DNA of 64,000 nucleotides from contig NZ_AP018724.1 of NCBI RefSeq assembly GCF_004001245.1, forward strand, positions 3,030,501-3,094,500, written 5' to 3'. The DNA comes from Sulfurivermis fontis (lineage in GTDB: Bacteria > Pseudomonadota > Gammaproteobacteria > Thiohalomonadales > Thiohalomonadaceae). Each line of letters begins with the position of its first letter. The stretch's first letter is position 1. The notes beneath the pieces are model-generated. The model did not search any database, was not told the origin of the DNA, and worked only from the letters and a program-made list of their open reading frames with translations. The translations under genes and the position numbers were made by a program. Below are positions 1 to 64,000 of the stretch, piece by piece.

Positions 1-36
1 ACCTGTTCGCCCACGGGGTGGGCTCCTGCAGTTGCA

Positions 37-1968
37 TCACTCCGACGCCAGCGCCACCACCGGGTCGAGCCGTGCCGCCTTGCGGGCCGGCAGGTAGCCA
101 AACACCAGGCCGGTGGCGAAGGCACAGCCGAAGGCCAGCACCACCGGCGCGACCGAGTACAGGATCGGCGTGTCGAAAGCCGCGATGATCGCCGCCGCGC
201 CGAGCCCGACGCCGACGCCGATGAGGCCACCCAGCGCCGACACCACCAGCGCCTCGATGAGAAACTGCTGCAGGATATTGCGCATGCGCGCGCCGGTGGC
301 CATGCGGATGCCGATCTCGCGGGTGCGCTCGGTGACCGACACCAGCATGATGTTCATCACACCGATGCCGCCGACCAGGAGCGAAATGGCGGCAATGGAG
401 CCGAGCAGGATGGTGAGTGTGTTCTGTGTCTCCGATACGCTCTCGATGATCGCCGCCATGTTGCGGATCTGGAAGTCCTCGGTGCCGTGGCGCGCCAGCA
501 GCAGCGCATGCACCGCCTCCTGCGTCGCGTCGATGGCCTTCACATCCTCCACCGCTATGGTGACGTTGCGCAGGTGACGCTGGCCGGTGATACGCAGGCT
601 GCCGGTGGTGTAGGGCACGAAGATCACGTCGTCCTGATCCATGCCCCAGGCGGTGGCCCCTTTGGGCGCCATGACACCGATGACCTGGAACGGGATGTTG
701 TTGATCAGAATGTACCGGCCCAGGGCGTCGCCGCCGGGGAACAGCGCCTTGCTCACCGTCTGCCCCAATACCGCGACGGTGGCGTAGCTGCGCTCGTCGT
801 CGGCGCTGAAGAAGGTACCCACCGCCGGCTGCCAGGTACGGGCGCGGATATAGTCGGCGGAGGTGGCGTTGATCTCGGTGCGGTGATCGGCCCCGCCATA
901 GCGCACGGTGACACCGCTGCCCTGCTCGGGCACCGCCGCCAGCACGTTGGGCAGCTCGCGGATCGCCGCCACATCCTCGGGCACCAGGGTAGTGATGCCG
1001 CCACGGCCGCGCATGTTGGGCGCGCCGGGGCGGACGGTGAGCAGATTGCTGCCCATGGCGCTGATGCTGTCCACCACCGCCTGCTTGGCGCCGTCGCCGA
1101 TGGCCAGCATGGCGATCACCGAGGCGACGCCGATGACGATGCCGAGCAGGGTCAGGATGGTGCGGAACACATTGGCGCGCAGCGCGCGCAGGGCGGTGCG
1201 CGTGGCCTCGACCAGGTCGGTGAGGCGGGAGCTGCGGTCCACGTGCGGCATGAAGTCGGCCGCCGGGGTGGCGCGCGGCTGCGGTCCCGGATCGGACAGG
1301 ATGTTGCCGTCGCGGATCTCGATGATGCGGCTGGCGTGCTCCGCCACCTCGCGCTCGTGGGTGATGAGGATGATGGTGTGGCCCTGCGCCGACAGGTCGG
1401 ACAGCAGGCGCATCACCTCGGCGCCGCTCTTGCTGTCCAGCGCGCCGGTGGGCTCGTCGGCGAGGATGATGCGGCCGCCGTTCATCAGGGCACGGGCGAT
1501 GGACACGCGCTGCTGCTGGCCACCGGACAATTGATTGGGGCGATGGTGCAGACGCTCGGCCAGCCCGAGCTCGGTGAGCAGGCGGCTGGCGCGCGCGTGG
1601 CGCTCGTGTGGCGGCATGCCGGAGTACACCGCCGGCACCTCGACATTCTCCAGCGCCGTGCTGCCGCCGATGAGATGGTAGCTCTGAAACACGAAACCGA
1701 ACTCTTCGCGCCGCAGCCGTGCCAGCTCGTCCGCCGCCAGCGCGGACACGTCGCGCCCCATGAAGCGGTAACCGCCGCTGCTCGGCCGATCGAGACAGCC
1801 GAGGATGTTCATCAGCGTGGACTTGCCGGACCCGGAGGCGCCCATGATGGCGACGAATTCACCCGCATGGATGACAAGATCGATACCGTGCAGCACCTCC
1901 ACCGCCAGCTCGCCGCTGTGGAAGGTCTTGCTGATGCCGCGCAGCTCGATGAGCGGCGTGCTCATCAA
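37..1968 (-). CDS. macB: MacB-type ABC exporter (fused ATPase and permease)
   Basis: 643 residues, the usual length for MacB. The N-terminal 230 residues form an ABC ATPase with Walker [10 protein letters not shown], signature LSGGQQQR and Walker [13 protein letters not shown] first membrane helix near residues 270-292 is followed by a large periplasmic MacB-type domain and three C-terminal FtsX-type helices ending with the [15 protein letters not shown] motif. MacB works with the adaptor MacA and a TolC-type outer-membrane channel to export substrates from the periplasm. It overlaps macA by 4 bp, so translation is probably coupled. No TolC gene is seen here. The substrate cannot be read from sequence. 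Position behind a Fur box and a TonB receptor suggests iron-related export, for example of a siderophore, rather than macrolides; that is inference. Confidence 0.93.
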
Positions 1969-3182
1969 TGCAGTCTCGCCGGCCGCGGCATTCCGCCCGC
2001 TGCGGCGCGCGCGCCCAGGGCACTCGGCGTCGACACCACGCGCTCGCCTTCCTGCAGGCCGGAGAGGATCTGCGCCTGGATGCGGTTGCTGATGCCCACC
2101 TCCACCTCGCGCGGCGTGATGCCGCCATCCTCCGCCACCACCTGCACCGTGGCGCGGCGCGTGCGGCTGCGCCCGTCACCGATGTCGGCGGCGGGACGCG
2201 CCGGCTGCATGGTCAGCGCCGACATCGGTACCAGCAACGCCTCCTTCGCCTCGGCGACGACGAAGAACACCTGCGCCGTCATCTGCGTCATCAGCGCGCG
2301 GTTGGGGTTGTCCACATCGAACAGGGCGTTGTACAGCACCACGTTGTTCTGCACCGTCGGCGTCGGCTCGATGCGGTGCAGCTTGCCGTACCAGCGCCGC
2401 TCCTGGCTGCCCAGGGTGGTGAAGTAGGCCTCCATGCCGAGGCGCAGGCGCGACACGTCGGCCTCCGACACCTGGGTCTGCACCGTCATGGTGGAGAGGT
2501 CGGCGATGCGCAGGATGATCGGCGCCTGCTGGTTGGCATTCAGGGTCTGACCCTGGCGCGCGGTAATGGAAACAACGGTGCCGGCCATCGGCGCGAAAAT
2601 GCGTGCATAGTTGAGATTGGCCTCGTCGGCACGCAGGGAGGACTCGGTCTGCTCGATCTGCGCCTTGAGCATTTCGATCTGGGCACGCGCCGACTTCAGT
2701 TCCGCCTCGGCATTCTGCAAGGCCTCCACGGTGGTCGCCTCCTCGGCCAGCAGATTCTTCTGGCGCCGATGCCGGATCTCCGCCAACACCAGTTGCGCCT
2801 CGCGGTCCTGCAACTGGGCGCGCTGGTAGCGCAACTGGGCGCGGCTGGCATCCACCCGCGCACGGAACAGGGTCGGGTCAATCTCCGCCAGCAGATCCCC
2901 TTCCTTCACCTCGCTACCCACATCGACGTGAATCCTGTGCAACTGTCCCGACACCTGGGCGCCGACATCGACATAGTCGCGCGGCTGCAGCATGCCGGTG
3001 GCGGTCACCACCTCTTCGATGTCACCGCGCTGGACCACGGCGATGTTCTGCACCGGGCCGGCGGCGGCAGCGAAGAAATATCGCCAGGCAAGGTAAGCGC
3101 CTGCACCGAATGCGACCATCATTAACGCAACGATGACGCCGCGCCGCGTTGCCGCGCGACGCGGAAAAAAGTGTGTGGCCAT
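1965..3182 (-). CDS. macA: MacA-type periplasmic adaptor (HlyD/RND membrane-fusion family)
   Basis: 405 residues. One N-terminal membrane anchor (about residues 14-37) is followed by a lipoyl-like half motif, a long alpha-helical hairpin (about 100-190) rich in Gln, Glu and Ala, a second lipoyl half with [14 protein letters not shown], and beta-barrel and membrane-proximal domains. This is the MacA layout, bridging MacB to a TolC-like channel. Its stop overlaps the macB start and its ATG lies 21 bp after the stop of the 54-residue membrane protein, so it looks like part of the hemP/TonB-receptor operon. Family assignment is secure; substrate is unknown. Confidence 0.92.
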
Positions 3183-3203
3183 GGCTATTCCGTCAATGGA
3201 TGT

Positions 3204-3368
3204 TCATGCATCAGTCTGACGCTTCGACGGCGGTGGCGCAATGCGGTTCAATTTTTCTGCCTGCCAGCGCACCATCAAGCCGTGGCAGAAAAGGGCAAGA
3301 CCGGCACCAAGGCCGGTCACCGCGAGGAAGAGGAGAGAATACAGAATGAACGACGCTTTTTCAGGCAT
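3204..3368 (-). CDS. small membrane protein (54 aa) in the iron-uptake operon
   Basis: 54 residues beginning MPEKASFILYSLL, with one predicted membrane helix (about residues 7-32, ending GLALFCHGLMV) and a basic, proline-rich cytoplasmic tail. The start codon overlaps the end of the PepSY gene by 8 bp, and macA starts 21 bp downstream. The overlap and tight spacing support a real translated gene. I do not recognise a named family. Small hydrophobic partners of PepSY proteins are common in iron-uptake operons, so an accessory membrane role is possible. Confidence 0.6.
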   Translation of the reverse strand: MPEKASFILYSLLFLAVTGLGAGLALFCHGLMVRWQAEKLNRIAPPPSKRQTDA

Positions 3369-4143
3369 CAGTCCTGGCCGCTCCCGCCTGCACCCGTTTG
3401 ACCGCAGCGTCCCGCCGCCTGGTTTGCGCCCGCCACCACAGCCACAGGCCGGTGAAACCGAGAAATACCCAGACCAGGGCCAGCAGATCAATCCACACCC
3501 ATTCGCCCGTCTTGCCCATGAAGGCCTTGCCGGTATGCAGGTCGGTGACAAGTTTACCCAGCGTGACACGCTCCCGCGGCAGCTCCGTGTCACGCATCCC
3601 GGCAAAGGCCCCGGCCACATCTGCGCCCTGCCACGCCAGCCAGTTCAGACCATCGTGGCTGATGAACAAGCCTTGCTCCTTGAGCGCAACCGTCACACTG
3701 CCATCCGCCGCAGAGTTGGCATTCCATGCATCGCCGGCCAGTACCTGCTGCCATGCGCCGGCACGCTCCAGCCAGACACCCTCCTTGGTAGCGGCCAGCA
3801 GCCCCTCTCCCGTCATGGCAAGGTTACGCACCTGCATTCCCTCCAGAGCCTGAACGCTCACCGGTCCCGCCGCCGTCAGCTCGAACAAACCGACATTGGT
3901 ACCAACGACTTGGCGACCATCCGGCAGCTGCAGCACACTGCGCAGTTCCAGATGCTGACCCTGCATCGCACCCTCACCATACCCCGGCAACCAGGCCACG
4001 TAAGGCGTCATATCTATTTCGTTCAGGCCAAGGTCTTTTTTATGGGCCAGAAAAAATGAGGTAAAACCGATCAGCAGCATGGGTACTACCAAGATCACCG
4101 ATACCCAGTTGTGCCAATCACGGGCCTTGAGATTGATCTGCAT
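3361..4143 (-). CDS. PepSY-associated membrane protein
   Basis: 260 residues. An N-terminal membrane helix (about residues 12-33, VSVILVVPMLLIGFTSFFLA) follows the typical opening NLKARDWHNWVS. A large periplasmic part with propeller-like short repeats follows (VGLFELTAAG, EGVWLERAG, QGLFISHDG). A C-terminal helix (about 217-238) ends in WLWWRAQTRRR. The HTGKAF element just before the last helix is typical of PepSY-TM proteins beside TonB-dependent receptors, where some relatives act as inner-membrane ferric-chelate reductases or accessory factors. It starts 14 bp after the receptor stop. Family is fairly clear; exact role unknown. Confidence 0.75.
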   Translation of the reverse strand: MQINLKARDWHNWVSVILVVPMLLIGFTSFFLAHKKDLGLNEIDMTPYVAWLPGYGEGAMQGQHLELRSVLQLPDGRQVVGTNVGLFELTAAGPVSVQALEGMQVRNLAMTGEGLLAATKEGVWLERAGAWQQVLAGDAWNANSAADGSVTVALKEQGLFISHDGLNWLAWQGADVAGAFAGMRDTELPRERVTLGKLVTDLHTGKAFMGKTGEWVWIDLLALVWVFLGFTGLWLWWRAQTRRRDAAVKRVQAGAARTDA

Positions 4144-4157
4144 GCTTCACCCTCCGC

Positions 4158-6365
4158 TCAGAATCTGCCTTCCAGCGCCACATACAGTGCCCGACCGCCA
4201 CGCTCCGACTCCCGGATGAACTTGGTCTTCTGACCACTGGTGTCGTATTCATACTTGTCCTTGTCCTTGACCATGTCGAGCAGATTGGCGGCCGTGATGC
4301 GCAGCGACAGATCCCTGCCGAACTGCTTCATCACGTACATGTCGAGCAGTTGCTGTTCCGCCTCGTCATCCGCCTTCAACGGCTCGGTGGGGTTTTTGAG
4401 GTATTTCGGTGTGTAGTTGTAGTTCACGCCCCAGGCTGCATCCCACTGCGGCAGTTGCCAGTCAAAGCCGATGTTGTACACGTAGGGCGGCTGGTCGTTT
4501 ATGCGGGTGGTCGTGCCCGTGATATCGTTCGTGATCTCGGACTCCAGCCGCGTGTAATTGAAACGCAACATCACCTGCGGAAGATTGAAGATATCCAGAC
4601 GTGCACGCGCGTCCAACTCCGCACCCCAGACTCTGGCATCACCGATATTGTACGGACGCTCGACATAGCGGCCATCTTCCAGGCCGACACGCCGCGCCAC
4701 CATGTCGGAGATAGCGCGATGGAACAGATTGACGCCGAACACACCGCCACCCTGCGGCAGGAAATGCTCCCATCCCAGTTCCAGCCCCAGGGCCTGTTCC
4801 GGCTGTAGCGCCGCATTGCCGGACTTGTCCGGATCGGTAAGCGTGCCGGCCTTGGTTTCCGTGACAGTGGAGATGTCATCGTATTTCGGTGGTTTGATGC
4901 TTTCGGTCACGCTGGCGCGCAGATTGTTGCGCGCGCTCAACTGCCACAGGTAGTGCAGTGAGGGCGACGCTATCGTGTAGCGGCTTCCGCTGCGCTGCCC
5001 CAGGCTGTCCATGGCACTCTGCTCGCTGCGCAACATGCGCACACCGGGGGTCAGAACGTGGCCGCCGCCCAGATCCATTTCATCCTGCAACCACGCCGTC
5101 CAGAGCCTTTCGTCAATATCGAAGTTGTCACCGCGTCCCGGCACCTTGGGCGCACCGTTCTCCATCACCTCCTTGTGATCCCTGCGCTCCAGTTCCTTGT
5201 ATTCGATGCCGGCACCAAGCGTGTGATTGCCCAGCGGCCGCTCCAGACGCACCCCGCTATACCACTCCTCTTCATGCTTGCGATCCGTCTCCAGCGTGGT
5301 CTTGCTCAACACGCCCAGCGCGTTGTATTCCAACATCGTTTTGTCCTTGTCCTCGCTGCCCTGCTGTCTGGCGGCAAAGAAGGCGAGCTGACCACCGGCC
5401 TCCAACTTGTGCCGCCACTCGCCGCGCAGGCGGCGGGTCTCGCGCAGCTTGTCCTCTTCCTCGACCCTGCGACCATCGGCAACATAATCGGTGCCGGTCA
5501 GCGGCGAGTTGTACTTGAATTTGTCCACCACCTTGTCCTTCTGCTCATCGTTGCGCGAGAGCCAGGGACTCAATATCAGCTCGTCTCCCTCATCCAGGCG
5601 GATATTGATGCGCGGGGAAAAATCGATGGTAGCGGAGCTAACGCGCTCGTCCTCGAACTCATCCTTCCAACTGCTGCGCTCGCCGCTGGCGACATTGAAT
5701 CCCTGCTCGCTCTTGCGCTTGGTCTTCAGCGCGCCGATCTCGCCCGCCGCAACGTTCAGTAACCAGCGCACATGATCCGTCGCACCGCCGTACTGGCCGG
5801 ACAGATTCCAGGTGTCCTGGTCGGTCTTCTCGCCGAACACACGGCCGGTAACGATCCGCGCATTGGCCACACTGTGCTCCGGCGCCTCACGCAACACGAT
5901 GTTGATGGTGCCGCTCAGCCCGGCGTTGGGCATGTCGGCGGTAGGGGCGCGGATGATCTCGATGCGCTCCACCATGTCCAGCGGAATGCGGTCCACCTGG
6001 ATCTGGCGCTCCTTGGTGCCGGACAGCACCGGCTCGCCATCGATGAGGATCTGGGTATAACCCTTGTCCATGCCGCGCATGCGCACGTCCTTGGGCGTGC
6101 CCGGCGGGCCGGTGAAGGTGACGCTGGGCAGGCGGCGCAGATAATCACCGACACTCAGTTCATTCATGCGGTCCAGTTCCTCGCGGCCATAGACCAGCCG
6201 GGTGGAGGAGGCCTCGCGGCGGACGTCGAAATCATCCTGCTCGGCATGAACGGTGACCGCCTGCAACCGGGTGGCATCGGCCAGGTGCAGGGTGGAATCG
6301 GCATAGGTGTGGGTGCAGGCCGCCGTAATCAGGGCCGCCAGGGTGGGTTTGCGCAGGGATGGCAT
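4158..6365 (-). CDS. TonB-dependent outer-membrane receptor
   Basis: 735 residues. A signal peptide (about residues 1-22) precedes a TonB-box-like LQAVTVHAEQ. The plug domain (about 45-165) shows SVGDYLRRLPSV, a VRMRGMDKGYTQILIDG segment and IEIIRAPTADMPNAGLSGTINI. A 22-strand-type barrel ends with the terminal aromatic signature YVALEGRF. It would import a metal chelate or haem across the outer membrane using TonB energy. It follows hemP by 95 bp, and a Fur-like box lies upstream of hemP, so iron repression is likely. No FRAP/NPNL haem motif was seen, so the ligand is undetermined. Confidence 0.92.
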   Translation of the reverse strand: MPSLRKPTLAALITAACTHTYADSTLHLADATRLQAVTVHAEQDDFDVRREASSTRLVYGREELDRMNELSVGDYLRRLPSVTFTGPPGTPKDVRMRGMDKGYTQILIDGEPVLSGTKERQIQVDRIPLDMVERIEIIRAPTADMPNAGLSGTINIVLREAPEHSVANARIVTGRVFGEKTDQDTWNLSGQYGGATDHVRWLLNVAAGEIGALKTKRKSEQGFNVASGERSSWKDEFEDERVSSATIDFSPRINIRLDEGDELILSPWLSRNDEQKDKVVDKFKYNSPLTGTDYVADGRRVEEEDKLRETRRLRGEWRHKLEAGGQLAFFAARQQGSEDKDKTMLEYNALGVLSKTTLETDRKHEEEWYSGVRLERPLGNHTLGAGIEYKELERRDHKEVMENGAPKVPGRGDNFDIDERLWTAWLQDEMDLGGGHVLTPGVRMLRSEQSAMDSLGQRSGSRYTIASPSLHYLWQLSARNNLRASVTESIKPPKYDDISTVTETKAGTLTDPDKSGNAALQPEQALGLELGWEHFLPQGGGVFGVNLFHRAISDMVARRVGLEDGRYVERPYNIGDARVWGAELDARARLDIFNLPQVMLRFNYTRLESEITNDITGTTTRINDQPPYVYNIGFDWQLPQWDAAWGVNYNYTPKYLKNPTEPLKADDEAEQQLLDMYVMKQFGRDLSLRITAANLLDMVKDKDKYEYDTSGQKTKFIRESERGGRALYVALEGRF

Positions 6366-6460
6366 ATGTCAGCTCCAAAAAATCGGTACGGGATTTCCTG
6401 GCTGGCTGGACACATACCGCAGTGGACGGTGTCGGGCTGGCGATGGATTGGCGATGCAGC

Positions 6461-6640
6461 TTATTTCGTCAGTATCAGTTTGCCCTGCCGGGTCAAGCGC
6501 AGGCGGTACTCCTCGGCGCCGTGGGCAATGATCAACTCGGTGTCACGGCCCAGCAGCTCCGTGCTTTCCATCCGGCGCCGGCCTTCGCCGGCCTCCCGGA
6601 CCATTACCACGCTTCCGGCAGGGGATTTTGTTTCACTCAT
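6461..6640 (-). CDS. hemP: HemP family haemin-uptake protein
   Basis: 59 residues. The C-terminal half carries the HemP signature: STELLGRDTELIIAHG then YRLRLTRQGKLILTK. HemP/HmuP is a small protein found at the head of haem/iron uptake operons and in some bacteria is needed for receptor expression. The ATG at 6640 has a GGGGG ribosome-binding site 6-10 bases upstream. An in-frame ATG four codons earlier would bury that site, so it is less likely. First gene of the operon that continues to macB. Confidence 0.85.
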   Translation of the reverse strand: MSETKSPAGSVVMVREAGEGRRRMESTELLGRDTELIIAHGAEEYRLRLTRQGKLILTK

Positions 6641-6677
6641 CGTAACCCCCATGAATGCTGCAGTGATTGCGGCAGGA

Positions 6678-6696
6678 GCAAATGATAATGATTCGC
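6678..6696 (-). promoter_or_regulatory. Fur box upstream of hemP
   Basis: The 19 bases GCAAATGATAATGATTCGC match the 19-bp Fur consensus GATAATGATAATCATTATC at 14 of 19 positions by hand alignment. The site lies about 40 bp upstream of the hemP start. This predicts iron-responsive repression of hemP, the receptor and probably the genes down to macB. Confidence 0.75.
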
Positions 6697-6746
6697 AATA
6701 ACAAGTCAACAGCTTGATGGAGGAGCCATGTGGACGGGGGAGGGAC

Positions 6747-7109
6747 TCAGGTTTGGCGCCGCTGACCGGCCTGCTCCAGCCGGGCCAGATAGTCGGCCCA
6801 GCGTCGGGCATAGTTGGCGCCGAGGTCGTAGAGGTAGTCCCAGGTATACAGGCCGCTGGTATGACCGTCGTCGAAACACAGCTTTACCGCGTAGTGCCCC
6901 ACCTGGACGATGTCGCTGATGTTGACCCCGGCCTTGCCCACCTGCAGCACCGGGCGCTTGCGGTGGTAGCCGGCCACCTCGGAGGAGGGGGAATAGACGC
7001 GCAGGTATTCGCAGGGCAGCTCGAAGCGGGCGCCGTCGGCAAAGGTGATTTCGAGCAGGCGCCGGTCGCGGTGCAGGACCAGTTCGGTGGGATGACGGGA
7101 TGAGGTCAT
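6747..7109 (-). CDS. DUF971 domain protein (gamma-butyrobetaine hydroxylase-like N-terminal domain)
   Basis: 120 residues starting MTSSRHPTELVLHRD. The family pattern is clear: LEITFADGARFELPCEYLRVYSPS, then the GHYAVKLCFDDGHTSGLY core and YDLGANYARRWADYL at the end. DUF971 proteins are short, often act in Fe-S or oxygenase-related contexts, and in gamma- and betaproteobacteria occur as free-standing genes. The start lies 10 bp after the MCP stop, suggesting co-transcription with it. The molecular function is not established. Confidence 0.8.
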   Translation of the reverse strand: MTSSRHPTELVLHRDRRLLEITFADGARFELPCEYLRVYSPSSEVAGYHRKRPVLQVGKAGVNISDIVQVGHYAVKLCFDDGHTSGLYTWDYLYDLGANYARRWADYLARLEQAGQRRQT

Positions 7110-7119
7110 GGGACGTGGC

Positions 7120-8298
7120 TCAGCGGCGGAACCGCGCCACCAGTTCCTGCAGTCGTGCCACCAGCCCCTCCAGGTCGGTGCCGGCGGCCACCAGCCGCTC
7201 GACATCATTGGCGGTGGCCGTGGCATCGGCGCTGATGCTGGCGACATTGCGGTTGACCGTGGCCGTCACCTGCTGCTGATCGTCCGCCGCGCCGGCGATT
7301 TCGCCGGTGCTGCGGGCGATGGCGCTGATGGCGCCGGCGATGGCGGTGAGGGCGTCGGCCGCCTTGCGCGCCTGCTCCACGCTGGCCTGCGCCTGGCTGC
7401 GCCCGGCGTTCATGATCTGTACCGTGCCGTGGGCACCCTGCTGCAGCTGCTCGATGATGCCCTGGATTTCGCGGGTGGATTGCTGGGTGCGGGTGGCGAG
7501 GGTGCGCACCTCGTCGGCCACCACCGCGAAACCGCGCCCCTGTTCGCCGGCGCGCGCCGCCTCGATGGCGGCGTTGAGGGCGAGCAGGTTGGTCTGCTCG
7601 GCGATGCCGCGGATCACGTCCAGCACCACGCCGATGTTCTGGCTCTGCTGTTCCAGCTGTTGCAGCGCCGCCGCCGCCTGCTCCACATCTCCGGCCAGGG
7701 CATAGATGGCGTCGATGGTCTGGCCGATGATCAACCGTCCACCCTGTGCCTCACTGTCGGCCTGCTGCGCTGTCGCAGCCGCCTCGTGTGCCCGCCGCGC
7801 CACCGCCTGCACCATCTGCATAATGTCGCCGAGCGCCTGCGCCGCCTGCTCGGTATCGGCCTGCTGGCGCCGCACACGCTCGCTGACCTCCTGGCTGGTG
7901 CGGGCAAGAGAGTGGATCGCGCCGCTGAGCTGGCCGGTGGAGTCACTGATCTGGCCGACCATGCCGCGCAGATTGGCGGTCATGCGGTTGACGCTGTCGA
8001 CGATCTCGCCGATGACATCGGCGCTTTGCAACGTGCATTGCTGCGACACGTCGTTCTCGCTCACCGCCTGCGCCACCGCGGCGATACGGCGCACCTTGTT
8101 CATCAACACCACGTTGACCAGGAAGTAGTTGAACAGGCCGATGGAGGTGCCGGCCACCAGACAGCCGACGATGAACCAGCCGCGCATCCCTTCCTTCCAT
8201 TCCACGAAGAACTGGGCATACACCGGGAATACCAGCCCCATCGCCAGGCCGAAGGCCAGGAAGGCGAGAAGCAGCGTGCGCAGAATGCTGGGTTTCAT
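7120..8298 (-). CDS. methyl-accepting chemotaxis protein without periplasmic sensor domain
   Basis: 392 residues. Two membrane helices (about residues 5-27 and 41-65) are separated by only about a dozen residues, so there is no room for a periplasmic ligand-binding domain. A HAMP-like region (about 66-120) leads to the signalling coiled coil with the hallmark hairpin [20 protein letters not shown] and [12 protein letters not shown]. It would signal to CheA/CheW. The start follows an AGGA ribosome-binding site. Input may come from the membrane, the HAMP or a partner protein. The membrane protein encoded 50 bp upstream on the same strand is a candidate (inference). Confidence 0.9.
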
Positions 8299-8348
8299 GG
8301 TTGTCCTTCCTGTATATGCCCGGGAGCGCCGGGCGCCCTCCGTGACAG

Positions 8349-8849
8349 TCATTCGGCCGGCGGCGGGTACAGCTTGAGCAGCCCGTCCGGCACCTCCCCC
8401 TTGCCCGCCATCTCCAGACCGCTGTTGGCCAGCACGAACAGCACCAGCACCATGATGATCGTGGGCATCACACCCACGCGCGTGGCGATGGTGAAGATGA
8501 TCTCGCGCATGCTGTGCTTCTGCGCGGTGAGCGCCAGCAGCGAACCGCCGCCGATGATCAGCGCCGAGGCGGCATACCCCATCAGCAGCAGGCGGCAACG
8601 GCGCCAGGCGAGACGCCAGTGCATCAGCGCAAACCAGGGCGCGCCGGTGGCGGCGCGATGGCTGCGCAGATAGATATAGGCGATCACCAGGGAAGAAAAC
8701 AATGGCGGCAGGGCCAGACCCCAGGCGCCGATGTCGAGGGCGATGGAGGCCGGGGCGAGGAGCAGATGAAAGGCCGCCAGATTGATCATCAGCAATTCGT
8801 GGGGAGTGCGGGCCTGGCGCTTCAGGGCTTCGTCGATGGCGTAGATCAT
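8349..8849 (-). CDS. multi-pass membrane protein of unknown function
   Basis: 166 residues starting [12 protein letters not shown], preceded by a GAGGA ribosome-binding site. Four hydrophobic segments are visible (about residues 22-40, 41-58, 87-107, 122-143). A highly basic loop, [13 protein letters not shown], lies before the third, and the C-terminus is short and proline-rich. I do not recognise a family; it vaguely recalls 2TM-type or histidine-kinase input modules. It sits 50 bp upstream of the MCP gene on the same strand and may be co-transcribed. Confidence 0.55.
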
Positions 8850-9046
8850 GTCGGTCCTCGTGGGAGTGGGCGTGAAGATGGGGGAGGCGGACGCTGTGAT
8901 ATGCTTGCTGAAGTTCAGGTCCATTTTATCCAAAAACTTCGCCCGGACCTTTGCGAAAACGCAATCGTCGTCGCAGATTCCCGCACGGGCGGCAGGAGAA
9001 AGACCGGCGTTTGCGGGAAGCCGCTTGACCAGCCACAAGGTGGGCC

Positions 9047-10288
9047 ATGGAAAGCAACGATCCGCGGGTGCTGATTCGCGTCGCCGAGGCCGTCTACCCG
9101 GTGTGTGAACTGGGCGACGAAGCGCGCCGTCGCCTCGCCGAGCAGGGGCGCCTCGAAGTACTCAGGCCCCACGGCCGCATCGTCGCCGCCGCTGATTCCG
9201 CCTGGCTCACCTACCTCATCCGCGGCGAGGTGACGCTGGTCTCCGACAAGGGCGAAAACGAGGAGGTGCACGCCAACTCGCCGCGCGCCCGCCTGCCGCT
9301 GTTCCGCATCCACCCACCCGGCCTCCATGCCGAGGCCAGGGTCGCCAGCGTGGTGGTGCGTTTCAGCCGCCCGTTGCTGCACAGCCTGACCGCCGCGGAA
9401 CGCAGCACGGGCAGCGGTGAAGAAATCGTGATGGCGGGCAATGCCGCCGATGACAGCCCGCTGTATCAGCGCATCTACCAGGCCTACCAGCGCGACGAAC
9501 TGGAGCTGCCGTCGCTGCCCGACATCGCACTGCGCATCCGCGAGGCCATCCGCAATCCGGATGTCAGCGTCAAGGATGTCGCCAAGATGGTGCTGGCCGA
9601 TCCCGTACTCTCCGCCCGGTTGATTCATGTCGCCAACAGTGCCGCCTACCGGCGCGACAAGCCGGTCACCACCGTCTATCAGGCCGTCACCCGGCTCGGC
9701 CTCGCCGCGGCGCAAAGCATCGCCATCAGTCTGGCGCTCAAGCATGTGTTCACTGCCGACGCGCCGCTGCTCAAGCAGCGCATGCAGGCGCTGTATCAGC
9801 ACAGCAGCCAGATCGCCAGCCTCGCCTATGTGCTGGCGCGCCACAGCCACGGCTTCAACGCCGAGCGCGGCATGCTTGCCGGCCTGTTGCACGACATCGG
9901 TGTGATCCCCATCCTCACCTTCGCCGCACAACACGACAACCTGGAACATGACGCCGCCGAGCTGGACAAGACCATCAGCCGTCTGCGTCGCATCACCAGC
10001 CATCTGGTGCTGAGCCGTCTCGGCTTCGAAGAGGATCTGGTCACCGCCGCGGAACAGGCGGAAGACTGGATGCGCGATGCCCACGCGACGCCCGATTATG
10101 CCGACCTGCTGGTGGTGGCTCAGCTGCACAGCCATCTCGGCACGCCGCAGATGCAGCACCTGCCGCGCATCGACACCACACCGGCCTACCGCAAGCTCGA
10201 TCTGGGCGAGTTCGATCCGCACCACGGCCTTGCCATTCTGCGCGAGGCGCACACCGTCAGTGCCGCCATCCAGCAGATGCTGCATTGA
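9047..10288 (+). CDS. HDOD domain signalling protein with N-terminal cyclic-nucleotide-binding-like region
   Basis: 413 residues. The first 130 residues contain a beta-rich stretch with AWLTYLIRGEVTLVS, resembling a cNMP-binding fold. Residues about 150-350 form an HDOD domain: LPSLPDIALRIREAI, then VLADPVLSARLIHVANSAAYR, and AGLLHDIGVIPIL further on. HDOD proteins are non-catalytic relatives of HD hydrolases used in signalling and stress regulation. The ATG at 9047 follows an AAGGTGG site. The gene is alone on the plus strand and converges on the GNAT gene. Confidence 0.82.
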   Translation: MESNDPRVLIRVAEAVYPVCELGDEARRRLAEQGRLEVLRPHGRIVAAADSAWLTYLIRGEVTLVSDKGENEEVHANSPRARLPLFRIHPPGLHAEARVASVVVRFSRPLLHSLTAAERSTGSGEEIVMAGNAADDSPLYQRIYQAYQRDELELPSLPDIALRIREAIRNPDVSVKDVAKMVLADPVLSARLIHVANSAAYRRDKPVTTVYQAVTRLGLAAAQSIAISLALKHVFTADAPLLKQRMQALYQHSSQIASLAYVLARHSHGFNAERGMLAGLLHDIGVIPILTFAAQHDNLEHDAAELDKTISRLRRITSHLVLSRLGFEEDLVTAAEQAEDWMRDAHATPDYADLLVVAQLHSHLGTPQMQHLPRIDTTPAYRKLDLGEFDPHHGLAILREAHTVSAAIQQMLH

Positions 10289-10292
10289 CCCA

Positions 10293-10325
10293 GGAAGCGC
10301 TGAACTTGTTCAGCGCGTCCCTAAG
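10293..10325. repeat. hairpin repeat unit between convergent genes
   Basis: A perfect 8-bp stem GCGCTGAA / TTCAGCGC with loop CTTG. It is followed by GTCCCTAAG, the inverted form of the CTTAGGGA edge seen at 33517 and 34201. Same family as the hairpin at 33538-33565. It lies between convergent genes, may terminate both, and its edge supplies the stop codon of the GNAT gene. Confidence 0.6.
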
Positions 10326-10812
10326 GTGCGTTTCCTGCGGCAATGTCGCGCAGGGCATCACCGCGCAGACGATACACCGTCCACTCATCCTTGGCGGTGG
10401 CGCCCATGTGTTCATAGAACGCCACCGCTTTTGCATCCTCCGCCAGCACCCACCATTCCAGACGCGTGCAGCCGCGCTCCAGCGTGATGCGCGCCAGTTC
10501 GGCCAGCAACCGGCGGCCTATGTTGAGGCCGCGCGCCACCGGACGCACGTAGAGATCCTCCAGATGGATGCCGCAGCGGCCACGGAAGGTGGAATAGTTG
10601 CCGTAGTACAGGGCGAAGCCCACGGCGGCGCCATCGAGTCGCGCCAGCAGCACCTCCGCCTGCCGCTGCGGCCCGAACAGGGCATTGTGGATGTCGCCCT
10701 CGGTGGCGACCACCTCGTGGGCCAGACCGAGATGCTCCGACAGCTCAGTGATCATTTCGTGGATGGCCACCACGTCATGGGCCGCGGCCGGGGTGATATG
10801 CAATTGTCCCAT
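10321..10812 (-). CDS. GNAT N-acetyltransferase, SSAT/diamine acetyltransferase-like
   Basis: 163 residues. The GNAT core is visible: GFALYYGNYSTFRGRCGIHL, then LEDLYVRPVARGLNIGRRLL (acetyl-CoA loop) and RLEWWVLAEDAKAVAFYEHMGA. The NYSTF...LEDLYV and EWWVL elements are typical of the spermidine/thialysine N-acetyltransferase branch. Its acetyl-CoA loop reads RGLNIG, where RGxGxG/A is usual. The substrate (polyamine or amino-acid analogue) is inferred from similarity only. It is 10 bp downstream of marC on the same strand. Confidence 0.8.
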   Translation of the reverse strand: MGQLHITPAAAHDVVAIHEMITELSEHLGLAHEVVATEGDIHNALFGPQRQAEVLLARLDGAAVGFALYYGNYSTFRGRCGIHLEDLYVRPVARGLNIGRRLLAELARITLERGCTRLEWWVLAEDAKAVAFYEHMGATAKDEWTVYRLRGDALRDIAAGNAP

Positions 10813-10822
10813 GTCCCGCTCC

Positions 10823-11431
10823 TCAAATCTGGCGCCAGCCCTGCACCATGAACTCCACCGCGATCACCGCCAGCAGCAGCCCCATCAGGCGCGTGACGAC
10901 GCGGATGCCGCTGACCCCGAGCAGGCGGCGCAGGGTCCCGGCAAAGCGCAAAGCCAGATAGACGATGAGGCAGGCGAGGAGTATCGCCGCCAGCAACTGC
11001 AGCTGCTGCACGGGTGCGGTGAGCTGCTGGCGCCAGACCAGCACCGCGGTGATGGCGCCCGGCCCGGCCAGCAGCGGAATGGCCAGCGGCACCAGGGCGA
11101 TGTTGTCCTTGCGAATGCCCTCCTGCTCCTCCTCGGCCGAAGTCTTGATGCCGCTCGGGATCAGCGCCAGCATTTGCAGGGCGTAGATGAAGAAGATGAA
11201 GCCGCCGGCCAGCTGGAAGGCCGGCATGCTGATATGGAAGAGGCGCAGCAGGACGTCGCCGCTGAGGGCGAAGGTCATCAGAATGACGGCACTGGCCACG
11301 GCAGCCACCAGCGCCATGCGCCGCCGCTCATCCTGCGTGTTGTCGCGGGTGAACAGCAGGAAGAAGGGCAGGTTGCCCAGCGGGTCCATGATGATCAACA
11401 GCGGCACCAGTACGCCGATGAAATCCTGCAT
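10823..11431 (-). CDS. MarC family integral membrane protein
   Basis: 202 residues, the usual length. Six hydrophobic helices, with family motifs LLIIMDPLGNLPFFLLFT near the N-terminus and a PLAIPLLAGPGAITAVLV repeat in the second half, which mark the duplicated MarC/NAAT fold. MarC proteins were once linked to multiple antibiotic resistance but their transport role is unsettled. An AAAAGGG ribosome-binding site precedes the ATG. Probably co-transcribed with the acetyltransferase. Confidence 0.88.
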   Translation of the reverse strand: MQDFIGVLVPLLIIMDPLGNLPFFLLFTRDNTQDERRRMALVAAVASAVILMTFALSGDVLLRLFHISMPAFQLAGGFIFFIYALQMLALIPSGIKTSAEEEQEGIRKDNIALVPLAIPLLAGPGAITAVLVWRQQLTAPVQQLQLLAAILLACLIVYLALRFAGTLRRLLGVSGIRVVTRLMGLLLAVIAVEFMVQGWRQI

Positions 11432-11467
11432 TCCCTTTTCCCCCGCTTGCCGGCCGCCCGCCGGGTG

Positions 11468-12520
11468 CTACAGGAACAGCGTCAGCACCCCGGTGTAGCC
11501 ATACAGGCGTCCATTATAGAGCTCGCCGTTGGCAAAGAAACCGGCCAGGGGGAACTCGCCCAGCACCGCACCGATCAGGCGCAACTCCTCGGCGTCGTCG
11601 CCAAACTGGTGGCGGCCGCGCCCCAGGCAGGTGACGTAGATGCCGCCACGGATGGTGCGGCCGGCCACCCGTGCCTTGATGCGCGCCAGCATTTGGCGCA
11701 TATCCTCGCGCGCCGTGTTGCCGTCGCGGCGACAGAACATCAGCCGCTCATGGCCATCGAGATAATCACCCACGGCGATGAGTCCGTTGCGCGTATCCAG
11801 CCCCATCAGGTGGCGCACCAGATAGTCGCCGGTGTCGGCATGGGCGATGGGCAGAGCGACAAAGATGTAACCGGCAATGCGCTGCAGATCGCGCGCCAGT
11901 ACCTCGCCGATTTCCTCCTTCATCACCTCCAGTGCCGGACGGTGATCAAGACGGATGGCGATGTTGCCCTCCGCCTCGGTGATGGCATGGGGACGCCCCA
12001 GCGGCGTGCAGCCCTGGGTGTGATCGGTGACTACCGCCACCGCGGGGCCGAACAACACGCCCGACACGCCGCCGCTGATCACCGCATCACCGACCACCTG
12101 ATGATGCATGCCGTTGGATGAGGTGAGGCCGCCGTTGATGAAGGCCGCCGGCAGCGCCGCACCCACCGCCTCCACCAGCCGGGGCGTCGCGGCATTGGTG
12201 GGATCGCCGTGCAGCAGCGCAAAGCAATAGCCTTGCTGCTCCGCCCAGGCATGCAATTCCGGCGGCAGCACCGCCTCGGCCTGCAACGCCGACGGCAACA
12301 GGCGGAACTGCTCCACCGGCACATCGCCCAGCAGCAGCACCAGCGCCGGCCCGTCGTAATATTCCTCACCACTGGCGCACACCGCCATGCCCAGGGTGCC
12401 CACCCACTGCACACGCGGCAGCACCGCCTGCAGGCGCTGCACGATCTGCGGCAGCTCGGCCGCCAGCGTGTCGCTGGCATAGACAAAACCGAGTGTGGCC
12501 TCGGCCGGCACGCTGCCCAA
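11468..12520 (-). pseudogene. FIST-domain sensor protein, main fragment (5' end cut off by an IS)
   Basis: 350 codons of a FIST N plus FIST C protein. Family features include NGGLTSSNGMHHQVVGDAVISGG-type residues in the first half and GYIFVALPIAHADTGDYLVRHLMGL in the second, ending GELYNGRLYGYTGVLTLFL. FIST proteins are predicted small-ligand sensors, often near signalling genes. The frame runs straight into the insertion sequence at 12529. The missing 24 codons are at 13838-13909. Removing the IS and one copy of its 8-bp duplication restores a continuous 374-residue frame (CLQQ joined to LGSVPAEA). A TTG at 12520 could in principle restart translation, but no good ribosome-binding site is seen. 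Confidence 0.9.
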
Positions 12521-12528
12521 TTGTTGCA
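12521..12528. repeat. target-site duplication, left copy (ISL3-type copy 1)
   Basis: TTGTTGCA directly before the GGCTCTTCC end of the IS. It is identical to 13838-13845 after the other end. Eight bp is the usual ISL3-family duplication length. Confidence 0.93.
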
Positions 12529-13837
12529 GGCTCTTCCCCGTATCGAGTGGGTAGCTTACCCTGTTGAGTCATGAGAGACATAGACCTATACGCCCAGATT
12601 CTTGGCTTACGGTCGCCGTGGAAGGTGGCCGATGTGCAGTTGCTGCGTGATGCCGAGGAGGTTCGGATTCACGTGGTCCCGGAGCCGGGAGTGACGTGGA
12701 GCTGTCCGCACTGTGGACGCCCCAGCCCCGGCTACGACAGCAGGCGTCGGCAATGGCGCCATCTGGACACCTGCCAGTACAAGACGGTGCTGGAAGCGGA
12801 CGTGCCGCGGGTGCAATGTGCAGAGCACGGGGTGGTCACGGTGGCGGTCCCGTGGGCAGAACCGGGTTCGGGTTTCACGGCGCTGTTCGAGGCGCTGCTC
12901 ATTGACTGGCTGAAGGAGGCGAGCACGCAGGCGGTGGCGCGACAATTGAAGCTGAGTTGGGGCGCCATCGACAGAGTGATGCAGCGCGCGGTGAAGCGCG
13001 GGCTGTCCCGACGTGAGAGCCAAGCGCCGGAATACTTGAGCGTGGACGAGACCGCCTTCGCCCGGCGCCACGAGTACGTGACCGTGGTGACTGACCAGGA
13101 ACGTGGCGTCGTGCTGCACGTGGCGGACGACCGCAAGACGGAGAGCCTGTCGGCCTACTATGCCGGGCTGAGTGATGAGCAGAAGGCCAACATCAAGGCG
13201 GTGGCGATGGACATGTGGCCGGCCTATATCAGCGCCACGGAGGCGCACATCCCACAGGCGCGGGAGAAAATCGCCTTCGACAAGTTTCATGTCGCCAAGT
13301 ACCTGAATGATGCGGTGGACAAGGTACGGCGACAGGAGCATCGCTCCCTGTTGGCCGTGGGCGAGGACTGCCTCAAGGGCAGCAAATATGACTGGCTCAC
13401 CAACCCGGCCAACATGACGCGTGCGCAGCAGAACCGCTTTCGTGCACTGCGCGATGGCAGCCTGAAAACGGCGCGGGCCTGGGCCATCAAGGAATTCGCC
13501 ATGGGCCTGTGGCACTACGACAGCCGCACCTGGGCGGCCAAGGGCTGGACGCGCTGGCTGTCTTGGGCTGTACGCAGCCGACTGGAGCCGGTGAAGAAAA
13601 CCGCCGCAACGATCAAGAAGCACCTGTGGGGCATCATCAATGCCGTGGTGTTGAAGGTACACAATGGCCATGCCGAAAGCATCAACAGCCGCATCCAGCA
13701 CATGAAGAGCCGGGCGCGGGGGTTCCGCAATCGGGAGCGTTTCCGTACTGCCATCTACTTCCATCTCGGCGGCCTTGACCTATACCCCGCTCAGATGAGA
13801 AATCGGTGATTCAACCCACTCGATCAGGTGATGACCC
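12529..13837 (+). mobile_element. ISL3-family insertion sequence, copy 1 (1309 bp), inside the FIST gene
   Basis: The ends are imperfect inverted repeats: GGCTCTTCCCCGTATCGAG on the left and, read inward from the right, GGGTCATCACCTGATCGAG. The shared core ATCGAGTGGGT lies inside both. One transposase gene fills the element. It is flanked by the 8-bp duplication TTGTTGCA. It is nearly identical to the two copies at 39651-42273. The differences I found by eye: base 13709 is G here and A in the others (Ser versus Asn at residue 380), and copies 2 and 3 each have one private change. The insertion is therefore recent. Confidence 0.95.
12571..13809 (+). CDS. ISL3-family transposase (copy 1)
   Basis: 412 residues. 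An N-terminal zinc-finger-type region, WSCPHCGRPSPGYDSRRRQW followed by a further Cys and the CAEH motif, is typical of ISL3 transposases. A helix-turn-helix-like stretch follows (ASTQAVARQLKLSWGAIDRV). The DDE catalytic domain shows LSVDETAF (first D), VAMDMWPAY (second D) and HAESINSRIQHMKSRARGF (E). Full length and intact, so the element may be active. It differs from copies 2 and 3 by Ser380 instead of Asn380. Confidence 0.95.
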   Translation: MRDIDLYAQILGLRSPWKVADVQLLRDAEEVRIHVVPEPGVTWSCPHCGRPSPGYDSRRRQWRHLDTCQYKTVLEADVPRVQCAEHGVVTVAVPWAEPGSGFTALFEALLIDWLKEASTQAVARQLKLSWGAIDRVMQRAVKRGLSRRESQAPEYLSVDETAFARRHEYVTVVTDQERGVVLHVADDRKTESLSAYYAGLSDEQKANIKAVAMDMWPAYISATEAHIPQAREKIAFDKFHVAKYLNDAVDKVRRQEHRSLLAVGEDCLKGSKYDWLTNPANMTRAQQNRFRALRDGSLKTARAWAIKEFAMGLWHYDSRTWAAKGWTRWLSWAVRSRLEPVKKTAATIKKHLWGIINAVVLKVHNGHAESINSRIQHMKSRARGFRNRERFRTAIYFHLGGLDLYPAQMRNR

Positions 13838-13845
13838 TTGTTGCA
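13838..13845. repeat. target-site duplication, right copy (ISL3-type copy 1)
   Basis: TTGTTGCA directly after the GATGACCC end of the IS, identical to 12521-12528. Confidence 0.93.
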
Positions 13846-13909
13846 GGCAGCGCTCCAGCAGGGTGGTGCCGTCGGCGCCCGCCGCGTGGGCGAGCAGAAA
13901 TTGCTGCAT
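13838..13909 (-). pseudogene. FIST-domain protein, 5' fragment (24 codons)
   Basis: Start codon and first 24 codons (MQQFLLAHAAGADGTT, then LLERCLQQ) of the FIST gene whose remainder is at 11468-12520. The ATG lies 10 bp after the msrA stop, so the intact gene was probably co-transcribed with msrA. The reading frame enters the IS and ends there. Confidence 0.88.
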
Positions 13910-13919
13910 CGTTATATCC

Positions 13920-14552
13920 CTATGCCAGGCACACGCCGGTGCCGCGCAGGCCGCAATAACCGCCGGGGTTCTTTGCCAGATATTGCTGGTGATATTCCTC
14001 GGCGTAATAGAAGGTTGGCGCGTCGACGATCTCGGTGGTGATCGCACCGAAACCCGCGGCGCTCAGCCGCGCCTGGAATGCCGCGCGTGTCGCCTCGGCG
14101 GCGGTGCGCTGCGCCGCATCGTAGACATAAATGCCGGAACGATACTGGGTACCGACATCATTGCCCTGGCGCATGCCCTGGGTCGGGTCGTGCGCCTCCC
14201 AGAACAGGCGCAGCAGATCTGCGTAGCTGATCTGCTGCGGGTCATGGATCACGCGCACCACCTCGTTGTGTCCGGTCATGCCGCTGCACACCTCGCGGTA
14301 GGTGGGGTTGGGCGTATAGCCACCCGCATAGCCCACGGCGGTGGCATACACGCCGGGTTGCTGCCAGAAAAGACGCTCGGCGCCCCAGAAGCAACCCAGG
14401 CCGAACAGGGCCTGCGCCATACCCGGCGGAAACGGCGGGAGGATCCGGTTGCCGTTGACGTAGTGATTGAACGGCACCGGCATCGGTACGGCGCGGCCGG
14501 GCAGGGCCTCGGCGGCGGTAGGCATGACGGGGGTGCGGGAATGAAGTGACAT
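13920..14552 (-). CDS. msrA: peptide methionine-S-sulfoxide reductase MsrA
   Basis: 210 residues. The catalytic motif [11 protein letters not shown] is present, followed by [26 protein letters not shown] and GTQYRSGIY, all MsrA hallmarks; the end [11 protein letters not shown] holds likely resolving cysteines. It reduces the S epimer of methionine sulfoxide in proteins using thioredoxin. The start [12 protein letters not shown] was chosen because a GAGGA site lies upstream and because homologues begin with this PFNHYV-preceding extension. An msrB gene is at 58614, unlinked. The gene directly downstream (FIST) is IS-disrupted. Confidence 0.93.
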
Positions 14553-14677
14553 GGCGGCAGTCCTCGCTGCGGTATCTCCTAAGGATGCGTCCGCACGATG
14601 GAAAAACAAGGCCGCACGAAGCATGCCTGTGGCGAACGCAGATTGTTTCCGCAACGAATCTGCCGCGATGGTGCGTC

Positions 14678-15331
14678 CTACGGCTGCAAATGAAACACCA
14701 CCTCGTCGAGGCGCGTCAGACCGCGTTCGCGGAAACGGGCGTTCTCGGACAATACATCATGGGTGTACAGCCGCGCGATGTCATAGTGCCCGGCATACAG
14801 ACGCTGCACCTCGTCCGCGCTGACGGAAAACGGCGGTCCATCCATCTCCGCCTGCTCATAATCCATGGTAACCAGCAACATCGGCACGCGTGCCGGCAGC
14901 ACTTTGTGCAGGTGCCGCGCATACTCCGTGCGCATCTCAGGCGGCAGCGCCACCAGCGAGGCGCGGTCATACACCGCCGCCACCTCCTTGAGGTCGGCTG
15001 GCTCCAGTTCGAAGAAATCGCCACACAGCAGGGTCACGCCGTCACAACTCCAGCTGTCGAAGGCGCCGTGGCTGCGCACCTGCGGCTTGAGTTCGTTCTC
15101 CAGAAAGAAATCTTCCACCGCCAGCGGACTCAGCTCCACGCCGAGCACGCGATGGCCCTGGGCACGCAGCCAGAGCATGTCGCGGCTCTTGCCGCACAGC
15201 GGCACGAACACCTCCGCTCCCGCAGGCAATTGCAGACTGCCCCAGTAGTCCTGCAGGTGGGCATTGATTTCCTCCTGATGGAAACCGATTTCGTTGCGCT
15301 GCCAGCGCTCCAGCCAGAACTCCGCCTTCAT
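14678..15331 (-). CDS. tpm: thiopurine S-methyltransferase
   Basis: 217 residues, matching the bacterial family length. It begins [19 protein letters not shown], a strongly conserved opening, followed by the SAM-binding segment [15 protein letters not shown] and [14 protein letters not shown]. Bacterial Tpm methylates sulfur, selenium or tellurium compounds such as thiopurines and selenite-derived species; the natural substrate is uncertain. The start overlaps the stop of the 84-residue upstream gene by one base (TGATG type), indicating co-translation. Confidence 0.93.
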
Positions 15332-15585
15332 CACTCCTCTCCCAGCCAACGCACCAGATAGAACAACCTGAATCCCTCGGAAGAACGGAACGGGCCGCAT
15401 ACCCGCGCGGCAAACAGGTGTTTCGTCGCATCGGAGCGGGCCAGCGCCTCCTGCTCCGTGTCCACCACCTGCACCGTATTCTCCGGATAGCGCTGGCGCT
15501 GCCGGCGCGGCGCATAGATCACCGCATAGCTTTCGCGCAGATCGGCCGGCAGCAATCCTTCCTGTTCGTAATCCTCATCCGACAT
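15331..15585 (-). CDS. small conserved hypothetical protein upstream of tpm
   Basis: 84 residues starting MSDEDYEQEGLLPADLRESY and ending FYLVRWLGEE. Mixed alpha/beta composition with a basic stretch APRRQRQRYP; no membrane helix or signal peptide. The stop overlaps the tpm start, which supports expression. I do not recognise a family. Confidence 0.6.
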   Translation of the reverse strand: MSDEDYEQEGLLPADLRESYAVIYAPRRQRQRYPENTVQVVDTEQEALARSDATKHLFAARVCGPFRSSEGFRLFYLVRWLGEE

Positions 15586-15690
15586 GCCTGGTATCCTTGG
15601 TCCTGTGAACGATGCCGTTCCATCATAAGCGCTCGGTACCGGCGGCGGTAGACAGTTATACTTCACTTCCCGTTCTGCCCCGGAGACCCC

Positions 15691-16575
15691 ATGGCCCGTC
15701 GCCACACTGCCGTTCATGTCGCTGCACTGCTGTATCTGCTGCGCCGCCATCCGTTGTTGCTGCTGGTATTGGCAGTACTCACCGCCGGTTGGTACGGCCA
15801 CGAGGTATTGCACGCGCGCCCGGCAATGGCCTGGCAGGGTATCCCCACAGCCATGGACTGGCGTGCCCTCACCTGGACCCGCGTGCTGCGCAACGACGCC
15901 TTTCTGGTGGGCTGGTCCGACCTGCGCGGCAATCCGCTGTGGGTCGAATACCGGCTGCAACCCATACCGGCGGATGCACCGTTTCATCGTCGCCCGGAGC
16001 GGTTCACTCGCGACTGGCGCGCCCTCAACTCCCTCGGCCACGACGACTACAGCGGCAGCGGCTACGACCGCGGCCACCTCGCCCCCAACTACGCCATCTC
16101 GCGCCTGTACGGCCCGACGGCGCAGCAGCAGACTTTCCTGATGACCAACATCACGCCGCAGCGGCCCCGGCTGAATCAGAAGGTGTGGCAGCGGCTGGAG
16201 GAGGTGGAGATCGATTTCTTCGCCCCGCGCTACGGCGAACTATGGGTCATCACCGGACCGGTGTTCGATCAGGACATCCAGCGCCTGCCCAGCACGAATC
16301 GGGTGGAGGTGCCGGACGCGTTTTTCAAGATACTCGCCGCGCCGCACGGCGGCCCCGGCGGCGAGGCCAAGCTGCTGGCCTTCGTGGTACCGCAGACCGT
16401 CAAGGGCAATGAGCCGCTGGACCGCTTCGTCACCAGCGTCGACCACATCGAGGAGCTCACCGGCTTCGATTTCTTCCCGCAGATGGCGCCGGCGTTGCAG
16501 GCGCGGCTGGAGGCGGCGGTCGATCCCGCCGCCTGGCGGCTGGGGGACGTGGCGCGACGCCCGGGACGGTATTGA
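15691..16575 (+). CDS. DNA/RNA non-specific endonuclease (beta-beta-alpha metal nuclease)
   Basis: 294 residues. An N-terminal signal anchor (about residues 18-36, HPLLLLVLAVLTAGWYG) suggests export or membrane anchoring. The active-site motif GYDRGHLAPNYA (DRGH, about residues 124-127) and a downstream NITPQRPRLNQKVWQRLE supply the catalytic His and Mg-binding Asn. ELWVITGPVFDQ is the conserved beta strand. It would cleave nucleic acids in the periplasm or outside. No immunity gene is apparent. The gene stands alone in front of a 67-residue gene. Confidence 0.88.
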   Translation: MARRHTAVHVAALLYLLRRHPLLLLVLAVLTAGWYGHEVLHARPAMAWQGIPTAMDWRALTWTRVLRNDAFLVGWSDLRGNPLWVEYRLQPIPADAPFHRRPERFTRDWRALNSLGHDDYSGSGYDRGHLAPNYAISRLYGPTAQQQTFLMTNITPQRPRLNQKVWQRLEEVEIDFFAPRYGELWVITGPVFDQDIQRLPSTNRVEVPDAFFKILAAPHGGPGGEAKLLAFVVPQTVKGNEPLDRFVTSVDHIEELTGFDFFPQMAPALQARLEAAVDPAAWRLGDVARRPGRY

Positions 16576-16672
16576 CCGTGTTTTTTCCTATGCCGAAACT
16601 ATGGTTTTGCGGCAGTGCCGCTGCTACTTGAACAGTTTCGTGATTCGTATGCACTGACGGAGCGTGTCTACC

Positions 16673-16876
16673 ATGAGCGAAAATCTCGACGCCATCAAAC
16701 AGGAAATGATCCAGCTGGAAACCGAGTATCTGGCCCACATCAACAAGAACGGCTTCAGCTACCGGGAGTACGCCAACCCCCCGGCAGGCAGCTTCATGGA
16801 GAAGTACAAGAAACGCATGGCCGAACTGACCGCCGCCAGCGGCGTCAAGCCACTGGAGTATTACAAGGGCTATTGA
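16673..16876 (+). CDS. small hypothetical protein (67 aa)
   Basis: 67 residues, MSENLDAIKQEMIQLETEYL to the end KPLEYYKGY; charged and helical, no signal peptide. The ATG at 16673 sits 10 bases after GACGGAG. A GTG three codons upstream (16664) is possible but overlaps that site. A strong terminator follows 20 bases after the stop, supporting a genuine transcript. No family recognised. Confidence 0.6.
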   Translation: MSENLDAIKQEMIQLETEYLAHINKNGFSYREYANPPAGSFMEKYKKRMAELTAASGVKPLEYYKGY

Positions 16877-16895
16877 TTCCTTTCCTGCCGCAAAC

Positions 16896-16924
16896 AAAAC
16901 CCCGCGCTGCGGGGTTTTGTTTTT
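16896..16924 (+). terminator. Rho-independent terminator
   Basis: Perfect 10-bp stem AAAACCCCGC / GCGGGGTTTT with a 3-base loop, followed by GTTTTT. Confidence 0.88.
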
Positions 16925-17002
16925 GACGGGCTCTCTGCCGGTCGGCTGATGCGCGGCTCCGCCTGCGCTGTTCACCCTCGCTTCGCGTATGCTGTCACCA
17001 TC

Positions 17003-18409
17003 ATGACCACCGCCCTGCTCTGGTTCCGCCGCGACCTGCGTCTGGCCGACAATCCGGCCCTGCGCGCGGCCCTCGCCCATGGCGAGCGGGTGATCCCGCT
17101 CTACATCGACACGCCGGAAGCCCATAACGAAGGCGCCGCCGCGCGCTGGTGGCTGCATCACAGTCTCGCGGCCCTGGATGCAAGCCTGCAACAAAAAGGC
17201 TCACGCCTGCTGCTGCGCCGCGGCGACGCACTGGAGGTGTTGCGCGCCGTGGCACGGGAAGGCGGTGCCACGGCGGTGTACTGGAACCGCGTCTACGAGC
17301 CGGCCGCCATGGCGCGCGACAACGGCATCATGCAGGCCCTGCGCGCCGACGGCATCAGCGTCGCCAGCAGCAATGCGCTGCTGCTCAACGAACCGTGGCA
17401 CTTGCTCAAGGCGGACGGTGCGCCCTATCGCGTCTTTACGCCTTACTGGAACGCGGCACAGAGGCGCGGCTTCGATCTCGCCCTGCATGCGGCACCGGCG
17501 GCGCTGCCGCCGGTGCCGGCGGGATTGCGCAGCGAACCACTGGAAGCCTTGCAACTGCTGCCGCGCATCCGCTGGGACGGGGGACTGGCCGCCCAGTGGC
17601 GGCCCGGGGAGGCCGGCGCCGTGCAACGACTGACGGCGTTCCTCGGCGATGCCCTCGCGGCCTATGCCGTGGAACGTGACCGCCCCGACCACACCGGGAC
17701 CGCGCGCCTGTCGCCACACCTGCACTACGGCGAGGTCAGTCCGCAACGTCTGGTGACTATGGTGCAGCAGCGCCTGGCCATGCAGCGCGATGCCGGCCTG
17801 ACACAAAATGCCGAGAGCTGGCTGCGCCAACTGGCCTGGCGCGAATTTGCCCACCAGTTGCTGTATCACTTTCCGCACACCGTCAACGAACCCCTGGACG
17901 CGCGCTTCGCCCGCTTCCCCTGGCGGCGCGATTACACGGAAGACCTCATCGCCTGGCAGCATGGTGATACCGGCATCCCCATCGTCGATGCCGGCATGCG
18001 CGAGCTATGGCACAGCGGCTGGATGCACAACCGCGTGCGCATGATCGCTGCCTCGTTTCTCACCAAGAATCTGCTCATCCCCTGGCAGGAAGGCGCACGC
18101 TGGTTCATGGACACGCTGGTGGACGCGGATCTGGCCAACAACACGCTGGGCTGGCAATGGGTGGCCGGCTGCGGCGCCGATGCCGCGCCGTATTTCCGCA
18201 TCTTCAATCCGGTGAGCCAGGGGGAAAAATTTGATCCCCTGGGGAACTACGTACGCCGTTGGGTGCCTGAGCTGACAAAGCTGCCGGATAAATATGTCCA
18301 TCAGCCGTGGAACGCACCACAGCCACCGACACACTACCCGCCGCCGCTGGTCGATCTCAAGGCGAGTCGGGAACGTGCCCTGGAGGCTTACGCCGGCATC
18401 AAAACGTAA
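17003..18409 (+). CDS. phrB: deoxyribodipyrimidine photo-lyase (CPD photolyase)
   Basis: 468 residues, normal for class I photolyases. It opens TALLWFRRDLRLADNPAL (antenna domain). The FAD domain contains RLSPHLHYGEVSP, LRQLAWREFAHQLLYHFP, GIPIVDAGMREL, GWMHNRVRMI and NNTLGWQWVAGCGADAAPYFRIFNP. It repairs UV-induced cyclobutane dimers using blue light. The ATG at 17003 was chosen because the catalytic fold starts immediately after it. It is 130 bp upstream of ackA. Confidence 0.95.
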   Translation: MTTALLWFRRDLRLADNPALRAALAHGERVIPLYIDTPEAHNEGAAARWWLHHSLAALDASLQQKGSRLLLRRGDALEVLRAVAREGGATAVYWNRVYEPAAMARDNGIMQALRADGISVASSNALLLNEPWHLLKADGAPYRVFTPYWNAAQRRGFDLALHAAPAALPPVPAGLRSEPLEALQLLPRIRWDGGLAAQWRPGEAGAVQRLTAFLGDALAAYAVERDRPDHTGTARLSPHLHYGEVSPQRLVTMVQQRLAMQRDAGLTQNAESWLRQLAWREFAHQLLYHFPHTVNEPLDARFARFPWRRDYTEDLIAWQHGDTGIPIVDAGMRELWHSGWMHNRVRMIAASFLTKNLLIPWQEGARWFMDTLVDADLANNTLGWQWVAGCGADAAPYFRIFNPVSQGEKFDPLGNYVRRWVPELTKLPDKYVHQPWNAPQPPTHYPPPLVDLKASRERALEAYAGIKT

Positions 18410-18538
18410 CACTCGGCGGTTATGGTCTATGCTGAGTGAAACCGCCGCCGGCCATGTCGAGGGCGGACCCAGCCAATACCCGCACCCCTTCCCGTTGTAC
18501 AACGACATGGACCTGTTTGCTGTTCCGACCACCCGCGC

Positions 18539-19729
18539 ATGAAAATCCTGGTACTCAACTGCGGCAGCTCGTCGCTCAAATTCAAGGTCTTTGCCGCTCC
18601 TGATCTGCGCTGGTTGGCCGGCGGAACGGCGGAGCGCATCGGCCAGCCCGACAGCCTGCTGCGCATGGCCTGGCTGGATGGCGCAGGGGAATATCCCGGG
18701 GCGGCCCCTGATCACCAGGCCGCCCTGCGACAGGTATTCCGCCTTCTGGCGCAGCACGGCGTCGTTGCCGATCCGGTGCAACTCAGCGCCGTTGGCCATC
18801 GCGTGGTCCATGGCGGCGATCGCTTCCGCGCACCGCTGTTGCTCGATGCTGCCAATCTCGCGGAATTGCGCCAACTCACGCCGCTGGCACCACTGCACCA
18901 TCCGGCCAATCTGCGCGGCATCGAACTGGCCGGCGCGCTGTGCCCGGGCGTGCCGCAGGTCGCGGTGTTCGACACGGCCTTTCATCACACCCTGCCGCCC
19001 CGCGCCTGGCGCTACGCGCTGCCGGAATGGACCTGGCGCGACTACCAGGTGCGCCGTTACGGCTTTCACGGTACCTCGGTGCAATACGTCTGCCGCCGCG
19101 CCGCCGAGCTGATGGGGCGGCCGCTGGATCAGCTCAACCTGATCGTGCTGCACCTGGGCAACGGCGCCAGCGTCACGGCGGTGCAGGGCGGTCACAGTGT
19201 CGACACCTCCATGGGCATGACGCCGCTGGAAGGGCTGGTGATGGGCACCCGTACGGGCGACCTCGATGCGGCGGTGCCGTTTTATCTCATGCGCCACGCC
19301 GGGCTGGATGCCGCCGCCGCCGAACACCTGCTGTTTTTCGACAGCGGCCTGCATGGCCTGTGCGGCAGCAGCGACATGCGCGCGGTGCATGCCCGCGCCG
19401 AAGCAGGCGACGCGGATGCGCAACTGGCGCTCGATGTCACCGGCTACCGCCTGAAGAAATATATCGGTGCCTACAGTGCCGCCCTGGGCCGGGTCGACGC
19501 GGTGATCTTCACTGCCGGCATCGGCGAAAACGATGCCGACATGCGACGACGCGCCTGCGGCGGCCTGGAACGGTTCGGCATATGGCTCGACGCCGGACGC
19601 AATGACGCAACACACAGTGAGGCGCGCCGCATCTCCAGCGACGACAGCCCGGTACAGGTGTGGGTGATCCCCACCGACGAGGAACTGGAGATCGCCCGCA
19701 TCACACTCGAACTCACCACAACGGCCTGA
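18539..19729 (+). CDS. ackA: acetate kinase
   Basis: 396 residues. It starts [18 protein letters not shown], the acetate kinase phosphate motif, with [21 protein letters not shown] (catalytic His region), [33 protein letters not shown] and ITAGIGEN-like [14 protein letters not shown]. It makes ATP and acetate from acetyl phosphate. The phosphoketolase gene follows after 10 bp, so acetyl phosphate from phosphoketolase is the likely substrate. No pta is present here. Confidence 0.95.
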
Positions 19730-19739
19730 GGAATCTGCC

Positions 19740-22115
19740 ATGACCACACACAATCCCGCGGCACCGCTCGACGCCACCGAACTGGCGCAGATGGACGCCT
19801 GGTGGCGCGCCGCCAACTATCTTTCCGTGGGACAGATCTATCTGCTCGACAACCCGTTGCTCAAGCAGCAACTCACCGTGGACCACGTCAAGCCGCGCCT
19901 GCTTGGCCATTGGGGCACCACACCGGGCCTGAATTTCATCTACGTCCACCTCAATCGCATCATCCGTCAGCGCGACCTCGACATGATCTACGTCTGCGGT
20001 CCCGGCCACGGCGGGCCGGCGATGGTGGCCAACGCCTGGCTGGAAGGCAGCTACAGCGAGACCTACCCCGATATTTCGCTCGACGCCGAGGGCATGAAAC
20101 GGCTGTTCAAGCAGTTCTCCTTTCCCGGCGGCATTCCCAGCCACGTGGCGCCGGAAACACCCGGCTCGATCCATGAGGGTGGCGAACTGGGTTATGCCCT
20201 GAGCCACGCCTTCGGCGCCGCCTTCGACAATCCCGATCTGCTGGTGGCCTGCGTGGTCGGCGACGGCGAGGCGGAGACCGGGCCGCTGGCCACCGCCTGG
20301 CATTCCAACAAATTCCTCAATCCCATCAGCGACGGCGCGGTGCTGCCGATCCTGCACCTGAACGGCTACAAGATCGCCAACCCCACCGTGCTGGCGCGCA
20401 TCCCGCATGACGAACTGGAGGCCTTGATGCGTGGCTACGGCTACGAGCCGTTTTTCGTGGAGGGCTCCGACCCGATGCAGATGCACCAGCAGATGGCCGC
20501 CACATTGGACACGGTGTGCGAACGCATCCGCCTGATTCAGCATCATGCCCGCAGCGCCAATGATCCGACGCGCCCGCAGTGGCCGATGATCATCCTGCGC
20601 TCGCCCAAGGGCTGGACCGGCCCGAAGAGCGTGGATGGCAAAAAGACCGAAGACTACTGGCGCTCACATCAGGTTCCCTTCGGCGAGCTGCGCGAGAAGC
20701 CGGGCCACATCACCCTGTTGCAGGAGTGGTTGCAAAGCTACCGGCCGCAGGAGCTGTTCGATGATCACGGCCGTCCCAGCCCGGAGATCATGGCACTGGC
20801 ACCGCAGGGCACGCGGCGCATGTCGGCGAACCCCCACGCCAACGGCGGCCTGTTGCTCAAGGCCCTGCGTCTGCCCAACTTCCGCGACTATGCCTTGCCA
20901 GTCACCAAGCCCGGCACCAGCAGCGCCGAATCCATCCGCGCCCTCGGCCGCTTCCTGCGCGATGTCATGCAAAAGAACGCCGACCATCGCAACTTCCGCG
21001 TGTTCGGCCCGGACGAAACCGCCTCCAACAGACTGGGCGACCTGTTCGAGGTGACCGAGCGCACCTGGCTGGCCGATCGCTGTAACGACGACGATCACCT
21101 CGCCCCCGATGGCCGCGTGATGGAAATCCTGTCCGAGCATACCTGTCAGGGCTGGCTCGAGGGCTACCTGCTCACCGGACGCCACGGCTTCTTCTCCTGC
21201 TACGAGGCCTTCATCCACCTCGTCGATTCGATGTTCAACCAGCACGCCAAGTGGCTCAAGGTGACGCGCCACATCCCCTGGCGCCGTTCCATCGCCTCGC
21301 TCAACTACCTGCTCACCTCCCATGTCTGGCGCCAGGACCACAACGGTTTCTCGCACCAGGACCCCGGCTTCATCGATCACGTGGTGAACAAGAAGGCGGA
21401 GATCATCCGCGTCTACCTGCCGCCCGACGCCAACACCCTGCTATCGGTGGCCGACCACTGTCTGCGCTCACGCGACTACGTCAACGTCATCGTCGCGGGC
21501 AAACAGCCGCAGTTGCAGTATCTGGACATGGACGCCGCGGTGAAGCATTGCACCGAGGGCCTGGGGATCTGGGAATGGGCCAGCAACGATCAGGGCGGCG
21601 AGCCGGACGTGGTGATGGCCTGCGCCGGCGACATTCCCACTCTGGAAACCCTGGCCGCGGTGGACATCCTGCGCCGTGAGTTCCCTACGCTGCGTGTGCG
21701 CGTGGTCAACATCGTCAACCTGATGCGTCTGCTGCCGCCGTCAGAACACCCGCACGGCCTGCCCGACAAGGAGTTCGACACCCTGTTCACTGCCGACAAG
21801 CCGATCATCTTCGCCTATCACGGCTATCCGTGGCTGATTCATCGTCTGGCCTATCGCCGCACCAACCACAAGAACCTGCACGTGCGCGGCTACAAGGAAG
21901 AGGGCACCACCACCACCCCTTTCGATATGGTGGTGATGAACGACCTGGACCGCTTTCACCTGGTGATGGATGTCATCGAGCGCCTGCCCCAGCTTGGCGC
22001 TGCCGCCGCCTACGCCAAGCAACGGCTGCGTGAGAAGCTCATCGAGCACAAGGAATACATCCGCCACCACGGCGAGGACATGCCGGAGATCCGTGACTGG
22101 GTGTGGCCGTATTGA
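19740..22115 (+). CDS. xfp: xylulose-5-phosphate/fructose-6-phosphate phosphoketolase
   Basis: 791 residues, typical length. Thiamine-diphosphate enzyme: conserved [60 protein letters not shown] (ThDP/Mg motif) and later [18 protein letters not shown] and [20 protein letters not shown]. It phosphorolytically cleaves xylulose-5-P (and often fructose-6-P) to acetyl phosphate plus a sugar phosphate. With ackA it forms a two-gene route from pentose phosphates to acetate and ATP. Whether it prefers one sugar cannot be decided here. Confidence 0.95.
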
Positions 22116-22233
22116 AGTCGACAGCTGCAAGTGCAGGCCGGATATAGCGCAGCGGTATCGGGCAGGAGCGTGCGCGCCCCTACGCTCGGTTCACGGGCGC
22201 ACGGGCGCGTAGTGCGCTGCCATAACTGTCGGA

Positions 22234-23307
22234 TTAGCGGCCGCGCAGGCCCAGCGGATCGTCGGGATTGACGCCAGCCTTGAACGGCAGGCGGCGATCG
22301 TGGTGGGTGAGCTGGTAGACCATACCGATCCAGTTGTTGATCACCGCCTCGGCGCTGTCATGCCAGGTATTGTCCAGCTGCGCCGCCACGATCTCCTCCG
22401 GCATCTCCGGGATCGGCAAGCCCCTGGCCTTCGCCGCCTCCAGCTGCTCGCGGTATTCGTCGAGGATCGCCTCGCTCTGCGCGGTGAAATAGTTCTCCAC
22501 GAAGGGCGGATAGTCGGCACGATCGCCGTTGGCATAGTGCAACACCTCGCGCTTGTATTCCTTCAGCAGCGAGATCACGTCGTATTCGGGATGGCCCTGG
22601 AAGAACACCAGACGGAACAGGTCGGGACTCACCGCCAGGTGCACACCGGCCTGGGCACTCTCCACCAGCACGCGGCAACCGACTGTCTCGAACTGCTCAC
22701 GATCGATCTGGTTGAAGCGCGAATGCGGCACATCGAAGCGGGTATTGACGCCAGTGACCAGCGGATGACGGCGGTCCATCACCCGGTGCGAATACACACC
22801 CCAGCGCTTGAAGCCGAGCGGACGGCGCTTCTGGCCGTAGCGGAACTCCATTACCGCATGGGTGGTGAGGCAGGAACACAACGTCGAGGTCACGTTTTCA
22901 TAGGCCCAGTCGATCACCTCGATCAGCGGCCGCCAGAACGGCTGCTGCGACAGCTCGCTACCCTGCACATTGGCACCGGTGATGATCAGCGCGTCGAGGC
23001 CCTGCGCCTTCACCTGCTCGAAGGTCTCGTAAAACCTGTCGACGTGTTCCTGGCCCTTGGCACCGCGCTTCAGCTCCTTGAGGGTGAACGGGTGCAGATA
23101 GAACTGAGCGATCTGGTTGCTCTCGCCGATGAGGCGGAAGAACTGCCGCTCGGTGGCCTCCAGCGCGGCGTCCGGCATCATGTTGAGCAGGCCGACGTGC
23201 AGCTCACGGATATCCTGCTGCAAGGCATAGTCGCGCGGCAGCACGTTCTGCCCCTCCTGCTTCATGCGCTCGAAGGTGGGGAGATCAGTATGGGCGACCA
23301 AGGGCAT
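22234..23307 (-). CDS. metA: homoserine O-succinyltransferase (MetA family)
   Basis: 357 residues. MetA-fold glutamine-amidotransferase-like protein: LNMMPDAALEATERQFFRLI, LIITGANVQGSE, the nucleophile region TLCSCLTTHAVMEF, and the His-Glu pair in FFQGHPEYD. It activates homoserine for methionine synthesis. Acyl specificity (succinyl versus acetyl) depends on one residue next to the cysteine and is inferred from family only. The 5' region holds phased decamer repeats (23347-23376); I saw no obvious SAM riboswitch. Confidence 0.88.
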   Translation of the reverse strand: MPLVAHTDLPTFERMKQEGQNVLPRDYALQQDIRELHVGLLNMMPDAALEATERQFFRLIGESNQIAQFYLHPFTLKELKRGAKGQEHVDRFYETFEQVKAQGLDALIITGANVQGSELSQQPFWRPLIEVIDWAYENVTSTLCSCLTTHAVMEFRYGQKRRPLGFKRWGVYSHRVMDRRHPLVTGVNTRFDVPHSRFNQIDREQFETVGCRVLVESAQAGVHLAVSPDLFRLVFFQGHPEYDVISLLKEYKREVLHYANGDRADYPPFVENYFTAQSEAILDEYREQLEAAKARGLPIPEMPEEIVAAQLDNTWHDSAEAVINNWIGMVYQLTHHDRRLPFKAGVNPDDPLGLRGR

Positions 23308-23346
23308 GGGTGATTTCCTCGATAATCAAACGGCGTGAAAACAGTC

Positions 23347-23376
23347 CGCGAATAAACGTGAATGGACGCAAATATT
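23347..23376. repeat. three tandem decamers of the CGYRAATRRA type
   Basis: Units CGCGAATAAA, CGTGAATGGA and CGCAAATATT, in exact 10-bp register, between metA and the divergent end of the region. The same decamer family occurs at 53746-53775 and, inverted, at 53825-53844. Confidence 0.6.
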
Positions 23377-23421
23377 GCTCAGAATATGTCGTCGTTGGAT
23401 TTGCGGGTTCCTTGCCGTTTC

Positions 23422-24267
23422 TCATTCCTGCCTTGCAATGGCGCGCTCGATCAGGGCGAGGAAATCCCCTTCGCTCTGCACTTGGGCCAGTTCGGCGGTG
23501 GTGATGGTGTAGCCGTACTGCCGGGCGATCGCCTCGTAACGCGGCACCCGCGCCCGGAACAGGCGCGAGAACACCCAGCGCACGAAGTCGTCCGGGTCGA
23601 TCTGCGCCACGTAATCCAGCGCGCGCTCTCGCATGTAGATGGCCAGTTGCTCGTCGAGAAAGGCCTCGCGGTAATACAGCGGCTTGGGGTCCGCCTCGGC
23701 GCGACTGATCAGCGCGCGCTCATCCGCTTCCGAGGCCTGGATGTAAAGAAACAGGGTGTGCTCGGCCAGTTCATCCAACAGACCCGGTTCATCCAGCTCG
23801 CACAGCGAACCGCCGGCATCGTTGATGAAGTGCTGATAGCCGTACAGCGACTGCGCCTTGCGGATGAACTCCGGCACGTCGCGGAAGGTGGCCACCTCGG
23901 CGACGCGGTGCAGTGCCTGGCGGCGCTTGAACTCGGTGAGCGACAAACCGCCCAGTTCGGGATTGCCCAGCTTGCCCATGAAGGTGGACACCGGCTTCAG
24001 ATGATCCACCGTGATGTTGTTACGGATATAGATGGAGTCCGAACGCAGCAGGTCACGCAGAAACGGCACCTGCATGGCCTGCTGCTTGATGTTGTCGAGG
24101 ATCGCCTCGTCCAGGTAGCGCGTGCCGATGCGGTAGTCGGCCGAGAAGTGAAACCAGTTGCTGGCGCGCAGCAGGGTGGAGATGCGCGTCTTGCCCACGC
24201 CGGACATGCCCAGCAGGGTGATGCACTTGTGCTCCCAATGACGGAACTGCTCGGCGCTCAGTTTCAC
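23422..24267 (-). CDS. P-loop NTPase of unknown role
   Basis: 281 residues starting with GTG (MKLSAEQFRHWEHK). A Walker A motif GMSGVGKTRIS lies at residues 20-30. Later segments include the ADYRIGTRYLDEAI motif and a C-terminal helical region (DDFVRWVFSRLFRARVPRY). The single-Walker-A small ATPase/kinase look fits a conserved gammaproteobacterial family often annotated simply as ATPase. It lies upstream of metA on the same strand with a 114-bp gap. No signal peptide. Function not assignable. Confidence 0.7.
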   Translation of the reverse strand: MKLSAEQFRHWEHKCITLLGMSGVGKTRISTLLRASNWFHFSADYRIGTRYLDEAILDNIKQQAMQVPFLRDLLRSDSIYIRNNITVDHLKPVSTFMGKLGNPELGGLSLTEFKRRQALHRVAEVATFRDVPEFIRKAQSLYGYQHFINDAGGSLCELDEPGLLDELAEHTLFLYIQASEADERALISRAEADPKPLYYREAFLDEQLAIYMRERALDYVAQIDPDDFVRWVFSRLFRARVPRYEAIARQYGYTITTAELAQVQSEGDFLALIERAIARQE

Positions 24268-24348
24268 GAAACCCGCTCCCCGGGGTAAACGAAAAGAGCG
24301 TCATTGTAGCGCGGTGCGCCGCTGCCGTCAGGGCAGCGGCCTGGTGCC

Positions 24349-26439
24349 TCACCGCCCCGGCGCCGGCTGTCTGATGGGGGCCGGCTGCGTGTGCAGCGGA
24401 GTGGGCCGCTCCTGGGTTTCCTCTCCCGGGTCTGCGCCATAGCCGACACTCGATGCCTTGTCACGGTCGGTGGTGGCCTGGGGCCGCTCTGCCGGCACTG
24501 CCGACGGCCGCACCGTTGCCGCCGGCCTGGCCGGTGTCGCCGGTGCCGGCGCGCTGGATGGCGTCCCCGCGCCTGGGCGCGGCACCGTGCGCGGTGCCTG
24601 CATGGCGGCCGGATCGGCCGGGTCGCGTGCCTCGAAGATGCGCACCCCCTCGTTCCACTCGTAGCGGCCGTGGGTGCCGGCATGGGGCGGCAGGGCGATC
24701 TGTCCCAGCGGCAGGGTGAACACATCTATCCAATCGGTGGCCACATCACGCTTCACCGGCCCGGCCCTCACCCGCATCACCACACGCAGGCGCGTCGCGG
24801 CGCTGACATCCATCAGATAGGTCGGCGCACCCAGGCGCAGGCCGTAGCCCTGCTGCACCACCGTGCCGGGCGTTGCCGTCAGCGGTGGCAGGCGCAGGGT
24901 CTCGGTGTGCTGATTGGCATTGTTCAGGGTGATGCGCTGCTCCACCGCCGGCCGGCCGTCCACCAGCAGGGCATACGGCACCAGCACCTTGCCGCTGCCA
25001 TTCAGACCCAGTCCGACCTCCAGCGCGCCGCTCAAGGCGCCGAGTTCGATGGCGGTATTGGTCAGTTCCGGCGGCACGGCGAAGGTAAATATCTCGCGCG
25101 GACTGCCGCCCAGCGGCGGGCGGAAGCTGCGGCTCTTGTGCCAGGGCGAATTGACCGGCGTCAGCTCCGCCCAGGTCTTGCCCAGGGCGTACAGCTTGAA
25201 GCCGAACCACGATCCGGCGGTGAAGACGAACTCATCGCCGCCAAACACCTGTCCCGGCGCCAATCCCACGCGACTGTAATATTCTTCCTGCGCGTCGCTG
25301 GTCACGGCCTGCAGACGCAGGGTCAGATCGCGGCCCGGATCATCGATGCTGCTGCGCACACTGCGCGTCGGCTCCAGGCGGCCGTTGAGGGCGACGGGAA
25401 TGCGCAGGCCGAAACCGTAGCCCATGCCGTAATTGACACGCAGGAAACCGGCGCCGAATTTCCACTTGCGCTCCCAGGCCAGTTCCTGCCCGAGGGTGAA
25501 GCCGGCGAGAAAGGGCTCACTGAACTCCAGCCTTCCTTCGTGGCGCTCGCCGGCAGGATAGTGATAGTCGCGGCCCTGCATCGCCGGACCACCCAGGCTC
25601 GCCGGCTCACGCGCCGCCGCCGACCGCCGCGCCACGGTCGGCTTCAGCACCGGCCCCACGGTCTGGGCCAGGGCATGAAATTCCCCGGTCAGGCGCGGCA
25701 CGCCGTCATTGTACAGCCGCCGCTCCACCGCCACCTGTTCGGTGACATCGAACTCGCCCACGCCGCTCAGCACGGCACGCAATACCGCATCCTCACCGCC
25801 CGCGGCCAACGCCTGACGCAGCGGATCATCGGCATCCAGCAAGGGCAACTCTGCGGTGATATAGCGGCGGAAACTCTGCTGCACATCCGGCGCCAGATCC
25901 GCCACGCGGGCCTGTGCCGCGGCCGCCTGATCCACCGGCGCCAGAAACCTTGCCAGTTCGGGTGCCGCAGCCGCCGCCTGCTGCGGGTCACGCACCACGA
26001 CCCGTACCTGGCGCACCATGAGCAGCCGATCGGGAAACTCCACCACCGCCTCGTTGATCTGCGGCCGACCGACCAGCGCGGTGGCGGGGATGCGCCGCAT
26101 TTGCTTGTCCAGTGCGCGCTGGGCCGTGAAGGTGCTGTCGAACAGCTTGTCCAGTGCGACCTTGTCGCCGCCGGCCGTCTCGATGCGGGTGCGCTGCATC
26201 GCCGCACGGTTCAGCACCTGGCGCGGCGCCTGGCGTGCCACCTCCATGGCCAGCACCGACTGCTCGTCCCAGTCGCGCAGCAACCGGGCCAGTTCGGGCG
26301 CTTTCTTCAGCACCGGAGGAACGGCCACCGCCGCCGCGGCCGGCGCCATGCCGGGCGGTGGCGCCGCCAGCACCGGGACAGCCGCCAGCAGCAGGATGAG
26401 CAGGGGAAAGGGAGATGTGCGCCAGGTTGATTTGGTCAT
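24349..26439 (-). CDS. large secreted protein of unknown function
   Basis: 696 residues. A signal peptide (about residues 1-25, SPFPLLILLLAAVPVLAAPPP) starts it. The middle (about 280-600) is beta-rich with aromatic alternation (FGAGFLRVNYGMGYGFGLRI, FVFTAGSWFGFKLYALGKTW). The tail (about 615-696) is a Pro/Ala/Thr-rich low-complexity linker such as PRPGAGTPSSAPAPATPARP. No catalytic motif recognised. Periplasmic or outer-membrane location is likely. An AAGGA site precedes the ATG. The P-loop gene follows 81 bp downstream on the same strand. Confidence 0.6.
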   Translation of the reverse strand: MTKSTWRTSPFPLLILLLAAVPVLAAPPPGMAPAAAAVAVPPVLKKAPELARLLRDWDEQSVLAMEVARQAPRQVLNRAAMQRTRIETAGGDKVALDKLFDSTFTAQRALDKQMRRIPATALVGRPQINEAVVEFPDRLLMVRQVRVVVRDPQQAAAAAPELARFLAPVDQAAAAQARVADLAPDVQQSFRRYITAELPLLDADDPLRQALAAGGEDAVLRAVLSGVGEFDVTEQVAVERRLYNDGVPRLTGEFHALAQTVGPVLKPTVARRSAAAREPASLGGPAMQGRDYHYPAGERHEGRLEFSEPFLAGFTLGQELAWERKWKFGAGFLRVNYGMGYGFGLRIPVALNGRLEPTRSVRSSIDDPGRDLTLRLQAVTSDAQEEYYSRVGLAPGQVFGGDEFVFTAGSWFGFKLYALGKTWAELTPVNSPWHKSRSFRPPLGGSPREIFTFAVPPELTNTAIELGALSGALEVGLGLNGSGKVLVPYALLVDGRPAVEQRITLNNANQHTETLRLPPLTATPGTVVQQGYGLRLGAPTYLMDVSAATRLRVVMRVRAGPVKRDVATDWIDVFTLPLGQIALPPHAGTHGRYEWNEGVRIFEARDPADPAAMQAPRTVPRPGAGTPSSAPAPATPARPAATVRPSAVPAERPQATTDRDKASSVGYGADPGEETQERPTPLHTQPAPIRQPAPGR

Positions 26440-26674
26440 GGTTCCATCCTTTCGTTTGTACGGTTATGACGCCACTGCGCCATAAGTGTGCTCCTTATGC
26501 CCGTGAATGCAACCCAGCGCAGCACCGGGTTGGAAACGGCGCAGGAAGGGACGTGGCGGCCGCAAGCAGGATAGGTTATTTCTTTATATCACCTTGTGCT
26601 GCCGCCGCCGCAGAGCATCCCACCGGACGCGCGGGGACGCCGCCCCCTGCCGGCCATCGCGGAAGGAGAGATAC

Positions 26675-28183
26675 ATGTTCGAAGCCGTGGAACTGGGCAA
26701 CCGTCTGGCCAAAAAGGACTTCAACGACCGGCTGCCGCAACTGCGCACCCGCCTGCTGGAGATTCAGGCGGCGCTGCGCGAGACACGCATGCCGGTGATC
26801 GTCATCGTCTCCGGCGTCGAGGGCGCGGGCAAGCCCAAGGTGGTCAACCGCCTCAATGAGTGGCTCGACACCCGCGGCATCCAGACCCACGCCTTCTGGG
26901 ACGAAAGCGACGAGGAACGGGAGCGGCCGCGCTACTGGCGCTTCTGGCGCAAACTGCCGCCGCGCGGCACCATCGGCATCATGTTCGGCTCCTGGTACAC
27001 CCAGCCGATCATCGACCGCGTCTATGGTCGTATCGATCCCGGCCGGTTCGAGTACGAGCTGCTGCGCATCAATGAATTCGAAAAGATGTTGAGCGATGAC
27101 GGCGCCCTGGTCATCAAGCTGTGGTTCCACATCACCAAGAAGGAACAGAAGCGGCGCCTCACGCCGGACAAGAAAGGCAAGCTGCATCCGGCCACCGGCA
27201 TGGTGGCCTCGCCGATGCAGAAGAAGTTCCTCAAAAAGTACGACGACTTCCTCACTGTCTCGGAAGAGGCGATCCGCGCCACCAGCAGCGGCACCGCCCC
27301 CTGGCACCTGATCGAGGCGAGCGACGAGAACTACCGCGACTTTACCGCGGCCAGCACGGTGCTCGACGCCATCAGCCGGCGGCTGGAAGAGATGCAGGCC
27401 GCCGCCAAAGGCAAGGAAAAACCCAGCGCGGCCAAACCGGAAACCCCCGCGGCGTCCACGCCGCAACGCCAGGTGCTGGACAGCGTCGACCTGGGCCAGG
27501 CCATCAGCGACAAGGATTACAAGAAACAGCTGGCCAAATACCAGGAACGCCTCAGCCGCCTGGCCTGGGCGGCGCGCGAGAAGCGCCGTTCCAGCATCTT
27601 CATGTTCGAGGGCTGGGATGCCGCCGGCAAGGGCGGCGCCATCCGCCGTCTCACCGGCGCCATGGATGCGCGCCTGTACCGCGTCATCTCGGTGGCGGCG
27701 CCGACCGATGAAGAACTGGCGCAGCACTATCTGTGGCGCTTCTGGCGTCACATCCCGCAGGCCGGCTACATCACCATCTACGACCGCTCCTGGTATGGCC
27801 GCGTGCTGGTGGAGCGGGTGGAACAGTTCGCCCGGGAGCATGAGTGGCAGCGCGCCTACATGGAGATCAATGCCTTCGAGCAGCAACTGAGCGAGCACGG
27901 CATCATCCTGTGCAAGTTCTGGCTGCACATTTCGCCGGAGGAGCAGCTGCGCCGCTTCCAGGAGCGCGAAAAGATTGCCTACAAGCAGTACAAGATCACC
28001 GACGAGGACTGGCGCAACCGCGAGAAGTGGGAGCCGTACAAACAGGCGGTGAGCGACATGGTCACCCGCACCTCCACCTCCTACGCGCCATGGCACCTGA
28101 TCGCCGCCAACGACAAGCACCTGGCGCGGGTGACGATCCTCAAGTCGGTGTGTGAGCGGATCGAACAGGCATTGGATGAGTAG
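26675..28183 (+). CDS. pap: polyphosphate:AMP phosphotransferase (two-domain PPK2)
   Basis: 502 residues beginning MFEAVELGNRLAKKDF after a GGAAGGAGAG ribosome-binding site. Two PPK2 domains in tandem: the first (about 1-235) has a degenerate Walker A GVEGAGKPKVVNRL; the second (about 285-500) has the canonical GWDAAGKGGAIRRL plus YDRSWYGRVLVERVE. A charged Ala/Lys-rich linker separates them. Two-domain PPK2 proteins phosphorylate AMP to ADP with polyphosphate. By family precedent the C-terminal domain is the catalytic one, consistent with the intact P-loop there. Confidence 0.9.
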   Translation: MFEAVELGNRLAKKDFNDRLPQLRTRLLEIQAALRETRMPVIVIVSGVEGAGKPKVVNRLNEWLDTRGIQTHAFWDESDEERERPRYWRFWRKLPPRGTIGIMFGSWYTQPIIDRVYGRIDPGRFEYELLRINEFEKMLSDDGALVIKLWFHITKKEQKRRLTPDKKGKLHPATGMVASPMQKKFLKKYDDFLTVSEEAIRATSSGTAPWHLIEASDENYRDFTAASTVLDAISRRLEEMQAAAKGKEKPSAAKPETPAASTPQRQVLDSVDLGQAISDKDYKKQLAKYQERLSRLAWAAREKRRSSIFMFEGWDAAGKGGAIRRLTGAMDARLYRVISVAAPTDEELAQHYLWRFWRHIPQAGYITIYDRSWYGRVLVERVEQFAREHEWQRAYMEINAFEQQLSEHGIILCKFWLHISPEEQLRRFQEREKIAYKQYKITDEDWRNREKWEPYKQAVSDMVTRTSTSYAPWHLIAANDKHLARVTILKSVCERIEQALDE

Positions 28184-28218
28184 CAGGTCGCGGGCCCCCT
28201 GCTGAATTTTCTGCCGAC

Positions 28219-30252
28219 CTACAGGGCGGCATTACGACACTGCGCCACCGCAGTGCGCAGTGCCGCCAGTGCCTGCGCACGGCCGCTGTAGCCCAGCGCG
28301 GCAATCACCGACTCCCACGGCTCGCACAGCAATACCTTGTGTTGCAGCAGTTCACGCTGCACGGCATCCAGCACTGCCTGGTCGATGGCGGCACGCACCA
28401 GCTTGCGCACGGCCACCTGACACACCTCGTAGCCACGCCAGCCCTGCACGAAGCTTTCCACGTCGCGCCAGTCCTGCGCGTCCAGCTCCGCGCCGTCGTC
28501 GGCGTGCGCCCCTAGCAGCAGCATTGCCGCCACATCGGCATCTACCTCTTCCATGCCGTCGCGCAGCAGGGCCGGAAGGTGGGCCAGAAAACGCGCCCGC
28601 ACCGCCGCAAACAGTTGTTCCCCCGCAACCGACAATGGCCGCAGCACGATCACCGAATGGGCGCCGCTGCTCGCCTCGCGCGTCAGGCCGAGGCGCACCG
28701 GCACAAATGCCGCACGCTGCCAGAACGCCAGCAGTTCGGCGCTGGCACCGAAACTGGAGCCGACGAAATCGAGGCCGTCGTCTTGCGCCTGTTTGACGAT
28801 GGCCTGCACCAGGCGCGTGCCGAGGCCGCGCCGCTGTGCGGCGGGATGCACGGCGATGCGCATGATGCGCTCGCCCGACAGCCGCGGCGCCGCGACAAAG
28901 CCGCTGTGCAACGCCAGTGATTGCGGAATGAGATGACCGCGCGGCCGGCGCTTGCCCTGATAGATCTGCTCTGCCAATGCCTCATCGAAGCCGCCCTCGC
29001 GCACCGTCAATGCCGTCGCTGCCACCTGCCCCTGCCAGCGCATCAGCCACACGCTGACATTGGGGCCATCGAGCAGGTGGCGCAGGTCGAGGGGGCTGGT
29101 GCGGTAATGGGCCGACACCAGCAGGCCGAACAACTGGCGCAGCAGGGCATCATCGGCCAGCAGGACGTCGCGCTCCACCCGCTCGATACTGCACGCGTCC
29201 ACGACCACACCACACAGCTGTGCATCATCGGCCGCCTGCGCATCGAGCAGCAGGGCATCGAACACGAACCGCTCCAGCGGATCGTGCTCCGGCCAACGGA
29301 TCGGTTCCATCAGATGCACGCTGCGCCAGCCTGGCGCGCGTTCGTTCAGGACGCGCTGAAAGCGCACCGCAAAACCGCGCCCGGTGCCCTCGTAACCGTG
29401 CAGCGTGGTGGCGAACACGCTGCGCGGATAATGCGCCAGCAGGCGCTCCAGCAACGGCGCCGGGATCGCCGCGGCCTCGTCCACCAGCAGCAGGTCGGCG
29501 CCTAGCAGGGTGTGCAGCAGCTCGTCGGGGGCAACGAAGCGAATGCCCGCACTCACGTCCGGAGCAGATCGTAGGGCGGCGTGTTCGAACAAGGTCGCCA
29601 CCGCCGCCAGGCGCGGCGCCGTCACCACGATGCGGTGCGTGCCCTGGCGCAGCAACTGCGCCGCCGCCATGCCCAGCACCGCCGATTTGCCGCGGCCGCG
29701 ATCGGAGGTGAGCACCAACGGTATGGGCGCGGCCGCCTGCGCCATCGCCATGATCGCCGCCAGCGCCGCCTGCTGATCGGCGGTATGCCAGTTGGCTGGA
29801 TGGTTGCCTGGCGTCGCCTGCCACGCGGGCAGCGCATCGGCCTCAGTCACTACCCTGATGTCGTGGCTCTGCAAAAGATGCACGAAGCGCGCAAGAAAGC
29901 GCCCGCTCACCTGTTCCGGTTTGAACGGGTGCACGGCGATACGCGCGTATTCGGGATCGGCATAATGCGGCCACCCCGCCAGCGGCGGCGTCAGCAACAA
30001 CAGCAGGCCGCCGCCGCGCAGCGCACCGCTGGCCGCGCCGAAGGCCTCCACATCGAAACCGGTCCAGGCGTCGATCACCAGCAGGTCCAGTTCGCGCCCC
30101 AGCCACTTGTGTGCCTCGCGCGCCGCACCACCGGGCGCACCCGCTGGCGGCTCGCCCAGCCACAGCATCCCGTCGCAGGCATATCGCCGTGCCACTTCGC
30201 ACGCCCATGCCCGCGCACCGGCCAGCACCCACATCTGTCGCGGCGCCGTCAT
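28219..30252 (-). CDS. tmcA: tRNA(Met) cytidine acetyltransferase TmcA
   Basis: 677 residues. N-terminal DUF1726-type region, then a helicase-like module with Walker A TSDRGRGKSAVLGM (about 182-195) and Walker B LLLVDEAAAIPAPLLE. The GNAT domain has IAVHPAAQRRGLGTRLVQ, followed by DFVGSSFGASAELLAFWQRA. A C-terminal tRNA-binding tail ends the protein. It adds N4-acetyl to the wobble cytidine of elongator tRNA-Met using acetyl-CoA and ATP. The ATG at 30252 overlaps the stop of the LysR gene (ATGA), favouring this start over an upstream TTG. Confidence 0.93.
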   Translation of the reverse strand: MTAPRQMWVLAGARAWACEVARRYACDGMLWLGEPPAGAPGGAAREAHKWLGRELDLLVIDAWTGFDVEAFGAASGALRGGGLLLLLTPPLAGWPHYADPEYARIAVHPFKPEQVSGRFLARFVHLLQSHDIRVVTEADALPAWQATPGNHPANWHTADQQAALAAIMAMAQAAAPIPLVLTSDRGRGKSAVLGMAAAQLLRQGTHRIVVTAPRLAAVATLFEHAALRSAPDVSAGIRFVAPDELLHTLLGADLLLVDEAAAIPAPLLERLLAHYPRSVFATTLHGYEGTGRGFAVRFQRVLNERAPGWRSVHLMEPIRWPEHDPLERFVFDALLLDAQAADDAQLCGVVVDACSIERVERDVLLADDALLRQLFGLLVSAHYRTSPLDLRHLLDGPNVSVWLMRWQGQVAATALTVREGGFDEALAEQIYQGKRRPRGHLIPQSLALHSGFVAAPRLSGERIMRIAVHPAAQRRGLGTRLVQAIVKQAQDDGLDFVGSSFGASAELLAFWQRAAFVPVRLGLTREASSGAHSVIVLRPLSVAGEQLFAAVRARFLAHLPALLRDGMEEVDADVAAMLLLGAHADDGAELDAQDWRDVESFVQGWRGYEVCQVAVRKLVRAAIDQAVLDAVQRELLQHKVLLCEPWESVIAALGYSGRAQALAALRTAVAQCRNAAL

Positions 30253-31157
30253 GCCTGATCCCAATACGGCATATCACCGAAGCGCTGCGCCAGAAACTCG
30301 ATCAGCACGCGCACCCGCTGCGGCAGATGACGGCGCGAGGGATACACCGCATAGGCGGTGGTGCCCGGCGCCCGGTAATCGGGCAGCAGCGGCACCAGTT
30401 CGCCCGCCGCCAGGGCGCGATGGGCGATGAAGGTGGGCGACACCACCACGCCGAGGCCATCGAGCGCGGCGCGCAGCAGCACGTCGCCGTTGTTGGCGCG
30501 CAGCCGTGCCGGCACCTTCACGCTGTGCACCTTGCCGGCGGCATCGAGGAAGCGCCACTGCTGCGCCTCCGGCACGTTGCCGTACACCAGGCCGGCATGA
30601 AAGGCCAAATCTTCCGGCGTGCGCGGCGTGCCGTGACGGCGCAGATAGTCGGGGCTGGCGCACAGCTGCATGCGGATCGGTGCCAGCGGACGGGCCACCA
30701 GGCTCGAGTCGGCCAGATCGCCGATGCGCAGCGCCAGATCGAAACCCTCTTCCACCAGATTGATGCGACGGTCGTCCAGGTCGAGGTCCAGCACCAGCTC
30801 CGGATGCTGGGCCAGGAACTCGGCCAGGGCCGGCGCCAGATGCTGCACGCCGAAGGACAGCGGCGCCGCCAGGCGCAGGCGGCCACGCAGGGCGCTCTGC
30901 TCCGCCGCCACCGACAGCTCCGCCTCCTCCAGGTCGGCGAGGATGCGCTGCGCCCGCTCGTGGAATTCCCGCCCCGCCTCGGTGAGCGACAGGCGGCGGG
31001 TGGTGCGGTTGAGCAGCTGCACGCCGAGGTGCGCCTCCAGTGCCGCCAGCTGCCGGCTCACCGCCGACTTGGCGCGATCGAGGCGCACGGCGGCGGCGCT
31101 GAAGCTGCCGGCCTCCACCACGGCGACGAAGGTGTGCAGGGAATCGAAGCGGTCCAT
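30249..31157 (-). CDS. LysR-family transcriptional regulator, divergent from the pirin operon
   Basis: 302 residues. An N-terminal winged helix-turn-helix (MDRFDSLHTFVAVVEAGSFS, then AVRLDRAKSAVSRQLAALE) is followed by the LysR effector-binding domain. It is transcribed away from pirin/cytochrome b561/YceI across a 99-bp gap, the classic arrangement for a regulator of the divergent operon. Its stop overlaps the tmcA start. The effector is unknown. Confidence 0.9.
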   Translation of the reverse strand: MDRFDSLHTFVAVVEAGSFSAAAVRLDRAKSAVSRQLAALEAHLGVQLLNRTTRRLSLTEAGREFHERAQRILADLEEAELSVAAEQSALRGRLRLAAPLSFGVQHLAPALAEFLAQHPELVLDLDLDDRRINLVEEGFDLALRIGDLADSSLVARPLAPIRMQLCASPDYLRRHGTPRTPEDLAFHAGLVYGNVPEAQQWRFLDAAGKVHSVKVPARLRANNGDVLLRAALDGLGVVVSPTFIAHRALAAGELVPLLPDYRAPGTTAYAVYPSRRHLPQRVRVLIEFLAQRFGDMPYWDQA

Positions 31158-31256
31158 TGTTCCTATATTCGCAACAGTCTTTTGCTGATTATCGCCTTTA
31201 TCCCTGATTCAGCAACTCTAAACTTGAGCACAACAGACAACATCTGGAGGTAAACC

Positions 31257-32093
31257 ATGCCCCTGCGGCCCCGTTCGGTACAACAGGTAATACACGGCCA
31301 GGAAACCGCCGACGGCGACGGCGTGCGCCTGACCCGCGTTATCGGCGGGCCGGCGCTGCCGCTGCTCGACCCCTTCCTGCTGCTGGATGACTTCCGCTCC
31401 GACGACCCGGACGACTACATCGGCGGCTTCCCGCCCCATCCGCACCGCGGCTTCGAGACGGTCACCTACCTGCTGCACGGCCGCCTGCGCCACGGCGACA
31501 ACGCCGGCCACAGCGGCGTCATCGAGCACGGCGGCGTGCAGTGGATGACCGCCGGACGCGGCATCGTCCATTCCGAGATGCCGGAACAGGAGGAGGGCCT
31601 GCTGGCCGGCTTCCAGTTGTGGGTCAACCTGCCGGCGGCGCACAAAATGATGGCGCCGCGCTACCAGGAGTTCGGCGTCACGAATATCCCCGTGGAAACA
31701 CGCGACGGCGGCGTCACGGTGAAAGTGGTGGCGGGAACCACCAGCGGCGGCACCACCGGCCCGGTACGTGAGCTGATCACGCCGGTGAGCTACTTCGACG
31801 TGACGCTGCCCGCCGGTGCGCGCTTCGCGGAGCCGGTGGACGCGGAGCGCAACGCCTTCGTCTATGTATTCGACGGCGCGGTACGCATCGACGGCCGCCG
31901 CATCGAGACCTACGCCCTCGCCCAGCTCGGCGCCGGGGATGCCGTGGAGATCGAGGCGGAATCCGACAGCCGCCTGCTGCTGGTCAGCGGCGCGCCGCTA
32001 CGCGAGCCGGTGGCGCGCGGCGGGCCGTTCGTGATGAACACCGAGGCCGAGCTGCGCCAGGCCTACAACGACTACCGCGCAGGGAACTTTTGA
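31257..32093 (+). CDS. pirin family protein
   Basis: 278 residues, bicupin. The metal-binding motif is complete: PPHPHRGFETVTYLLHG supplies the first histidines, then HGGVQWMTAGRGIVHSEMP gives the His and Glu ligands. Bacterial pirins range from quercetinase-like dioxygenases to redox-sensing regulators; activity cannot be assigned. An TGGAGGTAA ribosome-binding site precedes the ATG. First gene of a run with cytochrome b561 and YceI. Confidence 0.93.
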   Translation: MPLRPRSVQQVIHGQETADGDGVRLTRVIGGPALPLLDPFLLLDDFRSDDPDDYIGGFPPHPHRGFETVTYLLHGRLRHGDNAGHSGVIEHGGVQWMTAGRGIVHSEMPEQEEGLLAGFQLWVNLPAAHKMMAPRYQEFGVTNIPVETRDGGVTVKVVAGTTSGGTTGPVRELITPVSYFDVTLPAGARFAEPVDAERNAFVYVFDGAVRIDGRRIETYALAQLGAGDAVEIEAESDSRLLLVSGAPLREPVARGGPFVMNTEAELRQAYNDYRAGNF

Positions 32094-32105
32094 AGCGAGG
32101 TCATC

Positions 32106-32651
32106 ATGCGGATTCGTAACGACAGGGAGCGCTACGGCCTGGTCGCCGTCCTGCTGCACTGGCTGGTGGCGCTGACGGTGTTCGGCCTGTTCGGCCTCGG
32201 CCTGTGGATGACCAGCCTGACCTACTACGATGCCTGGTACCGCCAGGGGCCGGCACTGCACAAGAGTATCGGTGTCGTGCTGTTCGTGGTGATGCTGGCG
32301 CGCCTCGCCTGGCGCCTGTATTCGCCGCCGCCCGCGCCGCTGGCCAGCCACACACCGCTGGAACGCCGCACCGCGTACCTCGTGCACGGCCTGCTCTACC
32401 TGCTGCTGTTCGCCATCATGGCCAGCGGCTACCTCATCTCCACCGCCGACGGCCGCGCCGTGGAGGTGTTCGGCCTGTTCAGCATCCCGGCCACGATCAC
32501 TGCCCTCCCGCGGCAGGAAGACATCGCCGGCGCCGTGCACCTGACCCTCGCCATCACGCTGATGGCGCTGGTGCTGCTGCACATCGCCGGCGCCCTGAAA
32601 CACCACTTCATCGACCGCGACCGCACGCTCAAACGCATGCTCGGCCGCTGA
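32106..32651 (+). CDS. cytochrome b561 family protein
   Basis: 181 residues with four membrane helices. The haem-ligand histidines lie in LLHWLVALTVFGLFGLG, ALHKSIGVVLFVVMLARL, YLVHGLLYLLLFAIM and LLHIAGALKHHF. It would carry electrons in the inner membrane, possibly from quinol to a periplasmic partner. It starts 12 bp after pirin and is followed 34 bp later by a YceI gene, a pairing seen widely. Confidence 0.92.
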   Translation: MRIRNDRERYGLVAVLLHWLVALTVFGLFGLGLWMTSLTYYDAWYRQGPALHKSIGVVLFVVMLARLAWRLYSPPPAPLASHTPLERRTAYLVHGLLYLLLFAIMASGYLISTADGRAVEVFGLFSIPATITALPRQEDIAGAVHLTLAITLMALVLLHIAGALKHHFIDRDRTLKRMLGR

Positions 32652-32685
32652 CATGCAACGACCTCACCACAAAAGGAGCCTCACC

Positions 32686-33258
32686 ATGAAGAAAACCATC
32701 ATCCCGCTGTTGCTGCTGATCCTCGGCGCCGCCGCCCCGCTGCACGCCGCCGACTATGTCATCGACACCAAGGGCGCCCATGCCTTCATCCAGTTCCGCA
32801 TCCAACACCTGGGCTACTCCTGGCTGTATGGCCGCTTCAACGACTTCGACGGCAGGTTCAGCTACGACGAGAGCAATCCCGCCGCCGCCAAGGTGGAAGT
32901 GAACATCCGCACCGCCAGCATCGACACCAACCACGCCGAACGCGACAAACATCTGCGCAGCAAGGATTTCCTCGACGTGGGCAAGTTCCCCACTGCCAAG
33001 TTCGTCGGCACTGGCTATGAGGACAAGGGCAACGGCAAGGGTACGCTCAAGGGCAATCTCACCCTGCACGGCGTCACCAGGCCGGTGAGCATCGAGGTCG
33101 AACACATCGGCGCCGGCGCCGACCCCTGGGGTGGCCAGCGCCGCGGCTTCTTCGGCACCACCAAGCTAGTGTTGAAAGACTTCGGCATCGACTACGACCT
33201 CGGCCCCGCCTCGCGCGAGGTGTATCTGGACCTGTCGGTGGAAGGCGTGAAGTTGTAG
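32686..33258 (+). CDS. YceI family periplasmic lipid-binding protein
   Basis: 190 residues starting MKKTIIPLLLLILGAAAPL, a signal peptide cleaved near HAADY. The lipocalin-like YceI domain shows AFIQFRIQHLGYSWLYGRFN, ASIDTNHAERDKHLRSKDFL and GNLTLHGVTRPVSIEV. YceI proteins bind isoprenoid-type lipids such as quinones in the periplasm, fitting its place behind cytochrome b561. The start was chosen for the AAAAGGAGCC site; an ATG 11 codons earlier lacks one. Confidence 0.92.
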   Translation: MKKTIIPLLLLILGAAAPLHAADYVIDTKGAHAFIQFRIQHLGYSWLYGRFNDFDGRFSYDESNPAAAKVEVNIRTASIDTNHAERDKHLRSKDFLDVGKFPTAKFVGTGYEDKGNGKGTLKGNLTLHGVTRPVSIEVEHIGAGADPWGGQRRGFFGTTKLVLKDFGIDYDLGPASREVYLDLSVEGVKL

Positions 33259-33274
33259 TGAGTTTCATCAAAAT

Positions 33275-33310
33275 CCCCCTCCCCACAATGTGGGGAGGGT
33301 TGGGGAGGGG
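33275..33310. repeat. G/C-run palindromic repeat
   Basis: CCCCCTCCCCACAATGTGGG followed by GAGGGTTGGGGAGGGG. Related copies are at 42281-42318, 44224-44255, 44266-44302 and 46333-46369. Confidence 0.6.
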
Positions 33311-33475
33311 ATACGCGGCGCTTCCGGCGCCCCTCCCTCGACGCAGTTTTGCCCTGATTTCCCGCCTGTGGGTGAAATCCGTCCCCTGGGGCTCGAAACC
33401 ACTGCTCCTGTACTACCCTTACAAACTCCATGGCCACTGACCGCACTGCGGAGCGGCTCGTCCGCATACGGCGGG

Positions 33476-33504
33476 TTGACCGAGATTTAGACTTGGTCTA
33501 GGTT
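33476..33504 (+). promoter_or_regulatory. predicted rubrerythrin promoter with palindromic operator
   Basis: A -35-like TTGACC and a weak -10-like TAGGTT are 17 bp apart. Inside lies the perfect palindrome TAGAC-TTG-GTCTA (33488-33500). The position suggests a repressor site, perhaps for a redox or Fe-S regulator; the regulator is unknown. Confidence 0.4.
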
Positions 33505-33515
33505 TATCCTGTATC

Positions 33516-33686
33516 ACTTAGGGAAGCTCTGAATTAAGGAAGCTCTGAATAAGTTCAGAGCTTCCGCGGCACAGGGATGTGCCGCCATTTTTCAACGACG
33601 ATAAGTCGTTGAAAATTGAAGCCAATTGAAAATCACACTTTTCGCTTGGCGTGGCCTGAGAAGCCCAGGATGGACTTATTCAGACC
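33516..33686 (-). repeat. hairpin-array repeat element, left copy (inverted to the right copy)
   Basis: Successive hairpins: a perfect 12-bp stem GGAAGCTCTGAA with loop TAAG (33538-33565), GCGGCACA/TGTGCCGC (33566-33585), TTTTCAACGAC/GTCGTTGAAAA (33589-33615), and a further imperfect pair up to 33686. Bases 33578-33686 are the reverse complement of 34210-34318 with six mismatches in 109 by eye. It lies in the predicted leader of the rubrerythrin mRNA. Confidence 0.8.
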
Positions 33687-33727
33687 CTCCCCAACATGGT
33701 CCCCCACACAAGAAGGAGGTTTGTTTC

Positions 33728-34150
33728 ATGGCAACCCTGAAAGGCAGCAAGACCGAACAGTGCCTGAAAGAGGCATTCGCCGGCGAATCCCAGGCCAACC
33801 GCCGTTACCTCTACTTCGCCGCCAAGGCCGACGTGGAGGGCTACAACGACGTGGCCGCCGTGTTCCGCTCCACTGCGGAAGGCGAAACCGGCCATGCCCA
33901 CGGTCATCTGGAATACCTGGAACAGTGCGGCGACCCCGCCACCGGCCTGCCTTTCGGCAGCACCGAGGCCAACCTGAAGACCTCCATCGCCGGCGAGACC
34001 CACGAGTACACCGACATGTATCCGGGCATGGCCAAGACCGCCCGCGCCGAAGGCTTCGACGAAATCGCCGACTGGTTCGAGACCCTGGCCAAGGCGGAGC
34101 GCTCTCACGCCAACCGCTTCCAGAAGGCCCTGGACTCCCTCGGTCAGTAA
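33728..34150 (+). CDS. rubrerythrin (diiron domain only)
   Basis: 140 residues starting [20 protein letters not shown] after a strong AAGGAGGT site. Ferritin-like four-helix bundle with diiron ligands in [46 protein letters not shown] and [10 protein letters not shown]. There is no C-terminal rubredoxin domain. It would act as a peroxide-scavenging peroxidase needing an external electron donor. The downstream Fe-S oxidoreductase and DUF3501 genes are its usual neighbours. The ORF sits between two inverted hairpin-array repeats. Confidence 0.93.
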
Positions 34151-34164
34151 GTACTCGCTGTACC

Positions 34165-34192
34165 GGCCGGCCACCAAGGCCGGCCTTTTTTT
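34165..34192 (+). terminator. Rho-independent terminator after rubrerythrin
   Basis: Perfect 8-bp stem GGCCGGCC / GGCCGGCC with loop ACCAA and a run of seven T. Confidence 0.88.
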
Positions 34193-34198
34193 GCCGGA

Positions 34199-34318
34199 CA
34201 CTTAGGGAAGGTCTGAATAAGTCCATCCTGGACTTCTCAGACCACGCCAAGCGAAAAATGTGATTTTCGCTTGGCTTCAATTTTCAACGACTTATCGTCG
34301 TTGAAAATTGGCGGCACA
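34199..34318 (+). repeat. hairpin-array repeat element, right copy
   Basis: Begins CACTTAGGGAAGGTCTGAAT. Hairpins: GGTCTGA...TCAGACC with inner AGTCC/GGACT, CCAAGCGAAAA/TTTTCGCTTGG, and TTTTCAACGAC/GTCGTTGAAAA. 109 bp (34210-34318) are inverted relative to 33578-33686 at about 94% identity. The outer edge CACTTAGGGAAG is, in contrast, in the same direction in both copies. Confidence 0.8.
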
Positions 34319-34380
34319 CGGGGTATGCCGTGTTCCGTCTGCTCTGCAGCCAAACGATGACGACACAACAGGGAGGCAGC

Positions 34381-35727
34381 ATGTCAGCACCGACCGAGTC
34401 CCGCCGCGAAGGCAATCTGGAAGCCCCCACCCGCCACCCGCTGGACTGGCGCAAACCGGGGTTCTACGACGAGGGCGCGCTGTTCCAGGAGCTGGAACGT
34501 ATCTTCGATATCTGTCACGGTTGCCGCCGCTGCATCAGCCTGTGCAACGCCTTCCCCACCCTGTTCGACCTGGTGGACGAGTCGGACACCATGGAAGTGG
34601 ACGGCGTGAAGAAGGAGGACTACTGGCAGGTGGTGGATCACTGCTACCTGTGCGACCTGTGCTACATGACCAAGTGCCCCTACGTGCCGCCGCACGAGTG
34701 GAACCTCGATTTCCCGCACACCATGCTGCGGGCCAAGGCGGTGAAGTTCAAAAAGGGCGAGTTCAAGACGCGTGACAAAATCCTCACCGCCACCGACGCC
34801 GTCGGCGCCCTCGCCGGTGCGCCGGGCCTGGCACCCGTGGTCAACGCGGTGAACAAGATCGGCCTGTTCCGCCAGGGCCTGCAATTCGTGCTCGGCGTGC
34901 ATCCCGGGGCCCTGCTGCCGCAGTATCACAGCCACACCGCGCGCAAGCGTCTCGCCGGCCATCGCAGCACGGTGAGCCAGCCCGAGGCCGCCGGCCGCAC
35001 CACCGGCCGCGTCGCCCTGTTCGCCACCTGCTACGGCAACCGCAACGAGCCGCACATCGCCGAAGACCTGTTCAAGGTGTTCGAGCACAACAACATCGAA
35101 ATGACCCTGGTGGAAAAGGAGCAGTGCTGCGGCATGCCCAAGTTGGAGCTGGGCGATCTGGAGGCGGTGGAGCGGGCCAAGGACGCCAACATCCCGGTGC
35201 TGCTCGCCGCCATCGACGCCGGCTACGACATCGTCGCGCCGGTGCCGTCCTGCGCGCTGATGTTCAAGCAGGAACTGCCGCTGATGTTCCCCGAGGATGC
35301 CGGCGTGCAGAAGGTGAAGCAGCATATGTTCGACCCGTTCGAATATCTCGCCCTGCGCCACAAGGAAGGCAGGCTCGACACTACCTTCAAGCAGTCGCTC
35401 GGCAAGGTGAGCTATCACGTCCCCTGCCACCTGCGCGTGCAGAACATCGGCCTGAAGACGCGCGATATCCTGAGCCTGGTGCCGGACACCACCCTGGACG
35501 TCATCGAGCGCTGCTCGGGCCACGACGGCACCTACGCGGTGAAGAGCGAGTACCACGACATCGCCATGAAGATCTGCCGCCCGGTGGTGAACAAGGTGAA
35601 ACAGGCCGAGTGCGATCACTACGCCAGCGACTGCCCCATGGCCGGCCATCATATCGAGAACGGCCTGCAGGATGGGCGCAAGCCGGAGCATCCGATGACG
35701 CTGCTGCGCATCGCCTACGGACTGTAG
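34381..35727 (+). CDS. Fe-S oxidoreductase (heterodisulfide reductase/GlpC-like)
   Basis: 448 residues. Two N-terminal 4Fe-4S cluster motifs, CHGCRRCISLCNAFP and CYLCDLCYMTKCPYVPP, precede two CCG-type domains (EKEQCCGMPKLELGD and ERCSGHDG, with HVPCHLR between). This is the architecture of HdrD/GlpC-like electron-transfer proteins. Placed between rubrerythrin and DUF3501, it may feed electrons to rubrerythrin; that is inference from conserved neighbourhood. The start MSAPTESRREGN was chosen for the GGGAGGCAGC site; an upstream ATG at 34330 lies too close to the repeat. Confidence 0.9.
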   Translation: MSAPTESRREGNLEAPTRHPLDWRKPGFYDEGALFQELERIFDICHGCRRCISLCNAFPTLFDLVDESDTMEVDGVKKEDYWQVVDHCYLCDLCYMTKCPYVPPHEWNLDFPHTMLRAKAVKFKKGEFKTRDKILTATDAVGALAGAPGLAPVVNAVNKIGLFRQGLQFVLGVHPGALLPQYHSHTARKRLAGHRSTVSQPEAAGRTTGRVALFATCYGNRNEPHIAEDLFKVFEHNNIEMTLVEKEQCCGMPKLELGDLEAVERAKDANIPVLLAAIDAGYDIVAPVPSCALMFKQELPLMFPEDAGVQKVKQHMFDPFEYLALRHKEGRLDTTFKQSLGKVSYHVPCHLRVQNIGLKTRDILSLVPDTTLDVIERCSGHDGTYAVKSEYHDIAMKICRPVVNKVKQAECDHYASDCPMAGHHIENGLQDGRKPEHPMTLLRIAYGL

Positions 35728-35748
35728 ACATAACCACGCGAGGCCACC

Positions 35749-36339
35749 ATGAGTTCGACCAAGCTGAAGCGCGAAGACCTGTATTCCCTGGAAAAGTACG
35801 CCGAGATCCGCCCCGAATTCCGCCAGCGCGTGATGGCGCACAAGAAGAACCGCCGCGTCCAGGTCGGACCCAACGCCACCTTCCACTTCGAGGATCGCCT
35901 CACCATGCACTATCAGGTGCAGGAGATGCTGCGCGCCGAGCGCATCTACGAGGCCGCCGGCATTCAGGAGGAACTGGATGCCTACAACCCGCTGATCCCC
36001 GACGGCAGCAACTGGAAGGCCACCTTCATGATGGAGTACGAAGATGCGGATGAACGGGCGCGCGAGCTGGCCCGACTCATCGGCATCGAGGACAAGGTGT
36101 GGATGCAGGTGGGCGACCATGACAAGGTCTACGCCATCGCCGACGAGGACCTGGAGCGCGAGAACGCCGAGAAGACCTCGTCGGTGCATTTCCTGCGCTT
36201 CGAACTTACCCCCGCCATGGCGGCCGATGCCAAAGGGGGCGCCGCCATCGCCCTCGGCATCGACCATCCCAACTACAACCACGCCACCGCGCCACTGCCC
36301 GACAACGTACGCGCCTCGCTGGTGGAAGACCTCGCCTGA
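35749..36339 (+). CDS. DUF3501 family protein
   Basis: 196 residues. It opens KLKREDLYSLEKYAEIRPEF and contains FEDRLTMHYQVQEMLRAERI and DGSNWKATFMMEYEDADERA, the DUF3501 signature. No signal peptide or membrane helix. It follows the Fe-S oxidoreductase by 21 bp and forms the conserved trio with rubrerythrin. Function unknown; a role in peroxide defence or diiron-protein upkeep is suggested only by neighbours. Confidence 0.9.
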   Translation: MSSTKLKREDLYSLEKYAEIRPEFRQRVMAHKKNRRVQVGPNATFHFEDRLTMHYQVQEMLRAERIYEAAGIQEELDAYNPLIPDGSNWKATFMMEYEDADERARELARLIGIEDKVWMQVGDHDKVYAIADEDLERENAEKTSSVHFLRFELTPAMAADAKGGAAIALGIDHPNYNHATAPLPDNVRASLVEDLA

Positions 36340-36345
36340 CCGCAC

Positions 36346-36383
36346 TGTTGCGCCTGCGCAACATCTCTGCGTCATATGACGCA
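36346..36383. promoter_or_regulatory. two adjacent perfect palindromes
   Basis: TGTTGCGC-CT-GCGCAACA (36346-36363) and TGCGTCATATGACGCA (36368-36383), directly after the DUF3501 stop and upstream of the FNR site. The first may be a terminator-like stem without a T run; the second looks like a dimer-binding operator. Confidence 0.5.
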
Positions 36384-36419
36384 ACCCATTGTATTGACTA
36401 ATAATTTTTATCTGGCACA

Positions 36420-36433
36420 TTGATAACCATCAA
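36420..36433 (+). promoter_or_regulatory. perfect FNR/Anr-type site
   Basis: TTGAT-AACC-ATCAA matches the consensus at all ten fixed positions, inside the longer palindrome CATTGATAACCATCAATG. A -10-like TAGACT at 36456 would place the site near -41, the activating position. It lies 56 bp upstream of the first gene of the NosL/ABC cluster. Confidence 0.75.
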
Positions 36434-36488
36434 TGCCTCCGTCGTCCGCGCCTCTTAGACTCCCTTCACTTCCAAAGCGCCGCCACCC

Positions 36489-36815
36489 ATGCCTGGCCCA
36501 TACGCTACTGTCAAAACGAGCTGCCCGGCCCGCGCCGGCACCGTCCCGCTGCTGCTGCTCGGCGCGGGCCTGCTGCTGTTTGCCGTCACCCTGCTGGATG
36601 CCGCCTGGCGCGGCAATGACAACGGCCTGGCCAGCTCGCTGGCCCTGGTGGCCGAGCTGGGCCTCACCGACCTCGCCCTGTTCACCGAGGCGCGCTACAC
36701 CCGCCACCTGAGCCAGGCCGATCGCCATACCGCATTCCAGGATCACCCGCTGGCCCTGGACCACTTCCCCAGCGGCTCGCTGGTGCCGCCGCCACAACGA
36801 CTGCAACAACCATGA
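36489..36815 (+). CDS. small membrane protein at the head of the ABC/NosL cluster
   Basis: 108 residues. One clear membrane helix (about residues 18-40, TVPLLLLGAGLLLFAVTLLD), then a cytoplasmic or periplasmic helical tail with two His residues in DHPLALDHFP. The stop overlaps the permease start by 4 bp (ATGA). No strong ribosome-binding site is visible before 36489, so the start is uncertain. No family recognised. Confidence 0.6.
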   Translation: MPGPYATVKTSCPARAGTVPLLLLGAGLLLFAVTLLDAAWRGNDNGLASSLALVAELGLTDLALFTEARYTRHLSQADRHTAFQDHPLALDHFPSGSLVPPPQRLQQP

Positions 36816-37945
36816 GCCACTTCGTCCGCCGCCAGCGTTACCTCATCGACTTCACCGTCGCCTCCCTCGGCCGGCGCAAGGGCAAGAACCTCGGCCTGCT
36901 CGGGGTCTACACCCTGATCGTGTTCCTGCTCGCCTCGGTGATGCTGTTCAGCCAGTCGTTGCGCCGCGAGGCCGGCCTGTTGCTGGAGAACGCCCCCGAG
37001 GTGGTGGTGCAGCGCATGGTGGCCGGAAGGCACGACCTCATCCCGGCCGACTATCTGGAGCGCATCGGCAAGGTGCGCGGCGTGGTCGCCAAATACGGCC
37101 GTCTGTGGGGCTACTTCTACGACCCGGCGGTGCAGGCCAACTACACGCTGCTGGTGCCACGTGATCGCGACATCAACAACGGCGAGATGATCGTCGGCCA
37201 CGGCATCGCGCGCACCCGCGGCCTGGGCGCGGGCGACTTCATTTCCTTCCGTGCCGCCAGCGGCACCACCTTTTCCTTCCGCGTCGCCGAGGTGCTGGCA
37301 GCGGATGCCGAACTGGTGAGCGCCGACCTGCTGCTGGTGAATGCGGCCGACTTCCGCGCCTTCTTCGGCATCGCCGCCGGGATGTACACCGACCTGGCGC
37401 TGGAGGTGCGCAATCCCAAAGAGGTGCGCAAGGTGGCGGAGAAGCTCACCGTGCTGCTGCCCGACACGCGGCCGATCCTGCGCGAGGAGATCCTGCGCAC
37501 CTACGACGCGCTGTTCCAGTGGCGCCAGGGCATCGTCTTCGTGCTGCTCGCCGGCAGCCTGCTCGCCTTCGTCATCTTTGCCTGGGACAAGGCCTCCGGC
37601 CTGTCGGCGGAAGAGCGGCGCGAGATCGGCATCTTGAAGGCCATCGGCTGGGAAACCGCCGACGTGATTCGCATGAAGTTCTGGGAGGGCGCGCTGGTGT
37701 CGCTCGGCGCCTTCCTGCTCGGCTATCTCGCCGCCTATGGGCATGTGTTTCTTTTCGATGCGGCGCTGTTCGCGCCGGTGCTGAAGGGCTGGGCCGTGCT
37801 CTATCCGCAGTTCCGCCCGCAGCCCTTCGTCGACGGCCTGCAGGTGGCGACGCTGTTCTTCTTCACCGTCTTCCCCTACACCGTGGCCACCGTGGTGCCC
37901 ATCTGGCGCGCCGCCACCACCGACCCCGATGCGGTGATGCGATGA
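36812..37945 (+). CDS. ABC transporter permease, FtsX/MacB-type
   Basis: 377 residues. An N-terminal helix (about 28-48), a large periplasmic domain (about 50-245), and three C-terminal helices with RREIGILKAIGWETADVIRM, the FtsX-family coupling-helix motif. It pairs with the ATPase that overlaps its end by 4 bp. Such LolCE/MacB-like transporters perform mechanotransmission or extraction of periplasmic/lipid-linked substrates. The NosL-rich neighbourhood points to copper or c-type/thiol protein maturation (inference). Confidence 0.85.
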   Translation: MSHFVRRQRYLIDFTVASLGRRKGKNLGLLGVYTLIVFLLASVMLFSQSLRREAGLLLENAPEVVVQRMVAGRHDLIPADYLERIGKVRGVVAKYGRLWGYFYDPAVQANYTLLVPRDRDINNGEMIVGHGIARTRGLGAGDFISFRAASGTTFSFRVAEVLAADAELVSADLLLVNAADFRAFFGIAAGMYTDLALEVRNPKEVRKVAEKLTVLLPDTRPILREEILRTYDALFQWRQGIVFVLLAGSLLAFVIFAWDKASGLSAEERREIGILKAIGWETADVIRMKFWEGALVSLGAFLLGYLAAYGHVFLFDAALFAPVLKGWAVLYPQFRPQPFVDGLQVATLFFFTVFPYTVATVVPIWRAATTDPDAVMR

Positions 37946-38616
37946 TCCGCCTCAACGACATCAGCAAGGCCTTCAATCAGGGCCGGCCCAACGAGTTCTG
38001 GGCGGTGCGCAACGTCAGCCTCGACATCGAGGACAACCGCATCACCGTGCTGCGCGGTCCGAGCGGCTCGGGCAAGACCACCCTGCTGTCGATGATCGGC
38101 TGCCTGTCGCGGCCGACCAGCGGGCGCATCCTGCTTGGCGAGCGCAACCTGTCCGGCCTGCCGGAGCGTTTCCTGACGCAAATACGCCGCGAGACCTTCG
38201 GCTTCATCTTCCAGCGCTTCAACCTGATTCAGGGACTGACCGTGCTGGACAACGTCATGCTGCCGGCCTATCCGCTGGCGCCGGATCACGGCGAGCTGGT
38301 GCAGCGTGCGACGACGCTGCTGGATCAGTTCGGCATGGCCGGCAAACGTGATGCCAAGGTGGAGTGGCTGTCCGGCGGCGAAGCGCAGCGCACCGCCATC
38401 TGCCGCGCCCTACTCAACGATCCGCAGGTAATCATTGCCGACGAGCCCACCGCCAACCTCGACACGCGCCTGTCGCAGGAATTCATGCACATCATCGCCG
38501 AGCTGAAGGCGGCGGGGCGCACCCTCATCCTCACCAGCCACGACCCAGTGGTCTCCGACGCCGGCTGCGTCGACCGCGTCATCACCCTGCGCGACGGTCA
38601 GGTGCAGGACCACTGA
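37942..38616 (+). CDS. ABC transporter ATP-binding protein (LolD-like)
   Basis: 224 residues. Walker A GPSGSGKTTLLSMIG, Q-loop region FGFIFQRFNLIQGLTVLDNV, signature LSGGEAQRTAICRAL, Walker B VIIADEPTANLD, and switch His in LTSHDP. The ATGA overlap with the permease indicates translational coupling. Belongs to the LolD/MacB ATPase subfamily. Confidence 0.92.
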   Translation: MIRLNDISKAFNQGRPNEFWAVRNVSLDIEDNRITVLRGPSGSGKTTLLSMIGCLSRPTSGRILLGERNLSGLPERFLTQIRRETFGFIFQRFNLIQGLTVLDNVMLPAYPLAPDHGELVQRATTLLDQFGMAGKRDAKVEWLSGGEAQRTAICRALLNDPQVIIADEPTANLDTRLSQEFMHIIAELKAAGRTLILTSHDPVVSDAGCVDRVITLRDGQVQDH

Positions 38617-38617
38617 C

Positions 38618-39625
38618 ATGCTGCTCAGCCCCGCCATCCTCGCGCTCATCGGCGTCTCCGCGGTGGTGACGGCGCTGCTGCTGCTGGCGGCCGTGTTCGC
38701 GGTACGTGTGCTGCGCCATTGGGATATCCGCAGCGGCAGCGAGCTGCAACTGCGCCTGGAGCGCAGCACCTATCTCATCTCCACCCTGGTCACCTTCGCC
38801 ATCGCCGCCGAGGTGGTGGCGCTGCTGCTGTTCGTCTACAACGCCGAGAGCATGCACACCCAGTTCATCGGTGCCATGTGCGCCACCGGCGTGCTCAACG
38901 TCAACGCCTGGGGCTGGCCGGCCCTGCTGCTGAAGATCGCCGTGTTCTTCGCCGGCAGCGTGTGGCTGCTGCTCAACCGGCTGGACAATCAGGGCTACGA
39001 CTATCCGCTGATCCGCCTCAAGTACGCCCTGCTGCTCATCCTGCTGCCGCTGGTGGCGACGGCGGCCTTCGTGCAGCTGCAGTATTTCCTCAACCTCAAC
39101 CCGGACGTGATCACCTCCTGCTGCGGCAGCCTGTTCTCACCCGATGCCCAGGGCGTGGCGGCCGAGGTCTCCGCTGTGGCACCGCGCGATGCCATGCTGG
39201 CGCTGTACGGCAGCGGTGCCCTGGTGCTCGCCAGTGGCGCCGTTTACCTGTGGCGCCGCCGCTTTGCCACATGGTTCGCCGCCAGCGCCGCCATCGCCTT
39301 TCCCGTGGCGCTGGTGGCCATCGTCTCCTGCATCGCGCTGTACGTGTACGAACATCCGCACCACCACTGCCCGTTCTGCATTCTGAAAAGCGGCCACGAC
39401 TACATCGGCTACTGGCTGTACATCCCGCTGTTCATGGCCACCGCACTGGCCCTCGGCGTCGGTGCGCTGGCGCCGTGGCGCGACATCGCAAGCCTGCGTG
39501 CCGCCGTCGCCGCCGATGCGCGCCGCTACGCCGCGATCGCCCTGGCCGGCTTCGTGCTGTTCTACGCCGTCGCCACTTTGGCGATCGTGCGTTCCAACCT
39601 GACCATGGCGGGGACGTGGTGGTGA
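38618..39625 (+). CDS. multi-pass membrane protein with Cys/His motifs
   Basis: 335 residues, about eight hydrophobic segments. Potential metal ligands are ATYLIS-flanking ESMHTQFIGAMCATGVLN, a CCGSL loop near residue 168, and a HPHHHCPFCILKSGH segment near residue 250, which joins three His to a CxxC pair. It starts 1 bp after the ATPase stop. I do not recognise a named family; a copper- or thiol-related membrane function fits the neighbours. The IS dimer begins 26 bp after its stop. Confidence 0.7.
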   Translation: MLLSPAILALIGVSAVVTALLLLAAVFAVRVLRHWDIRSGSELQLRLERSTYLISTLVTFAIAAEVVALLLFVYNAESMHTQFIGAMCATGVLNVNAWGWPALLLKIAVFFAGSVWLLLNRLDNQGYDYPLIRLKYALLLILLPLVATAAFVQLQYFLNLNPDVITSCCGSLFSPDAQGVAAEVSAVAPRDAMLALYGSGALVLASGAVYLWRRRFATWFAASAAIAFPVALVAIVSCIALYVYEHPHHHCPFCILKSGHDYIGYWLYIPLFMATALALGVGALAPWRDIASLRAAVAADARRYAAIALAGFVLFYAVATLAIVRSNLTMAGTWW

Positions 39626-39642
39626 TGCAGATGCGCACACTT

Positions 39643-39650
39643 CGTTTTTT
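39643..39650. repeat. target-site duplication of the IS dimer, left copy
   Basis: CGTTTTTT directly before the first IS; identical to 42274-42281 after the second. No such match exists around either single copy. Confidence 0.92.
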
Positions 39651-40959
39651 GGGTCATCACCTGATCGAGTGGGTTGAATCACCGATTTCTCATCTGAGCG
39701 GGGTATAGGTCAAGGCCGCCGAGATGGAAGTAGATGGCAGTACGGAAACGCTCCCGATTGCGGAACCCCCGCGCCCGGTTCTTCATGTGCTGGATGCGGC
39801 TGTTGATGCTTTCGGCATGGCCATTGTGTACCTTCAACACCACGGCATTGATGATGCCCCACAGGTGCTTCTTGATCGTTGCGGCGGTTTTCTTCACCGG
39901 CTCCAGTCGGCTGCGTACAGCCCAAGACAGCCAGCGCGTCCAGCCCTTGGCCGCCCAGGTGCGGCTGTCGTAGTGCCACAGGCCCATGGCGAATTCCTTG
40001 ATGGCCCAGGCCCGCGCCGTTTTCAGGCTGCCATCGCGCAGTGCACGAAAGCGGTTCTGCTGCGCACGCGTCATGTTGGCCGGGTTGGTGAGCCAGTCAT
40101 ATTTGCTGCCCTTGAGGCAGTCCTCGCCCACGGCCAACAGGGAGCGATGCTCCTGTCGCCGTACCTTGTCCACCGCATCATTCAGGTACTTGGCGACATG
40201 AAACTTGTCGAAGGCGATTTTCTCCCGCGCCTGTGGGATGTGCGCCTCCGTGGCGCTGATATAGGCCGGCCACATGTCCATCGCCACCGCCTTGATGTTG
40301 GCCTTCTGCTCATCACTCAGCCCGGCATAGTAGGCCGACAGGCTCTCCGTCTTGCGGTCGTCCGCCACGTGCAGCACGACGCCACGTTCCTGGTCAGTCA
40401 CCACGGTCACGTACTCGTGGCGCCGGGCGAAGGCGGTCTCGTCCACGCTCAAGTATTCCGGCGCTTGGCTCTCACGGCGGGACAGCCCGCGCTTCACCGC
40501 GCGCTGCATCACTCTGTCGATGGCGCCCCAACTCAGCTTCAATTGTCGCGCCACCGCCTGCGTGCTCGCCTCCTTCAGCCAGTCAATGAGCAGCGCCTCG
40601 AACAGCGCCGTGAAACCCGAACCCGGTTCTGCCCACGGGACCGCCACCGTGACCACCCCGTGCTCTGCACATTGCACCCGCGGCACGTCCGCTTCCAGCA
40701 CCGTCTTGTACTGGCAGGTGTCCAGATGGCGCCATTGCCGACGCCTGCTGTCGTAGCCGGGGCTGGGGCGTCCACAGTGCGGACAGCTCCACGTCACTCC
40801 CGGCTCCGGGACCACGTGAATCCGAACCTCCTCGGCATCACGCAGCAACTGCACATCGGCCACCTTCCACGGCGACCGTAAGCCAAGAATCTGGGCGTAT
40901 AGGTCTATGTCTCTCATGACTCAACAGGGTAAGCTACCCACTCGATACGGGGAAGAGCC
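39651..40959 (-). mobile_element. ISL3-family insertion sequence, copy 2 (first unit of a head-to-tail dimer)
   Basis: 1309 bp with ends GGGTCATCACCTGATCGAG and (inward from the other end) GGCTCTTCCCCGTATCGAG. Same element as copy 1. It carries one private base seen by eye: G at 40477, where copies 1 and 3 have T on the same strand sense. Its right neighbour begins after a 5-bp spacer. Confidence 0.95.
39679..40917 (-). CDS. ISL3-family transposase (copy 2)
   Basis: 412 residues, identical in protein sequence to copy 3 and differing from copy 1 at residue 380 (Asn here). Zinc finger CPHCGRPSPGY, catalytic LSVDETAF, VAMDMWPAY and HAESINS are all intact. Its upstream region runs across the IS-IS junction into copy 3, which could alter its promoter. 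Confidence 0.95.
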   Translation of the reverse strand: MRDIDLYAQILGLRSPWKVADVQLLRDAEEVRIHVVPEPGVTWSCPHCGRPSPGYDSRRRQWRHLDTCQYKTVLEADVPRVQCAEHGVVTVAVPWAEPGSGFTALFEALLIDWLKEASTQAVARQLKLSWGAIDRVMQRAVKRGLSRRESQAPEYLSVDETAFARRHEYVTVVTDQERGVVLHVADDRKTESLSAYYAGLSDEQKANIKAVAMDMWPAYISATEAHIPQAREKIAFDKFHVAKYLNDAVDKVRRQEHRSLLAVGEDCLKGSKYDWLTNPANMTRAQQNRFRALRDGSLKTARAWAIKEFAMGLWHYDSRTWAAKGWTRWLSWAVRSRLEPVKKTAATIKKHLWGIINAVVLKVHNGHAESINSRIQHMKNRARGFRNRERFRTAIYFHLGGLDLYPAQMRNR

Positions 40960-40964
40960 ACGCA
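40960..40964. other. 5-bp junction between the two IS copies
   Basis: ACGCA separates the GAAGAGCC end of copy 2 from the GGGTCATC end of copy 3. It is not a target duplication of either copy. Confidence 0.9.
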
Positions 40965-42273
40965 GGGTCATCACCTAATCGAGTGGGTTGAATCACCGAT
41001 TTCTCATCTGAGCGGGGTATAGGTCAAGGCCGCCGAGATGGAAGTAGATGGCAGTACGGAAACGCTCCCGATTGCGGAACCCCCGCGCCCGGTTCTTCAT
41101 GTGCTGGATGCGGCTGTTGATGCTTTCGGCATGGCCATTGTGTACCTTCAACACCACGGCATTGATGATGCCCCACAGGTGCTTCTTGATCGTTGCGGCG
41201 GTTTTCTTCACCGGCTCCAGTCGGCTGCGTACAGCCCAAGACAGCCAGCGCGTCCAGCCCTTGGCCGCCCAGGTGCGGCTGTCGTAGTGCCACAGGCCCA
41301 TGGCGAATTCCTTGATGGCCCAGGCCCGCGCCGTTTTCAGGCTGCCATCGCGCAGTGCACGAAAGCGGTTCTGCTGCGCACGCGTCATGTTGGCCGGGTT
41401 GGTGAGCCAGTCATATTTGCTGCCCTTGAGGCAGTCCTCGCCCACGGCCAACAGGGAGCGATGCTCCTGTCGCCGTACCTTGTCCACCGCATCATTCAGG
41501 TACTTGGCGACATGAAACTTGTCGAAGGCGATTTTCTCCCGCGCCTGTGGGATGTGCGCCTCCGTGGCGCTGATATAGGCCGGCCACATGTCCATCGCCA
41601 CCGCCTTGATGTTGGCCTTCTGCTCATCACTCAGCCCGGCATAGTAGGCCGACAGGCTCTCCGTCTTGCGGTCGTCCGCCACGTGCAGCACGACGCCACG
41701 TTCCTGGTCAGTCACCACGGTCACGTACTCGTGGCGCCGGGCGAAGGCGGTCTCGTCCACGCTCAAGTATTCCGGCGCTTGGCTCTCACGTCGGGACAGC
41801 CCGCGCTTCACCGCGCGCTGCATCACTCTGTCGATGGCGCCCCAACTCAGCTTCAATTGTCGCGCCACCGCCTGCGTGCTCGCCTCCTTCAGCCAGTCAA
41901 TGAGCAGCGCCTCGAACAGCGCCGTGAAACCCGAACCCGGTTCTGCCCACGGGACCGCCACCGTGACCACCCCGTGCTCTGCACATTGCACCCGCGGCAC
42001 GTCCGCTTCCAGCACCGTCTTGTACTGGCAGGTGTCCAGATGGCGCCATTGCCGACGCCTGCTGTCGTAGCCGGGGCTGGGGCGTCCACAGTGCGGACAG
42101 CTCCACGTCACTCCCGGCTCCGGGACCACGTGAATCCGAACCTCCTCGGCATCACGCAGCAACTGCACATCGGCCACCTTCCACGGCGACCGTAAGCCAA
42201 GAATCTGGGCGTATAGGTCTATGTCTCTCATGACTCAACAGGGTAAGCTACCCACTCGATACGGGGAAGAGCC
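40965..42273 (-). mobile_element. ISL3-family insertion sequence, copy 3 (second unit of the dimer)
   Basis: 1309 bp, same orientation as copy 2. One private base seen by eye: A at 40977, where copies 1 and 2 have G, inside the terminal repeat. Followed directly by the duplication CGTTTTTT. Confidence 0.95.
40993..42231 (-). CDS. ISL3-family transposase (copy 3)
   Basis: 412 residues, intact, identical to copy 2 at the protein level. It carries the same N-terminal Cys motif and the same DDE residues. The sequence upstream of its start is the ordinary IS end followed by host DNA, unlike copy 2. Confidence 0.95.
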   Translation of the reverse strand: MRDIDLYAQILGLRSPWKVADVQLLRDAEEVRIHVVPEPGVTWSCPHCGRPSPGYDSRRRQWRHLDTCQYKTVLEADVPRVQCAEHGVVTVAVPWAEPGSGFTALFEALLIDWLKEASTQAVARQLKLSWGAIDRVMQRAVKRGLSRRESQAPEYLSVDETAFARRHEYVTVVTDQERGVVLHVADDRKTESLSAYYAGLSDEQKANIKAVAMDMWPAYISATEAHIPQAREKIAFDKFHVAKYLNDAVDKVRRQEHRSLLAVGEDCLKGSKYDWLTNPANMTRAQQNRFRALRDGSLKTARAWAIKEFAMGLWHYDSRTWAAKGWTRWLSWAVRSRLEPVKKTAATIKKHLWGIINAVVLKVHNGHAESINSRIQHMKNRARGFRNRERFRTAIYFHLGGLDLYPAQMRNR

Positions 42274-42281
42274 CGTTTTTT
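42274..42281. repeat. target-site duplication of the IS dimer, right copy
   Basis: CGTTTTTT directly after the GAAGAGCC end of copy 3; identical to 39643-39650. Confidence 0.92.
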
Positions 42282-42318
42282 CTCCTCCCCCACGACAGTG
42301 GGGGAGGCCGGGAGGGGG
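42281..42318. repeat. G/C-run palindromic repeat next to the IS dimer
   Basis: CTCCTCCCCCACGACAGTGG plus GGGAGGCCGGGAGGGGG; nearly identical to 44266-44302. Confidence 0.65.
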
Positions 42319-42377
42319 CTTGCATCGGCACCGCAGATGGCCCCTGGAGATGCACACTGCACAAAGCGAGTTACGTC

Positions 42378-42875
42378 ATGACCAGGGCCGCACTGATCCT
42401 TGTTCTCTCTCTGCTCCTCGCCGCTTGCAGCAGCGACACGCCGCAACTCGCCAACGGCTCATCCGCACCAGGCTTCACCGTGCCGCGCCTGGAAGGCGGC
42501 ACCGCCACCTTCCCCGACGACTTCCGCGGCAAGGTGGTGGCGATCCGCTTCTGGGCCGACTGGTGCCCGTTCTGCAAGGACGAAATGATGGCCCTGGAGC
42601 CGGTGTATCAGCGCCTGCATGGTGAAGGCCTGCACATCCTGGCGGTGAACGTGCGGCAGGATGCCGACACCGCCGGTAACTTCGTGCGCAAACTCGGCAT
42701 CAGCTACGAAACCCTGCTCGACGTGTCCGGCGAGGTGGCACGCAGCTATGGCGTGCAGGGACTGCCGACGACCTTCTTCATTGACCGCAGCGGCAAACTG
42801 CATGCGCGCATCCTCGGCGAATCCACACCCGAGGTCACCGAGCGCATCGTGCGCGAGATGCTGGCCAAGCAATGA
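42378..42875 (+). CDS. TlpA/ResA-type thioredoxin-like lipoprotein
   Basis: 165 residues. A lipoprotein signal with lipobox LLAACSS (Cys17) anchors it to the membrane. The thioredoxin fold has FWADWCPFCKDEMMAL (CxxC active site, about residues 64-67) and the cis-proline region VQGLPTTFFIDRSG. It would reduce disulfides or metal sites in periplasmic proteins. The stop overlaps the next gene by 4 bp. It was probably once joined to the ABC genes now separated by the IS dimer. Confidence 0.88.
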   Translation: MTRAALILVLSLLLAACSSDTPQLANGSSAPGFTVPRLEGGTATFPDDFRGKVVAIRFWADWCPFCKDEMMALEPVYQRLHGEGLHILAVNVRQDADTAGNFVRKLGISYETLLDVSGEVARSYGVQGLPTTFFIDRSGKLHARILGESTPEVTERIVREMLAKQ

Positions 42876-43552
42876 ACGGCGAATTCACCTATGCCCTGGC
42901 CTTCATGACCGGCCTGCTCGGCGCCGGCCACTGCCTCGGCATGTGCAGCGGCCTCGCCGGCGGCCTCGCCGTGCATCAGAGTCACTGGCGCAAGCCGCTG
43001 CCGCTGCTTGGTTATCACGGCAGCCGCATCGCCGTGTACGTCGTGCTCGGCGCGCTGGGTGCGGCACTGGGCAGAACGCTGGTACAGACCGGCGCACTGG
43101 GCAAGTTTCAGGGCCAGCTCATCATCCTTGCCGGCGCCGTCATCATCGTCCTCGGGCTCGGCATCGCCGGGTTGCTGCCGAAACTCGCACCGCGCCGCTG
43201 CCCGCCAGGGACACCCTCGCAGCCGCCGCACCGCATGGCGCGGTGGCATAAACAACTGGCGCCGATTATTGCCGGTGTCGTCAATGGACTGGTGCCGTGC
43301 AGCCTGGTGTTTTCCGTGGCGCTACGCGCCACCGCCACCGCCGATCCAATGCAGGCCGGACTGCTGATGCTGTGCTTCGGCCTCGGCACCTTGCCGGCGA
43401 TGGGTGCCGTAACGGCACTGAGCGGTCACATCGGCTGCCGCGCCCACGGCATCGCCCAGCGCCTCGCCGGTGTCGCTGTCATCGCGCTCGGCGCCTGGAC
43501 CGTATACGAAGGCGTGATCTTCTACCAGGTGATGAGCGGCCTGGCGAACTGA
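42872..43552 (+). CDS. SafE/UreH-like membrane transporter
   Basis: 226 residues with about six helices. The N-terminal metal-type motif GLLGAGHCLGMCSGLAGG matches the GHCxGMCG signature of the UreH-2/SafE family, seen in copper-loading proteins for cytochrome oxidase (CcoS/CcoI neighbourhoods) and other metal transporters. A second half repeats the helix pattern (PIIAGVVNGLVPCSLVF). ATGA overlap with the TlpA-like gene. Copper or nickel handling is likely but not proven. Confidence 0.8.
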   Translation: MNGEFTYALAFMTGLLGAGHCLGMCSGLAGGLAVHQSHWRKPLPLLGYHGSRIAVYVVLGALGAALGRTLVQTGALGKFQGQLIILAGAVIIVLGLGIAGLLPKLAPRRCPPGTPSQPPHRMARWHKQLAPIIAGVVNGLVPCSLVFSVALRATATADPMQAGLLMLCFGLGTLPAMGAVTALSGHIGCRAHGIAQRLAGVAVIALGAWTVYEGVIFYQVMSGLAN

Positions 43553-43591
43553 CTTAGTTGGACCAACGTAGCAACACTCAAGGAGAGCAAC

Positions 43592-44215
43592 ATGACTGAC
43601 AAATTGACCCGCAGAAACGTACTCAAGGCACTGGGGCTGGGCACCCTGGCCGGCCTCACCTTCACCCGCACCGCCAACGCGATGTCGAACACCGACGGCA
43701 CGCCGATGCAGTTCATCCCCAAGACCGCACCCGACGCCAATCCGCTGGAAAACGAACTCAGCAAGTATCCCAAATGCCCCTACTGCGGCATGGATCGCAC
43801 CCAGTGGCATCACAGCCGCCACCTGGTGCACTACGAGGATGATCTGGTCGACGGCACCTGCTCGCTGCACTGCGCCGCTCTCAGCCTGTCCATCAACCTC
43901 GATCGCGGCCCCAAGGCGATCTACGCCGCCGATTTCGGCTCCGGCGACAAGATCAAGCCGCTGATCAACGTCGACCAGGCCACCTACCTCATCGGCTCCC
44001 AACTGCCCGGCACCATGAGCAAGACCAGCAAGATGGCCTTCGCCTCCGCCGACGCCGCCAAGGCCGCGCAGAAGGAAAACGGCGGCGAGCTCGGTGACTT
44101 CAACGCCGCACTGCGCCAGAGCTACCTCAACATGGCCGAAGACACCATCATGATCCGCGCCCGCCGCGCCGAGCGCCGCAAGAAGATGATGATGGACCAG
44201 CAGCACAAGATGTAA
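43592..44215 (+). CDS. NosL-family protein with twin-arginine signal
   Basis: 207 residues. It opens TDKLTRRNVLKALGLGTLAG, a Tat-type signal (RR followed by hydrophobic stretch), so it is probably exported folded. The NosL-type metal site KCPYCGMDRTQWHHSRHLVHY gives CxxCGM and adjacent His. The tail is basic and Met-rich (RRKKMMMDQQHKM). NosL proteins bind Cu(I) for nitrous oxide reductase; a Tat-exported relative is less usual. An AAGGAGAGC site precedes the ATG. Confidence 0.82.
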   Translation: MTDKLTRRNVLKALGLGTLAGLTFTRTANAMSNTDGTPMQFIPKTAPDANPLENELSKYPKCPYCGMDRTQWHHSRHLVHYEDDLVDGTCSLHCAALSLSINLDRGPKAIYAADFGSGDKIKPLINVDQATYLIGSQLPGTMSKTSKMAFASADAAKAAQKENGGELGDFNAALRQSYLNMAEDTIMIRARRAERRKKMMMDQQHKM

Positions 44216-44223
44216 TGCACCCA

Positions 44224-44302
44224 ACTCCTCCCCCGCGGCAGTTGGGGAGGCTGGGAAGTAAGAATCTCCTCCCCCACGACAGTGGGGGAGGCTGGAAGGG
44301 GG
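44224..44302. repeat. two G/C-run palindromic repeats in tandem
   Basis: Copies at 44224-44255 and 44266-44302, each an inverted repeat of C and G runs (for example CTCCCCCACGACAGTGGGGG) in the gap between the two NosL-type genes. Confidence 0.6.
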
Positions 44303-44457
44303 CGCCGGGGCTGACGCCATGCCCATCCCCCTCCCCGCTTCTCTCCAGAGGGAGTTTTCACGGAAACAGAACGTAAACGCGACGCCAGACTGATTTCTGC
44401 ATATCGACAGCAACAACAGGGCGCGCAATGCGCACCCTACACACCGGAACCGCCACC

Positions 44458-44952
44458 ATGCACACCACCAAACACAGACTCGCCGCCCTGCTGCTGCTCA
44501 CCCTGGCCACCGGCCTCGCCCACGGCGGCGAATTGAATCTCCCCAGCCCCGGGCCCAAGGACACCTGCCCGGTGTGCGGCATGTTCGTCGCGCTGTATCC
44601 CGAATGGATCGCCACCGTGCTCTACCAGGACGGCCACGCCCACCACTTCGACGGCGCCAAGGACCTGTTCAAATACCTGCTCGACCTGCCGCACTGGGCC
44701 CCCGGCCATCGCTTGGATGACATCCAGGCCATCGGCGTCACCGAATACTACGGCCTCACCCGCATCGACGCCCGCAGCGCCTGGTATGTCATCGGCTCCG
44801 ACACCCTCGGCCCCATGGGTCACGAACTGGTGCCGCTCGCCACCCAGGAGGACGCCGAGGAATTCATGAAAGACCACGCCGGCAAGCGCATCCTGCGCTT
44901 CGACGACGTGAAGATGGGACTGCTGAAGGATCTGGATGCGGGGAAGTTTTAA
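44458..44952 (+). CDS. nosL: NosL-family copper-binding protein
   Basis: 164 residues. A signal peptide (MHTTKHRLAALLLLTLATGL, cleaved near AHG) precedes the NosL motif DTCPVCGMFVALYPEW and FDGAKDLFKYLL. It lacks a lipobox cysteine at the signal end, so it is probably soluble in the periplasm. It likely delivers Cu(I). No nosZ is in the window. The ATG at 44458 was preferred to one ten codons earlier because it begins a normal signal peptide. Confidence 0.85.
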   Translation: MHTTKHRLAALLLLTLATGLAHGGELNLPSPGPKDTCPVCGMFVALYPEWIATVLYQDGHAHHFDGAKDLFKYLLDLPHWAPGHRLDDIQAIGVTEYYGLTRIDARSAWYVIGSDTLGPMGHELVPLATQEDAEEFMKDHAGKRILRFDDVKMGLLKDLDAGKF

Positions 44953-44959
44953 GCCCTGT

Positions 44960-44968
44960 GGGGTCAGA
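44960..44968 (+). repeat. short direct repeat left of the toxin-antitoxin module
   Basis: GGGGTCAGA, repeated at 45746-45754. Confidence 0.5.
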
Positions 44969-45001
44969 TTCCTCAGGAACATGGTGTATACCGTCCCCAG
45001 G

Positions 45002-45030
45002 TTGCGATATACGCCATTGGAGTATATGCT
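45002..45030 (+). promoter_or_regulatory. toxin-antitoxin promoter with embedded operator
   Basis: -35 TTGCGA and -10 TATGCT are exactly 17 bp apart. Between and overlapping them is a 21-bp palindrome ATATACGCCA-T-TGGAGTATAT (45007-45027, one mismatch per arm). The predicted start site falls at the toxin ATG, implying a leaderless mRNA. Confidence 0.65.
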
Positions 45031-45037
45031 TTAGCGC

Positions 45038-45391
45038 ATGATCACGGTGGCGGAAACCGCGCCTTTCCAAAGGAAGATCAGTTCGTTGCTCACGGAGGAG
45101 GAACGCGCTGACCTGATCGCTTATCTCGCCGAACACCCTAACGCTGGCGTGCTGCTGCAAGGCACAGGCGGTATCAGGAAACTACGCTGGGGCCGTCAGG
45201 GCGGAGGCAAACGCGGTGGCATACGCGTGATCTACTTTGTCTACAATACCGACATGCCGCTCTATCTGCTGGCCGCATTCGGCAAAAACGAAAAGGCGAA
45301 CATCTCTGCGGAAGAACGCAACATGCTCGCCAAAGCGGTCACGGATTTGGTGGATTACTGGAAACAAAGAAATGCGCAAGGCTTACACTGA
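45038..45391 (+). CDS. RelE/HigB-type toxin
   Basis: 117 residues. The RelE-fold pattern is visible: ETAPFQRKISSLLTEEERAD, GVLLQGTGGIRKLRW, GGIRVIYFVYNTDMPLYLL and a Lys/Glu-rich end KNEKANISAEERNML. Such toxins cleave ribosome-bound mRNA. The antitoxin gene overlaps the toxin by 20 bp and follows it, the reversed (HigBA-like) order. No ribosome-binding site is seen upstream of the ATG. Confidence 0.88.
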   Translation: MITVAETAPFQRKISSLLTEEERADLIAYLAEHPNAGVLLQGTGGIRKLRWGRQGGGKRGGIRVIYFVYNTDMPLYLLAAFGKNEKANISAEERNMLAKAVTDLVDYWKQRNAQGLH

Positions 45392-45659
45392 CATCTCTGC
45401 CGGTCTGAATGACGCCATTGCCCATGCCAAGGGTGAACGTTCCGGTGTGGCGGAACATCGTCACGAACCGTTGGACGTGAAAGCCATTCGGGAAAAGACC
45501 GGCATGAGCCAGCAGCGTTTCTGCGCCACCTTCGGCATTTCCCTGGGCACACTCCGGCACTGGGAGCAGGGCCTGCGCACACCACGCGGCACCGCAAGGG
45601 TACTGCTCAAGATCGTGGCTCAGAACCCCAAGGCCGTTATCAAGGCCGCCTCCGAATAG
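45372..45659 (+). CDS. NadS-like helix-turn-helix antitoxin
   Basis: 95 residues starting MRKAYTDISAGLNDAIAHAK. A Xre-type helix-turn-helix DVKAIREKTGMSQQRFCATF followed by GISLGTLRHWEQGLRTPRGT is typical of NadS antitoxins. It would neutralise the RelE-type toxin and repress the palindrome at 45007-45027. It starts inside the toxin gene, so translation is probably coupled. Confidence 0.9.
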   Translation: MRKAYTDISAGLNDAIAHAKGERSGVAEHRHEPLDVKAIREKTGMSQQRFCATFGISLGTLRHWEQGLRTPRGTARVLLKIVAQNPKAVIKAASE

Positions 45660-45745
45660 GCTGACTCATTCGGCTTACAGCGGCATATATCCGGATAACC
45701 GTGGCCTGCCCCCGGTTATTTATCTACGTGTGAGTTCGGGAGTTC

Positions 45746-45754
45746 GGGGTCAGA
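45746..45754 (+). repeat. short direct repeat right of the toxin-antitoxin module
   Basis: GGGGTCAGA followed by GTAAAAATT; same 9 bases as 44960-44968. May mark the edges of a horizontally acquired cassette. Confidence 0.5.
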
Positions 45755-45806
45755 GTAAAAATTCCCAGTTATCGACGAACAAACGGGCATCCCTGCCCGC
45801 CACTGC

Positions 45807-46196
45807 TCAATACCCCCGGCTGGTATGACCTTCGCCCAGCTGCTCATCACTGATCACCGCCCACAGCATGCGCGCCATGGTCTCCGGCGCAATGATGGTG
45901 TGACGGTTGCCGGTGGCCTGCATCTTGGCGCGCAGGTCTTTGCGTACTTCGGGGTTGCCGGTGAGATCGAAGATCACATCCACTGCTCCGCCGAGGGCGA
46001 CGATTTCATCGGTGGTCTTGATGGGTATGCCGGCGGCCTGGGCGCGCTGCTTGCCCGGAGTGTCGGAGTTCTGCGCGGCGCAGACGATGCGGATGCCGCG
46101 CTCGCGCAGGCGCAGCATTTGGTCGAGAAAGCGGCCGCCGATTTCACCCAGGCCGACGATGGCGATGTCGGCAACGGTTACGCTGCTTTGGGTCAT
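45807..46196 (-). CDS. single Rossmann-fold NAD-binding domain protein
   Basis: 129 residues starting MTQSSVTVADIAIVGLGEIG after an AAAGGAGAG site. The dinucleotide-binding motif GLGEIGGRF and the later VIFDLTGNPEVRKDL segment resemble the N-terminal half of GFO/IDH/MocA or homoserine-dehydrogenase-type oxidoreductases, but there is no catalytic domain after it. It ends with EGHTSRGY. It may be an NAD(P) sensor or a shortened enzyme. No frameshift remnant was seen downstream. Confidence 0.65.
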   Translation of the reverse strand: MTQSSVTVADIAIVGLGEIGGRFLDQMLRLRERGIRIVCAAQNSDTPGKQRAQAAGIPIKTTDEIVALGGAVDVIFDLTGNPEVRKDLRAKMQATGNRHTIIAPETMARMLWAVISDEQLGEGHTSRGY

Positions 46197-46332
46197 TGTT
46201 CTTCTCTCCTTTGGTGTTTGTTGTTGTAGTGCCTTCGGAGCATAACCAATCAGATCGCGTAGTGGAAATGCCGCATATCGAAACACAGCGGAGTGGTCAG
46301 GCATGCATCATCACCACACCGAGCCCCGCAAG

Positions 46333-46369
46333 TCCCCTCCCCGGCCCTCCCCCAAGTCTGGGGAGGGAG
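46333..46369. repeat. G/C-run palindromic repeat
   Basis: CCCCTCCCCGGCCCTCCCCC then AAGTCTGGGGAGGGAGA, same family as 33275 and 42281. Confidence 0.6.
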
Positions 46370-46387
46370 ACATGCGCCAGGGCAGAG

Positions 46388-47668
46388 TTACAGCGGTAGT
46401 CGAATGGTGACCAGCAGACCACCGTCAGGATGGTTTTCGGCACTGACGCTGCCGCCGTGGGCCTGGACGGCGCGGCCGGTGATGGCGAGGCCGAGGCCAT
46501 AGCCGCCGCCGGCGCGTTCGCGCGCCTCGCCGACGCGGGTGAAGGGTTCGAACATGCGACCGATGGCCTCCTGTGGCACGCCGCCACCGTGATCGCGCAC
46601 GGTGATGACTGCCGCGTTGTTCGCGCTGTGCAGTTCGACCGTCACCGTCGTTCCCGGCGCGGTGTGGCGTACGGCATTGCGCACGACGTTTTCGATGGCG
46701 GAGCGCAGCAGCACCGGATCGCCGGCCAGGGTGGCGGCGTCGTTGGCGCCAAGGTCCACGCTGCATCCCCTGGCCTCGGCCTCGAAGTCGGCATCGGTGA
46801 CGATCTGCTGCATCAGCTCGTGCAACGCCACCTCGCGCCGTTCCAGCACCGACTGCCCCGACTCCAGCCGCGCCAACGACAGCACGTCGGCGATCAATGC
46901 CTCCAGTTCGTCGGCTTCCTTGGCGATGCGCTGCAATGACTTTTCCTTGTCGCGCTCGGCCAGTTCCAGCGCGATGCGCAGACGCGCCAGCGGCGAGCGC
47001 AGTTCGTGGGAGACATCGCGCAGCAGGCGCTTCTGCGCGTCGAGCAGGTCGCGCAGGTGATCGGTCATTTGATCGAAGTCGCGCGCCAGCGCCTCCACCT
47101 CGTCGCCGCCGGGGCGACCGACACGCACGGAGAGATCGCCGGCGGCCAGGGCCTGGGCGGCGCGGCGCAGGCGGCGCAGGCGGCGCGTGAGCAGGGCGGC
47201 AAGGCCATAGCTCACCAGGCCGGTCACGCTGGCCGCGATCAGCAGGCGCAGCCACCACGGCGTCAGCGGCAGTTGTCCCGGCTCCAGCTCCTGCACCAGA
47301 AATACCGGCGGCTCCACGTGCGGCAGCGCCGCCGCCAGGATCACGCGGCCCCGTCCGGCCGGATGCACGCCCGGCGTGATCACCTGCGGCAGGCGCGGAT
47401 GGCGCGGCATGTGCGGGCGCAGGACCGGCTCGCCGCTTGCATCGAGCAGGCGCAGGCTGTCGGGCTGGCTGCGCAGCCAGCGCGCGGCGGCCATCATGCC
47501 GCCCTCCTGCCACAGCGCCGCCGCCGTCACGGCCTTGCCCTCCAGCTCACGCTGCGCGTCGGCGATCACCTCGCCGCCGAACAGGCGCGACACGCCGAAC
47601 AACGTAAAGCCGAGCAGCACGGCGGCCAGCCAGAAGGCGAGGAAGATCTTGGTGAACAGGGAATTCAT
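46388..47668 (-). CDS. sensor histidine kinase (CpxA-like)
   Basis: 426 residues. Two membrane helices (about 6-27 and 158-180) bound a periplasmic domain of about 130 residues. A HAMP (RRLRRAAQALAAGDLSVRVG) precedes the H-box LLRDVSHELRSPLARLRI, N-box ENVVRNAVRHTAP, G1 DHGGGVPQEAI and G2 GGYGLGLAI. It would phosphorylate the adjacent OmpR-type regulator, whose gene overlaps by 1 bp. The neighbouring Spy/CpxP gene suggests an envelope-stress input (inference). Confidence 0.92.
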   Translation of the reverse strand: MNSLFTKIFLAFWLAAVLLGFTLFGVSRLFGGEVIADAQRELEGKAVTAAALWQEGGMMAAARWLRSQPDSLRLLDASGEPVLRPHMPRHPRLPQVITPGVHPAGRGRVILAAALPHVEPPVFLVQELEPGQLPLTPWWLRLLIAASVTGLVSYGLAALLTRRLRRLRRAAQALAAGDLSVRVGRPGGDEVEALARDFDQMTDHLRDLLDAQKRLLRDVSHELRSPLARLRIALELAERDKEKSLQRIAKEADELEALIADVLSLARLESGQSVLERREVALHELMQQIVTDADFEAEARGCSVDLGANDAATLAGDPVLLRSAIENVVRNAVRHTAPGTTVTVELHSANNAAVITVRDHGGGVPQEAIGRMFEPFTRVGEARERAGGGYGLGLAITGRAVQAHGGSVSAENHPDGGLLVTIRLPL

Positions 47669-48345
47669 CAGCGCGCCACGTATTGATAGCCGGCGCCGCG
47701 CACCGTCTGGATACGTGCACTGCCGTCGGGCAGCGGACCGAGCTTGCGGCGGATCTGCGCCATGTGGGTTTCGATGCGGCGGTCGAAGGCCTGCAGCGCG
47801 CGGCCGAGACCGTCCTCGGCCAGCACGTCACGCGACACCACATGGCCGGCATGGCGCAGCAGCAGGGCGAGCAGATTGAACTCGGCGCCGGTCAGCACCA
47901 CCTCGCTGCCGCCGACGCTGACGCGGCGTCCGGCCTCGTCGAGAACGACATCACCGACACGCAGCACACCAGCAGCCGCATCCTCACCCTTCCGCCGCAA
48001 CAGCGCGCGTAACCGCGCCACCAGCACACGCGGGCTGACCGGCTTGGCCACATAATCATCGGCACCCAGCTCCAGGCCGAGCACGGTGTCGGTGTCCTCG
48101 CCGCGCGCGGTGAGCATCAGCACCGGCGTCGCAGTCTTCGGCTTGATGCGCTTGAGCACATCGAAGCCGTTCATGCCGGGCAGCATCACGTCGAGGATGA
48201 TGGCGTCCCACTCGCCGGCGATGGCGAGCGCCTCGCCCTGCACGCCGTCATGCACCGCCTGCACGGCAAAGCCCTCGCCGGCCAGGTATTCGGCCAGCAA
48301 CTCGCACAGCGCCTCGTCATCGTCGATCAGCAGGATTTTTGACAT
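47668..48345 (-). CDS. OmpR/PhoB-family response regulator (CpxR-like)
   Basis: 225 residues. The receiver domain has KILLIDDDEALCELL, phospho-acceptor Asp in AIILDVMLPGMNG, LMLTARGED and the Lys of DDYVAKPVS. The C-terminal winged helix has LTGAEFNLLALLLRHAG and RRIETHMAQIRRKLG. It is immediately upstream of the kinase gene and divergent from the Spy/CpxP-like gene, which it probably controls. Confidence 0.93.
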   Translation of the reverse strand: MSKILLIDDDEALCELLAEYLAGEGFAVQAVHDGVQGEALAIAGEWDAIILDVMLPGMNGFDVLKRIKPKTATPVLMLTARGEDTDTVLGLELGADDYVAKPVSPRVLVARLRALLRRKGEDAAAGVLRVGDVVLDEAGRRVSVGGSEVVLTGAEFNLLALLLRHAGHVVSRDVLAEDGLGRALQAFDRRIETHMAQIRRKLGPLPDGSARIQTVRGAGYQYVAR

Positions 48346-48380
48346 CGTGGTTCGCCGCTAAACCTACGCGTCCTTCTTCG

Positions 48381-48426
48381 GTAGGGCCGGCTTCAGCCGG
48401 CCAGGCCGGTCGAAACCGGCCCTGCC
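48381..48426. repeat. double hairpin palindrome (REP-like)
   Basis: GGCCGGC-TTCA-GCCGGCC (48385-48402) followed by GGCCGGT-CGAA-ACCGGCC (48404-48421), framed by GTAG and CTGCC. In the 249-bp divergent gap between the response regulator and the Spy-like gene. Confidence 0.55.
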
Positions 48427-48594
48427 ATGTTTTGAATTGTCCTCTCCTGCATCACGTCGCGAAAGGCACATCACGCCTGCCTTTGCACTTCTTTGCACTC
48501 CCTTGCGTGTCTCCACCCAACTGCAACCGGCGCGGGGCTATCGTTTGCTCACCCTGATATCGCAGGCAGACCAATAACCCAAGGAGACAGCATC

Positions 48595-49056
48595 ATGAAG
48601 CGTACCAACAAAATTCTCGTCACCGTACTGGCCGGCTCCCTGCTGCTCGGCGGCGGCGCCGCCCTCGCCTTCGGCGGCCATCCCGGCATGGACGGCTGCG
48701 ACCGCGGCGGCATGATGTCGCTGCGCGGCATGCCGCAGATCGACAACCTGACCGACGCACAGCGCAGCCAGCTCGACACGCTGCGCAAGGAACAGCGCGA
48801 CGCCATGCGCAAGCAGATGGATGCCATGAGCGACGCCCGCGATGAACTGCGCACTGCCCTGGACAAGGGCGCCGATACCGCCACCATCCGCAAGCTGGCC
48901 GAAAAACAGGCGGCCCAGATCGCCAACATGATCGTGGCCCGTGCCGAGATGCAGCAGAGGCTTGAGGCGATCCTGACCCCCGAACAACGCGCCCAGTTCA
49001 GGGAACAGGCCCAGCAGCGTTTCGGCGGCATGGGCCAGCCGCGCCACGGCTGGTAA
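48595..49056 (+). CDS. Spy/CpxP-family periplasmic protein
   Basis: 153 residues. A signal peptide (MKRTNKILVTVLAGSLLLGG, cleaved near ALAFGG) precedes a helical region with LTxxQ-type motifs: IDNLTDAQRSQLDTLRKEQR and LEAILTPEQRAQFREQAQQR. This matches CpxP/Spy chaperones that sense or relieve envelope stress, or LTXXQ metal-resistance proteins. A strong AAGGAGAC site and a terminator frame the gene. The adjacent divergent CpxAR-like system is the likely regulator. Confidence 0.9.
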   Translation: MKRTNKILVTVLAGSLLLGGGAALAFGGHPGMDGCDRGGMMSLRGMPQIDNLTDAQRSQLDTLRKEQRDAMRKQMDAMSDARDELRTALDKGADTATIRKLAEKQAAQIANMIVARAEMQQRLEAILTPEQRAQFREQAQQRFGGMGQPRHGW

Positions 49057-49073
49057 CCCTCCGCACCCCCGTC

Positions 49074-49101
49074 GCCGGGCCCCACGGGCCCGGCTTTTTT
49101 T
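49074..49101 (+). terminator. Rho-independent terminator
   Basis: Nine-bp perfect stem GCCGGGCCC / GGGCCCGGC with loop CAC, then seven T. Confidence 0.9.
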
Positions 49102-49230
49102 CGCCCTTCACGCCTCCCGTGGCGTAGGAACGGGGCTGGACATAGTCCCGGGCATGGCCGACCCTACGGGGGACCTCGCGCCATCAGGACTGCCTCAAAA
49201 TTGGGTAATCCCTTCAGCAGAGGCCAGTAA

Positions 49231-49314
49231 ATGATCAATGTCAGTTTCTCTTATGCCGAATCGCAGCATTTACTTGATCGAGGTCAATGACTGAATATCT
49301 GTAATCGCTAATAT
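49231..49314 (+). promoter_or_regulatory. FNR-type promoter with two sites
   Basis: Site 2 TTGAT-CGAG-GTCAA (49274-49287) matches 9 of 10 consensus positions. A -10 TAATAT at 49309-49314 predicts a start near 49321, which centres the site at about -41. Site 1 ATGAT-CAAT-GTCAG (49231-49244) matches 8 of 10 and lies 43 bp upstream. Oxygen-limited activation of the next gene is predicted. Confidence 0.7.
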
Positions 49315-49348
49315 TCTTATTCACCAACGGCGACCAAGGAGGTTCAGC

Positions 49349-49657
49349 ATGTGCATCAAGGCAGGTAAGGACGAACTGGATTCGGTAAAAAACCTGATGA
49401 GCATGGCGCTCAAGGCGGTGGTGGCCGAGGCGCTGCAGGTCGAGCTGGATGAGGTGGTGGACGAGGCGCGCCTGGTGGAGGATCTGCACATGGGCGCAGC
49501 GGGGGCTGCCGCCCTGCGTGAACTCATCGCCGACACCTTCGACGGCTGCACCGTCGATCCGGCTGCGATACCCACCTACGCCGGGTTGCTGGAGCGCGTG
49601 GTGCTGAACGAGTTCCGCGACGTGGAACAGCGCGAGGTATGCGACCTGGCGGCCTGA
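49349..49657 (+). CDS. acyl-carrier-protein-like protein lacking the phosphopantetheine serine
   Basis: 102 residues, acidic and helical, after an AAGGAGG site. The ACP pattern is recognisable: VVAEALQVELDEVVDEARLV, then VEDLHMGAAGAAALRELIAD and TFDGCTVDPAAIPTYAGLLE. In a true ACP the segment after VEDL is GADSLD with the Ser that carries phosphopantetheine; here it reads HMGAAG, with Ala at that place. So it is ACP-like in fold but probably not an acyl carrier. The FNR-type promoter in front suggests an anaerobic role. Function unknown. Confidence 0.7.
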   Translation: MCIKAGKDELDSVKNLMSMALKAVVAEALQVELDEVVDEARLVEDLHMGAAGAAALRELIADTFDGCTVDPAAIPTYAGLLERVVLNEFRDVEQREVCDLAA

Positions 49658-49661
49658 TGGC

Positions 49662-50183
49662 CTACAGGTCGTACTTGCGCTCCCAGATACTCCCTTCCAC
49701 GACCCCTCTGGCCAACTTCATCATCGCCAGCAGCTCCGCGGCGGTGAAGTTGGCCATCATCTGCAGCACGTCGCCCGGTGCCAGGCGGCGCTTCTCGATC
49801 ATCTGATCCATCACCTCCTTGTCGTCCACGCCATCCTCCTGCAACAGAAACGGATTGGCATGCATGGTTTCGATATTCTCGATGCCGAGCGCCCGATCCT
49901 GCGCCTTGTATTGCCGTGCGATGTGCTCGTCCTCGAGGGCCAGCAGGAAGGCCTTGTAGAGCGCCCAGGAGTCCGCCGCGGTCAGGCGCGCGACCTTCAG
50001 CCAGGCCGCCACATCCGAATCGGCGTCGGCAAACAGCTTTTGCCGCTGCGCATAAAGTTCATCGATGTCTTCCTGCATCGCATGTTCCTGCATGCGGTTC
50101 TGGATCTTTTCCGACAGGTCCACGGCGCGCGCCAGGAATATGTGGAGCTTTTTTTGTGCGCTCTGACCGGCTCCTGCTGTCAT
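49662..50183 (-). CDS. conserved helical protein of unknown function
   Basis: 173 residues starting MTAGAGQSAQKKLHIFLARA after TGAGGAA. All-helical and highly charged (QNRMQEHAMQEDIDELYAQR), with no signal or membrane segment. It converges on the ACP-like gene with 4 bp between the stops. No family recognised. Confidence 0.55.
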   Translation of the reverse strand: MTAGAGQSAQKKLHIFLARAVDLSEKIQNRMQEHAMQEDIDELYAQRQKLFADADSDVAAWLKVARLTAADSWALYKAFLLALEDEHIARQYKAQDRALGIENIETMHANPFLLQEDGVDDKEVMDQMIEKRRLAPGDVLQMMANFTAAELLAMMKLARGVVEGSIWERKYDL

Positions 50184-50255
50184 GTCTTGATTCCTCAGTA
50201 GGCAGTGGCACACCAGCGGCGACAAGCCAACCCCAGCCGCCTGCTGCATTACGAC

Positions 50256-51086
50256 TTACAACGCATTACCCAGGAAATCCTCCACCGCACGCGCCACGCT
50301 GATCTCGCCGTTCTTCACCGCATCGTGATACTGCTGCATCCACGGCCCGACGAACATGCGGGCGTGGCGCAACTCCTCCAGCATCAGCCGCGTCAGCGGG
50401 CCGCCCGCGGCGAGAAAGCCGCTGGCAGCGAAGTCGCGTTCGGTCTGTGCGTAATCATACGCGACGCGCACCACCTCGGCCTGCCAGCGGCGGCCGTCGA
50501 AGAGAAAGCGACCGTAGCAGGCGCGGTGGTCCACGTCGAAGGGCGCCCCTACCGAGCCGGTGTTGACCACCAGGGTACCGTCGAACAGGCGCCACAGCGG
50601 CTTGTGGGTATGCGAGGTGATGAACAGGTCGCGCCGCTCGCCCAGCTTGGCCGGCAGATCCGCCTCCGCCGTGCGCGCCGAGATGCCGTCGCGGCTGCCC
50701 AGACGCGATCCATGGGTGATGTGCAGGGCGCCGCCGTCCAGTTCGGTGAGATCGATGTGGTTGTCCCAGCGGCGCAACTCGGCCACCGCGGCGCCGAGCT
50801 GGGCATGGGTCCAGTGGGCGAAGCGGCGCAGGTCGAACAGGGGATGCTCCGGGTCGTAGGCCTTTTCCTCGCACGACAGCACGAAATCCTCGTGGTTGCC
50901 GCGCAGAAAGCGGACGGCCGGAAAGCTACGTTGCAGCAGATGCAGGCAGACCAGGCTGTAGGGACCGCGATTGACGAGGTCGCCGTTGACGATCACCTCA
51001 TCGGGCCGCCAGCGCGTCACATCCTCCAGCACCGCCTCCAGCGCCGGGACATTGCCGTGGATGTCGGAAAGGACCGCAATCTTCAT
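50256..51086 (-). CDS. calcineurin-like metallophosphoesterase
   Basis: 276 residues. Metal-ligand motifs are complete: MKIAVLSDIHGNVPALEAVL, VIVNGDLVNRGP, FLRGNHEDFVL, LHITHGSRLG and DLFITSHTHKPLW, with VVNTGSVGAPFD closing the YfcE/ApaH-like core. It hydrolyses phosphomonoesters, phosphodiesters or dinucleotides; the substrate is unassigned. Cytosolic. Confidence 0.9.
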   Translation of the reverse strand: MKIAVLSDIHGNVPALEAVLEDVTRWRPDEVIVNGDLVNRGPYSLVCLHLLQRSFPAVRFLRGNHEDFVLSCEEKAYDPEHPLFDLRRFAHWTHAQLGAAVAELRRWDNHIDLTELDGGALHITHGSRLGSRDGISARTAEADLPAKLGERRDLFITSHTHKPLWRLFDGTLVVNTGSVGAPFDVDHRACYGRFLFDGRRWQAEVVRVAYDYAQTERDFAASGFLAAGGPLTRLMLEELRHARMFVGPWMQQYHDAVKNGEISVARAVEDFLGNAL

Positions 51087-51151
51087 GGTGCAGCGACGTT
51101 AACCCGATTGGGGTAGACTTGAACACCCCACACAAAACCACAACAAACACC

Positions 51152-51541
51152 ATGAAACGCTACGTCCTGCTGTTGCTGCTCCTGGCCGCTCCGGCCCTGG
51201 CCGACTCCATCGACGAGGCCGCCGCGGCCCTGGATGCCGGCGACCACAGCCGCGCACTGCTGCTGCTGCGCCCGCTGGCGCGCGACGGCAACATGGACGC
51301 CCAGTACCTGCTCGGCAGCCTGTACAGCAGCGGCGGCAACGACGTGGCGCAGGATGGCGCGGAGGCGGTCAAGTGGCTGACACGCGCCGCCGAGCAGGGC
51401 CACCAGCAGGCGGCCAATACCCTCGGCATGATGTATGTCAGCGGCCTTGGGGTGAAGATGGACGAGACCGAGGCGAAGAAATGGTTCGCCCTCGCCGGCA
51501 AGATCGCCGAGGCCAGCAACAAGTCCAGCGATTGCGAATAG
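51152..51541 (+). CDS. Sel1-repeat periplasmic protein
   Basis: 129 residues. A signal peptide (MKRYVLLLLLLAAPALA) is followed by two Sel1-like repeats: DAQYLLGSLYSSGGNDVAQD and AANTLGMMYVSGLGVKMDET, each with the YxxG and GA(E)A(V)KW pattern. Such repeats mediate protein contacts. The ATG at 51152 begins the signal peptide directly and was preferred to one eleven codons upstream. Confidence 0.78.
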   Translation: MKRYVLLLLLLAAPALADSIDEAAAALDAGDHSRALLLLRPLARDGNMDAQYLLGSLYSSGGNDVAQDGAEAVKWLTRAAEQGHQQAANTLGMMYVSGLGVKMDETEAKKWFALAGKIAEASNKSSDCE

Positions 51542-51556
51542 TTTTCAGGCATCAAG

Positions 51557-51620
51557 GTAGGAATCGTATCCGCGATTTGGCGTAGCGGGGTGCGCTATCG
51601 CGAATACGATTCGCTCCTAC
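51557..51620. repeat. REP-like palindrome
   Basis: Arms GTAGGAATCGTATCCGCGAT and, inverted, ATCGCGAATACGATTCGCTC with CTAC. Lies between convergent genes and could serve as a bidirectional terminator. Confidence 0.6.
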
Positions 51621-51629
51621 GAAAGGGTA

Positions 51630-52763
51630 TCAGGCCATCAACTGCTTCACCAGCGCCTGCTTGGCCGCCGTCGCCGCGCCGGTGAGGGCGAAGCCGCGCA
51701 GCTGCGCGCCGTCGACGAACTCGGCCCGCACACCGTCGGCATCCACCTGCACGCGCCATTCGCCCGGCGCACCCGGCGCCGGCGGCGCCACCACCACCGG
51801 ACAGGCCGGCGTCTTCACCGCCACCGGCATGGGCGGATAGTTCACCGCCGCCTCACGCCCCGCCAGCACCGCCGCCAGGGTGCGCGCCTGCTCCATCAGC
51901 GGCAGCACGAAGGGCCGCACCGTGCCGTTGACCTCGGCGCAGTCGCCCAGCGCGTACACATCCGCTGCACTGGCGCGCAGCTGTACATCCACCACGATGC
52001 CGCGATTGACGGCGAGTCCCGCCTGCTGCGCCAGGCGTGTGTCTGCCTGCAGGCCGATGGCGGACAGCACCACATCGGCCTCCACCGCGCTGCCGTCGGC
52101 CAGCAACAGACGATAGGCGCTGCCGTTGCGCTCGACGCGCGACACCACGGTGCCGAGATGCCACCCAATACCGATGGCACTCAATGCGCTACGCACCGCG
52201 TTGCCCGCCTCACTCGGCAACAGTCGCCCGAGCGGATGCGGGTCGGGGCCGATGATGCTGACCTTATGCCCGGCACCGGCGAGGTCATTGGCGAACTCGC
52301 AGCCGATGAGGCCGGGGCCGATCACCGCCACGCGCCGCGGGCCCGGCAACTGCGCATGGAACTGCGCGTAGTCATCCAGGCTGTTCACCGTCAGCACGTC
52401 GACCGCGCCATCGCCCTCCAGCGGCAGGCGGATCGGGCGTGCGCCCACGGCGAGCACCAGGCGCGAGTAGGCGATCACCTCGCCATTGGCCGTCACGGTG
52501 TGCGCCGTCGTGTCGATGGCTTCCACACGCGTGCGCACCTTGATCACGGCATCGAGGTCGGCGGCCATCTTGGCCGCATCAGCACTCACCAACTCCGCCG
52601 GCGTCTTGCCGCGCAGCAGCGCGTTGGACAGCATCGGCTTGGAATAGAAGCCGCCATCGTCCGCCGTGATCATGACCAGCGGCGTGACGCTGTCCAGCTT
52701 GCGCAGCTCCCGCGCCAGGGTGTAACCGGCCAGGCCGGTACCGATGATGACGATGGGGTGCAT
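51630..52763 (-). CDS. rubredoxin-NAD(+) reductase (FAD-dependent)
   Basis: 377 residues starting MHPIVIIGTGLAGYTLAREL, the FAD-binding GxGxxG motif. A second dinucleotide site VAVIGPGLIGCEFANDLAGA binds NAD(P)H, and the late FAD motif is DVYALGDCAEVNG. The family passes electrons from NADH to rubredoxin. The rubredoxin gene is 128 bp upstream on the same strand, and rubrerythrin comes just before it, so the three form a peroxide-reduction chain. Confidence 0.9.
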   Translation of the reverse strand: MHPIVIIGTGLAGYTLARELRKLDSVTPLVMITADDGGFYSKPMLSNALLRGKTPAELVSADAAKMAADLDAVIKVRTRVEAIDTTAHTVTANGEVIAYSRLVLAVGARPIRLPLEGDGAVDVLTVNSLDDYAQFHAQLPGPRRVAVIGPGLIGCEFANDLAGAGHKVSIIGPDPHPLGRLLPSEAGNAVRSALSAIGIGWHLGTVVSRVERNGSAYRLLLADGSAVEADVVLSAIGLQADTRLAQQAGLAVNRGIVVDVQLRASAADVYALGDCAEVNGTVRPFVLPLMEQARTLAAVLAGREAAVNYPPMPVAVKTPACPVVVAPPAPGAPGEWRVQVDADGVRAEFVDGAQLRGFALTGAATAAKQALVKQLMA

Positions 52764-52807
52764 GCCGTTCTCCTGTATCAATTCAGCTATGTCTACAGCG
52801 TGCCGTC

Positions 52808-52879
52808 GTGGGAGCCCGGCTACGCCGGGCGATCGCGGGCTGTCCGGCACCGCTGTCGCCCGATCCATCGGGCTCCCAC
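52808..52879. repeat. REP-like palindrome between rubredoxin and its reductase
   Basis: GTGGGAGCCCG at one edge and CGGGCTCCCAC at the other, with inner GGCTACGCC and GATCGCGGGC segments; overall inverted repeat of 72 bp. Confidence 0.65.
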
Positions 52880-52890
52880 ATCACGGCGCA

Positions 52891-53055
52891 TCAGATCTCC
52901 ACCATCTCGAAGTCGGCCTTGGCCACGCCGCACTCCGGACACTCCCAGTCTTCCGGAATGTCTTCCCAGCGGGTGCCGGGGGCGATGCCTTCGGCCGGGT
53001 CGCCGGCCGCTTCATCGTAGATGTAGCCGCAGACGATGCACTGATACTTTTTCAT
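52891..53055 (-). CDS. rubredoxin
   Basis: 54 residues, read directly from the minus strand. [20 protein letters not shown] gives the first Cxx[21 protein letters not shown] gives the second. The four cysteines bind one iron. Length and spacing are those of a classic rubredoxin. It sits between rubrerythrin (upstream) and rubredoxin reductase (downstream). Confidence 0.95.
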
Positions 53056-53097
53056 GTCGTCTCTCCTGAAATAGTGAATACGGGTTCGTTATCGGGC

Positions 53098-53571
<474 letters not shown>

Positions 53572-53745
53572 TTCCGGTTCTCCGTCTGTGGGTTGAATCC
53601 GCTGGGCGGCGGCACGGAGAGCAGGTTACGGAAACGCGACAAATAGCTCTAATCGTTTGTTGCTATAAAATTGATAGTCAATACCCATTAGCGTAGACCC
53701 GATACAGCGCAACGACATCGGGCACGGCAGATCAAAGGCTTGATC

Positions 53746-53844
53746 CGCAAATGAACGCGAATGAACGCAAATGGGATAAATGATTGCATGGGGACCGAAA
53801 TCGTCCCATAGCGGCAACGAAACGATTTGCGTTCATTTGCGGAC
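53746..53844. repeat. phased decamer repeats in inverted arrangement
   Basis: Three direct units CGCAAATGAA, CGCGAATGAA, CGCAAATGGG (53746-53775) and two inverted units (53825-53844). The 15-bp arms TCCGCAAATGAACGC and GCGTTCATTTGCGGA match perfectly. The inverted part overlaps the oxyR stop codon (53833-53835) and supplies the last residues of OxyR. Confidence 0.7.
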
Positions 53845-54762
53845 CGAGCCTTGCGACTGGTCCACAATCCAGCGCTCGCCCAGCACCGGCGTCACCGCCT
53901 CGCGTACCGCCTGCGCCACGGCGGCAAAGGCCTCGGTGCGGTAGCTGCCGCTGCGGTGGAGCAGGCCGACGCGGCGCGTCGGCACCGGATCGGCGAAGGG
54001 GATGTAGCGGATGCTCTTCTCCCTGCCCTGGGCCAGTTGCGGCATCAGGGTGATGCCGATGCCCTCCGCCACCATCTGGCGCACCGTCTCCAGGCTGGTG
54101 CCGCGGAAGCCGCTGTATTCGCTCGCCCCGCCCAGCAGGCAGACATCCAGCGCCTGGCCGCGCAGGCAGTGGCCCTCCTCCAGCAGCAGCACCTCCTGGC
54201 CATGCAGGTGGTCCAGCCCCGCCGTCTTCACACCGGCGAGGTCGGGATGTCCGGCCGGCACGCTGAGCAGGAAGGGTTCCCGATACAGATCGATCTCTTC
54301 GAACTCGTCGGTCTCCACCGGCAGGGCCAGCAGCAGCAGGTCGAGGTCACCGTTGCGCAGCTTGTCCAACAGCACGGCGGTCTGGTGTTCGTGCAGAAAC
54401 AGCTGCAGGCGCGGGTGACGCTTGTGCAGGCGCGGCACGAACAGCGGCAGCAGATAAGGAGCGATGGTGGGGATCACGCCCAGCTGCAGGCGACCGGCCA
54501 TGGGGTCGCGGAAGGTGGTGGCGATCTCCTTCACCCCGCGTGCCTCGGTGAGCACGCGCCGCGCCTGTGCCGCCACCAGCCGGCCGGCCTCGGTCATGCG
54601 CACCTGGCGGCCACGCTCCACCAGCATCACGCCGAGGTATTCCTCCAGTTTCTTGATCTGGCCGCTCAGGGTCGGCTGGCTGACGAAACAGCGCTCGGCG
54701 GCGCGGTGGAAATGCCGCTCCTCGTCCAGGGCCACCAGATATTCCAGGTCACGCAGGTTCAT
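53833..54762 (-). CDS. oxyR: hydrogen peroxide-sensing regulator OxyR
   Basis: 309 residues. The N-terminal winged helix begins MNLRDLEYLVALDEERHFHR and has AERCFVSQPTLSGQIKKLEE. The redox pair lies in EEGHCLRGQALDVC, matching the Cys199/Cys208 region of E. coli OxyR. It is divergent from the peroxiredoxin across a 125-bp gap with a strong OxyR site. Its C-terminus (GSVRK) and stop are encoded by a repeat edge. Confidence 0.93.
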   Translation of the reverse strand: MNLRDLEYLVALDEERHFHRAAERCFVSQPTLSGQIKKLEEYLGVMLVERGRQVRMTEAGRLVAAQARRVLTEARGVKEIATTFRDPMAGRLQLGVIPTIAPYLLPLFVPRLHKRHPRLQLFLHEHQTAVLLDKLRNGDLDLLLLALPVETDEFEEIDLYREPFLLSVPAGHPDLAGVKTAGLDHLHGQEVLLLEEGHCLRGQALDVCLLGGASEYSGFRGTSLETVRQMVAEGIGITLMPQLAQGREKSIRYIPFADPVPTRRVGLLHRSGSYRTEAFAAVAQAVREAVTPVLGERWIVDQSQGSVRK

Positions 54763-54779
54763 CGCCGCCTCTCCAATAA

Positions 54780-54816
54780 ATAGGTTTCACCTATCAAATC
54801 AATATAAACAAACGAT
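54780..54816 (+). promoter_or_regulatory. OxyR-binding site between oxyR and peroxiredoxin
   Basis: Four half-sites at 7-bp spacing: ATAG (54780), CTAT (54791), ATAT (54802), CGAT (54813). The first pair, ATAGGTTTCACCTAT, fits the ATAGnTnnnAnCTAT consensus fully. Likely controls oxyR and the peroxiredoxin in both directions. Confidence 0.8.
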
Positions 54817-54887
54817 TTCAACACCCATTAGCAAATGCTGATACTGCATCCACCCCAAGCAATCAACCCAACCGAGAGGAAACTGCA

Positions 54888-55541
54888 ATGTCCGAGAATA
54901 CTGAACAGGCTGTCCGCGGCATGCCGCGCATCAACGAACCCGCCCCGGCCTTCGAGGCGAAGACCACCCACGGCGTGAAGAAGCTGGCCGACTACAAGGG
55001 CAAGTGGCTGGTGCTGTTCTCCCACCCGGCCGACTTCACCCCGGTGTGCACCACGGAGTTCACCGCCTTCGCCAGGGCGTATCCCGAGTTCCAGAAGCTG
55101 AACACCGAGCTGCTCGGCCTGTCCATCGACAGCCACTACGCCCACGTCGCCTGGGTGCGCAACATCAAGGAGAAGTTCGGCATCGACATCCCGTTCCCGA
55201 TCATTGAGGACCTGTCGATGAAGGTGGCCAACGCCTACGGCATGATTCAGCCGGGGGCCTCCGACACCTCCGCCGTGCGCGCCACCTTCATCATCGACCC
55301 CAATGGCATGCTGCGCGCCATGGTGTACTACCCGATGAGCAACGGCCGCTCGATTCCGGAGTTCCTGCGCCTGGTGCAGGCCTTGCAGACCTCCGACGCC
55401 CACAAGGTGGCCACGCCGGAAGGCTGGCAGCCCGGGGACAAGGTGATCGTGCCGCCGCCGCAGAGCGTGCAGGAGGCCGAGGAGCGCATGGCCGCCGGCT
55501 ACGAGTGCACCGACTGGTACTTCTGCAAGAAGGCGCTGTAA
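54888..55541 (+). CDS. peroxiredoxin (AhpC/TSA, Prx6-like)
   Basis: 217 residues. Peroxidatic motif FSHPADFTPVCTTEFTAFAR (Cys about residue 47), followed by the extended C-terminal domain with VLRAMVYYPMSNGRS-type residues and the ending GYECTDWYFCKKAL with two more Cys. It reduces peroxides. The OxyR site lies 70-110 bp upstream and an AGAGGAAACTGC ribosome-binding region precedes the ATG. Confidence 0.93.
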   Translation: MSENTEQAVRGMPRINEPAPAFEAKTTHGVKKLADYKGKWLVLFSHPADFTPVCTTEFTAFARAYPEFQKLNTELLGLSIDSHYAHVAWVRNIKEKFGIDIPFPIIEDLSMKVANAYGMIQPGASDTSAVRATFIIDPNGMLRAMVYYPMSNGRSIPEFLRLVQALQTSDAHKVATPEGWQPGDKVIVPPPQSVQEAEERMAAGYECTDWYFCKKAL

Positions 55542-55558
55542 TACCACGTCTCTGACCA

Positions 55559-55602
55559 GCACGGGCGAACCGGGAACCCGGTCCGCCCGTGCCGCTTTTT
55601 TT
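55559..55602 (+). terminator. strong terminator after the peroxiredoxin
   Basis: Long hairpin 55559-55592, GCACGGGCG...CGCCCGTGC with inner ACCGGG/CCCGGT, followed by CGC and seven T. Confidence 0.88.
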
Positions 55603-55654
55603 GCTGCGACACTGTTACGATGCAGCTCAACCGGACGAACCTCGGTATTGCTCC

Positions 55655-56416
55655 ATGGACTCCCCTCTGCACGGCTACAGCAAACTTTCCTGCACCGAGT
55701 GCCGCAACGGCGCCGGGCTCGACTTCGATTTCACCATGGCCTTCCAGCCCATCGTAGATGTGGCGACGGGCTCGGTGTTTGCGCAGGAGGCGCTGGTGCG
55801 CGGAATGAATGGCGAGGGCGCCGGCAGCGTGCTGGCGCGGATCACCGATGCCAATCGTTACCGCTTCGATCAGGCCTGCCGTGTCAAGTCGGTGCAGCTG
55901 GCCGCGCAGCTCGGTATCACCAGTCACCTCAGCATCAATTTTCTGCCCAATGCGGTGTACCGTCCCGAGCTGTGCATCCGCACCACGCTGGAGGCGGCGG
56001 AGACCTATGGCTTCCCTCACGCGCGCATCATCTTCGAGGTCACCGAAGGCGAGCAGATCACCGACCACGCCCATCTGCTGGGCATCTTTACCGAATACAA
56101 GCGACTCGGCTTTCTCACCGCCATCGACGACTTCGGCGCCGGCTATTCCGGCCTCAACCTGCTGGCGGAATTCCAGCCCGACATCATCAAGCTGGACATG
56201 GCGCTGATCCGCGGCATCGACAGCAACCGCCCGCGCCAGGCCATCGTGCGCGGTATCGCGCAGGTATGTGCGGAACTCGGCATCCGTGTCATCGCCGAGG
56301 GAATCGAAACCGCAGAGGAACTGAAACCGCTGCGCGATTTCGGCATCACGCTGTTTCAGGGCTATTACTTTGCACGGCCGCAATTCGAGGGGCTGGCCGC
56401 CGTCAAGACGGCCTGA
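55655..56416 (+). CDS. EAL-domain protein (cyclic-di-GMP phosphodiesterase-like)
   Basis: 253 residues starting MDSPLHGYSKLSCTECRNGA. A single EAL domain: QEALVRG (EAL), SINFLPN, IIFEVTEGEQ, AIDDFGAGYSGLNL, IIKLDMALIRG and VIAEGIET, so the main metal and base residues are present. A short Cys pair (CTEC) precedes the domain. There is no sensor domain or signal peptide. It probably hydrolyses or binds c-di-GMP. Confidence 0.88.
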   Translation: MDSPLHGYSKLSCTECRNGAGLDFDFTMAFQPIVDVATGSVFAQEALVRGMNGEGAGSVLARITDANRYRFDQACRVKSVQLAAQLGITSHLSINFLPNAVYRPELCIRTTLEAAETYGFPHARIIFEVTEGEQITDHAHLLGIFTEYKRLGFLTAIDDFGAGYSGLNLLAEFQPDIIKLDMALIRGIDSNRPRQAIVRGIAQVCAELGIRVIAEGIETAEELKPLRDFGITLFQGYYFARPQFEGLAAVKTA

Positions 56417-56421
56417 CTGTG

Positions 56422-58509
56422 TCAGCCCTTGGGCACCAGCTGCCAGCCGGTATCGCCCTGCTCGCCGGTAACCTCGCGCTCCTCCAGCCAGAGCAGTTTC
56501 TTGTCCTCGCTGAGACGCACCTCGCTGTGCGGCGCGCGGATCACCGTGCCCTGATAGGTCATCTTTTGTACCTTGAGTTCCGGTTTGGCTGCCGTTTCAC
56601 TCATCCAGTCATGCAGGCGGACAATCTCCGCACGCAGGCGCACCATCTCCTCCTGTGCCGCATTTTGTTTTTCCTGCAACTCCGCCAACGCGGCGGCGGC
56701 GGCGTCCTGCGCGGCAAACAGCGCATCAAGCTCCTGCTCGGTGCTCGCCACCTGTTCATGCAGCATCTCCAGCAGGTGTTTTGCCTGACCGTCACCGGCG
56801 CTTGCCGCCTGCTCCAGCTCGCGCCTGCGCACCAGAATCTTGTCCTGCACCTGCGCCAGGGCGCCGATGCGCGGTTCCAGTTCCTCACGCTCTTTGCGCC
56901 GTGCCGTTATCTCCTCGGCCAGCGCCGCCAGCGCCTGCTCCTGTGCCGCAATCGCCGCCTCGTATTGCTCGATCTGGTGCAGCACGCGCTCGTCCACACC
57001 GACAGTGATGTGACAGGGCGGCGAGGAGGGCGAGCCGATCTCCTGCACCACCACGCCGCCCTTGGCCGACACGGTGGAGGCGAGCAGGGTGCAGGTCTCA
57101 CCGTGAAACACGCCGCTGGTTTCCACGGTCGACTCCACCACCTCGCGCTGCACCAACACGTCCCCCATGGCTTCGACATGGGTAGTGTGCAGATACTTGG
57201 CCTTCACCACACCATCGGCGCGGATGCGCGCACCAATCACGCCGCCGGCCACCATCACGTCGCCGCTGGCCTCCACCTCGCCGCCCTCGATCTCCTTGGC
57301 CACCAGTTCGCCGCACTTGACACGAAAGCCGTGCTGCACGGTGCCGCTGACGATGACCCGTCCGGCAAAATCCACGTGGCCGGTGTTGTAGCCGAGATTG
57401 CCATCGATGCGGTACTCCGGATGCACGGCGATCACGCCCGAGGCGGTCAGCACCGGATGACCGGCCACCTGGGCGAGCACCGCCAGACGGTCCGGTGTCA
57501 GCTGCGCACCGTTACCGGCCTGCAGGCGCGCGTCCTTCACCTTCGCCACCTTGAGCACGCGGCCATGTACGTCGCGGCCCGGCACACCGTCCACCGCCGG
57601 CTGTTTGCGCGCCAGCACGGCGCCGGCCTCCACCTGCGGAATGTCGCCGCGATCCTTGAAATCGATGGCATCGTCGATCTCGCGGCCGGCCTTGAGCGGA
57701 TGAAGATCAAACAGATATTCGATGCTGGCATCCTGCCCCGGCCGCGGCGCCAGACCATGGGCCAGCGGCAGGGGCTGGCCAGTGGGTGCCGCAGGGTCGC
57801 AGGCCTGCTGCAGCGCCTCTTCATCGATACCGTATTCCACATGGGCCAGATGCAGGGCCTGGCGCAGGTCTTCGACACCCGGCCGCGACACCCCCTCGGT
57901 CAGGGTCACATAGGCGGTAAGATGATCGGGGGCAATGCTGATGGCATAACTGCCGGCGGGTGCCGGTTTGCGCGCGGCGGCAGGGATGGGGGGTGCGGCA
58001 GGCGCCTCGACCGCTGTGGCGATTTCTCCCTGCGCAGCGGGCGCGGCCGCTGCAACCGGTGCAGCGGCCTTGCCGGCAGCCGCCTCCTGCCGCGCGCGAT
58101 GCTGCACCTTGAGCAGGATGTCGCGCTGGTCGGCGGTGAGGACGTGTTGGCGTACCAGCATCTCGCCGATCATCACCTCCTTGTGCTCCTTCATGAACAG
58201 GATCTTCTGCACCTCCATGGCGGCGTTGACCTGTTCCCAGGTGGCCCAGCCGCGGGCGATGGCAAGGTCACCGAAGCGCTTCTCCGCGATGCGCACCGAC
58301 TTGAAGCGGCGCACCGTCTCCACGTAGTCGAGCTGGGCGCGGCTGAGCAGCCCCTCCTCCACGAACACCAGGCCGGGGTCGTGCTCGTCGTCCAGCGGCT
58401 TCATGGCGCGCGCGGCCAGCGCCGCCTGTACCTGCACCGCGGTGAGCAGGTGCAGGCGCTCGGCCACCTCGCCGATCTCGCGCGTCACCTCCAATGCCTT
58501 GCTTTCCAT
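56422..58509 (-). CDS. FapA/DUF342 family protein
   Basis: 695 residues. An N-terminal helical region (1-125), an Ala/Pro-rich linker (about 130-190), and the DUF342 right-handed beta-helix (about 280-470), with regular motifs such as VDFAGRVIVSGTVQHGFRVK and GGEVEASGDVMVAGGVIGAR. A coiled coil (about 495-640) follows, and a short beta tail ends it. FapA proteins are poorly understood; some take part in polar placement of flagella or biofilm factors. Converges on the EAL gene with 5 bp between stops. Confidence 0.82.
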   Translation of the reverse strand: MESKALEVTREIGEVAERLHLLTAVQVQAALAARAMKPLDDEHDPGLVFVEEGLLSRAQLDYVETVRRFKSVRIAEKRFGDLAIARGWATWEQVNAAMEVQKILFMKEHKEVMIGEMLVRQHVLTADQRDILLKVQHRARQEAAAGKAAAPVAAAAPAAQGEIATAVEAPAAPPIPAAARKPAPAGSYAISIAPDHLTAYVTLTEGVSRPGVEDLRQALHLAHVEYGIDEEALQQACDPAAPTGQPLPLAHGLAPRPGQDASIEYLFDLHPLKAGREIDDAIDFKDRGDIPQVEAGAVLARKQPAVDGVPGRDVHGRVLKVAKVKDARLQAGNGAQLTPDRLAVLAQVAGHPVLTASGVIAVHPEYRIDGNLGYNTGHVDFAGRVIVSGTVQHGFRVKCGELVAKEIEGGEVEASGDVMVAGGVIGARIRADGVVKAKYLHTTHVEAMGDVLVQREVVESTVETSGVFHGETCTLLASTVSAKGGVVVQEIGSPSSPPCHITVGVDERVLHQIEQYEAAIAAQEQALAALAEEITARRKEREELEPRIGALAQVQDKILVRRRELEQAASAGDGQAKHLLEMLHEQVASTEQELDALFAAQDAAAAALAELQEKQNAAQEEMVRLRAEIVRLHDWMSETAAKPELKVQKMTYQGTVIRAPHSEVRLSEDKKLLWLEEREVTGEQGDTGWQLVPKG

Positions 58510-58613
58510 GCGCCTTCCACCCGGGAACCCCTGTGATTACTGCGTCTTATAACAGAAATGCCCCCGCAGCGCCCTTGACCTAAACTTGGCGCACACAGCA
58601 CGGAGACAGAGTC

Positions 58614-59009
58614 ATGAGCGAAAAGATACGCAAGAGTGAAGCGGAATGGCAGGCACAGCTCACGCCGGCCCAGTATCGGGTGCTGCGCCAGGCGGGCACC
58701 GAAATGGCCTTCAGCGGCGCGCTGTACCATCACCAGGAATCCGGCGTGTACCGCTGCGCCGGCTGCGGCGCGCCGCTGTTCCGCTCGGAGCAGAAATACG
58801 ACTCCGGCAGCGGCTGGCCCAGCTTCTGGGCCCCCATCGACGGCGCCTTGGAGACCCGCACTGACACCGGCCACGGCATGGTGCGGGTGGAGGTGCGCTG
58901 CGCGCGTTGCGAAGGCCACCTCGGCCACGTCTTCGAGGATGGCCCGCCACCCACCGGGCTACGCTACTGCATCAACTCCCTGGCCCTGGAATTCACCCCC
59001 GAGGAATGA
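58614..59009 (+). CDS. msrB: peptide methionine-R-sulfoxide reductase MsrB
   Basis: 131 residues. Zinc-type CxxC pairs ([10 protein letters not shown] and [12 protein letters not shown]), substrate motif [12 protein letters not shown] and catalytic Cys in [13 protein letters not shown]. It reduces the R epimer of methionine sulfoxide in proteins. Unlinked to msrA at 13920. A DUF4426 gene follows 55 bp downstream. Confidence 0.95.
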
Positions 59010-59064
59010 GCAAGGCGGCGTGGACTATAGTTGATAACAGGAGTCGGACAAAGGAGGGTTCATC

Positions 59065-59496
59065 ATGCACAAGCTCATCATGCTGCTGGGCGCGACCCTG
59101 CTGTGGGCCGCCGTCCCCGCGCTGGCGGACAACGCCGAGCGCTTCAACGGCTATACCGTGCACTACAACGCCTTCAACGCCAACATGCTCGATGCGCGCG
59201 TGGCGCAGACCTACCGGCTGCGGCGCGGCTGCAACGACGGCGTACTGACCGTCGCCCTGCGCAGGGATGACGGCAGCGCGGTAGCGGCGAACGTGCAGGT
59301 GAGTGCCGTCACCCTGGTCGGGCAGCACAACACCATCGCCATGCAGGAGGTGAGGGACGGCAGGAGCATCTACTACGTGGGCGGCTTCGCCATCCCCGCC
59401 GCGGCGGAGCCGCTGAAGTTTGTCGTACGCCTGCGTGTCGGAGGGGCGGCCGAAGAACAGCGCTTCGAGTTCAGCCGGCAGATGTTCCGCTGTTAG
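59065..59496 (+). CDS. DUF4426 periplasmic protein
   Basis: 143 residues. A signal peptide (MHKLIMLLGATLLWAAVPAL, cleaved after ALA) is followed by the DUF4426 pattern: FNGYTVHYNAFNANMLDARV, YRLRRGCNDGVLTVAL and KFVVRLRVGGAAEEQRFEFS. Beta-sandwich-like. Function unknown. AAGGAGGG site upstream. Confidence 0.85.
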   Translation: MHKLIMLLGATLLWAAVPALADNAERFNGYTVHYNAFNANMLDARVAQTYRLRRGCNDGVLTVALRRDDGSAVAANVQVSAVTLVGQHNTIAMQEVRDGRSIYYVGGFAIPAAAEPLKFVVRLRVGGAAEEQRFEFSRQMFRC

Positions 59497-59499
59497 GGA

Positions 59500-60081
59500 T
59501 CAGCGCTTTTTCCCCGGGGCGTAGTTGCCGTAGCCGCGGTTGACCAGCCGGCCCTCGCGCACCAGCCGCTCCAGAACCTTGCCCAGATCGGTGCCGCTGT
59601 GGCCGCGCGAGCGCAGTTGCTCCTTGAGCAGACTCTCGCTGATGGACTGGCGGCCGGCCATGATCTCCATGATCAGGTCGCCCAGATCATCGGCGGATTC
59701 CGCCTTGTCGGTGGCGCGACGGGCCGGTTTCTCGGCTGCCGGCTCGACCTTGGCCGGGGCAACGGCCTTGGCGGACTGGGCGGGGGCCTCACCAGCCGCG
59801 ATATCCTGCTCCAGCTCCGCCAGATTCTTGTCGATGAGCGCCAGGGCCGCCTGGTGCTTGGTGATGAGCTGTTCGCGCTGCTTCTGCAACGCCTGCATCT
59901 CCTTGTCGTTGGCGGCCAGGGCCTGCTCGAACTCGCGCATCAGCTGTTCACGACGTTTGCGCACCTCGCCGATGCGCGCCAGCGCCGCGGCACGTTTGGC
60001 GGCCTCTTGCTCCGCCTGCTTTTTCCTGTTGGCCAGTTCGAACAGCTCCTCGGCCGACATCTCCTCGATATTCACCAGCAT
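59500..60081 (-). CDS. coiled-coil protein of unknown function
   Basis: 193 residues starting MLVNIEEMSAEELFELANRK. Residues 20-110 form a long charged coiled coil (AEQEAAKRAAALARIGEVRK and LITKHQAALALIDKNLAELE). After an Ala/Pro/Lys linker the C-terminus (about 145-193) looks like a small winged-helix or H-NS-type domain: SESLLKEQLRSRGHSGTDLG and VLERLVREGRLVNRGYGNYA. It could be a nucleoid-associated or regulatory protein. No family confirmed. Confidence 0.6.
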   Translation of the reverse strand: MLVNIEEMSAEELFELANRKKQAEQEAAKRAAALARIGEVRKRREQLMREFEQALAANDKEMQALQKQREQLITKHQAALALIDKNLAELEQDIAAGEAPAQSAKAVAPAKVEPAAEKPARRATDKAESADDLGDLIMEIMAGRQSISESLLKEQLRSRGHSGTDLGKVLERLVREGRLVNRGYGNYAPGKKR

Positions 60082-60288
60082 ATGAACAGTCCTTGGTTCC
60101 ACAGGCCCCGCAGGGCCGTTTGCGTCGGCGCCGATTCTACCTCAGCCGGCGGAGTCGCAGAACGGCACGGCGCCACACTCCGCGGCATTGCTCTTGATCA
60201 AGGCGGCAGCGACGCCCTTGCAGATATAGTAGGCGGCAAAACCGTTCCCTGCCCTGTAAACAGACCTCTCCCGGACGATCCGCCTCTG

Positions 60289-61503
60289 ATGATGAAACGG
60301 TTCTGGCGCATGGCCGGAGTGCTGGCCGGGCTGCTGAGTGCAGCGCCCGGACACTGCCTGCCGCCGTTGCAGATGTTTGTCGACGTCACCCCGCCGGGCG
60401 GGGTGCTGCGGCCACCGCCGGGAACCTATGCCGGTCCGGTGGTGATCCGCCGCCCCATCACCCTGGAAGGGGAGGGCCGCATCACCATCGACGGCGGCGG
60501 CCACGGTACGGTGCTCAGCGTCATCACCGACGGTGCCACCGTGCGCGGCCTGCGCCTGACCAACTCCGGCGAGGCCCACGACTCGGTGGATGCCGGCATC
60601 CTGGTCGAGGGCAACAACAACCGCGTCGAGGACAACACCATCGATGACAGCCTGTTCGGCATCCACCTGCGTCAGGCGCGCGACAATACCCTGCGCCACA
60701 ACCGCATCAGCTCCAAACCCTTCGACGTCAACATGCGCGGCGACGGCATCCGCCTGTGGTACAGCAGCGGCAACCTCATCGAGGGCAACACCCTGCGCAA
60801 CGTGCGCGACATCTTCCTGATCAACTCGCCCGACAACCGCCTCATCGGCAACGACACGCGCCACAGCGGCGTCGGCATCCAGCTGGTCTATGCGCCGGGC
60901 AACCTGCTGGAGGACAATACCGTCGAGGCCAACACCACCGGCATCGTGCTGGTCTACTCCGACGACAACACCATCCGCCGCAACCGCCTGCGCCACCTGC
61001 GCAGCGCCTCCGGCTCCGCGCTGGCGGTCAAGGAAAGCTCCGGCATCCTGATCGAGGACAACGACATCCTGCACTGCGCCATCGGCATCCTCGCCAACTC
61101 GCCGATCCATCCCGAGAACACGCTGGAGCTGAAGGGCAACCGCTTCACCTACAACGACGTCGCCATGTATTTCTACGGCGAGAAGGGCGGCCACACCATC
61201 CAGGGCAACCGTTTCGAGCAGAACCTGCAGGACATCGCCGTCACCGCCGCCACCAGTGCCCGCGACAATCACTGGAGCAAGAACTACTGGGACAGGTACG
61301 AAGGCTTCGATCGTGACGGCGACGGCATCGGCGATCAGCCGCACGAAATCCATCTCTATTCCGATCGCCTCTGGATGGACCGTCCCATGACCCGCTTCTT
61401 CCGCGGCGCGCCGCTGCTCGAACTCATCGACTTCATCGAACAGCTCGCCCCCTTCAGCGAACCCCCGCTGGTGCTGCGCGACCCGACGCCGCGCGTGCGC
61501 TGA
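60289..61503 (+). CDS. nosD: NosD-like periplasmic protein (CASH-domain beta-helix)
   Basis: 404 residues. A signal peptide (about residues 1-25, MAGVLAGLLSAAPGHC) and then a right-handed parallel beta-helix with regular NNRVEDNTI, NTLRHNRI, NLIEGNTL, NRLIGNDT and NTIRRNRL turns. The end AHDNHWSKNYWD-like RDNHWSKNYWDRYEGFDRDG is the NosD signature. NosD works with NosF/NosY in maturing the Cu(Z) centre of nitrous oxide reductase. There is no nosZ, nosF or nosY next to it, so its role here is uncertain. Two adjacent ATGs (60289, 60292) are both possible starts. Confidence 0.82.
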   Translation: MMKRFWRMAGVLAGLLSAAPGHCLPPLQMFVDVTPPGGVLRPPPGTYAGPVVIRRPITLEGEGRITIDGGGHGTVLSVITDGATVRGLRLTNSGEAHDSVDAGILVEGNNNRVEDNTIDDSLFGIHLRQARDNTLRHNRISSKPFDVNMRGDGIRLWYSSGNLIEGNTLRNVRDIFLINSPDNRLIGNDTRHSGVGIQLVYAPGNLLEDNTVEANTTGIVLVYSDDNTIRRNRLRHLRSASGSALAVKESSGILIEDNDILHCAIGILANSPIHPENTLELKGNRFTYNDVAMYFYGEKGGHTIQGNRFEQNLQDIAVTAATSARDNHWSKNYWDRYEGFDRDGDGIGDQPHEIHLYSDRLWMDRPMTRFFRGAPLLELIDFIEQLAPFSEPPLVLRDPTPRVR

Positions 61504-61515
61504 CGCTCCGGTGGA

Positions 61516-62118
61516 TCAGCGCAACAACGGTTCCAGCACCGGCCACACCGTATCGAGCAGCAGCGGCTGCGCCGCCGCGTTGGGATGCAGCTGATCGGCC
61601 TGGATCAGCGCCGGGTCGAGGGCGACCTTTTCCATCAGGAACGGCACGAAGGGCAGACGGTGGCGTGCGGCCAGCTCCTGGTAGACAGCCGCAAAACGCT
61701 CGGTATACACACGGCCATAGTTGGGCGGGATCTGCATGCCGATGAGCACCACCTTGATCCCGCGCGCCTGGGCCCGCATCACCATCGCATCGAGGTTGTC
61801 GCGCATGGCCTTGAGCGATAGCCCGCGCAGGCCGTCATTGGCCCCCAGCTCCAGCAGCAACCAATCGGGCCGGTGCTGGTCCAACACCGCGTCGAGGCGG
61901 GCCAGCCCGCCCGCCGTGGTGTCGCCGCTGATGCTGGCATTCACCACGGTATGCTCCAGACCGCGCTGCTCCAGACGCTGCTGCAACAGCGCCACCCAGC
62001 CCTCACCGGCCGTGAGGCCATAACCGGCACTGAGGCTGTCGCCCAGCACCAGCACTGTCCCGGCCTGGGCATGACAGGCGACAATGAACAACAGGATTGC
62101 CAACAGGAAATTTCGCAT
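61516..62118 (-). CDS. tesA: GDSL arylesterase/lysophospholipase (TesA-like)
   Basis: 200 residues. A signal peptide (MRNFLLAILLFIVACHAQAG) precedes SGNH motifs: LVLGDSLSAGYGL (catalytic Ser), NASISGDTTAGGL, LLLELGANDGLRG and QADQLHPNAAAQPL (Asp/His pair). A periplasmic thioesterase, lysophospholipase or arylesterase. Divergent from ybbA, as in many proteobacteria, with start codons one base apart. Confidence 0.93.
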   Translation of the reverse strand: MRNFLLAILLFIVACHAQAGTVLVLGDSLSAGYGLTAGEGWVALLQQRLEQRGLEHTVVNASISGDTTAGGLARLDAVLDQHRPDWLLLELGANDGLRGLSLKAMRDNLDAMVMRAQARGIKVVLIGMQIPPNYGRVYTERFAAVYQELAARHRLPFVPFLMEKVALDPALIQADQLHPNAAAQPLLLDTVWPVLEPLLR

Positions 62119-62119
62119 C

Positions 62120-62803
62120 GTGGAATCGATTGTCACTGCCGAACAGGTCGGCAAGCAAGTGGAGGTGGCGGGCGGCACGCTCACCATTCTGCAGGACGTG
62201 AGCTTTCGCGTCGGCGCCGGCGAGAGCCTGGCCATCGTCGGCGTGTCCGGCTCGGGCAAGTCCACCCTGCTCGGCCTGCTCGCCGGTCTCGACCTGCCGA
62301 GCAGCGGCCGCATCCGGCTGGCCGGCGAAGAACTCAACGCGCTGGACGAGGACGGCCGCGCCCGCCTGCGCGGCCAAAAGGTCGGCTTCGTGTTCCAGAC
62401 CTTCCAGCTGCTGCCCGGCCTCACCGCGCTGGAGAACGTCATGCTGCCGCTGGAGCTGGCCGGCAACGGCGGCGCGGCCAGCCAGGCCGGCACGCTGCTG
62501 GAACGTGTCGGCCTGGGCCAGCGCCTCGACCACTATCCGAGGCAGTTGTCCGGCGGCGAGCAGCAGCGCGTCGCCATCGCCCGCGCCTTCGCCGGCGATC
62601 CGGCGCTGCTGTTCGCCGACGAGCCCACCGGCAATCTGGATGCCGCCACCGGGGCGCGCATCATCGACCTGCTGTTCGACCTCAACGCCGAGCGCGGCAC
62701 CACCCTGATCCTGGTCACCCACGACGACAAGCTGGCCGCCCGCTGTGGCCGCCGCCTGCACCTCGATGCCGGCCGCGTGGTGGCCGATGAGCGCAGGGAT
62801 TAA
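62120..62803 (+). CDS. ybbA: ABC transporter ATP-binding protein YbbA
   Basis: 227 residues from a GTG start (VESIVTAEQVGKQVEVAGGT), chosen because homologues begin ...NIV followed by the same pattern and because AGGAAA lies 10 bases upstream; an ATG at 62084 would overlap tesA. Walker [17 protein letters not shown], signature LSGGEQQRVAIARAF, Walker B LLFADEPTGNLD and LVTHDD are present. It pairs with the FtsX-type permease that starts 4 bp later. Confidence 0.92.
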   Translation: MESIVTAEQVGKQVEVAGGTLTILQDVSFRVGAGESLAIVGVSGSGKSTLLGLLAGLDLPSSGRIRLAGEELNALDEDGRARLRGQKVGFVFQTFQLLPGLTALENVMLPLELAGNGGAASQAGTLLERVGLGQRLDHYPRQLSGGEQQRVAIARAFAGDPALLFADEPTGNLDAATGARIIDLLFDLNAERGTTLILVTHDDKLAARCGRRLHLDAGRVVADERRD

Positions 62804-62807
62804 CGTC

Positions 62808-64000
62808 ATGCTGCACCGACTCAAGCTGGCCTGGCGTCTGCTGCTGCGCGACTGGCGCGCCGGCGAGCTGCGCATCCTGTTCGCCGCCCTGGTGATCGCC
62901 GTGGGTGCCACCTCGGCCATCGGCTTCTTCACCGATCGCCTGCAACGGGCCATGGGCAGCCAGTCGGCGGAACTGCTCGGCGCCGATCTGATCCTGCGCG
63001 CGCCGCGGCCGGTGAGCGCAGACTGGCTGAGGCGGGCGGAACAGCTGGGACTGCGTCACGGCGAAACGCTGGAGTTTCCCAGCATGGTGCTGCACGGCGA
63101 CGAAATGCGCCTCGCCGGCATCAAGGCGGTACAGGACGGCTATCCGCTGCGCGGCAGCCTGCGCATCAGCGACGAGCCCTACGGCGCGGAGCGCGACAGC
63201 CGCAGCATCCCGCCCCCCGGCGAGGCCTGGGCGGAGGCGCGCCTGCTGCCGCTGCTCGGCATGGCGGTGGGCGAGACCCTCGCCCTCGGCGACATCGAGC
63301 TGAAGGTGACGCAGATCGTCGCCTTCGAACCGGGCGCCGGCGGCAACTTCGCCGCCCTGGCGCCGCGCCTGCTGGTCAACCGCGCCGACGTCGAGCGCGC
63401 CGGCATCCTCGGCCCCGGCAGCCGCCTCAGCCGCAACTACCTGTTCGCCGGCGAGCTGGCCGCGCTGGAACGTTACAAGCGCTGGCTCACGCCGCAGCTG
63501 GAACCCAGCCATCGCCTGGTGGACGTGCGCGAGGACCGCCCCACGGTGGGCGCGGCGCTGGAACGCGCCGAGCGTTATCTCGGTCTCGCCAGCCTCACCG
63601 CCGTGCTGCTCGCCGGCGTCGCCATCGCCATGGGCGCGCGCCGCTACAGCGAGCGCCACTTCGACGTCAGCGCCATGCTGCGCTGCCTCGGCGCCAGCCA
63701 GCGCGACCTCCTCGCCCTCTACCTGCCGCAACTGCTCCTGCTCGGCCTCATCGCCAGCGGCCTCGGCGTCGCCATCGGCGCCCTGGTGCAGGCCGGGCTG
63801 TTCGCCCTGCTGCACGAGCTGCTGCCGGTGCGCCTGCCGCCGCCGGGCTGGCTGCCGGCATTGCTGGGCCTGCTCACCGGGCTGGTGGTGCTGGGGGGCT
63901 TTGCCCTGCCGCCGATCCTGCGCCTGCGCCAGGTGCCGGCGCTGCGCGTGCTGCGCCGCGACCTCAACCCCCTGCCGCTGCGCGCCTGGCTGGTGTACGG
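62808..64000 (+). CDS. ybbP: ABC transporter permease YbbP (3' end beyond the window)
   Basis: Open from the ATG at 62808 to the end of the window (about 397 codons seen; full YbbP is about 800). N-terminal helix in LRILFAALVIAVGATSAIGF, a periplasmic domain (GADLILRAPRPVSADWLRRA), then several helices with GVAIAMGARRYSERHFDVSA and MLRCLGASQRDLLALYLPQL, the FtsX family signature. Forms the YbbAP transporter whose substrate is not settled. Confidence 0.9.
   Translation, partial: MLHRLKLAWRLLLRDWRAGELRILFAALVIAVGATSAIGFFTDRLQRAMGSQSAELLGADLILRAPRPVSADWLRRAEQLGLRHGETLEFPSMVLHGDEMRLAGIKAVQDGYPLRGSLRISDEPYGAERDSRSIPPPGEAWAEARLLPLLGMAVGETLALGDIELKVTQIVAFEPGAGGNFAALAPRLLVNRADVERAGILGPGSRLSRNYLFAGELAALERYKRWLTPQLEPSHRLVDVREDRPTVGAALERAERYLGLASLTAVLLAGVAIAMGARRYSERHFDVSAMLRCLGASQRDLLALYLPQLLLLGLIASGLGVAIGALVQAGLFALLHELLPVRLPPPGWLPALLGLLTGLVVLGGFALPPILRLRQVPALRVLRRDLNPLPLRAWLVY

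Follow-up and report, generated by a model that had tools for sequence, protein, structure and literature searches.

REPINs are palindromic sequence families that occur in many copies; they are smaller than the hairpin array described here, and they depend on a different transposase. Correia elements and other regulatory MITEs also reach high copy numbers, and promoters, an IHF site, and RNase III cleavage have been reported for them (PMC10969869). The high-affinity site of CsrA/RsmE is described as an ANGGAX hexaloop placed directly on a stem, with N and X variable (PMC4005645). The SELEX consensus is given as RUACARGGAUGU and the repeat of CsrB as CAGGA(U/A/C)G, and very stable stems are said to possibly disfavor CsrA binding (PMC7652899). 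CsrA has been proposed for testing on the IS200 tnpA transcript, which has three GGA motifs (PMC12594629), and it was considered for TAACTGA repeats and judged unlikely (PMC4679880). The main text of the MITE review contains no occurrence of CsrA (PMC10969869). Among the matches listed for CsrA and MITE in the open-licence literature, there was a single co-mention, in unrelated sections of the Rfam 12.0 paper, which we regard as a weak negative.

In the 64,000-nucleotide stretch of Sulfurivermis fontis that we analyzed (the window), a rubrerythrin gene (positions 33728-34150, plus strand; Pfam PF02915, E 1.9e-29) is enclosed by two inverted arms. The initial annotation described a 109-bp inverted segment with several consecutive hairpins; the arms that we measured are somewhat longer, at 117 nt each (33578-33694 and 34202-34318), with 93% complementarity and 507 nt between them. 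Folding confirmed the hairpins, with -73.2 kcal/mol (z -8.8) for the left copy and -95.3 kcal/mol (z -15.1) for another copy that equals the consensus sequence. The arms belong to a high-copy repeat, and their similarity accordingly goes well beyond chance. The two repeats arose by independent insertion of an IS5-type MITE, and we consider it likely that this MITE is a transposable array of hairpins that bind CsrA.

The initial annotation had proposed MITE-like units, and it suggested a genome-wide search for the unit, a check for target duplications, and a covariation analysis. A diagnostic 32-mer had 126 matches at ≤3 mismatches in the 3,246,214-bp single-contig genome, compared with 0 for a backwards control pattern. 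Based on copies aligned with their flanks, the unit is a 153-bp element, GGAAGCTCTGAATAAG...CTTATTCAGACCTTCC (subfamily A), and a second subfamily (B) is 205 bp long with an additional segment. The stretches that we fetched cover part of the 126 matches and include 79 distinct matched stretches: 68 are full length (52 A and 16 B), and the other 11 are truncated, cut at the end of the fetched stretch, or pieces of broken copies. Identical 4-bp flanks occur at 59 of the 68 full copies (49 of these flanks are YTAR), whereas 1000 shuffles gave a mean of 12.0 and a maximum of 22; these flanks are thus target duplications left by transposition. The 49 A copies of exactly 153 nt depart from the consensus at ~1.1% of sites, a low divergence that suggests recent amplification.

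The genome also has five near-identical full copies of an IS5-type element that encodes an IS5 transposase (NF033581, E 1e-105). The ends of this element agree with those of the MITE at 15 of 17 and 15 of 19 positions, making them related but not identical, and by eye its flanks are identical YTAR sequences in four of the five copies, whereas the fifth has unequal flanks, TTAG and CTAG. Given these related ends and shared flanks, we class the unit as an IS5-type MITE with YTAR as its target and a 4-bp duplication, and its movement can probably be attributed to the resident IS5-type element. The earlier proposal of MITE-like units thus held, on the strength of the terminal repeats, the 4-bp duplications, the 126 matches, and the IS5-type relative.

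Based on crude ORF calls, 31 of 68 targets hold the stop codon of a frame open for ≥120 codons, compared with 35 of 122 control YTAR sites (p 0.026). We rejected a preference for insertion at stop codons, since the excess is partly explained by YTAR itself, which contains a stop codon on both strands. A frame open for ≥200 codons covers 46 of 68 empty sites; among control YTAR sites the figure is 41 of 72, and among positions chosen at random it is 1203 of 1360.

Several further observations concern the insertion sites and related repeats. At two loci (L010 and L012), IS5-type copies have inserted right at the YTAR that borders a MITE already in place, and MITEs abut other MITE-like ends, with nesting at duplicated targets. 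At another locus (L011), an IS5-type copy has a CRISPR-like repeat (GTTCATCCCCGCGTGCGCGGGGAAC) on its right, just beyond about position 2188 of the fetched stretch, and the ORF on its left, upstream of 1023, translates into CRISPR-like repeats of the same kind. Solo 28-bp palindromes, GGAAGCTCTGAATAAGTTCAGAGCTTCC, correspond to hairpin 1 of the element alone and have YTAR-like flanks. Allowing ≤2 mismatches to the pattern with its flanks, the genome has 10 (L179, L180, L181, L185, L187, L189, and others, at about 704-731 in each), and several are flanked by TTAA on both sides. These palindromes may be mobile units of extremely small size, or they may have arisen by deletion; at the two of the 10 loci that we compared, the divergence of the congener sequences upstream precluded proof of exact insertion. 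A diverged palindrome of the solo type (28 bp) lies at 10293-10320 of the window, near the end of an ORF. A separate dispersed repeat of ~70 bp occurs in many copies in congeners, mostly in G002, and was found through side matches of the L181 flank.

The left MITE copy (33538-33690, plus strand) is full length, sense to rubrerythrin, and inside the predicted leader; it begins 40 bp upstream of the segment first reported, and it matches R1, our covariance model of the array, at 150.4 bits (E 8e-48). Its immediate flanks are TTAA and CCAA, so its target duplication is not intact, and it is among the nine full copies without identical flanks. It is preceded by a 16-bp tandem duplication of target and terminal repeat (TTARGGAAGCTCTGAA twice; 33518-33549, plus strand), and by eye, similar doublets of target and terminal repeat occur at two further copies (L061 and L027). 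The predicted fold on the plus strand comprises five hairpins: hairpin 1, formed by the left terminal repeat (33538-33565); hairpin 2 (33566-33585), with the loop C-AGGGAU-G, a hexaloop of the published CsrA/Rsm type (PMC4005645, PMC7652899); hairpin 3 (33586-33618); hairpin 4 (33621-33650), which is partly decayed; and hairpin 5 (33653-33686), with a partly decayed stem and the loop CCAGGAUGG, which contains the CsrB repeat CAGGAUG (PMC7652899). Several stem pairs of this copy are broken, and both of its GGA loops are intact.

The right copy is inverted (34206 to about 34318, minus strand; R1 116.1 bits) and lacks ~40 bp at its left end. It meets host DNA at a common GCACA, which suggests truncation by a microhomology deletion. 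R1 stretches this copy to 34355; the congener alignment shows that the extra part is host DNA. From our reading of the sequence, a TTAG target (34202-34205) lies beside it. The initial annotation had also pointed to an edge shared by both copies in the same direction, which ordinary duplication and inversion would not explain. This edge, CACTTAGGGAAG, is present at 33515-33526 and 34199-34210, but it needs no special explanation: it consists of the YTAR target TTAG followed by GGAAG of the terminal repeat, and since the element opens with GGAAG at either end, inversion of a copy leaves the direction of the edge unchanged. The CAC in front of it belongs to host DNA that differs between the two sites, namely an operator on the left and GGACAC on the right.

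Upstream of rubrerythrin, we identified by eye a predicted promoter, TTGACC-17-TAGGTT (33476-33504, plus strand), with a leader starting near 33512; the motif TTGACN-17-TANGTT is common to the three aligned congeners (G001, G002, and G004). Each of these congeners has a pair of TTAGACTNAGTCTAA-type palindromes separated by 28-31 bp. The window retains the first of them as TTAGACTTGGTCTAG, a 7-1-7 inverted repeat (33487-33501) that is Fur/PerR-like in form and that we take to be an operator. Of the second, only the left part, CACTTAG (33515-33521), is found; it lies directly before the element, with TTAG as the apparent target, and the right half is missing. Sites of the TTAGACTNAGTCTAA type occur ≤250 bp upstream of rubrerythrin at 37 of 80 diverse loci, with two or more sites at 6 of them, compared with an expectation of 1.05 from shuffling and 0 in a coding control. 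The S. fontis genome has two matches to the Fur family, neither adjoining rubrerythrin. PerR sites with different sequences have been predicted at rubrerythrin genes of other proteobacteria (PMC545781).

Downstream of rubrerythrin lie an Fe-S gene (34381-35727, plus strand; Pfam CCG, with NCBIfam GlpC models matching below their cut-offs) and then a DUF3501 gene (35749-36339), and within the stretches fetched for G001, G002, and G004, the gene order is the same. In all three congeners, rubrerythrin and its neighbors are conserved with no element on either side, and these empty sites show that the two copies were inserted independently and not as a cargo unit. In the rubrerythrin stretch of a fourth congener (G003), no element was seen, and the intergenic flanks are too diverged to align. 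The initial annotation had suggested a mobilized cargo unit, and inverted copies that flank a gene do resemble a composite transposon carrying rubrerythrin between two MITEs. However, the gene, its position, and its neighbors are common to congeners without the MITE, the right copy is truncated, and a close inverted pair is expected by chance. Among about 77 mapped distinct copies, three neighbor pairs lie <1 kb apart, and only the pair in the window is inverted; two pieces of a single broken copy (L197) were left out of this count. The expected number of pairs is 1.8 for 77 copies and 4.8 for 126 copies; for 77 copies, the probability of three or more pairs is 0.26, and that of at least one inverted pair <1 kb apart by chance is 0.59. 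We rejected the inverted pair as a special arrangement, since these counts match chance; the pair is compatible with coincidence, and a composite transposon, refuted by the conserved synteny, is scarcely credible.

The empty sites bear in the same way on the idea of a structured RNA, for instance a riboswitch or attenuator, that belongs to the rubrerythrin leader in particular. In its favor, the left copy has a strong predicted fold and is preceded by a promoter motif that congeners also have, but the element is absent from the orthologous leaders of all three aligned congeners, it is present at >100 other sites, and with 6 differences from the consensus, the left copy is among the most diverged of the 49 A copies. 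On the basis of the empty congener sites we rejected a rubrerythrin riboswitch, and this reading as a whole, largely refuted, is a very remote prospect. The structured RNA that the initial annotation proposed for rubrerythrin found no support as a feature conserved in the leader: aligned congeners have no such RNA, the copy in the leader has lost several pairs, and stems in S. fontis diverge as much as unpaired sites. The array is, however, conserved in structure as a family, and with its CsrA-type loops an RNA role is plausible, in a form that the annotation had not put forward.

Among 20 relatives searched, only G001 (four matches) and G004 (three matches) had matches besides the genome of origin, and across the class, 51 of 369 genomes matched by BLAST at E ≤1e-3, weak and partial matches included. 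For other genera, we retrieved 40 stretches representing 35 genomes. A 29-row alignment combines the S. fontis element, two congener copies, and 26 others that are close to full length; 34 of its 57 pairs in the five-hairpin structure have changed on both sides. The covariation analysis suggested initially gave 0.327 across genera, compared with 0.142 +/- 0.006 after shuffling (0 of 500 shuffles reached the observed value), and when partner columns were slid by 1-3 positions, pairing dropped from 91.6% to ≤52.3%. In a 12-row alignment of S. fontis and congener copies, 4 of 61 pairs are two-sided, a value reached by 149 of 500 shuffles; three other measures beat all shuffles, and the number of further pair types was reached by 30 of 500.

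With the covariance model R1 at E ≤1e-5, 48 of 398 genomes of the phylum matched. Three of these are in the same class (S. fontis, G484, and G377) and 45 are outside it, 36 of the 45 from one family (f207). Elements outside the class have the same five hairpins, and among those with complete flanks, 6 of 13 have identical 4-bp flanks, 4 of the 6 being YTAR. In other genera, 24 of 58 elements have identical 4-bp flanks, compared with a mean of 5.3 and a maximum of 11 after shuffling. The array also occurs with different terminal repeats, of the CAGGNNGTNGAAAAA type at L251 and L261 (by eye) and AGAGGGTGTCGCAAAA at L257 (by script); judged from these sequences, the terminal repeat seems to vary more than the array does. 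No match was found in a plasmid collection for the two elements tried or in a phage collection for the one tried. Rfam gave no gathering-level match in the window, and at four loci it gave sub-threshold matches only, one of them a fragment of the RsmV sRNA model (E 0.49); the array is thus not filed as a member of a CsrB/RsmZ-like family. At one locus in another genome (L240, G031), inner hairpins are repeated in tandem with a 124-bp period, and seven CsrA-type motifs (three CANGGANG and four CAGGATG) lie within about 0.5 kb.

Within S. fontis, stems depart from the consensus at 0.0115 and unpaired positions at 0.0112 per site across the 49 A copies, and this equal divergence means that individual copies show no selection on pairing. 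Selection, if any, would act on the lineages that propagate and not on each copy. In quasipalindrome correction, template switching during replication can produce covariation in stems without selection. The element could accordingly be read as an ordinary IS5-derived MITE without an RNA role, its hairpins perfected by template switching and its GGA loops inherited: stems and unpaired sites differ equally within its own genome, there is no significant orientation bias, and palindrome correction would also give two-sided changes. What such a MITE leaves unexplained is that ANGGAX in loop 2 and GGA in loop 5 persist while N, X, and the stems vary, that subfamily B has two additional hexaloops, and that the array persists with other terminal repeats. 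We therefore regard an ordinary MITE as unlikely, though as the most serious of the alternatives to a MITE that carries CsrA-type hairpins.

The loops were examined in 65 folded elements, one per source: 46 BLAST-found stretches (the S. fontis element, 5 from congeners, and 40 others, after 50 opposite-strand, partial, or secondary rows were dropped) and 19 found with R1 (16 from family f207, after one secondary row was dropped). An apical GGA is present in 59 of 62 predicted hairpins 2 (42/43 BLAST-found and 17/19 R1-found) and in 58 of 63 predicted hairpins 5 (40/44 and 18/19), and it is present in 0/61, 5/63, and 1/64 of hairpins 1, 3, and 4, respectively. Since R1 contains the loops, the 19 outside-class elements are biased towards GGA; the 46 BLAST-found elements were gathered without R1, from a single query. 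Apical TCC, the reverse complement of GGA, was seen in a single hairpin 1 and a single hairpin 5. A stem-closed C-ANGGAN-G hexaloop is present in 50 of the 65 elements, with all four bases found at each of the positions N and X, compared with a mean of 0.15 (maximum 2) in shuffled elements and 0/65 on the opposite strand.

All rows of the 29-row alignment have the GGA of hairpin 5. Hairpin 2 of the S. fontis element is ACAGGGAUGU, with a loop that matches the high-affinity CsrA/RsmE site described in the literature; in hairpin 5 of S. fontis, the A that precedes N in ANGGA is missing. A motif search gives one hexaloop in 47 of 52 A copies and three hexaloops in 14 of 16 B copies. Folding predicts a pair of GGA apical loops in 51 of 52 A copies, and B copies folded whole have two (12 copies) or three (4 copies), with one on the opposite strand as well in 15 of 16. 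Across both strands of the whole 64-kb window, the hexaloop with ≥6 closing pairs occurs three times, one of them in the left copy. The stems of the array are long, which is relevant to possible disfavored CsrA binding.

Perfect palindromes can extrude as cruciforms, and the array could act as DNA, through a cruciform, a DNA-binding protein, or a gyrase site. The IHF site of a Correia MITE (PMC10969869) offers a precedent. The hexaloop, however, is strand-specific and matches an RNA-binding consensus, which makes a role as DNA quite improbable.

If the hairpins of the MITE do bind CsrA, the protein should be available in its hosts. S. fontis has one csrA match, and 313 of the 369 genomes of the class have csrA. 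Lists compared by eye place csrA in 49 of the 51 genomes with a BLAST match to the element and in 264 of the 318 others (p 0.012), although these are raw counts that phylogeny and genome size may confound, csrA being common in the class. The two element-bearing genomes without a csrA match (G105 and G135) are both assemblies of >400 contigs. Based on crude gene calls, 23 copies are sense to both flanking genes and 13 are antisense to both (p 0.13), a difference that does not amount to a clear strand bias; of the other copies, 17 lie between convergent genes and 14 between divergent genes, and one was not classed.

Read on the plus strand, the element is a five-hairpin array in which, across genera, two hairpins keep GGA loops of the CsrA/RsmA type while the stems change by compensation. 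We propose that transcribed copies would bind CsrA in cis within a host mRNA or in trans as decoys like CsrB or RsmZ, and the element would then be a mobile carrier of CsrA sites. At rubrerythrin, the left copy entered the second operator and destroyed it, and with the start site that we predict, the leader grew to about 215 nt from an earlier length of roughly 60-65 nt. The insertion put two CsrA-type hairpins upstream of a Shine-Dalgarno region that itself contains GGA (AAGGAGG, 33712-33719, plus strand; third GGA at 33715). In the predicted leader fold, the Shine-Dalgarno region is paired, and the loop GGA motifs of the left copy, at 33575 and 33668, are unpaired. Given the destroyed operator and the hairpins gained, rubrerythrin has probably lost one regulator site, and it may have come under CsrA control. 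The right copy, which is antisense, is probably a bystander.

A broader reading is that transposable elements with several types of terminal repeat, in at least two classes of one phylum, carry a CsrA-binding hairpin array as conserved cargo; in S. fontis, they would supply a few hundred potential CsrA sites, rewiring mRNAs into the CsrA regulon or titrating CsrA throughout the genome. We put the chances of this at about even. If the hairpins bind CsrA, one family of mobile sequences has spread the sites of a global post-transcriptional regulator over whole genomes. This would provide a direct route for the evolution of a regulon and possibly a selfish manipulation of a master RNA regulator, and it would account for the near-perfect hairpins and conserved loops that a MITE has maintained across large distances. 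Relative to congeners, the rubrerythrin locus has lost one operator and gained two CsrA-type hairpins, which makes it a convenient case for testing.

Compared with known systems, the element shares with the IS5 family and its derived MITEs the related terminal repeats, the 4-bp YTAR duplication, and a resident IS5-type transposase; however, the resident IS5-type element has no stem-closed GGA hexaloop, and the five-hairpin array is also found elsewhere with other terminal repeats. Like the Coxiella elements QMITE1 and QMITE2, which are reported as a source of sRNAs, it is a MITE with a possible RNA product; we draw this likeness from their description, in which the role of the sRNAs is given as unknown (PMC10969869). 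With CsrB/CsrC and RsmX/Y/Z, it has in common hairpins with GGA in the apical loop, the ANGGAX hexaloop, and the CAGGA(U/A/C)G repeat (PMC4005645, PMC7652899). In contrast to those sRNAs, the array is dispersed in >100 transposed copies; its GGA hairpins number two in subfamily A and, counted by motif, as many as four in subfamily B, and three of its hairpins lack GGA.
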